Below, piece by piece: positions 1-36,145 of a stretch of 36,145 nt of DNA. A model generated the notes under the pieces. It was not told where the DNA came from. It was given only the letters and a program-made list of their open reading frames with translations, and searched no databases. The stretch is from assembly GCF_000003605.2 (NCBI RefSeq), contig NW_003122437.1:18883-55027 (forward strand), in the 5' to 3' direction. This stretch comes from Saccoglossus kowalevskii (lineage: Eukaryota > Hemichordata > Enteropneusta > Harrimaniidae). Within the stretch, counting starts at the first letter, position 1. Each line of letters starts with the position of its first letter. The position numbers were made by a program, and so were the translations under genes.

Positions 1-53
1 TTGTATTCTTATAGTGCAGTAAATAAAACTCATACAATTAATGTAGCTCTTAC

Positions 54-2235
54 TTCAGTGGTATTGTATAAGGATGGTTCGCCATGATCGTGTGCTTCGA
101 CTATCAGTTTATTCTCCTTTTGTGCACTTGTCAAACTAGAATCACCGACCCTGATTTCACCGGTCCACGTGTCTATCGTGAAATGATCACCTTCATCTGA
201 AATTTGACAGTATATGTACATATCACTACATGGTTGTATAGAAACAACATGTTTATAACGAGGCTATATTATAATTCATGGCAGAAAGATTCAACTTACA
301 GTCCTGAAATTGATATCGAATAAGAGAATTTTTGCCAGTGTCTTTATCCTCAGCTGTCACGTTCACTACAGAATCGTTCGTCTGCGCATTTGCTGATATT
401 TTCCTCCCGTAAGGCTCGCCAACAAAATACGGAGCATTATCATTGACGTCCGTTACATTAATATATACAGTAGTCGTTGAGTTTAATGGTACAATTCCCA
501 TATCCATCGCCATCACCGTCAACCGGTAGTATATTTTATGTTCATAATCGATATCGGCGCTACCAGCAGGAGTTATTATACCAGTATATTCTGAAATTTA
601 ATAAAAAATACACAAGTTACACATGACGATGCATCGTTATCATTAATACGTGCTATCAGTAAATACTGTTGAAATCACAATATACAAACAGCGAATAATC
701 TAATTGCTTAACCATTTAATACCTTAAACATATGGATAAGTGTTGTTGTTTTATACTGCACATTAATAAATACACTGGACTGTGATTCATCATGAACTGA
801 AAACTCTTGTAGCTCACATATTAGTATTCGTTCGACAAAGTAGAAATTCCCCAATACGTTTGTGCACTGATTGATACGTACAGTAACAATCACATTTGTT
901 TTAGTAGTTTTGATTTTACATTTAACGAATACTGTCGTGTGTCCGGCAAATGCATTTTTTCTAGTTTATGACGAATCCAATCTGATTAAAATCTGATGTA
1001 GTGTACGGGCTTTAATTATTTTGGCTATCAACTTATTTCATTTTATTTTTTATTACTTTTGTTATTAATGCCTTTTTATTTTATTATTTTACTTTGATTT
1101 TGTGATTTTTTTTTAATTCCGCCCTACCTACATCTGATCCGACGCCTACGTAAGTCCCGTTCAAATCTCGCGTAAGTAACAGCCAATCACAGCCCCCTTT
1201 TATACAGGCTGTCGGTTGCTTACTTTTCAGTGTAGCCAGGGTAGAGATACTCTACGGGCAATCTTTCGGTACATTATATTTTGCCCACTTGAATAAACCA
1301 TTAATAGAAAATTGCTAGTATATTTTTATTTACAAAAGAAATTCCACAGCATTTTACAATTTTTGTCATTACATTGAATATTGTTTTCACTTCCAACAAA
1401 TGTGTGATTGTGACGAATCGTAATCCGTTATACAGTATTGAATATCGAACCACAATATTAACAAATACATATTTGTAATGCAAACAGCTAGGACGTCAAT
1501 CCCATTACATTCTCAATACATCGCTTGTCAAGTTCTGAGTATAGATTTCTCTGGACATTTTCCTCTAAATCACACACCAAAATAAATAAATAAACTGCGA
1601 CTTAAATCTGGTAGCGTGCTTATTGTTTCTTCTTCTAAGCCCGAATCTGGCCGGTAATGTGGGGCGCTTACACTGATGGCAAGTCTGTTGGGATTTCGCG
1701 TTTACCCTTCGTTTACGCAATTTATATTTATTTTTCAAGCATTTTTCATCGGAATCGCAACAGGCTGCAATCAAGTCTAGATCTAGACATGCAACTGAAA
1801 GGGAGGCATAACATTATATCACGGGAGGGCAGGATGTATGCTTTTCAAATTATGCCAACACAATACAACACAACACAACGCGTGTCATGGGGTTGACCAC
1901 AGTATCACACATGTGTGCATTTTATCAACACCACACAGACCTGTTTTACAGTATTTTCCACATCAGAATACAATACAATGCAACGAATGTTTCTTACCAT
2001 CAATCTGAAAGTTTCCATCATTGCCATGTATTATACTATATGAGACGGTACCATTGTCTCCGAGATCAGAATCAGTTGCTAGCACAGCAACAATTGGGTC
2101 ATCATTGACGGTGTTTTCTTTAACTGTCCCATGATAACCGTCTTCACTGAATATTGGCGCATTGTCATTAACATCCAATACGTCGATGGTTACGGTAGCA
2201 GTGCTACTCAATGACAAGACACCATGGTCTGTTAC
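54..2235 (-). CDS. Cadherin exons 17-19: EC14 end, EC15, EC16 (runs off left edge)
   Basis: Exon 17 (2235-1998) carries VLDVNDNAP and the first half of EC15, ending in QID. Exon 18 (590-300) resumes with EYTGIITPAGSADIDYEHK, has VTDVNDNAP and starts EC16. Exon 19 (196-54) gives FTIDTWTGEIRVGDS and ends in YNTTE before a GTAAGA donor at 53. The next exon, expected to begin with the VxVxVLDxNDN strand, lies outside the window. EC16 begins with an unusual KISANAQTNDS in place of the usual xVxEN strand. Confidence 0.82.
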
Positions 2236-5200
2236 CTGTATAGTGTGTGAAGAATGAATAAACATCAGCGTACCATACCACTCATTGATTCATTCGCAAA
2301 AATAAATTAGTGTAAGTTGTTTCAATGGGTCTCCCAATTGTACGTGACTTATGTAGTATTCTATAGCTGGAGGTTGATGTCTATTTAAGCATGAAGAGAA
2401 GGAAAATTGGCCATATAATGACATTGATACAAATACCTGGTTATTAAAACCTTATTTTACGTGTAATAACTACTGTGAAAATATATATCTGATATTTTGT
2501 TTGAATTGAATATTACAAGAATATTATAATGCTTAGATATGCATATTGCATGTGTTTGCATATCTAGTGACAACTGCAAAACTAACTTGTTGTCATAAAT
2601 ATTTGGGCTGATATGGTCTTATAAACAATAACATGTTCTAAATACATCCATGGAATATATAGAATAAAGGATTGATTATGTAATCAGATTTACCATCACA
2701 GTAAGAATATAGGATTCTTTAGACTCTCTGTCAATGAAGCCAATTGCGTATATCGTTCCTTCAGTCTCGTCTATATAGAATATTTGTTCTTCAAATAAAA
2801 TAGACAAGTGTTATTTAACATGCTCGTCAACTACACACAAGAAATCGCGCATTGTACGGAACTACTACAGAAGTCATGTTGATCGATGTTATACCGTGTA
2901 TAAACACAATTAATGGATCGATTATTTCCGACAACGGATCATTGTGTTATCTTACCATTATTTCCATCACCGATTATTTCATATGAGACCTCGGCGTTGG
3001 TACCTGCATCCGCATCAGTGGCGGTGACCTGGCCAATCACTGTGTCTGAGGTACTCGTGTAGTCGTCTTCCACTACATACATTTGATATGGTAAGTCAAT
3101 AAATATTGGATGATTGTCATTGATATCTAGCACATATACCATTACCTAGAATAAAATAAATCTTAACTGTTATTAAAGTCCTGGAAAAATGTATGTATCT
3201 CCATATTTTGTCTCTAGTGCCATGTTTCGATGTACATTAAATTACATTACATTACATTACATTACATTACAACTAATAAACTAGTGACAGAATGTAACAC
3301 AATATTCACCGAGGTGTAAGCTGTTCGCTGCTGTGGCTCTCTTTCGGGATCACAATCTTGAGCTGCAACAGAAAAAGAATACCACTCTTTCTCTTCACGG
3401 TCTAGTGTCTCCATAGTAAAGATTTCACCCTGCAAAAAGAGTGCAATACATGGCTCCATATAAACGACCAATTCCGAGCAGACTTGTCTAAGGTATGGAA
3501 TATGGTATATATGGAAAAGTCCCATGCAATAAATAATGGAATTCCTGTACGAATTTTGCGGCATGCTAGACAATTTTTCTGACATGCACTACTGTGTATT
3601 TTTATGAATCGACTGGGAAAGAGGGGAGGCAGACTGTAAACATTATGATAATGATTGCATCCAAGAGCGGACAGAAATGTCGTCACCTGCGCATGCGCCA
3701 GATGGCCAGAACATGTTATAGTTTACAAACAAGCGTCCACCTACATCCTTTGCGTTTTTAACGTGTGTTGTTATCATCGCTTGGGATTCCCGCGCGTGCG
3801 CAGGTGACGATCCCTCGGCTTCAATTGGTGAATGCATGTGGATTGTCTTTCAAATGCTGGTCGGTATTTCCATAATCTTACAAGTAGAACAAGTAGAAGT
3901 ACAGTCACTTGGTCGGTTTTAATAGTTGTGTGTGTTTAATTGCTCAAAGGAGAATAGTAAATAAAAAACATATTATACTTACATTTGAATTTATGCTAAA
4001 TTCGTCCACTCTATGAGTGAATCTGTAGCATATATCGTCGTCATCGTTTCCCGCCGACACCGTTAGAACGTAAGCTCCAGGTTCTTGTTCTTCCACCACA
4101 CTTCCGTCATAATATGTCTGATTGAATTCTAAAGCGACATCGTTCGTTTTAGTCACTGTCACATTCACCTTCGCAGTGCCATTGAGCGGCGGGATACCGT
4201 GATCTTCGGCTACTGCGGTAAACTGCAGAGAGTGATATTCGTCGAGATAGTCTGCGTCATAATAGATTGGCCCCGTTAGCTGTATTAAACCTCTGTCATC
4301 AATAGCAAACAGATTTGTGGTGTTATCTGTAAGGTGGTAGGAGATGCGGCCATTTTCCCCGCTGTCTTCATCCGTAGCTGTTACGGTAAGTACCACATGC
4401 CCAGCACCCGTTCCATCCTCCACCGTGCCGTCGTATCGATCACTGGCGAACTCAGGTGAATTGTCATTGATATCTACAATGCTGATTATAACACTTGCTG
4501 TTGACGTATAATATGGAGGTCTATTGTCTTGGGTGTAAGCTGTAAAAGAGTATATTACGATATATAATGCCGTAGATTCAGTGAGTATTTTAGTATGTTC
4601 TCATGTTCGATTGCATTGTTTTATTTTCCCCGACTGAGATGAGCACATAAGTAATACATTATAAACTTACCATAAAAATCGTATCGCCTTCCATCTGGGT
4701 CTTCATAGTCAAGACATGAATATGTGAAGATTTCCCCTAAAGCAAATATTGAAAATATTACAGATTTTAAACCATACAAATTATAACTGCATAATAATGG
4801 AGGATAGCACACTGAAAACAGTAAGAATTATATATTATGAGTTACGATCATAGAACATAATGAAAAACATTGCGATCCTTGGGTATTAGGTGTTCAAAAG
4901 CAATACATTCGAACATTATTTTTTCAGAATTACGCAATCGTGCGTTCGGAACTATAATCTGTGTATCTATAACGCTTATGTTCTAGTTCTATGGACTTTT
5001 TTTACATAGCTGTTGATATTTTAAAGTAATTTCCATATCTCAGAATTACATTGACATAAAGTTGATAAGCACAATGGCATACTTATATTCGATTTCACAC
5101 AATTCCTTGGTATATCCCTTGGTTTATTGCCACAGTATGAGATACCCAATAGTCGTTACGTCGCATGTTAAAATGCACTGCGTGTTGACGTGACATTCCA

Positions 5201-8200
5201 ATACTTGTTTACCTGTATCCGGATTGATAACGAAATTAGTTGAGTTCAAACTATATGTTAGAAGACCATTATCGTTTTCATCCGGGTCCTCAGCCACCAC
5301 TCTCAGCACAAAAGTTCCGTTCTGCACTTCTTCCTCTTGATTTGCACGGTAGGTGGTTTCGCTGAATTGGGGAGCATTATCGTTTATGTCGATTAAGTCA
5401 ATTAATACCTCAGTGAAATCAATTCGCCCTGGAACCCCGTTGTCAGCTGAAATGTTCAGTTTATACGATGCTGTTTTCTCTCGATCAAGTTCACTTATCA
5501 CAGTCAGCTCTCCGGAGTATCGGTCTATTCTAAACTTACCCTCACTTCCATACACTATGGAATAGATAATTTTCGCGTTGTCTCCTTCATCCAAGTCAGT
5601 GGCGACTAAAGTATCTATCAGATACCCAGTTGTTATGTTTTCCTCAAATGAATACATGTATAACGAGTACTCGAACTGTGGATTGTTATCATTTACATCC
5701 AGAATATTGATAATCACTGTCGCAGTACTATTGAGACTGCCATCACCACCGCCACGGTCCGAGGCAGTGACGAAAAGTTCATATTGATCGTATCTCTCCC
5801 TATCAAGGTCCAGAATATCTGTATCATCTGTTGTTGTGATGACTGCTGTGCGACTGTCTATTTGAAACTGTTCGTGTCCAGGCCCATCCAAAGTGTAGAT
5901 GATTAGTTCATTGTAACCTTTATCTAAATCAGATGCTATGATTTCTTCAATCTATTGAAAAGACAATAAAACGTAAGTTGTTAGTTATGTGTTTGTGTAT
6001 GTGCTATAGTTGTGTGGAGGGCTGTACTTTTGTGTCAGTAATTAAATATTCTGTTTGGTATGTAGGAATGACAAATTTAAATCAATAACCATGAATACAC
6101 AGCAACATTGATATAGTTTATTTATGGACAGACAGGCAAACAATCAAAGCAAACTGTTGAAATACAACGATGCTCGTGCATTATTACGTCCCAACTATCA
6201 ACCACACTCTTTTTGGTATGCTCTTACCATCATCACGGTCGTGTCTGGAGGAGAATTCTCATCGATACTTCCTGAATATGGCTCTGTTTGAGAGAATTTT
6301 GGACTGTTATCATTTTCATCTAGTACGGTTATCAGTAATTCGGCAATCACCTGCAATGGATAAGCAAAATATATGTTGTTTTCAGGGAGATAAAAACAAA
6401 AGTATGAACCCACGACGCAGGTGCCCGTTTTTAACATACTTACAGGGTCAACAAGGCAAGCAGAATCTCCTTCTAGTTTTGCAACAACTTCATACCTATA
6501 TGTCTCTCGGGTTTCTCTGTCTAAAGGTTCCGTAGTTGTCACTACACCCTGTTAAAGGTTATACATATTACATTACATTAAAAAGTTATTTGTTCAAAAT
6601 GAAACATTTTTTTTCTGAAATAAAAAACATTTCAGTAGTAGTAAATTGCCAAATAATGATGTTTGTAGACATATTTGTGAATTCACATACGTTTCATTTT
6701 CAGTATTACATAGAAAATACCAACCAAATTGAAACAAAAAAGGTCGATTTTAACTCAGTCGATACATATAATATTGACTAGCGCAATGATATAGGTTAAT
6801 ATTGAATAACAACTTTGATGCTAAATGCCAAAATTAGTAAGACTGCGTTGATATATGTGTATATGTGATAATTGTCAGATTTAACATCTGTAATAATATA
6901 ATTAAACCATATATACATACAGTATAACTGTCGATATGAAATTGTTCCACATTGGACTGTGAGAAATCATAGATTATATCGTATCCTTCATAACCTTCAG
7001 CTTCCACATGTGTAACGTTTGTACCAGCGGGACTATTCTCCATTACTGTTGAGTTGTCGTACGTCCTACCACCGGGGTCAACTGTTGCCTCCATGATTGT
7101 TAATCGCACAGTGGCATCATTCAGTGAATACTCATACCCACCATCGCGAACTTCAATAATGATGTCAACGACTCCATTGACCACGTCTAATCCTGCGGTT
7201 ATCATGTCTGCGATAACAAGTTCTTGACTGTTCTTTAGAATGTTGAATTCCATGAAAAAATATGTGTGAGCAGGTTGTTGTACGATGTATGTCAGTGTAC
7301 TGTTGATGCCATAATCGGGGTCGCTTGCATGTACTACCGCTATTATACTGTCCGACGGCGTGTATTCTAACACTCCAACGAAGTAAGATGACGGGTTGAA
7401 CGAAGGTGCATTATCGTTGATGTCCAATACGTTGATATACACCGGTACGTACTTAGTAATAGCTGGACTACCAGAAACGATTTCTACAGTTAACATGATT
7501 GTCGCATTCGTCTCTCGGTCTACGCTATCATCGACCGTACGTATTACCCCATCATCATCCACCCAAAATAACTCACTTGCAGATTCTTCCAGAATGTCAT
7601 AACTTGGATTGGTCATAGCAGATGCTTCGTCAGATACATCTCCTACCACAGTGTTTGCTGGTGAATGTTCAACCACTTTAAATTTGTACCAAAAGCTGCC
7701 ACACCATGATGCGTTGGACACGCATGAAGAATTCGTATTGTCTGAAAAATAATACAACAGATAATGTATATTGCAATGTACAATGATAATTATCAGCCAT
7801 AAATTGAGTATAGTTACATATCGTGTACCAACAACAACTCTTGGCGAAATCGTGAAATTCCGTGTGAAACGTCAAAATCATAATGTGTTACTTGTAACAA
7901 TAATAGGATGAGCTAGACTTAGGTTTGGAAATGAAATGTTAGCGTACAACTCGTTGGTTTCATGTGTACAATATGCCCGTTTTTCATGTTTTGGGGGAGT
8001 TTAATTGTAGTATAGAACCTAATACATGTATATAGCAGTACAATGTCGAATGCGTATTAATCATATTAATAATAATTCTCTTAATACGCACCCACGTTCT
8101 TGAATATGACATATATGTTTGTAGAACTTTGACGAGATGGTGTTCCATTATCCTGACAAACAACTGAAAATTGTAATGAGTCATCAGGTCCAAGCACGTC

Positions 8201-11200
8201 CTCAAGATCGTCATAAGTTACATCATCCGTCAAATACACAACCCCTTTGTAATCAACGCTGAAAAAATCTGTGGTATTTTCTGTCATGTAGTAGAATATA
8301 TTTCCGTTATCGCCAGAGTCAAGGTCAAAAGCATGTGTTACAACAACGGGTGAATAAGCTAGTGTCCCATCCATTATTGTACCATTGTATTGGGTGTGGG
8401 TAAACGTTGGGGAGTTATCATTAACGTCCAGGATTTGTATTACAACAGATGCCGATGACGTATGAGAGGGTATTCCGTTGTCTCTACCTTCAACTGAAAT
8501 GATAAATCAAGGTAAATAGCAGTTATGTGTTTTGTTGCTGACTTGAGAGTTCAAATCACGTATTTTATTTTTATACGTTCGTATATAAACTTGTAATTAA
8601 CGACTAAATAACATGTAACATGTACCGTGATAGATATGCGTGAGTCATTTATCTACATGTTTAGCATAACTGATGTAAGCAATCAACCCATATAATTAGC
8701 ACCATGATAAATTAATTAATAGTTGCTTTTGACAAATACTATGAAATGAAACTTTATTTGTGACTTTATGGGTAGCGCTAATTTAACTTACCCATAAATT
8801 CATGCGTTCTGTCGTCATGGTTTTCATAATCAAACATGCGATTAGTGTATATTTCACCTATGAGAACATAATTGTGTACTGGTTTAGCACTGAAAATCGT
8901 TTCATTGTGTACATGCGCGGTTTTCATGTGTTTCTCGCGTAAAATTAATAACTGAGATATACTTCATATTGATATCATCTGATATCTCTCTACCCAATCA
9001 AATAATGATAATCTCACCTGTAATTCCATTAATTGTGAAATCATTTGTGTCTATCGTATAAGTAATATTCCCATTCATTCCGGAATCAGCATCATTGGCT
9101 GTAACAGATAATACGTAACTTCCAATGCTGAGATCTTCTTGAACACTGTTAGTGTACACTTCTTGTGAAAATACCGGAATATTATCATTGATATCTGTTA
9201 TGTGTATAATAACGGTGGTATTTGTCTCTAAGATTGGATCACCGCCATCAATTGCAATGATGTTCAAATTATATGAAAATCTGACTTCACGATCCAACTC
9301 CCCTGAGACATATAACGCACCGCTGTACCTATCTATTTTAAAGTCCCCATGGTCACCATTTTCTAGGTAATAAATCACTCTTCCATTTATGCCATCATCG
9401 TCGTCCACAGCTGATAAAATATCTAGATTGTAGCCTAATTCCGTGTCTTCTGCAAGTATGTAATTATATTCAGACTGCTCAAAAACTGGTGCATTATCAT
9501 TGACGTCACTGATTTGAATAACAACGGACGAGTTACTTTCTCGGCTTCCATACTCCCCATTGCAATCTTTAGCCGTCACTGTGAGATGGAATGTTGTATT
9601 CATTTCATAATCTAAGTTTATGTGACTTGTGGTTATTTCTCCCGTGAACTGATCTATGTGAAACATCTCGCTACCTTCGCCGGTTAAGGAATATACTATT
9701 GATGCATGTAACCGATCATCCTTATCCGTTGCAAGTATGGGTGGAAACTAGAATGAAAAAATAATAATATGAGGTCTGAATATAAGATGAGCTTTCTGTA
9801 AAGTATGCACGGACGATGTACAACGATCGAACGAAGCGGAGAACAATTTCGGTTTAAATCAACTCAACCTACCATGATAACTTCGGTGTAATCGGGAGAA
9901 TTTTCATCGACAGACCCAACATATATTTCACTAGTAAAATTAGGGGAATTGTCATTAACATCCAAAACGGTAATCAGCAATTCTTCGGCAACCTGAAAGT
10001 TCATTACAGTTTTGCGTAATATTAGTTTGCATTACAATTTACTTTACTGGAAGGAACAAATACATGAATAACCTAATTACGATTTCGCTGAAACCCTAGT
10101 CTTGAAACAATACGTTATGTTGATGAACTACTGACCGGTAAATTGAAGCATTTAGTTTCATCTGCAATATATCCAACAACAGCATAGTGAAACAAGTCGC
10201 GGGATTCTCTATCCAATGGCAATAATGTTGTTACAGTACCCTATAAATACAAACAACTACTATATTACTAATATTGTTAATCAAATTAGCATACATAATA
10301 ATTACATTATATATTCTTCTCTGACTAGTATGTGACTTATATATTGCTAGTTCACGGAATTGTGTTCACTTACATTTATATCAATAGCGAAATGTTCAAC
10401 ACGTCCAGCAAATTCATATATGACGTCATATTCTGAATACAATTCAGTTGATAATAGGACAGTTACAAATGTACCATAGGGTTCATTTTCATAAACAAAA
10501 ACGTTTTGGAAAGTTGCATTCTCATAGCCAGAAACCACTTCACATGGTGGGGCATATATGTTTGTAGAAAATTGTGTTTCTGTTGTTGGTGCATCGGTAG
10601 TAGTCTCCGAGGTTGAGTCAGCGGTGGTGTCCAGTGACGTTGTGATACTTGTTGTAGGTTCATCAGTGGTAGCTTCGGAGGTTGGTTCAGCGGTGGTGTC
10701 CAGTGACGTTGTGATACTTGTTGTAGGCTCATCAGTGGTAGCTTCCGAGGTTGAGTCAGCGGTGGTGTCCAGTGGCGTTGTGATACTTGTTGTAGGTTTA
10801 TCAGTGGTAGCTTCCGAGGTTGGTTCAGCGGTGGTGTCCAGTGACGTTGTGATACTTGTTGTAGGTTCATCAGTGGTAGCTTCCGAGGTTGAGTCAGCGG
10901 TGGTGTCCAGTGACGTTGTGATACTTGTTGTAGGTTCATCAGTGGTAGTTTCCCCGGTTGAGTCAGTGGTTGTGTCCAATGAAGTTGTGATTATTGTTGT
11001 AGGTTCTTCAGTGGTAGTCTCCGTAGTTAATTTTGTGGTAGTGTCCAATGAAGTTGTGAGATCTGTTGTAGATTCTTCAGTGGTAGTATCCAATGATGTT
11101 GTGAGATCTGTTGTAGATTCTTCAGTGGTAGTCTCCGTAGTTAATTCAGTGGTAGTGTCCAATGAAGTTGTGAGATCTGTTGTAGGTTCTTCAGGGGTAG

Positions 11201-12201
11201 TTTCTGTGATTGATTCAATGGTAGTGTCCAATGATGTTGTGAGATCTGTTGTAGGTTCTTCAGTGGTAATCTTCGTAGTTAATTCAGTGGTAGTATCCAA
11301 TGATGTTGTGAGATCTGTTGTAGATTCTTCAGTGGTAGTCTCCGTAGTTAATTCAGTGGTAGTGTCCAATGAGGTTGTGAGATCTGTTGTAGATTCTTCA
11401 GTGGTAATCTCCGTAGTTGATTCAATGGTAGTATCCAATGAAGTTGTGAGATCTGTTGTAGATTTTTCAGTAGTAGTCTCCGTAGTTAATTCAGTGGTAA
11501 TATCCAATGAAGTTGTGAGATCTGTTGTAGATTCTTCAGTGGTAATCTCCGTAGTTAATTCAGTGGTAGTGTCCAATAAAGTTGTGAGATCTGTTGTAGA
11601 TTCTTCAGTCGTAGTCTCCGTAGTTGATTCAGTGGTAGTATCCAATGAAGTTGTGAGATCTGTTGTAGATTCTTCAGTGGTAGTCTCCGTAGTTAATTCA
11701 GTGGTAGTGTTCAATAAAGTTGTGAGATCTGTTGTAGATTCTTCAGTAGTAATCTCCGTAGTTGATTCAGTGTTAGTATCCAATGAAGTTGTGAGATATG
11801 TTGTAGATTCTTCAGTTGTAGTCTCCGTAGTTGATTCAGTGGTAGTATGCAATGAGGTTGTGAGATCTGTTGTAGTTTCTTCAGTGGTAATCTCCGTAGT
11901 TAATTCAGTGATAGTATCCAATGAAGTTGTGAGATCTGTTGTAGGTTCTTCGGTGGATGAAATAATTCCTGAGGTTTGTGAAAAAAAATAAACATTAGTG
12001 GTCATGTGATCAGACGATGGTCAGGCGATTAGTGAAGCATTAGCTTTGAGCAAATTATGTATCTTACGTATTGTCTTTGATATGACTATAATTAGGCAAT
12101 GAAGTTTATATCTGATTAAAATGCTTATATTTAAATAATGTGTTACCTGGAATAATCCATATGCTAATTAGGATGATAATAATCTTCAGATTCGTACCCA
12201 T
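54..12201 (-). CDS. Giant cadherin with N-terminal mucin-like tract (19 exons, 3' end beyond window)
   Basis: Exons joined by GT-AG sites with matching phases, in transcript order: 12201-12147, 11968-10374, 10240-10136, 9992-9873, 9747-9018, 8857-8792, 8493-8092, 7741-6921, 6548-6444, 6350-6228, 5951-5213, 4736-4671, 4539-3983, 3429-3310, 3145-2956, 2788-2694, 2235-1998, 590-300, 196-54. They sum to exactly 2,187 codons. The product starts with a signal peptide, then a Thr-rich repeat (about residues 23-480), then about 16 EC repeats recognised by the calcium-binding DxNDNxP linker, DRE/LDRE and DxDxGxN motifs. No transmembrane segment or cytoplasmic tail is seen; these should lie left of position 1. 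The family mediates calcium-dependent adhesion at the cell surface. EC number is in the range of Fat, Dachsous or CDH23-like proteins, but I cannot assign an orthologue. Exon 19's donor was chosen because the paralogous next exon (exon 15) resumes with a Val-rich strand before LDIND. Confidence 0.9.
591..1997 (-). other. Cadherin intron 17, with a promoter-like island
   Basis: This 1.4-kb intron has no coding signal. At about 1110-1300 there is a GC-richer island with a CCAAT box (1183-1187), a TTTATA element (1198-1204) and an AATAAA (1292-1297) in order on the plus strand. That order and spacing resembles a solo LTR fossil, but I could not define its ends or terminal duplication. The rest is AT-rich and featureless. 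Confidence 0.3.
2694..3429 (-). CDS. Cadherin exons 14-16: EC13 end and EC14
   Basis: Exons 14 (3429-3310), 15 (3145-2956) and 16 (2788-2694) complete EC13 (METLDREEKEWYSFSVAA, VLDINDNHP) and give most of EC14 (DADAGTNAEVSYEI, then FYIDETEGTIYA and DRESKESY). Exon 14 occupies the same position as exons 3 and 9, but is 120 nt and lacks the closer similarity of that pair. Exon 16 starts after a TTTGAAG acceptor, which is weaker than its neighbours; phase and reading frame support it. Confidence 0.82.
3241..3270. repeat. (ATTAC)6 microsatellite
   Basis: Six perfect copies of the pentamer attac lie in the cadherin intron between exons 14 and 15. No function is implied. Confidence 0.95.
3680..3810. 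repeat. Inverted repeat with 19-bp GC-rich arms
   Basis: The left arm (3680-3698, tcgtcacctgcgcatgcgc) and right arm (3792-3810, gcgcgtgcgcaggtgacga) are reverse complements with one mismatch, 93 nt apart, inside cadherin intron 13. The arms contain TGCGCATGCGC, which matches the NRF-1 binding consensus. It could be a short MITE-like element or a paired regulatory site. Confidence 0.6.
3983..6548 (-). CDS. Cadherin exons 9-13: second five-EC block (rest of EC8 to EC12, start of EC13)
   Basis: Exons 9-13 are 105, 123, 739, 66 and 557 nt with the same phases as exons 3-7 for the first four. The linkers are VLDENDNSP (EC8), ILDVNDNNP (EC9), LIDINDNAP (EC10) and IVDINDNSP (EC11). EC12 ends in VTKTNDVALE, again a degenerate linker in the same place as EC5. 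Exon 9 resembles exon 3 (TTTEPLDRETRETYRYEVV against TTLLPLDRESRDLFHYAVV). Exon 13 also carries the start of EC13 through to FSINSN. Confidence 0.88.
6921..7741 (-). CDS. Cadherin exon 8: EC6, EC7 and start of EC8
   Basis: The 821-nt exon opens with a two-cysteine stretch (SSCVSNASWCGSFWYKF), then EC6 with a full VLDINDNAP linker. EC7 follows and ends in LTIMEATVDPGGR without the calcium motif. The first third of EC8 (TVMENSPAGTNV to VEQFHIDSYT) closes the exon. EC6 and EC7 have no counterpart between EC12 and EC13, so they are the part of the seven-EC period that was lost, or never copied, in the second unit. The donor is GTATGT at 6920. Confidence 0.88.
8092..10240 (-). CDS. Cadherin exons 3-7: first five-EC block (rest of EC1 to EC5)
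   Basis: Exons 3-7 are 105, 120, 730, 66 and 402 nt with phases 0, 0, 1, 1, 1 at their 3' ends. They encode the LDRES half of EC1 and its VLDVNDNSP linker, EC2 (ISDVNDNAP), EC3 (ITDINDNIP), EC4 (ILDVNDNSP) and EC5. EC5 ends in IYVIFKNVDNTN, with no DxNDN motif, so the linker to EC6 probably cannot hold the usual three calcium ions. The 66-nt exon 6 holds only the middle strand of EC4 (GEIYTNRMFDYEN). Confidence 0.88.
10374..11968 (-). CDS. Cadherin exon 2: Thr-rich mucin-like tract plus start of EC1
   Basis: This 1,595-nt exon is by far the largest of the gene. The acceptor (tract of T then CAAACCTCAG) ends at 11969 and the GTAAGT donor begins at 10373. It encodes about 460 residues of Thr/Ser/Glu/Asp-rich repeats. 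After these comes a 63-residue segment with one cysteine (APPCEVV) and the strand ending VEHFAIDIN. That last segment matches the 3' end of exon 8 (VEQFHIDSYT), so EC1 begins here. The Thr-rich part has no cysteines and reads as an extended, probably O-glycosylated stalk or brush. Confidence 0.85.
10580..11955 (-). repeat. Coding minisatellite of 69-nt (23-aa) units, about 20 copies
   Basis: By eye there are about 20 tandem units. The first 14, nearest the signal peptide, follow a TTDLTTSLDTTTELTTE then TTTEES pattern. The last six follow a TTSITTSLDTTADSTSE then ATTDEP pattern. One unit (the 13th) is shortened to 15 residues. In the last group ADS and AEP units alternate, which gives a 138-nt higher-order period, a sign of recent unequal exchange. 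Frame is kept throughout. Confidence 0.9.
12147..12201 (-). CDS. Cadherin exon 1: start codon and signal peptide
   Basis: The ATG at 12201-12199 sits in a strong Kozak context (ACCATGG). It opens MGTNLKIIIILISIWIIP, a short polar start followed by an uninterrupted hydrophobic core, typical of a secretory signal peptide. The exon ends in CCAG before a GTAACA donor at 12146 and leaves a phase-1 junction that joins cleanly to the acceptor at 11969. An ATG nine bases upstream is out of frame with the cadherin. The transcription start was not located. Confidence 0.85.
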
Positions 12202-15200
12202 GGTTCATCTTTGAAACAAAATTTATATAAAGCATGTTGCAATAAATTGTCAAACAACAACAACAACAATAAGCCATCACAATATTAGTAATTTGGCAGG
12301 CATAATGTAGGCGACCGAACTAGTAACGGAATCTGGGTTTTATCATTCCATGTCTAACATACAAAATATGAATTGTTTTCAACAAAGTTTCTTGGTAGAC
12401 ACATTAAACAACATACCAATATCAAAACAAATGTTAGCATGCTTTAGTTTGCGTATATTGCTTGGCTTACTCATTTGCGTCACTTTTCTATTTTAAATAC
12501 GCTTCACAAAACATAAATTCTATGGTAGTTAATAGATTTTTCGGCGATTGCAATAAAACATGTTTTCCAGACACCCCCCCCCCATCCAACCATAGCCCAG
12601 GCCATTCTATCGTCCACCAACCATACCACCATTTTATCCTACCTCACCACACCCCTATGCACCTTGAAAAAGCAGACAGTTCAAGTTGCCGTGTATGATT
12701 CGGTGTTATCGTCATGTATGTCACCAAAGAACAATCCCCTAAAAGTCCTGAGCCGTTAGTAAGATTTATTTTCATATTATATTCTTAAATTAGTGAGAGT
12801 CAAAGTGAAAAATAACAAATGTGAAATCCCGGGTACTGAGGAGCCCGGTTTTACTACTTTTATTGGCGTCGTGCCATCTAGTTGGGGAGGCGTTCTGCAT
12901 ATTCCTGTAGATTCTCACAGCAGACAGTCATGACGCTAGGAGCGTATAAGCAAGCAGGCTACCCATAAACGCCTAGCCGAACCCAGAGGAGAACAATAAA
13001 CTTTAGTCATTTCTTCAATTGAAGTATCGATTATTAATATTAGTATATATATCACAAGAACAATGTAGTTCACACTGTATATTGCAATAGACCTAGTATG
13101 AGATTTATAAACATCTCTCCATTGAAGATTTAACTACTCGGGGCTATTCTAATTAACCCTATTATATTAATATATCAGTATAACAGTGGCTCTTCGGTGC
13201 CCTATATACATAATAAACAGTAAAGTTGACTAAAATCAATTCCAAAATTAATCAATAAACCAGACGTTTAACAATAATCTAAATCATCGGAATAATAAAG
13301 CTACAATTGTTTTCACACAGTGGCACAGATCAGAATCCAAAACCACATACTGGTCTTCCCACCAAAAATACCAAAGTGTGAGCCCCAGAGTAAATAGAAA
13401 GTTGCCTGGGTACGCACACTTTGCTAAAAGTATTTCGTGTGCAGACACTATTGTATAAACTTATTTCTTGGTCGAAGCACGTTCCAAAATGTTCTCCTAG
13501 TAAAAGATCTTTAAGTACTGCGATAAAAAAAACAATGAGATCATTATTTGCATCGTATAATCATAATTAAGATTATAACAAATTTATACGTAAAAAGTCA
13601 TGACATATACTTAAATGTGTTTTTACAAAACGGTAAATATATATTATTACTTTAATGTAAAACGTCTGTGATTTCAAGTGGAATTATGAGTTCATACTGT
13701 CAGATTTGTTGATATTCTTATTTACTACTTTGATTACCACAGTTACACAACATGAGTTGGCTACAAAACTGGAACATGGTATACCTTCTCGTTGTTCACT
13801 GTCATATTGGAACGGAATATCCACTCTTAATTAAATAATGTCGTTTGTTAACAACAAAGATATGCGAAATTACGATATCAACACCTCATTGCGTTGTTGC
13901 AAGACAATTGCCAAAATCTAAGACACCTCCCTCTACATGCTCAATTTTAAAATATCCTACCATTCCTCAGGCTGTCTTGTCGCCATATCTCACTAACTAC
14001 TTGCACGTGCTCACTACCTGCACACACGACATATCGTACAGCGTGACCCTCAGTGTCACATCAGCCGCATATCATGTAGTTGGAGTGGGCATGTCACGTT
14101 GTGTTGACTAAACTCCCAATCATAATCAAACCAGGAATCCCCTTAAAGTAATCCCAGTCAAACATAGCCCCTAATCGATTTAGCTAAATCCCAAAGACGA
14201 GAATACAATACTGACAATAGGACTGGTTTGCGATATTAATTATTTCAGCTGAGTGTACAGTACGAAACAACTTATAAGTATATCATAGCGGCATTGCATT
14301 ATATGCATGACTGTAAATGTAATTAAAATATCATAGTTAATTAATCGAGACAGTTATTAACATGACAATGGGCACCTATATGCCGAGTGTGGATATAATC
14401 ACTGCGCTCTGTATGTCAGAGCAACTATAAACTTTGAACATTTCCTTATTTGAAGTAATCTATATCTGATAGAGTACGACTATGAGGACACTATGGTTAA
14501 TTAACAGACTGTTGTGGGCCGGGTTCCATTACCAACCCGTTAATTAACGATAGCGACCGTGTGGGAGTTCTCAATTTCACAAGTTGCAGACCCATCATAA
14601 AAACTTCTTTTCTGCTAAACGGGAATTGTTTAGAACAAAGAAAGAAGAGGTTGGAACAGTGAGCAAAACAGTCTCTTGCAACACAATTAGGAGTTGGTCA
14701 TTTATTATCGAGGGGGTCTTTTCACGTATACATAAATCTAGAACTAATTGTTTGCACTTTCTTTTGAATACGCACAGATTACGATCTCTTCTTAAGTTTT
14801 TTTCTTTAAAGCTGCAAAATAGATAATGGAATAAACAAGATATCACATAAGTACATCTAGGGGTCACGGTCGAAGCGGCAAGTTGAGTCACAATCAAGGG
14901 TGAACGCGGTAACATATTTTTCACATTGCCTAATATTTTTAGGAATGTATTCCATGTGATTGTTTATTTAAAAGTTCGAGGGAAAAAAAAACGTACCCGG
15001 GATTTGTTTAATTATGAACCTCAACTATTTTGACATATATTCAATTCAAAATGGCCACCAGGCTATGAGGAAATAACAAAGTAATTCTTTCCGTGGAATT
15101 CACTCATCAAATTGTCAATTTTTTTAGTGATTTTCAATTTTCCGCGTTCATGGTTAAACAATTAAATATCGATTGGATCATACACATTCCCTGATGTATC

Positions 15201-17160
15201 TCATTAGATTGGTTATGTTCATTTTCATTGCTAAATTACTATAACGTTTGAAACAAAGGACACATTAACTGATCTAAACACAAATAAGAATGATGTGCCA
15301 TGACATAAGCTTAGTATTTGTTTAAAGTTAATGCATTAAGTTGGTCACACGGTTGCATGAAATTTAAATTTAACTATATAATGTGGTGAGGTCACTGATA
15401 TGCTGTGTGCAAAATATGGAGCATACTGTCCATAACTCCACGGTACATTCCATCCCGGGGATTAAGAGGGCAGCTTTAAATTCACATGATCTACTATAAT
15501 AATTAGGAAATACAATCTGACAATAAATTAATATTACCTGCGTGGTTGCTATATTTCCAACTCGTGTTTTTCTATACGCTTTACCAAGTTTTATTAATCC
15601 AAGACGAGGGGCATAGTCGTTGTTGGCTCCGTACAGGTACCAATCACAAGAACTATGCAACGCTCTATTGTTGTGTTACGTGTGTTGGCATGGTATTGCA
15701 AACACGTCAAAATATGATAAGCTAAGTCAACATACATGATAAGCGTACAGTAGTACATTAAGTGATTAGTGCGTGGTATCAAATATATGCCAGTATGAAT
15801 GTGAGCCCTCTATTTACATACGAATGTCACAATTACCGTTGTTCTAAATTACTATTTATCATATTTGATAAAATAGTCTATACTATATCTTTTATTTGCT
15901 CTAACGTGATCGACGACGGCCAGATAAGGACAAAGTTGGCGAGTTGTGTTATTAACTTTGATGATTTGATGAGATAAGAAGCCGTGCGCTGTTGAATATA
16001 ACGAGATTCTCAATGGGCTTGTAACAGTTAACGATAGCAGCGAAGGCATCGGCAATGACCTGCTTTACACAGCACAGTATACGTGTTACAAGTGTTTCAC
16101 GTGCGCGTCATATGTTATGTGATAAATTACGTCAGTAGCTCTGCGTACATATGCCCCTCAATGTCCGTGCATTGCGCACATCGTGCGATTTAACAGCTCA
16201 TGTTTATACCTACATTGTAATTGTGTACAAAGCGACTTCACCGTGACATTTCCAGAATTACGTGGTACATGTACTGTTATAAGTCGAATGTGTACCTGCA
16301 AAAACTTGTACTAGCATTCTTTTTATAACAAACAACTACAAACAAGGAAGACAACATGGTAAATAATTATGCCGTATTTGGAAAAAAAATATCACGTGAT
16401 ACATGAACCCGTAAATGATCTATTGCAAACGCATTTCCACGTATATTCAATATTGTATGATTGTACGTAAAAAAAGGTTTCAAGACTATTCACATTCACT
16501 ATTCACATGAAGATTAAAACTTTTAGTACTATTTCCAAATTGCCTGTACATTGCCTGTGCAGATTAACGAGTACAAACTGAGACATTATCAAGCATTCTC
16601 CGTCGCCGAGACTATGGGTCTTTTATCACTAAGCTAGGTAGTCGTCAGGGAACGTCCCACAATTTAGTTGCGGCTCTCTGTGGCTCCCTATGTCACGACG
16701 ATTCTGCAAGGGAGAGTGATTATCAAGCTTTAATTAGGTATTGCTTAGGTGCTTGGAAAGTATCGAAGGAGTCACTAGCGGTAAATGGTGCAAGTCGCGC
16801 CCAGGTCAAACCTCATACTTGTGATTCCCATTAGAAGAGCGCATTGGATTGTGGGAAAATCAATGTTTATCAACACAAATGTCGCACATGCGCAGCACGA
16901 CGACCACCTCCCTTTAATAAACATATTATCGATCAGCGTTATCGATGGTGTGATGCGAGAAAATATATTGCTTTTTGTCGACTTTGAAGTTTGAAAAGTT
17001 CGACTGTCCGTATATTTATATTTGAGGGCTTACTCTCATGCTTTGTTCTGTAACCGTTTATACACCACACACTGTAATAATAATGATGAAATTCAAGATG
17101 AAATTGTTAAAAAAAAATTGCATTTCCCGTTTTTGAGTCTAGTTGTTACTGTATACCACC
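12202..17160. other. Intergenic region between cadherin and SRSF3
   Basis: About 5 kb with no gene I can support; open frames are short, in all directions, and match no family I know. It contains a CAA run (about 12254-12269) and a ten-C run (12574-12583). A GC-richer island at about 12820-13010 has an inverted CCAAT, a TATAAG and an AATAAA, LTR-like but undefined at its ends. The cadherin and SRSF3 are transcribed away from each other, so both promoters should lie in or at the edges of this stretch. Confidence 0.6.
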
Positions 17161-17384
17161 TGTGATGGCGCTCCAATGGGATACTGCCCTCTGTGGTGAT
17201 ACCCTGCAATGATGTGACGCCATTTTTCTTGATTGGTGAGAAAGGGTGGATTTATGCGCGTTTGTTCCCGTTTTTTTTTGTAAGCGTTTCTCATTTCTTT
17301 CAGGCATTATTACTGCAATTTATGCCTGTTATACAATTCTGAGATTTGCCGAGAAGATTACTGACAAGGTTTAGGGTTTTTTGG
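17160..17384 (+). promoter_or_regulatory. SRSF3: Candidate SRSF3 promoter and non-coding first exon
   Basis: The SRSF3 start codon is only six bases inside its exon (acceptor at 18974), so a 5' UTR exon must lie upstream. The best donor is TTGG followed by GTAAGTAT at 17385. Just before it lie an inverted CCAAT box (gattggtgag, 17231-17240) and a tgacgccatttt motif (CRE/YY1-like). No TATA box is clear. The transcription start and left edge of the exon are not determined. Vertebrate SRSF3 also starts translation in a later exon. Confidence 0.4.
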
Positions 17385-18102
17385 GTAAGTATGGAGGCAT
17401 TTTGTAGTCGTAAAATCCTGGCAAATTATTGGGTTAGTGTCGTCGTGACAAAAGAAATCGTTGCGTTTCGTTAAGTTTGTGTCCGTGCTTGTTTAGGTTC
17501 TCGTTTGTTACGAACACACTAGACTATGCATATAACGATGTGATAATAATTTTTGATTCAAAGATTTCGTTTTAAATTTATGTGGTGTTCTTTGATAATT
17601 TGTAATAATAGTATCTCAACGTCGTGATTTTGAATCTGGTAACTCCATAACTGTATTCTAAAGCACGTTTTTCTCTGGCCGTAGGCCATGTTTTTACATT
17701 TTTGATTGTTTATTTATAATTGGAAGTTTGCGACGCATTATTCAACAATATTCTGTTAACGTCTTGGCTCAAAAATTGTTTAAACCAATATGAAAATGGT
17801 AATGGTCCGTGGTAATTTGCAATATTATTTTGCATGAATTCCCGAATATTGATAGCATTTGCGCTTGCGCGTGACCCAAGGGCAACAAACCGGAAGGTAA
17901 GGCCTAATTTTCCAAACTCGTTGAGTCGCGCAATACAGGTTTCCAACTCGTAGCATAAAAAAATCTTTTCTAATAAAAGTGCAATCACCTTTCAACCAAC
18001 TCTTGTCAGCCTCTGGAAATTTGGACACTATTCTGCCTAAGTAAGAAAAACGAACATGAAAATTATCTTTGTCTATAGTGTCATATTGTCTTTATATTCC
18101 GT

Positions 18103-18290
18103 GATTCTCTAAGACAGACCGGAAACGGAAACTAGACAAAAACAAACAAATTTTATAGTTAGTGTGAGGGAAATAACGTTGCTAAGTATTATCGTCAGGG
18201 AAAGCTATTGTTTAAGCTAGTCTGTGATTGGTTGCTGCAATGTTCGGGGCATTTTGACCAGTTTGTGACGTAGGCTTGTCTTAGAGAATC
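18103..18290. mobile_element. MITE-like element with inverted termini
   Basis: The left end (18103-18120, gattctctaagacagacc) is the reverse complement of the right end (18273-18290, ggcttgtcttagagaatc) with two mismatches. A weaker second match (AACTRGWCAAAA) lies further in on both sides. The 188-nt unit has no coding capacity. It sits in the 5' UTR intron of SRSF3. Target-site duplication is not clear. Confidence 0.55.
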
Positions 18291-18525
18291 TTTTAAAAAC
18301 TATTACAAATGTGCCACTGTCTGCTGGATCGCCTGTTTGTTGCTTTTATTTGACTTTTTATATTTTTGTCCTACGCTGTGGTTGCAAGGTAGTTTACATA
18401 TGCACAAAAAGAATTGCATTACAGGAATCAGGAATTGCACAGCTCATTTGATTATTACATTTATGCCATATTTGCTTTATTACAAGCACCTACAAACCAA
18501 AAATTGTGTGTGTTCTATACTAAGT

Positions 18526-18600
18526 CATTATTATTATTATTTTAAACTTATATAGCGCCATAATTCCTGAAAGTCTGAACAAAGGCGCTTCATAATGGTA
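18526..18600. repeat. Interspersed repeat fragment (ATT run plus TATAGCGCC / AAAGGCGCTT)
   Basis: An ATT trinucleotide run is followed by acttatatagcgcc and, 20 nt later, aaaggcgctt. I recall this arrangement from dispersed repeats in several invertebrate and fish genomes. Family assignment needs a repeat-library search. Confidence 0.4.
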
Positions 18601-18974
18601 AGAATATAACAAAACTGAAAGTTATTGTTGATTGCCTTTGTAGGCTTGCTAAATATTTAACTAAGTGAAAGAAAGTCTGCACTTGGTTCAACTTTTAGAC
18701 TCCATTGATTGTTGTGTACATAATTGTCAGTCTATTGTTTGCCATTGGAATTGTACATATTAATTAGTTTAACAGGTTTTTTCATTTGCATAGGGATAAA
18801 ACATTGTTTTATGTGTCTATTATCTGGGAATTGATTTATCAAGAGAACAATGTCTTCTTGTACAATAAGTGGGCATTCTTATCATGTAGAAATTATTTGC
18901 TGTCTCTGTAAGAAACTGGTGTTGTGCAATGAGATATTGACTCAGAATTCATAACTCTCATTTTTTTCTTCTAG

Positions 18975-19192
18975 TCAAGCATGTCTCATTGGCGGGACAC
19001 ATGTGGCCTGGACTGTAAAGTCTACGTAGGTGACTTGGGATCTGGGGCAGCTAAACATGAACTAGAAAGAGCTTTCAGTCACTATGGGCCGTTGCGCAAT
19101 GTCTGGGTTGCAAGGAACCCGCCTGGTTTTGCATTTGTAGAGTTTGAAGACCCAAGAGATGCAAGTGATTCAGTTAGAGGACTGGATGGAAG
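18975..19192 (+). CDS. SRSF3: SRSF3 coding exon 1: start and most of the RRM
   Basis: The acceptor (tttttttcttctag) ends at 18974 and the ATG is at 18981-18983. The exon encodes residues 1-70 plus two bases of Arg71, covering beta-1 to alpha-2 of the RRM. The donor is GTGAGA at 19193. Confidence 0.93.
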
Positions 19193-22100
19193 GTGAGATA
19201 AATGTTGTAATTATGTGAGTTGTAGTTATCTAAACTGGAGCTGGTCTTGTACAATGTATGTCTGTAGGAGCTGCTAATTGATAACAAAATTGATTGACTA
19301 TTTTTAGGCAGATTTGTATTTTTACAAAGCTAGAGCGTAAAGAAGTTGTTGTATGTTTAAAATTATTGCCAAACTTGCAAATGCTAGATCATATGACATA
19401 TGTCTGTATTTTCATTTAAACAAAAAATGTATCACTGTTTATTAAATTAACCAAAAATTTATTCATGCACAAAAAAAAATTTCCATTTGTATCCTATTCT
19501 TATAAAATTCATTCTCTATTTTTACTACCTGGAATCACATTTTTATATTAGGTCTATCAAAATAATTTCATGCCCATGAAGTCTTGCAGAGGCTTCTATT
19601 CGTTTTGATGTTCCTGCAGTATTATTTACTTGCATCACATGGGTTAACTATTACAGGGTTATATGCGGAAGGCGTGTCAGAGTTGAGCAATCTAGTGGTA
19701 AGAGCAGAAGGCCTCGATACAGAGAGAGGGGACCTCCCCCACCACCACGTAGAAGTCATTATGATGATCGTGATTATGACCGCCGACCCAGCAGAAGGTA
19801 TGTGTTTATGTAATGGAACTGTGTAAATTTTTCTTCCTCAGAGCTTAAAAAGTCTAGAAATGAAGTCTGTTATCATTGTCATTTCATATTTTATTTTTAA
19901 TTTCAATATTTTTTATATAAATTGCTAATACAATGATTTGATTTTGTTTTTCTATTGTACATAAAAACAGTCAAATAATGCTTTCCTGAATTAAAAATTG
20001 TATATGCCTAATTTGTTGGCATGCCATGAACTAAAATAATCATTGCTTTATAAGCGCATGATGTTCAGTTTTCACTATGTTGTTTTAGTCTACGTCCCTC
20101 ATGACATTACAGGAGTACCATGTTTTTTTACATCACTAATCAACACTTTATTTGGATTTTTTTTTTCAATGTCTTGCACGTGTGAAACTGGCATATTCAT
20201 AAAATTTAAAAAATCAAAATTCCACATTTTTTAAGCTGAAACATTTTTTTTTAATTTGTGTGCATAATGTTTAACTGCTGTTTCCTTACATCAATGTAGA
20301 TCATTAATTGATTATGTTTTGCTTGTGCACGTTGATAATAGGGATGTAAGGTTGCTATTGTTATCATGTGTTTATATTTTGGAATAATGACTTGGGTGCA
20401 CACCTTTGCAGGGTCTATAGCCCCTCCTACAGCCCAACAATCAACAACTACTAGTGCATCTACAACTAGTTCATGCTGTACAACTTCTGCAATGTCAAAA
20501 ATCCGTTCAACTCGACCTTCAACATGAACTCCTTCGGCCCAACATCAATCAGTTATCATCACCTCAACCAACACCACCTACATCAGTTGGCAACAACATC
20601 ATGCAACATTTCTGAGCATGCCTAGCGATCGTGCAACAGGCCACCGCCACACAACTACGACTACAATCAACGTTATATTATTTAACAACTCCAGCCCTTC
20701 AACAACTACCACCATCACCACCACCACAACTTTTCAATTTATTATCAACACTGCTGGCCTTATTGTCATTGTAAGGCTCAATGTTTTGACCTCTTAAAGA
20801 TGTTTTCTGCACAGCGTTTCAAGTCAGGTAGGAGGCGATACAAAGCCATGTAATTGCAAATAGGTTTTATCCTCTAACAAAAAACAATTAATTAAAAACA
20901 AGTTGTCTGGTGTTGAGTAGTTTTACGCCATTCTGAAGACTTATTTGATATAACCTCACTCAGTGTTTGCTAAAACTGTTCGACGCTTGAATATATAATT
21001 GCTGTTAAAATCTGGTATACTCGTATTTAGTTCATCTGTCAATGTACTGTTGCAGTTCTGTATACGAGGTCCAAATGCGAATTAGTTTAATTGAGTTTAA
21101 CACTTGTTACTTTTTCCTTGGACATTGCTGAAGGTGATAGACTTGTCTACATGCAGTGTTCTCCCCAGGACCATTCAGCATCGTTGTTATCATTTGAAGT
21201 GGTCTATTTTTTATGGACATTACATGTGTCAGAATGATAGTACCATAAAATTTTCAAATAGGCCCCAGCATAATTTGAAATAAATTTCCAAATTAAAATC
21301 CTAGATTGACTATTGAAGTTATTCTTATAAACAAACTCCCGAATGCTCAAAAAGTATGTAAATAAGTTGTACCCGGTACATGTAATTTGTGTATGCAATG
21401 AAGTAATAATCATACCAAGGAAAAACAAAGCATATTAACAATGGAGGAGAATAACTAGTTTGAGATATAAAACAATTTTGTTTTTGATAGCATAGTTATA
21501 CATGCAAACATCAAAGTTGAATTCTTGGGAAAACTAGTCTGATTTTGTTTTTAAATCACCTCAAAATAAAATGATCAAAAATCAACTTAAACAACACAAA
21601 GAAATCAAACAAACTACATATCCTGATGCAAAGATTCCTGAAAAAAAGCACATTCAAGAGTTTGACAAAACTTTAGTTAAAATACATGTGTACATTACAC
21701 TTACTATAAAAAAAAATTGAATGATATTCAACGAAACTCTTGAAATGTAAATCACCAATGAAAGTAAAAAGGTATATTCAGTATCTTTGCTATGAATAAC
21801 ATAATCTAATAAAACATGTTCTAATTTACAAATTTGAAAGTATGCAATACATTTTTGCCTGGGGGGAACACTGTCACAAGAATGAAGGAGTAACAACACA
21901 ACAGCGTACAAATTGCATGTGTATGCATTTCAAATAAAGATCAAAATTTTCATATAGTTCTTGGTATTTCAACCGTGGATAATAATAAAAACTATTGTCT
22001 CTCCCCGGTTATACAAATATTGTTGCAATCTGCTTAAGCATCAGTGCTTCATTGATTTTAGCTCAGAAGTGTAAACCATATAAAAAAACTTGATTTGTAT

Positions 22101-24867
22101 TACTTTTATTGACTTGCTATTATTTACTTCAGGTCACCCAGACGATCTTATTCTCGATCGCCACCTCCTCGTCGATCTTCTGGTGGTAAATATAGTAGAA
22201 GTCGTAGCAGAAGTGGAAGCAGGTATGTATTTTTAGTCGCTGTTTGAATGCAGTCTAAAGACTTAACAGTTTGACCTTTGTGCATTTGAACATGCCTCAG
22301 CCAATGACATACAAAATTCACACGTGTATATATTGGGATATATGTGCATATCCATTTGATTCGTGATCAACTAATGGCCATTTTTTTTTAAATGAATGTG
22401 TTTCTGGTACTGTATCTGTACTGCCTTGACCATGTACAAACTTTGTATATACATGTACATCTTGTCTTGCATATGCACATGTATTTGTTTGACCATCAGA
22501 CTCGGGATGGCGACACCATTTTAATGTAAATTAATCAACATATTTCGGTCATACATGACCTCCGGAGTTGTATCTTGAAAACCTACTTATTGTTAATGCC
22601 TAATGCATAGATAGCCGACTAGTGACCATTTTTGTTGTCAAAATATCTAATTTTATGGTATGTCAAAAACTAGTTCTTGGGCGTATGTTGGCTGATTTAC
22701 TTGAAATATGGTGGAAGGATTAACCATTATGGGTACAAGCATAGTTAATGCATGCCACTTTGTAAATTTGATGCAGAATGGCAGACTGGCTGCCCATTTT
22801 GTTTTAGACAAGTTCTATTTTAGACATGTGTCTGGCACACGCTTTGAGCAATTAATTAACTTCAAACTTGTACATACAGTACATCATAAAATGCATTCGC
22901 ACATACAGTAATTTCGTCATCTGATCAAAGTGGTTTAAAAATGTACTAAAATCAGGTATATTTCTGTGTACGTAACTAGATCTCGGTGTTGACCGATTTG
23001 CTTCAAACTACAGGGAAGGGTTAACCATTATGGATAGTTGATGCACACCACTTTGATTTTGCAAACTTGACTCGAAATGGCCGACTAGTGGCCACTTATT
23101 TTTGACAAATTCTATTCCATACAGACATGTATATTCCAGACATGCTTTGAGAAACTCGCTTCAAATTTTATGCCTTAGAATGTTCATCATGGCACATGCA
23201 CCAGCATACAATGTTGTCTGTAATATGATGGCGAACTGCCAACTCTTGGGTATTTTGACCACCAGATCTTAGGCATGTGGTGCTTGATTTTCTTCAAACC
23301 ATTACTGCAGGTGGATGCATGTCACTTTGATTTGTCAAGTCTACACAAGATGGCTGTCTCAATCCATTTATTATTTTACTCGAGTAAATATTGAAACATC
23401 ATATGCTTTTTGCATATGCGCAATTTTTAAAGCTATAAAATTGCAATGTAAAAAATTTCACAAGCGCAGGGCTAGGAGCTAAAGTACGTGCACTTGCTGT
23501 TGACATTTTTTTTCTTGCTATAAACAAGATATCATTGTAGCATGCATAGCATGTGTATCTCCATAGTGAAAAAATACCATGAGATGCAGGTTTTCACTCA
23601 GCTGTTATATTCTACGTCACACTCCAAAACTACTATTACGATAGAATTCTATATATTTTTTTTGGTCTTTATATTTATTACGGTAGGGAATGTGAATTGC
23701 AAAATACTTGTATTTGTAATTTTTAGATGCGTGCATTGTTGTTTATTCTAGTTTAATATGACTTTAATATATGGGCTTGTTGGTTTATTTTCGTAGGTCA
23801 TTTTCTGCCAAGAATACAAGCCGCTCTATGTCTGGTGAGAGAAGACGCTCATACTCACGAGAACGCCTTTCTCCTGAAAAAAGGTAAACATGTAATAATC
23901 TGGCAGATAATTATTTCCACACATCTTTAGTTGAGTATGCCATGGTTAAATTGATTTAAGTTAATGTTTAGTGGAATCATTAGGAGTCAAATGCATACAC
24001 GTGTTAGTACCTGCATATTGCTACCTGTGATTAGAGTGATTGTAATCAATTTTTACTATGCAAAATGAATCAAACATTTGATTGTGCAATATTTCTCGTT
24101 GCTATAGGTGATTTTCATGTTGATTTATATGTATCAAACTAAAATAAACCATTGTAAGCCATAACAGGTCATGAAATTAATCCCAAAATGAATCGCATTT
24201 TTACTATGCTAATAATAGTTAAATATTTGAGATTCAAAATTTGGTTAAAGAATAGCTAGCTTATTTTAAAGGCAATAAATTGGGGCCTACATGTAGAGCA
24301 TTCTCCAGAATGCTGTGGTGACCTCTGGTGACGTCACCAGGAAAATACTTGTTAGTATGCAAATGAGGAATATATATAAACTGATAATATTCACATACTA
24401 GCAAGTGATTTTGGACATCATGGTAGTAAGCAATTCAAGGCACTTTAAGAGCATGTGCTATAACTTACAGAGCAAATACACATTACACATGTTAACTACA
24501 TTAGAAGCACACCTCAATGAAAAACCTAAGTCAGAAATATTTTCTTTTAATTTTTTAATAACCTACACTGTTTAAGGTTATTTGCTATAGAGCATTATTC
24601 TCTGAGAATGAAACTTTGCTATTTAATACACCCACTTCTCAGTATATCTAATGCAGTAACCAGTGTCGTTCAATGATCACTTCAAACTTGTGTTCCATTA
24701 TACAAGTTTGTATTCTTAGACAAATACTCTGGTACATGTATTGCAGTTTTCAAATCAAATTATGCTATCTTGTTATTTTCAGTCGCACTCCAACGCCGGA
24801 ACCTGATGGAAGTAGGAATGGTGATCAATCAGACATCGAAGCTTCTGGTTCAGCCGAAGAGGACTAG
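18981..24867 (+). CDS. SRSF3: SR splicing factor SRSF3/Rbp1-type (five coding exons, 204 aa)
   Basis: Coding exons 18981-19192, 19657-19797, 22133-22222, 23797-23883 and 24783-24867 join in phase 2 at every junction and total 205 codons with the TAG stop. Residues 13-80 form one RRM with RNP2 VYVGDL (14-19) and RNP1 GFAFVEFE (49-56). The stretch [19 protein letters not shown] is nearly identical to human SRSF3 as I recall it. After [10 protein letters not shown] comes an Arg/Ser-rich tail ([25 protein letters not shown]) and an acidic end ([11 protein letters not shown]). There is no CCHC zinc knuckle, which argues for SRSF3 rather than SRSF7. The protein binds pyrimidine-rich RNA and acts in splicing and mRNA export in the nucleus. 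At 204 aa it is longer than human SRSF3 (164 aa), mainly in the tail, and the acidic C-terminus differs. Confidence 0.93.
19657..19797 (+). CDS. SRSF3: SRSF3 coding exon 2: end of RRM and linker
   Basis: It completes the RRM ([17 protein letters not shown]) and begins the basic linker with a run of five prolines ([19 protein letters not shown]). The proline/arginine stretch matches where SRSF3 contacts its export partner in the known family. The donor is GTATGT at 19798. Confidence 0.92.
20412..20770 (+). other. SRSF3: Candidate poison exon in SRSF3 intron 2
   Basis: A 359-nt segment is bounded by an acceptor (cacacctttgcag, ends 20411) and a GTAAGG donor at 20771. Spliced in phase 2 after coding exon 2, it reads [14 protein letters not shown] then TAG at 20452-20454. 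The stop lies more than 300 nt before the exon end, and the exon length is not a multiple of three. It is strikingly A/C-rich in a T-rich intron, with over 20 WCWWC motifs by eye (ACAAC, TCAAC, ACATC, ACTAC), the motif selected by the SRSF3 RRM. Inclusion should give a nonsense-mediated-decay target or a truncated RRM-only protein. Mammalian SRSF3 autoregulates through its own poison exon. It could also be an alternative last exon; no transcript evidence is available here. Confidence 0.55.
22133..22222 (+). CDS. SRSF3: SRSF3 coding exon 3: RS domain, first part
   Basis: This 90-nt, phase 2-2 exon encodes [17 protein letters not shown] then [14 protein letters not shown], the densest Arg-Ser dipeptide stretch of the protein. 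Such repeats are phosphorylated by SR protein kinases in the known family. Skipping it would keep the frame. Confidence 0.92.
22500..23360. repeat. Four diverged tandem copies of a roughly 280-nt repeat
   Basis: Inside SRSF3 intron 3, blocks starting near 22500, 22650, 22950 and 23245 share ordered motifs. These are a ggttaaccattatgg stretch, a gatgcatgccactttg stretch, an aaatggccgactagtggcc stretch and a gacaaattctatt stretch. Copies are old and incomplete. The atggcc/ggcca palindrome is typical of dispersed invertebrate repeats. No coding capacity is seen. Confidence 0.55.
23797..23883 (+). CDS. SRSF3: SRSF3 coding exon 4: RS domain, second part
   Basis: The 87-nt exon encodes [19 protein letters not shown] and then [10 protein letters not shown]. 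It is phase 2 at both ends, with a tcgtag acceptor (ends 23796) and a GTAAAC donor at 23884. Confidence 0.92.
24783..24867 (+). CDS. SRSF3: SRSF3 coding exon 5: acidic C-terminus and stop
   Basis: It encodes [18 protein letters not shown] and ends [10 protein letters not shown] before TAG (24865-24867). The acceptor (tgttattttcag) ends at 24782. The acidic end without RS dipeptides differs from the vertebrate SRSF3 tail. Confidence 0.92.
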
Positions 24868-25565
24868 ACAAACGCACACAAACACACATATATATATATA
24901 TATACACACATACAGTCTAAAAATATTAAGTACACAAGTGTTAGAAACATTTTCAGGAGTTGAGTTCAACAAAATCATGTAATCTTTATCTCATCACGTG
25001 ATATTTTTAATACTATTTTTTATGTTTGAGTGTTTGTTAATGTCTAGATATTTCCATGTACACCCTGTATCATCTGCAGTACTAGTACATTACATTTTAG
25101 TCTTAGGGATGTGCAAGAATTTGCTGAAATGCCCCCTCCCCCCCCAAAAAAAAATTTGTTTGATTTATCGAGGCGTTTACTAAAAAAGAACTTGCATTAC
25201 ACCATTGGCTTTACAGTAGGCAATGTCACTGTTTTGTTTTTTTTGTCATCAGCTGTGGTCTCAACTAAATGCTTTGTTGAAAAATGATATAGCTGCCGAT
25301 TTAATTGTCATAGAAATAGAGTGCTGTAATTATTTTTTGCAGGTGATTTGTAAATTTTCAGCAAGGCCAATAAATGTGTTGATACTCCCTTGCACATCTG
25401 GTTCACACTTGGCGTTTTCTGTTGTAAGGCAGCATTTATATTTTTCAGTGATAGATCAGATGTACACAGTGATATAGCACTTGGATTATTTCATGAGTTG
25501 AAATGTCTAGACCTTTTGTATTTGTAAATTGGATGAAGGAAATAAAACTAATAGTGTACACATGG
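24868..25565 (+). terminator. SRSF3: SRSF3 3' UTR with two polyadenylation signals
   Basis: The likely 3' UTR carries AATAAA at 25369-25374 and at 25541-25546, each followed within about 15 nt by a GT-rich stretch. Two mRNA ends are therefore possible. A mixed CA/TA microsatellite lies at about 24875-24913. Confidence 0.6.
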
Positions 25566-25654
25566 GTTTTAATGCAACAAATTCCCACACTTAATGTTTG
25601 AAGAGTTCTACTAACTAGTGGTCTATAGATATCTAGCTACTCCAAGTTAGTAGC

Positions 25655-26050
25655 CAGATTTTTAGCTCTGCTGTCGACTTTGTCGAGCGAAGCTTATCAT
25701 GAGTGACTGTCCGTGTCAATGTTTTACTTTTTCGACTTCTTAAAAACTACAAGCATGATTGCTTTGATACTTGGTGTATATCTTCCTTGGGTAGTCCAAT
25801 TGTTTTGATATTACATATATAGGTAGGTACTACATGTGGATCTCTCTCAGATTTGTTCATTTTGTAATATCTTTAATTCTCTAATTTTGATGAATATTTT
25901 TGTCATTTTTGGTTAAAAGTGATATTTATTTCTTGTTAAAAACCACAATCATTTGTGGTGAAAAATGATATTTTTGAAATCTTGTTGAAAACGGCAAGTC
26001 TTGTTGCATTGATACTATGCATATTGTTCATTTTCTTTTCTTTAATTGAA
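25655..26050. repeat. Interspersed repeat, part of a widespread invertebrate type
   Basis: It begins tttttagctctgctgtcgac and runs through gtgactgtccgtgtcaatg, cttaaaaactacaagcatga and gatacttggtgtatatcttc, phrases I recall from dispersed repeats in many marine invertebrates. A second, diverged copy of the inner part follows at about 25930-26035 (gaaaacggcaagtcttgttg). No open frame of note is present. Confidence 0.45.
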
Positions 26051-27983
26051 ATGTGCATTGCTAACAGCGGAGCTTGTTGATATTTGTATCCATATGCATC
26101 CCCTATGTAAAATGTACGTGAACTCCCTTTTACATTATTGTATATTAGCCGGTGAGGGCCTACTCGCACGTACTTTTCAGGATAAGTGTGCAAATACAAG
26201 AACCAAAACTGTTGGCATTACTAATATGCACATTGAACTGGCATATACTATTTTATATGGAGACAAAAGTGCAAAGTTTATAAATGACCAGGACAATATG
26301 GGATTTGTGAATGCAACAAATTTGAAGTTTCCAGTAACAGGCTAAAACAAATAGTTGATAGAAAGGAAGTTTTTTTAAATTTTTTTTGGGTCATTTCTTA
26401 TAGTTTACATCCAACTTGGTTTTCTCGATTCTATGACTTGCCACAAAGTGGCCAATGAACAAAAAGCATTTCACCTTCCATGGTTCATATTTGATTGTCT
26501 TTGTTCTTGCTGGGCATTCCGACAAATTATCCTAGTATGTGGCATTATCTCAATATTGTCACCTAGATACAAAGTCAACTTCAGGAACCACGACTGTTTT
26601 GTGACCTTCGTATATTATGTACCCTATAAAATTATTATACCAAGTGCAACAACACTTAAAGACCAACATCTTCAACTTATCAGGAATGTCTGGTAGACTT
26701 TCAAACCTTGTTACATTTGAAATGTTGCGTCGTCCATCTACGATAAAACCTGAATCACCGGGTCTTGGAGGCTTACTTTCAATAGATTGCAGCAAAGTGG
26801 CTGCTCTGCTAAATACACATACCGACAGAATCAGTTGAACATGATTGGTTGATGTCATGGAAGTCTGATAATGCACTGGTATTGTGCATTGTTCAGATAT
26901 TAGAACTTCACTCAGGTCTGTTGTGCATTATCCTATACATTGTGCATGACAATATTTCACTATTGTCAGAGTGTATACTTTGAGGTATTCTTGCAATAAC
27001 CTTGTACATCTTTTCCTTCCACGGATACATCATGGGAATGCAGAAATCTAAAAAGTTTAGAACATAATTAGCAAACTTCTTTGTGTGGACTCCATTCAAA
27101 CCCCGATTCAGCCATGTTTGTTTTTATTATTAGAGAACACTTGCACATTTGGAATTCAAATTTCCTTATATGGTAGGATGAAAATACCTAAAAATTACGT
27201 GCAAATTATGGTGACAGATGTATAATAATAAAACGTATTTTAAATACTGCATTTGTTTTATAAGAAGTACATATAAACTATCCTGAATTATTAAAATACG
27301 ATTTATTTTGACCATGGAAACACCTCTGTATAAATTTACTTCGGCACATGTGCTACTAACAGAGCAAATAAAGTATATGAACAGTGTACACTGACATTTG
27401 TGCAACCGAGGGAAACGTATATATTCAATTATGCATTAATACAGTTTTGGGATCTGAATTGTAGAATTTAAGTACTCAAAATCATGTCAGAAATACATGT
27501 AGTTGACGATCGTTTTGTTAATACTTTTAAATAGTATTCTATGAAACATGGACATCTCTGTTACTGCAGTAATTTGTAACGAGGACGAATCCTCAAATGT
27601 ATCCAAAATTGTACAAATTCTTACCACCAAATATGTCATATAAGTCCTAAGACTGATAAAGATACGAATTATGAATAATCTTTAAATTAAGGTCAAGCTC
27701 ATTGGGCTATTGAATTAAAAATAATAGTTCAATAAATAATCTTTCGAATTTATCTCCAATACGTTATTACAGTGGAGCAATTTGTTGCTTACTGTATTGA
27801 GCATGCTTGTAAATGTGCTGCAGACTTGGTATGTTCACAGTTCGAGCTACTATCAGACTTGTAGACGTTTATGGCTGTGGCTACTGTAAGACTCGCATGA
27901 TGCGTGTGTTGTCAATATTTAAATATGTACCCTCATTTGTAAGGTAACCAAATTATATGGGTATTGATGCATGCCCTCATAGT
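26050..27983. other. Convergent intergenic region between SRSF3 and ELAC2
   Basis: No gene is supported here. It holds a foldback-family repeat copy (about 26940-27160) and one minus-strand frame at 26876-26559 with a protein-like stretch (SKPPRPGDSGFIVDG). No AATAAA for ELAC2 was found in the first 500 nt after its stop codon; the nearest clear one on that strand is at 27307-27302. Confidence 0.5.
26940..27160 (-). repeat. Copy A of the foldback-associated repeat family
   Basis: Read on the minus strand this runs from tctaataataaaaacaaaca through ccacacaaagaagtttgct and cccatgatgtatcc to ggtattcttg/cctcaaagtatacac. It is closely similar (roughly 85-90% by eye) to plus-strand 35095-35295. 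Both copies translate to NFLDFxIPMMYPWKEKMY in one frame, but stops interrupt both upstream, so coding status is unclear. Confidence 0.65.
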
Positions 27984-29382
27984 TCATTCAGCAAGAGCTC
28001 GCTCCCTCTGTGTACGCTTGAAAGTTCTTTCCTCCATCTCCATAATGGCCTCCAGAAACAGGCATTGTAATACAGGTACAAGTTGTGGTAATATCGGTAA
28101 ATCTTCAATCGTTACCTGACAAATAAAGACAATTATTGTTGTATACAACTGCATATGATGTTGCTGAATAGTTTATTTTAACTTATCAGAAAAAATGTAA
28201 TTTAGTAAAAATGTTTTTGTCCTTGCAACATATGGTTGCATACAATTTTTCAGACAAAGTTGCAAAGTACTGATACAACATGAATGGTGAAAATAATGCA
28301 ATAGCTATAACCTAATATGCCCATCATGTGCAAACATATACTACGGTAATAAAGATAAAATATCAGTCTACAATGTATTTTTTCAAAAAGAAAAACGGGG
28401 TTGTAATTTGATTACCCGGTATAATACTGAAGCTGTACTTTCATGCATTCATCTTCAAAACTTTACTAAATGAGTACATTTTGACACAAAACTTCGTACA
28501 AGTATGCTCTGACATAATATAAGTAACCGATTACCTCAATTTTTTTGTCTTGAAAGTCATGTGAAACTTATATAAATGACATGTTAAAAAGCGAAATGGA
28601 ACAATTTTTATTCCATGAAATAGCACAACATATGTGTGCCATTATAGACAGGCATGTACCTTGCTGTCATTTATTGATGGATTATACACTTTACTTTTGA
28701 CATTTTTGTATTTCCTCGTGCAACAGTTCATGAGGCAAAGCAGGAAGTACTTGCTTTGGATTTGTTTTTTCCACTAAAAGTCCATATTTTGGGAGTAAAT
28801 TAACACCAATAAACGGTCATAAAAAGAAAAACGGCTTGACAAGCATTAGTATGCCATTATGACTTGTTTTAGTAAAAACTTTTAAAAAAATCAATCAAGG
28901 CATGTCTCAGCTGTACAGACAAGGAACCCGAAATATACATGTAAGTCTCTTAAAACAAAAACATGACACTGAATAGATGATTGCCTAATACTAAACGTGC
29001 AGTATTGTATTATGTTGCATTCATGATATGACACAGAATACCTTACCTTCATATGGTCAAATGCAATACCAGTTTTCTGTGTTCTATCATCTTTTGCATC
29101 AATAATTGGTATTTTTGGATAACGTTGACTAAAATGTGTCAATAAAACAAATTTGGCTTTCATTTGATTGCTGATATCTATGGCTTGTGACATAGTACTG
29201 AAAGTAAACAAAGAAATTACACTTATGAATTTAAGACTTAGGTGTTAGGGTTGGTTAGCCATTTACAATATTTGTTACAGACTTTCTGAAATTTAATTGT
29301 TACCTGTGTCTTTTATCGAGTGCTTCGTCCTCTAAACCGTCTTCGAAAGTAGATTCATGTATTAAAATATCAGCATTCATAC
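27984..29382 (-). CDS. ELAC2: ELAC2 last three exons (29382-29304, 29197-29047, 28115-27984)
   Basis: They encode ADILIHESTFEDGLEDEALD, FVLLTHFSQRYPKIP with the zinc-binding histidine, GIAFDHMK, and the charged C-terminal helix (LEAIMEMEERTFKRTQRERA, then LAE and TGA at 27986-27984). Vertebrate ELAC2 extends about 25 residues further; this one stops soon after the helix. Confidence 0.92.
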
Positions 29383-32300
29383 CTTGCAAAAAAGTATTGA
29401 GGTGTAATAAGTGTGCGGACAATAACATGTTCCTAGTCAACACTAATTAATAGGAAGCTGACTTTGTGCAACAATGAAGCAGAATCGCACATGAATAAAT
29501 ATCTTTTTCAACACTATAATCTCTCTTTAAATAATGAGAATAAATAGAGTGAACGGTAAAGTAAGTATTAATTAAATACTAAGTGTATGTACTGTATACG
29601 ATAGTTTTAATTTCAAGTCATTCAACACAATAATTACTTGAATATTTGCTGATGCTTACCTATATCTACTAACCCATTACAAGGCATAGTATCTCCTGAA
29701 TATACAATCTTCCACCCATCTCTATGTGTGATGGCAAGCCCATGTGGTTGAGCAAAATGATTCACAGTCACAGTCTCCATCTATTATTAAATAGTATACA
29801 AATAACACTAAATAATTATGCATGAAGGCTCATTGTATGGCCAAAAGATTTTCATGTTACAATTGTAACAAATTGCCTGCGGACGACACTGATGTATGTT
29901 ACATTGAAACTATGTACCGGTACTTTCCGAGTTATACCATTTATGTGACACTGCCATCTACATTGCCATTGAGGAATTTAGTTAGTGGACATGACAATCA
30001 TTACTTTACAGGTATGACATACTATCAGAGGTACATTACTTGGCGTTTGCAAGTAGTGTGACATGATACCAAGATCCCATTTCAATCTCGCTCTCGCATA
30101 AGCGTTCCCAATTCTGAACAATGCGAATGCGCATGCCCAAGGTAACTAGGATACTGGGAGGTCCAGGTGGATCAAAATGACGGATTACGAGAACTATATT
30201 TTCTGCACATTTTCGATATATTACATTTTTGCACTATGATAGTGGTAAAACATGTTTTATTACAAACCTTGAACATTGATGTATTTTATGTCAGAAGGTC
30301 GTAGCATCAGTCTCGCTATCTACGAGAAGAAACTTGAATGGGATCTTGACATGTCACAATACCGTACTATGTGTGTTGCAAACCCCAACTAAAGAACCAC
30401 TGATACTATTTATATCACCTATCCATGAAGGTATCCAGAAGGCAATGCGTTGAATGGCTGCCATTTTAAGTGACAATAAAAATGCATGCTAAAAACACAA
30501 AGGCTCATGGGTAAACACATGTTTGTAAATAACGACATGCCATGGCTGTCTGCCATATGCGCAGGTGATAACTCTCTCGCTTAAACTTTTACTACTATAT
30601 ATGCGTATATTTCAAAATGGCCACCACCTTGAATTATGAAGACAAAGGATATATATTAAACATACAAAACTTGGAGACCATACCTTTTCTAGGTTCAACT
30701 GTGTGTGCAGCAACTCCTCGTTTTCTCCTTTGTCTTTTGAAAAAGGAAGTAGATTTCTACACGGAATTATTCTGAAAGAACAACGAAAACTTTGTTATTT
30801 GTTTAGGTAACAACTTGTTCTGAGCTTAGATTAGCTTACTCGGTTCATTGTAGAACTCTCTGTCATATGACCGATTGTTGCATTTATACTTGTTTCTGTT
30901 GGTAAGCATATGTGTAAACCATTATTTTATATACATGATGTACCAGGTATAACAATTTTGTAAATACTACAGTTTGTACAAAGATATCTTGTTGATGCCA
31001 TACTTTATACAAAAAGAATCATGTAAAAACTATATACTTTGTACAAAAAGAACTTTGTAAAAACCACAGTTTTTTTCCAAACTTTCGGAATTAGGAGCTT
31101 CTATCATTTTATGTAATTGATGACTTAATGTCTAATGTGAGGAAGAAATCATTCAGTTAACATTGTCTATGAGAAAAAAATATATATAAATAAATTATTA
31201 AATATAATCAATATAAAGAAATATACTCTTACCTTACATTGTCTAGGATTTTATGGAATAATCTTTCATATAAATTAAGAAAATGTATAAGTTGAGCGGG
31301 TAATACAAGATTTAATGGAGTGACATCGCCACCAAGAGCAACCTGCAAATTAATCAAGAGACAATTCAGATGTTGAAAGTGAGAATACAAGTAATATAAT
31401 ATACTACATCAGTCACAATATTGCAATAGAATCATACTGCACACATAGCTAGTGAGAAACATACAGGTACTATCAAACCTGGATTGGTGATCACCACTAT
31501 ATAATGACCATAGTGACCAATTTTTAATAGGTAGTTCTAAGGTACCGGTTTATCATAAAAGCAACCTTTCTATAAAGACCACCTGTCTTGTGTTATCACC
31601 CTTTCAGCAATATTCTTGCAGATTCACCTTTGTTTAGATACCAACATAATAATGAGCATTCTGTTTTTTTAATTTCCTCAAGTCAACTTCTTTGATTTTG
31701 ATTTTATGTCCAACCTCCTGTCTATAAAGATCATTTTAACCAAGTCTCCTTTGTGGTCACTATACACAGGTTTAACTGTAGTATATGTATTCACAGACAT
31801 CATAGACAAATCTCCAATAGGAACATACAACACACATAGCTAGTGAGAAATATACAGGTAGTACGCATACAATGTACCGGTACTATATTCCAGTCATTTC
31901 TAGAATTGAAGCATATGGGCACATACAGTTATCACAAATATCACACACGAACAGTATCCAAATATTTATAACATGAATATTTCATGCAAGTGTACAATTG
32001 CAAGACCAAAAAACACAAGACAACAATCAAAATGTCTGACAAATAAACCAGCGAGCAAATTATGGTGTATGTCCAGTTATATCCAAGACGTGTTTCATTG
32101 AAAAGAGCTTTTTTTATAACTTAAAATATTATAGTATACATCAAACATGAGATAAATAAACTTGTATTAACCCTTCTGAGCACCAAAGTAAACTTTTATC
32201 ACTCTTTACAAAAACATAATCCCACATCACTTTTCCACAACTTTAAGATCAAAACTATGTGGAAAATTATATCCATTTGGTTTGAAATTAACAAAGAAAT

Positions 32301-35300
32301 TTAAAAAACAATTCATTAAAATGTTTAAAATTGTACACCAACCAACAGAATGGTGGTGAAAAATTCTGGTGCTCGAAGGGTTAACTGACAAATATTGAAG
32401 ATTAAATAATCCACAAACGAGTGCCAGAGATTAATATACATGAAATATCTTTTATAATAATGCAAATAGATATATAACTTGTTGAACATTGTGAGGGATA
32501 AAGAACTTTGAAATTGTATTGAATTATACTCACCATATATTTTTTTCGTTCAATTAATAAACTTATCAGACCCTGTATAAGAACCAACACTCATGTTAAT
32601 TAAAAAAACTTTACAACAAAAATGGCCACTAGTCAACCATAATGAATCATACTAGACAAAATTGTTCAAATAAATAATGTACTTGTCTGCACAAAAGATG
32701 CATGCAAGCACTTTAGTCAGAGATCAGAATCCAGACAAAATCCAAGTATAACTACATGCCCAAGATCTAACTTCAGAGCAGTAGAACAGTTTGCTTTTTG
32801 CTTATCAGCCATCTTGAATAAGAATTTAACACAAGATGCACTGAAGTAAATTTATTAGTTTTTGGTCTTCATCTAAACAGGGACTAATAGCAAGTTATAT
32901 GTTATCATGCCACGTTCTATGCTTGTTGAAGTATTAGTAAAAGAAATGATAAGCCAGAAAGTGTTAATACTGTGGGTTTAAATTTCGCTTATTTACCATT
33001 TTAGGCATATTCAGTGGGTTTTAAATTCACGGTTTGTTCATTTAGATAATGTGTTCTATGCTAAATTTTACATATTCACTGGGTTTTTATTCAGCGCATT
33101 TTCCAGTCAGCGAAATAAGCAAAATTAAAACGCAGTGAATAATTAATCCCTTTACAGTAATTAATGACGATACAAGAAAATTTGTGTCTACTTACCATAT
33201 GATGATCCGCATGTAAATGAGAAATATATATACATTGTATTCGTTGCATTATATCTAGGGTTTGGTTGCCATAGTGACGAAACAGCTGTCCAAAAGTCCC
33301 TTCTCCACAGTCCATTAAAACAGATGTATCATTACTGCAATGTAAATAGTGATAGTGATGTCATGGACAAAAAATATAAATCAAAGATGAATTAGAAAGG
33401 TATATGTACCAAGTTTTATTGGAATGCACAGATTGATGAGGTTCTTCACCCATTAAATGCCACCGAGTCTGACCACCTAAAATCAAAACTGAACCAAGAA
33501 GTAGAAAACACAGGACAACAATAGGAGAGTAAGCAGCATTCAAACACTCTGAGTCCTTTCAGAATTGTAAATAATTTCATATATCTCGCCACTTACTTCA
33601 TATTAAGCAGTATTGAACTAACATTTCTTGCGTTGCTAGGCATTGCTGATCCCGTACCGAAAAATACAACTTCTGGATATTTCACTGAAGTTACAATATT
33701 ATCTACTTCACTAGTTGTTTCTGAATCATTAGGTTCAGTGACATTATTACTCGCTGACTCTACACAATTAGTCCTTTGCATTTCAGTTTTTACTGTGTCA
33801 CTCTCATCAGTACCAGTAAGCTCACTAGTATTAGAAGAGTTGACATGATGTGAAAGAGTTTTCCTGAGATCTTTGAGTTTTTCTGTAAATCCTGGTATCA
33901 TGTGGACATCTTTTTCGATTTGTTCTCTTGTTACAGTTGGAATTCCACTTCTAAGATGACAATTGAAACATGTGTAGATGATTATTATGTTCATGGCAAA
34001 GTAATCTAGCAGTATTTCTCTATTGTTCTTTTATGTTGAGCTCTGTGATACCATGTTTACCAAGGGTATACATCTACTGTACAATTTAAATACAGGCTGA
34101 ATATCTACAATTGTAACAATTATAGTACTGTTTATTTAAATACAGATATTAACTGATGAAGATGCATGACAAATTACACAAACTCGCATGTATTGTACAA
34201 TACATGACAGTTTCCATTCCCACACACTAGTGTCATAAGATCTGTATTAGAAGCTCCATCCAGTATTTTTGAGCAATTGAAAACCAAAAATTCACTTGTT
34301 TTCACATGCTTAAATGCTCCAATAGAAGCTATATCCCAATGTTCTAATACTGATTATATAGTGCTGTCAATATATCAACTGACAGTTGTTATAGCAGTGA
34401 AAGTGTGGCCATCACATTCTTAATGACATTGCATTTGATTTACATGGTTATTAATAGCGAAAATATTCAGAATACAGTGGAGAGTGAGTAACTAGTGGAT
34501 TTAATACCCAGGCTTATATTCAGTGTCCTTAAGCAAGGAGCTACCTTTAGTAAAATAGATTTCTAGAATGATGCTAAGAAATCATACCTGTCCCATCTGC
34601 TATGTGGTCTCAGGTGATATTTCATTAAACATTCTGCCTTTGTTATAAGACCATTGTCAACTTTCATTTCACTCTGTAACTAGAGAAATACAACTTCAGT
34701 GTAATGTGCTGCTGTATTACAGGGTCATGGGCTCCTATTACATTCACTTCCTTTTACTTTTATTCATAGTTATTATATACGATATATATACGATAATAAT
34801 AAGGAAAAAGATATATAAGTTGTACTTCTAATTTCCATATATGAAATATATGTAAACTTTCATACATCACCTGCTGAAAGCCTACACATATAGCCTATAT
34901 GAATGGCATGTAATGGCATCAGGAAGTGAATTGTTGGTAAGTACCAGGACAGTTTTCTGTGGTACTTGGGCAATATATTGTATTATTATACATCTGTCAC
35001 TGTAACGCCATAACTTACAGCACGCAGTAATTTTGCGGTATCACACAGGGTATTTTAATCCTACCATATTAGGAAATGCGAATTCCAAATATGAAATGAT
35101 TACGTGCATAAACGTCCTCTAATAATAAAAACAAACATGGCTGCCACAAGGGTTTGACTGGACTCCACACAAAGAAGTTTGCTGATTCTGTTCCAAACTT
35201 TTTGGATTTCGGCATTCCCATGATGTATCCTTGGAAGGAAAAGATGTATAATAATAAGGTTATTACGAGGATACCTCAAAGTATGCACTCGGACAGTACG

Positions 35301-35653
35301 TTGTTGCATCGACCTCCACTGCGCGTCGGTCGATACTCTCACTGTACTGTCTTCGAGTATACTTTGAGGTATCCTCGTTATAACCTCATATTATAACACA
35401 TATCATATATCACATATATCAACTACAGCTGGATTGGAGAGTACCATGGGGGATGGCTCCCATATTTCTGTACTACTAGAATAGGTAGCATTATATGACA
35501 CTTACGGGTTGGATATCCGTATACTGCCCTTTCAAATCAGGAAATATTTGGGGGCATATCATATTCAGCTTGTTTTGTAATAACCAGGATTTATTTAAAC
35601 CATGACTTTCACTTTCACTGTTCATCACTAAGTGATCTGTTTTTTCACCAAAT
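27984..35653 (-). CDS. ELAC2: ELAC2, long-form tRNase Z (C-terminal 11 exons; 5' part beyond right edge)
   Basis: Exons in transcript order: 35653-35506, 34679-34588, 33950-33597, 33334-33196, 32572-32534, 31342-31233, 30771-30684, 29780-29660, 29382-29304, 29197-29047, 28115-27984. Phases match at all junctions, giving 483 aa plus stop. The protein is a zinc metallo-beta-lactamase nuclease that cuts the 3' trailer from nuclear and mitochondrial pre-tRNAs. Visible motifs in order: QNKLNMICPQIFPDL (end of the N-terminal half), GTGSAMPSNARN, DCGEGTFGQL, the zinc motif SHLHADHH, YSGDTMPC, IHESTFEDGLEDEA, LTHFSQRYPKIP and FDHM. Human ELAC2 is 826 aa, so about 340 residues, including the flexible-arm region, should lie past 36145. 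The order and spacing match the family closely; all key catalytic residues are present. Confidence 0.94.
29660..31342 (-). CDS. ELAC2: ELAC2 exons 31342-31233, 30771-30684 and 29780-29660
   Basis: These encode the mid catalytic domain: NLVLPAQLIHFLNLYERL (family: PLxVVAPxQL), IIPCRNLLPF, and then FAQPHGLAITHRDGWKIVYS with GDTMPCNGLVDIG. The Asp of GDT bridges the two zincs. The acceptor of the last is AATAATAG (ends 29781). Confidence 0.9.
30053..30362. mobile_element. MITE-like element, about 310 nt, in an ELAC2 intron
   Basis: The left end (gtagtgtgacatgat, then accaagatcccattt) matches the reverse complement of the right end (gggatcttgacatgtcacaa, then tac) over about 28 nt with a small indel; a second match (tctcgctatc / tctcgctctc) lies inside. 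There is no open frame. Target-site duplication is not clear. Confidence 0.6.
31407..31863. repeat. 65-nt direct repeats flanking the 31471-31784 element
   Basis: Segments 31407-31470 and 31798-31863 share acacatagctagtgagaaa, catacaggta and a catca...caatag start, about 75-80% identical overall by eye. They enclose the MITE-like element. They are too long for a target-site duplication. Confidence 0.5.
31471..31784. mobile_element. MITE-like element with tandem 'tctataaagaccac' motifs
   Basis: The left terminus (tatcaaacctggattggtga) and the reverse complement of the right terminus (acagttaaacctgtgtatag, then tgaccac) share an AAACCTGKRT...GTGACCA core. Inside lie two tctataaaga(c/t)cac/t motifs. 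This pattern is familiar from non-autonomous elements in many marine invertebrates. It lies in an ELAC2 intron. Confidence 0.5.
32534..33334 (-). CDS. ELAC2: ELAC2 exons 33334-33196 and 32572-32534: zinc-binding motif II
   Basis: The first encodes LMDCGEGTFGQLFRHYGNQ and IYISHLHADHHM, the HxHxDH signature that holds both zinc ions. The second is a 39-nt micro-exon, GLISLLIERKKYM, phase 0 at both ends, matching the conserved GLxxILxxR helix right after the motif. Confidence 0.92.
32968..33141. mobile_element. Short MITE-like element, about 174 nt
   Basis: The left end (tactgtgggtttaaatttcg, then cttattta) is matched by the reverse complement of the right end (ttcactgcgttttaattttg, then cttattt). 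Two internal direct copies of a ttcactgggttttta motif are also seen. It lies in an ELAC2 intron next to the zinc-motif exon. Confidence 0.5.
33597..33950 (-). CDS. ELAC2: ELAC2 exon 33950-33597: linker and first beta-lactamase strand
   Basis: It starts SGIPTVTREQIEKDVHMIPG, then runs through about 60 Ser/Thr/Glu/Asn-rich residues (the interdomain linker, poorly conserved in the family). It ends YPEVVFFGTGSAMPS and NARNVSSILLNM. In the PxKxRN loop of tRNase Z the lysine is replaced by asparagine (PSNARN). Confidence 0.92.
34588..35653 (-). CDS. ELAC2: ELAC2 exons at 35653-35506 and 34679-34588: end of N-terminal half
   Basis: The first encodes FGEKTDHLVMNSESES through KLNMICPQIFPDLKG, matching the family's FGxxxQHLxLN and LNxIHPxIFP landmarks. 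The second gives GLITKAECLMKYHLRPHSR, matching the ECLLKYQLRP landmark. The splice phase at 35653 needs two bases from an exon beyond the window. Confidence 0.9.
35095..35396 (+). repeat. Copy B of the foldback repeat, with a nested hairpin
   Basis: The first 200 nt match copy A (26940-27160, minus strand). Its right part is an inverted repeat: arm 35247-35299 pairs with 35344-35395 over about 50 nt at about 85% by eye, centred on cgaggatacctcaaagtat / atactttgaggtatcctcg. Inside the loop a second stem (atcgacc, 35308-35314, with ggtcgat, 35328-35334) forms. It sits in an ELAC2 intron, opposite to ELAC2 in orientation. Confidence 0.65.
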
Positions 35654-36004
35654 CTGTAAGAAACAAATCAGTATATTAACTGTAACAAATCCATGCTTGA
35701 TTAAATTGTTTACTTTTTTTCAATTTTGAATTGTTTACATTACATGTTGTACATATACAAGATGTTAAAATAGACAACTGTATGAAAATGACTGAGATTC
35801 TATTCAGACAGAACATTGATGGTGATACGTTATGGCATGTTGGTATCACAGTAATTAATTGGAATTGTAGTTAATTACTTTACTAATCGTTTTCTCATTT
35901 AGAATACTAGTCTGACAATGTGCATTTGTTTACACACTGTTCTATGACAAATAATATAAAAAGATGACCTACTCTCTTTACACAGGTTTTCTGTTAGAAT
36001 ATTT

Positions 36005-36110
36005 ACCAGACTTTAAGTGCATTTGCGCTATAATGCAGTTTCCTCTAACAGGTATCTATGCTAAAATGTCTATAATGCAGCCAGTCTTGAATTGCTATAA
36101 TGCAATCCTA
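36005..36110. repeat. Short tandem motif 'ctataatgca'
   Basis: Three copies of (g/t)ctataatgca lie at about 36027, 36070 and 36097, roughly 30-45 nt apart, near the right edge. They probably belong to a dispersed repeat cut by the window. Confidence 0.4.
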
Positions 36111-36145
36111 TTTCCTATCATGTGTGCATCAGAAGTTTTTTGGTC

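Follow-up and report, generated by a model that had tools for sequence, protein, structure and literature searches.

A candidate self-regulating poison exon in an SRSF3/7-type SR protein gene of the hemichordate Saccoglossus kowalevskii

Does the SRSF3-like gene of Saccoglossus kowalevskii carry, as its mammalian counterparts do, an exon through which the protein limits its own level? In passages of two papers on the mouse and human genes, SRSF3 binds exon 4 of its own transcript at CAUC-like and CNNC sites and promotes its inclusion; overexpression of SRSF3 raises inclusion of the exon in a minigene, and transcripts that include it undergo degradation (PMC3439968, PMC10321290). The window analysed here is a stretch of 36,145 nucleotides (RefSeq assembly GCF_000003605.2, contig NW_003122437.1, positions 18,883 to 55,027 of the forward strand), and positions are counted from its first letter. 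A preliminary description of this DNA had proposed a self-regulating poison exon at 20412-20770, within an intron of what it called the SRSF3 gene.

The predicted gene is, by homology, an SRSF3/7-type SR gene. Translation of its five coding exon parts (Table 1) gives a product of 204 amino acids in which a single RRM is followed by an RS tail. The N-terminal RRM is of the SRSF3/7 type, the best PDB matches of the product being SRSF3 (6.3e-45) and SRSF7 (1.5e-39), with a Pfam match to RRM_1 (7.7e-16); the C-terminal RS domain is read from exons 22133-24867. The RRM is identical at 63/84 residues to that of human SRSF3 and at 63/80 to that of human SRSF7 (9G8), a paralogue whose intron 3 contains a poison cassette exon subject to AS-NMD and likewise promoted by SRSF3 (in the passages concerned of PMC3091714 and PMC3439968). 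The CCHC zinc knuckle, a point of difference from SRSF7, was sought as C-x2-C-x3-5-H-x3-5-C and is absent from all six frames of the window, a search that an intron-split knuckle would escape; a zinc-knuckle exon concealed within an intron was rejected on the same result. Since the pattern is missing, the gene is SRSF3-like by build, so that the name SRSF3 suits its architecture, although the RRM, equally close to both human proteins, does not separate SRSF3 from SRSF7.

A search of the 572-Mb genome with the product gave eight matches (17 candidates scored), of which five fall on the exons of this gene itself. Next in rank comes a gene on contig C767 (40 identities in 76 aligned residues), which we take to resemble fly Rsf1, and the remaining two are weak. 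The UPF1 zinc-binding domain was also found in the genome, in two pieces.

Table 1. Coordinates of the SR gene and of the candidate exon features in the window
Feature	Position	Strand	Basis
First coding exon part, ATG and most of RRM	18981..19192	+	Translation, genome protein search; acceptor 18974
Second coding exon, RRM end and linker, ends in phase 2 (..PSR + AG)	19657..19797	+	Translation, genome protein search
Highest-scoring C-rich island of intron	20399..20759	+	C-only segmentation
Candidate poison cassette exon, long form, 416 nt	20412..20827	+	Top-ranked AG-GT pair of 2475; predicted splice use
Candidate poison cassette exon, short form (preliminary description), 359 nt	20412..20770	+	AG-GT pair tied at ranks 8-9 of 2475
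In-frame premature stop TAG, 13 residues past junction arginine	20452..20454	+	Translation
Third coding exon, start of RS domain (SPRRSYSRS..)	22133..22222	+	Translation, genome protein search
Fourth coding exon, RS domain	23797..23883	+	Translation, genome protein search
Last coding part, normal stop TAG 24865-24867	24783..24867	+	Translation, genome protein search

The candidate exon lies in the intron between the second and third coding exons (19798-22132; 2,335 nt). The upstream exon ends in AG, and the first G of the candidate exon completes an arginine codon; translation onward confirms that a stop is reached in frame after 13 codons. This TAG stands 316 or 373 nt upstream of the end of the candidate exon, depending on its form, and has three junctions downstream; both distances exceed the approximately 50 nt upstream of a junction beyond which, by the usual rule, a stop elicits nonsense-mediated decay (NMD). 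The two exon lengths, 359 and 416, are equal modulo 3, and both therefore break the frame. The predicted product of inclusion has 131 amino acids and no RS domain.

In base composition the segment 20412-20770 is rich in C and A and poor in G (A 0.32, C 0.33, G 0.11, T 0.25), whereas the remainder of the intron has A 0.34, C 0.15, G 0.15 and T 0.36, in agreement with its description as an A/C-rich segment in a T-rich intron. The C-rich island begins within 13 nt of the first base of the exon, and thus takes in the C-rich end of the acceptor itself (CACACCTTTGCAG). Segmentation on full composition gives 20399-20730, the composition is intron-like again beyond about 20760, and the best donor of the intron is located 68 nt past the island. 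The genome search, which skips simple repeats, placed the segment at a single position, and tandem repetition within it amounts to 20 nt of ACC; a repeat origin was rejected on these two grounds. A coding function was likewise rejected, stops being present in all three frames and none of the three read-outs belonging to a Pfam family. The fold energy of the segment is ordinary (z 0.39, 59/100 shuffles as stable), and no Rfam family matched at gathering score within the window.

Splice sites were scored with a metazoan matrix that is not fitted to this genome. The acceptor 20411|20412 scores 9.1, third among the 91 AGs of the intron and above all five acceptors of the gene itself (4.9-7.5). The donor 20771 (ATT|GTAAGG) reaches 5.2, tied for fourth and fifth place among 127 GTs and below the four coding-part donors of the gene (6.9-10.9), so that of the "good splice sites" claimed for the exon the acceptor deserves the name, while the statement on the donor calls for amendment. 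The best of the 127 GTs is donor 20828 (CAG|GTAGGA), 57 nt past 20771, which scores 9.6 and is about level with the gene's own donors. An exon of 416 nt is for this reason at least as likely as one of 359 nt, and the 3' end is probably 20827, or else both ends are used. Competition between the two donors does count against a poison exon. When AGs and GTs were paired at 30-600 nt spacing, giving 2,475 pairs in the intron, the pair bounding the long form came first with a score of 18.6; the antisense strand of the same intron has a pair at 18.9, and 2 of 60 mononucleotide shuffles reach 18.6. Since pairs as good occur in antisense and shuffled sequence, site strength by itself proves little, and we regard these scores as supportive, not decisive.

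The motif WCWWC occurs 25 times on the sense strand of 20412-20770, where more than 20 copies had been reported, and not once on the antisense strand. Exact shuffles of the segment, 4000 each, were made preserving mono-, di- or trinucleotides. The mononucleotide and dinucleotide sets average 6.9 and 9.6 copies and never reach 25 (0/4000 each), whereas the trinucleotide set averages 20.6 and reaches 25 with P 0.057; the count is thus in excess of the first two expectations and falls just short of exceeding the third. CNNC, a weaker and more general preference of SRSF3 than WCWWC, occurs 68 times against 48.4 in trinucleotide shuffles (0/4000). Five SRSF3 iCLIP pentamers, taken from a table in PMC10321290, total 16 against 6.7 in dinucleotide shuffles (P 0.0018) and 13.7 in trinucleotide shuffles (P 0.24). 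That trinucleotide shuffles account for most of the WCWWC motifs and of the pentamers argues against a poison exon. Since these shuffles retain most of any CNNC/WCWWC-type signal, we take the dinucleotide shuffles as the fairer test. The excess remains when the ACC run is left out (20412-20685: 19 WCWWC, 7.0 expected). When 104 patterns built from W, C and N were scanned, CWWCW came first (33 versus 10.8) and WCWWC sixth; the longer SELEX-type SRSF3 motif CTCKTCY has no copy in the segment, which counts against the proposed self-binding. Period-3 structure is strong (lag-3 identity 0.419 versus 0.282), and 17/25 WCWWC share one phase, though every frame has stops. Such structure would be expected from CNNC spacing, and equally from decayed coding or triplet sequence.

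The density of WCWWC is 69.6 per kb in the segment and 8.1 per kb in each of the two flanking intron pieces. For a genomic background we used 29 loci with RRM matches (39 loci less 7 of this gene and 3 duplicates), scanned on both strands in 8,224 overlapping 359-nt frames, some of the 29 loci overlapping slightly. The mean was 3.0 WCWWC per frame, the maximum 13, and none of the 8,224 had 25. On the plus strand of the longer pieces the peaks were 8 for SRSF1, 7 for SRSF2 and 10 for the C767 paralogue. CNNC density is less distinctive, at least 68 being found in 22/8,224 frames, in three loci. Nor is the WCWWC density unique in the window, where a minus-strand coding repeat rich in Thr (about 10.4-12 kb) reaches 36 per 359 nt.

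This repeat belongs to a 557-amino-acid open frame (10347-12020, minus strand) of Thr/Ser/Glu-rich repeats, with the highest WCWWC density of the window on its strand. It probably forms a mucin-like portion of one gene with a series of exons at 253-9747, also on the minus strand, which read by eye like cadherin repeats (DxNDNAP motifs) and are probably those of a protocadherin. Open frames at 33091-34030, also on the minus strand, have an SHLHADH motif and resemble, again by eye, an RNase Z (ELAC2-type) metallo-hydrolase. Elsewhere in the assembly, contig C4830 (L043, L044) is mitochondrial, with 17,037 bases and tRNA genes. Its COX1 has seven internal TGA codons, TGA being read as Trp; of the nine ATA codons of COX1 covered by the PDB alignment, five stand opposite I in the best-hit chain, two opposite V and one each opposite L and M, so that ATA is read as Ile. 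AAA is presumably Lys, as in a GKKE motif, and AGA/AGG are nearly absent from the recognisable genes. The gene order, recognised by eye, is the vertebrate-like ATP6-COX3-ND3-ND4L-ND4-ND5-CYTB, with COX1 on the opposite strand to ATP6-ND5-CYTB. Together with this order and the tRNA genes, the codon assignments hint, with little weight, at a hemichordate-like deuterostome.

The position of the host intron can be compared with that in the human gene through the protein. Here the intron splits the product at PSRR|SPRR, after PSR-AG|G. In human SRSF3 the published junction into exon 4 reads PRRR|VTIMSLLTTL, and the PDB alignment of the full-length protein gives PRRR|SPRR; the antibody peptide for the truncated human protein, as quoted in a passage of PMC10592454, is PRRRVTIMSLLTTL, with a neo-peptide of 10 amino acids. 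The correspondence of PSRR|SPRR with PRRR|SPRR assigns the candidate, by protein position, to the intron that holds exon 4 in human. The preliminary description had spoken of a comparable place after the RRM, which is correct as to place and understated, the intron being the same one as in mammals. Exon 4 of the vertebrate gene (SRp20) belongs to the same subfamily and interrupts the protein at the same place (after ..RR, before SPRR), breaks the frame and has SRSF3-type motifs (passages of PMC10592454, PMC10134197, PMC10321290). By comparison, it has 456 nt in human and also in mouse (359 or 416 here), a human product of 124 amino acids, according to a passage of PMC10134197, and a stop 10 codons in (13 here). 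The peptide read from it is unrelated to the one here, the first V alone being common to the two.

On this evidence the segment is likely to be an autoregulatory poison cassette exon of the SR gene, since an RRM of the same type, together with an early stop and a CWWC array in the same intron, is explained most simply by the same feedback as in mammals. At low levels of the SR protein the exon would be skipped, 19797 being joined to 22133, and the 204-amino-acid protein made. When it is plentiful, its RRM would bind the dense CWWC/WCWWC array, and the bound array would bring about inclusion of 20412 to 20827 and/or 20770. Translation would then stop at 20452 after 131 amino acids, before the RS domain, and the mRNA with its truncated frame would be removed by NMD. 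The protein thus probably limits its own level as in people. Frame, early stop, motif excess and homologous intron all fit what was first proposed, which is amended in its 3' end, probably 20827, and in a place that is not merely comparable.

Three other readings must be weighed against this. It is unlikely, in our view, that there is no exon and that a decayed trinucleotide-rich or coding-like-derived stretch stands by chance near splice-like sites. The splice-pair scores near chance level, the period-3 structure with its good fit to trinucleotide shuffles, and a Thr-rich coding repeat that surpasses the segment in WCWWC would all suit such an origin. Against it, tandem repetition is detectable over 20 nt only, the segment is single-copy in the genome search, and its three read-outs lack a Pfam family; the island, moreover, starts 13 nt before the exon so as to include the acceptor end, the best donor of the intron follows 68 nt after it, and the whole falls in the very intron where mammals have their poison exon.

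The second reading may be approached through the C767 paralogue, which has an intron at the same protein position (IRRR|SPP, phase 2), so that the intron site seems old. In this intron (L004 1998-3135) read-through meets a stop at once, and some 780 nt follow that are richer in C than the rest, with an AATAAA near their end. A motif-rich poison exon was considered there and rejected: WCWWC reaches at most 10 per 359 nt in the C-rich stretch, and the immediate stop and the AATAAA make an alternative 3' end the likelier reading. If our segment were of the same kind it would be a real exon, but an alternative last exon formed by intronic polyadenylation and encoding a stable 131-amino-acid protein without RS domain, not an NMD target. 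Besides the paralogue, an ATTAAA at 20891 (64 nt past 20827), an AATAAA at 21279 and the single early-polyadenylated SRSF5 transcripts in frog and zebrafish that a passage of PMC4379411 describes are in keeping with this. We nevertheless hold it to be quite unlikely, since eight AATAAA/ATTAAA are spread across 2.3 kb of an AT-rich intron, where such signals are expected by chance, and since the composition returns to that of the intron beyond about 20760 and a strong donor follows.

Lastly, the poison exon might be driven mainly by other CA/CU-binding proteins (e.g. a YB-1-like or another SR protein) and not by its own product. Among 21 motif sets of RNA-binding proteins the SRSF3 sets CNNC, WCWWC and iCLIP are first, second and third in enrichment and far ahead of the YBX1-like HCAYC in fourth place (13 versus 8.2, 40/1000 shuffles), with NOVA YCAY, hnRNP L and PTB at or under expectation, so that cross-regulation is very unlikely, even though the HCAYC count speaks for it and passages of PMC10321290 have several other factors acting on mammalian SRSF3 exon 4.

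An autoregulatory poison exon in this gene would have relatives. SRSF3, Srsf3, fly Rbp1 and worm rsp-6, of the same gene family as the gene described here, appear together in a table of AS-NMD genes conserved across Metazoa (Table 5 of PMC8652244). With AS-NMD of this family already listed outside the vertebrates, the candidate joins a known kind. Feedback of fly Rbp1/Rbp1-like is reportedly the subject of one published study. Judged by title and abstract, no paper listed in searches of the open-licence PMC literature describes a poison exon of SRSF3 type in a mollusc or in a deuterostome other than a vertebrate. Passages of PMC4379411 and PMC11357089 describe ancient poison exons in SRSF5/B52 and Smndc1, where poison-exon autoregulation has been retained at one intron over very distant lineages. 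They are a likeness in this respect, but other genes, and their conservation is shown by transcripts. Most human SR poison exons are said, in a passage of PMC4379411, to be of independent origin.

Whether the SRSF3-type poison exon is ancestral, occupying the same intron since before the split from vertebrates, can be put forward tentatively, as a possibility rather short of an even chance. Selection would then have kept the design, with CWWC sites arrayed past an early stop to bind the RRM of the protein itself, and not the letters. Few noncoding sequences known are as conserved as the poison exons of vertebrate SR genes. A motif-packed candidate in the identical SRSF3 intron of an invertebrate raises the question of whether position and motif content, not sequence, are what is inherited. 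The candidate exon also offers a compact natural test of the number of binding sites that a feedback exon needs. If the ancestral reading is true, the ultraconservation seen in vertebrates would reflect the late fixation of a device that is old and flexible in sequence.
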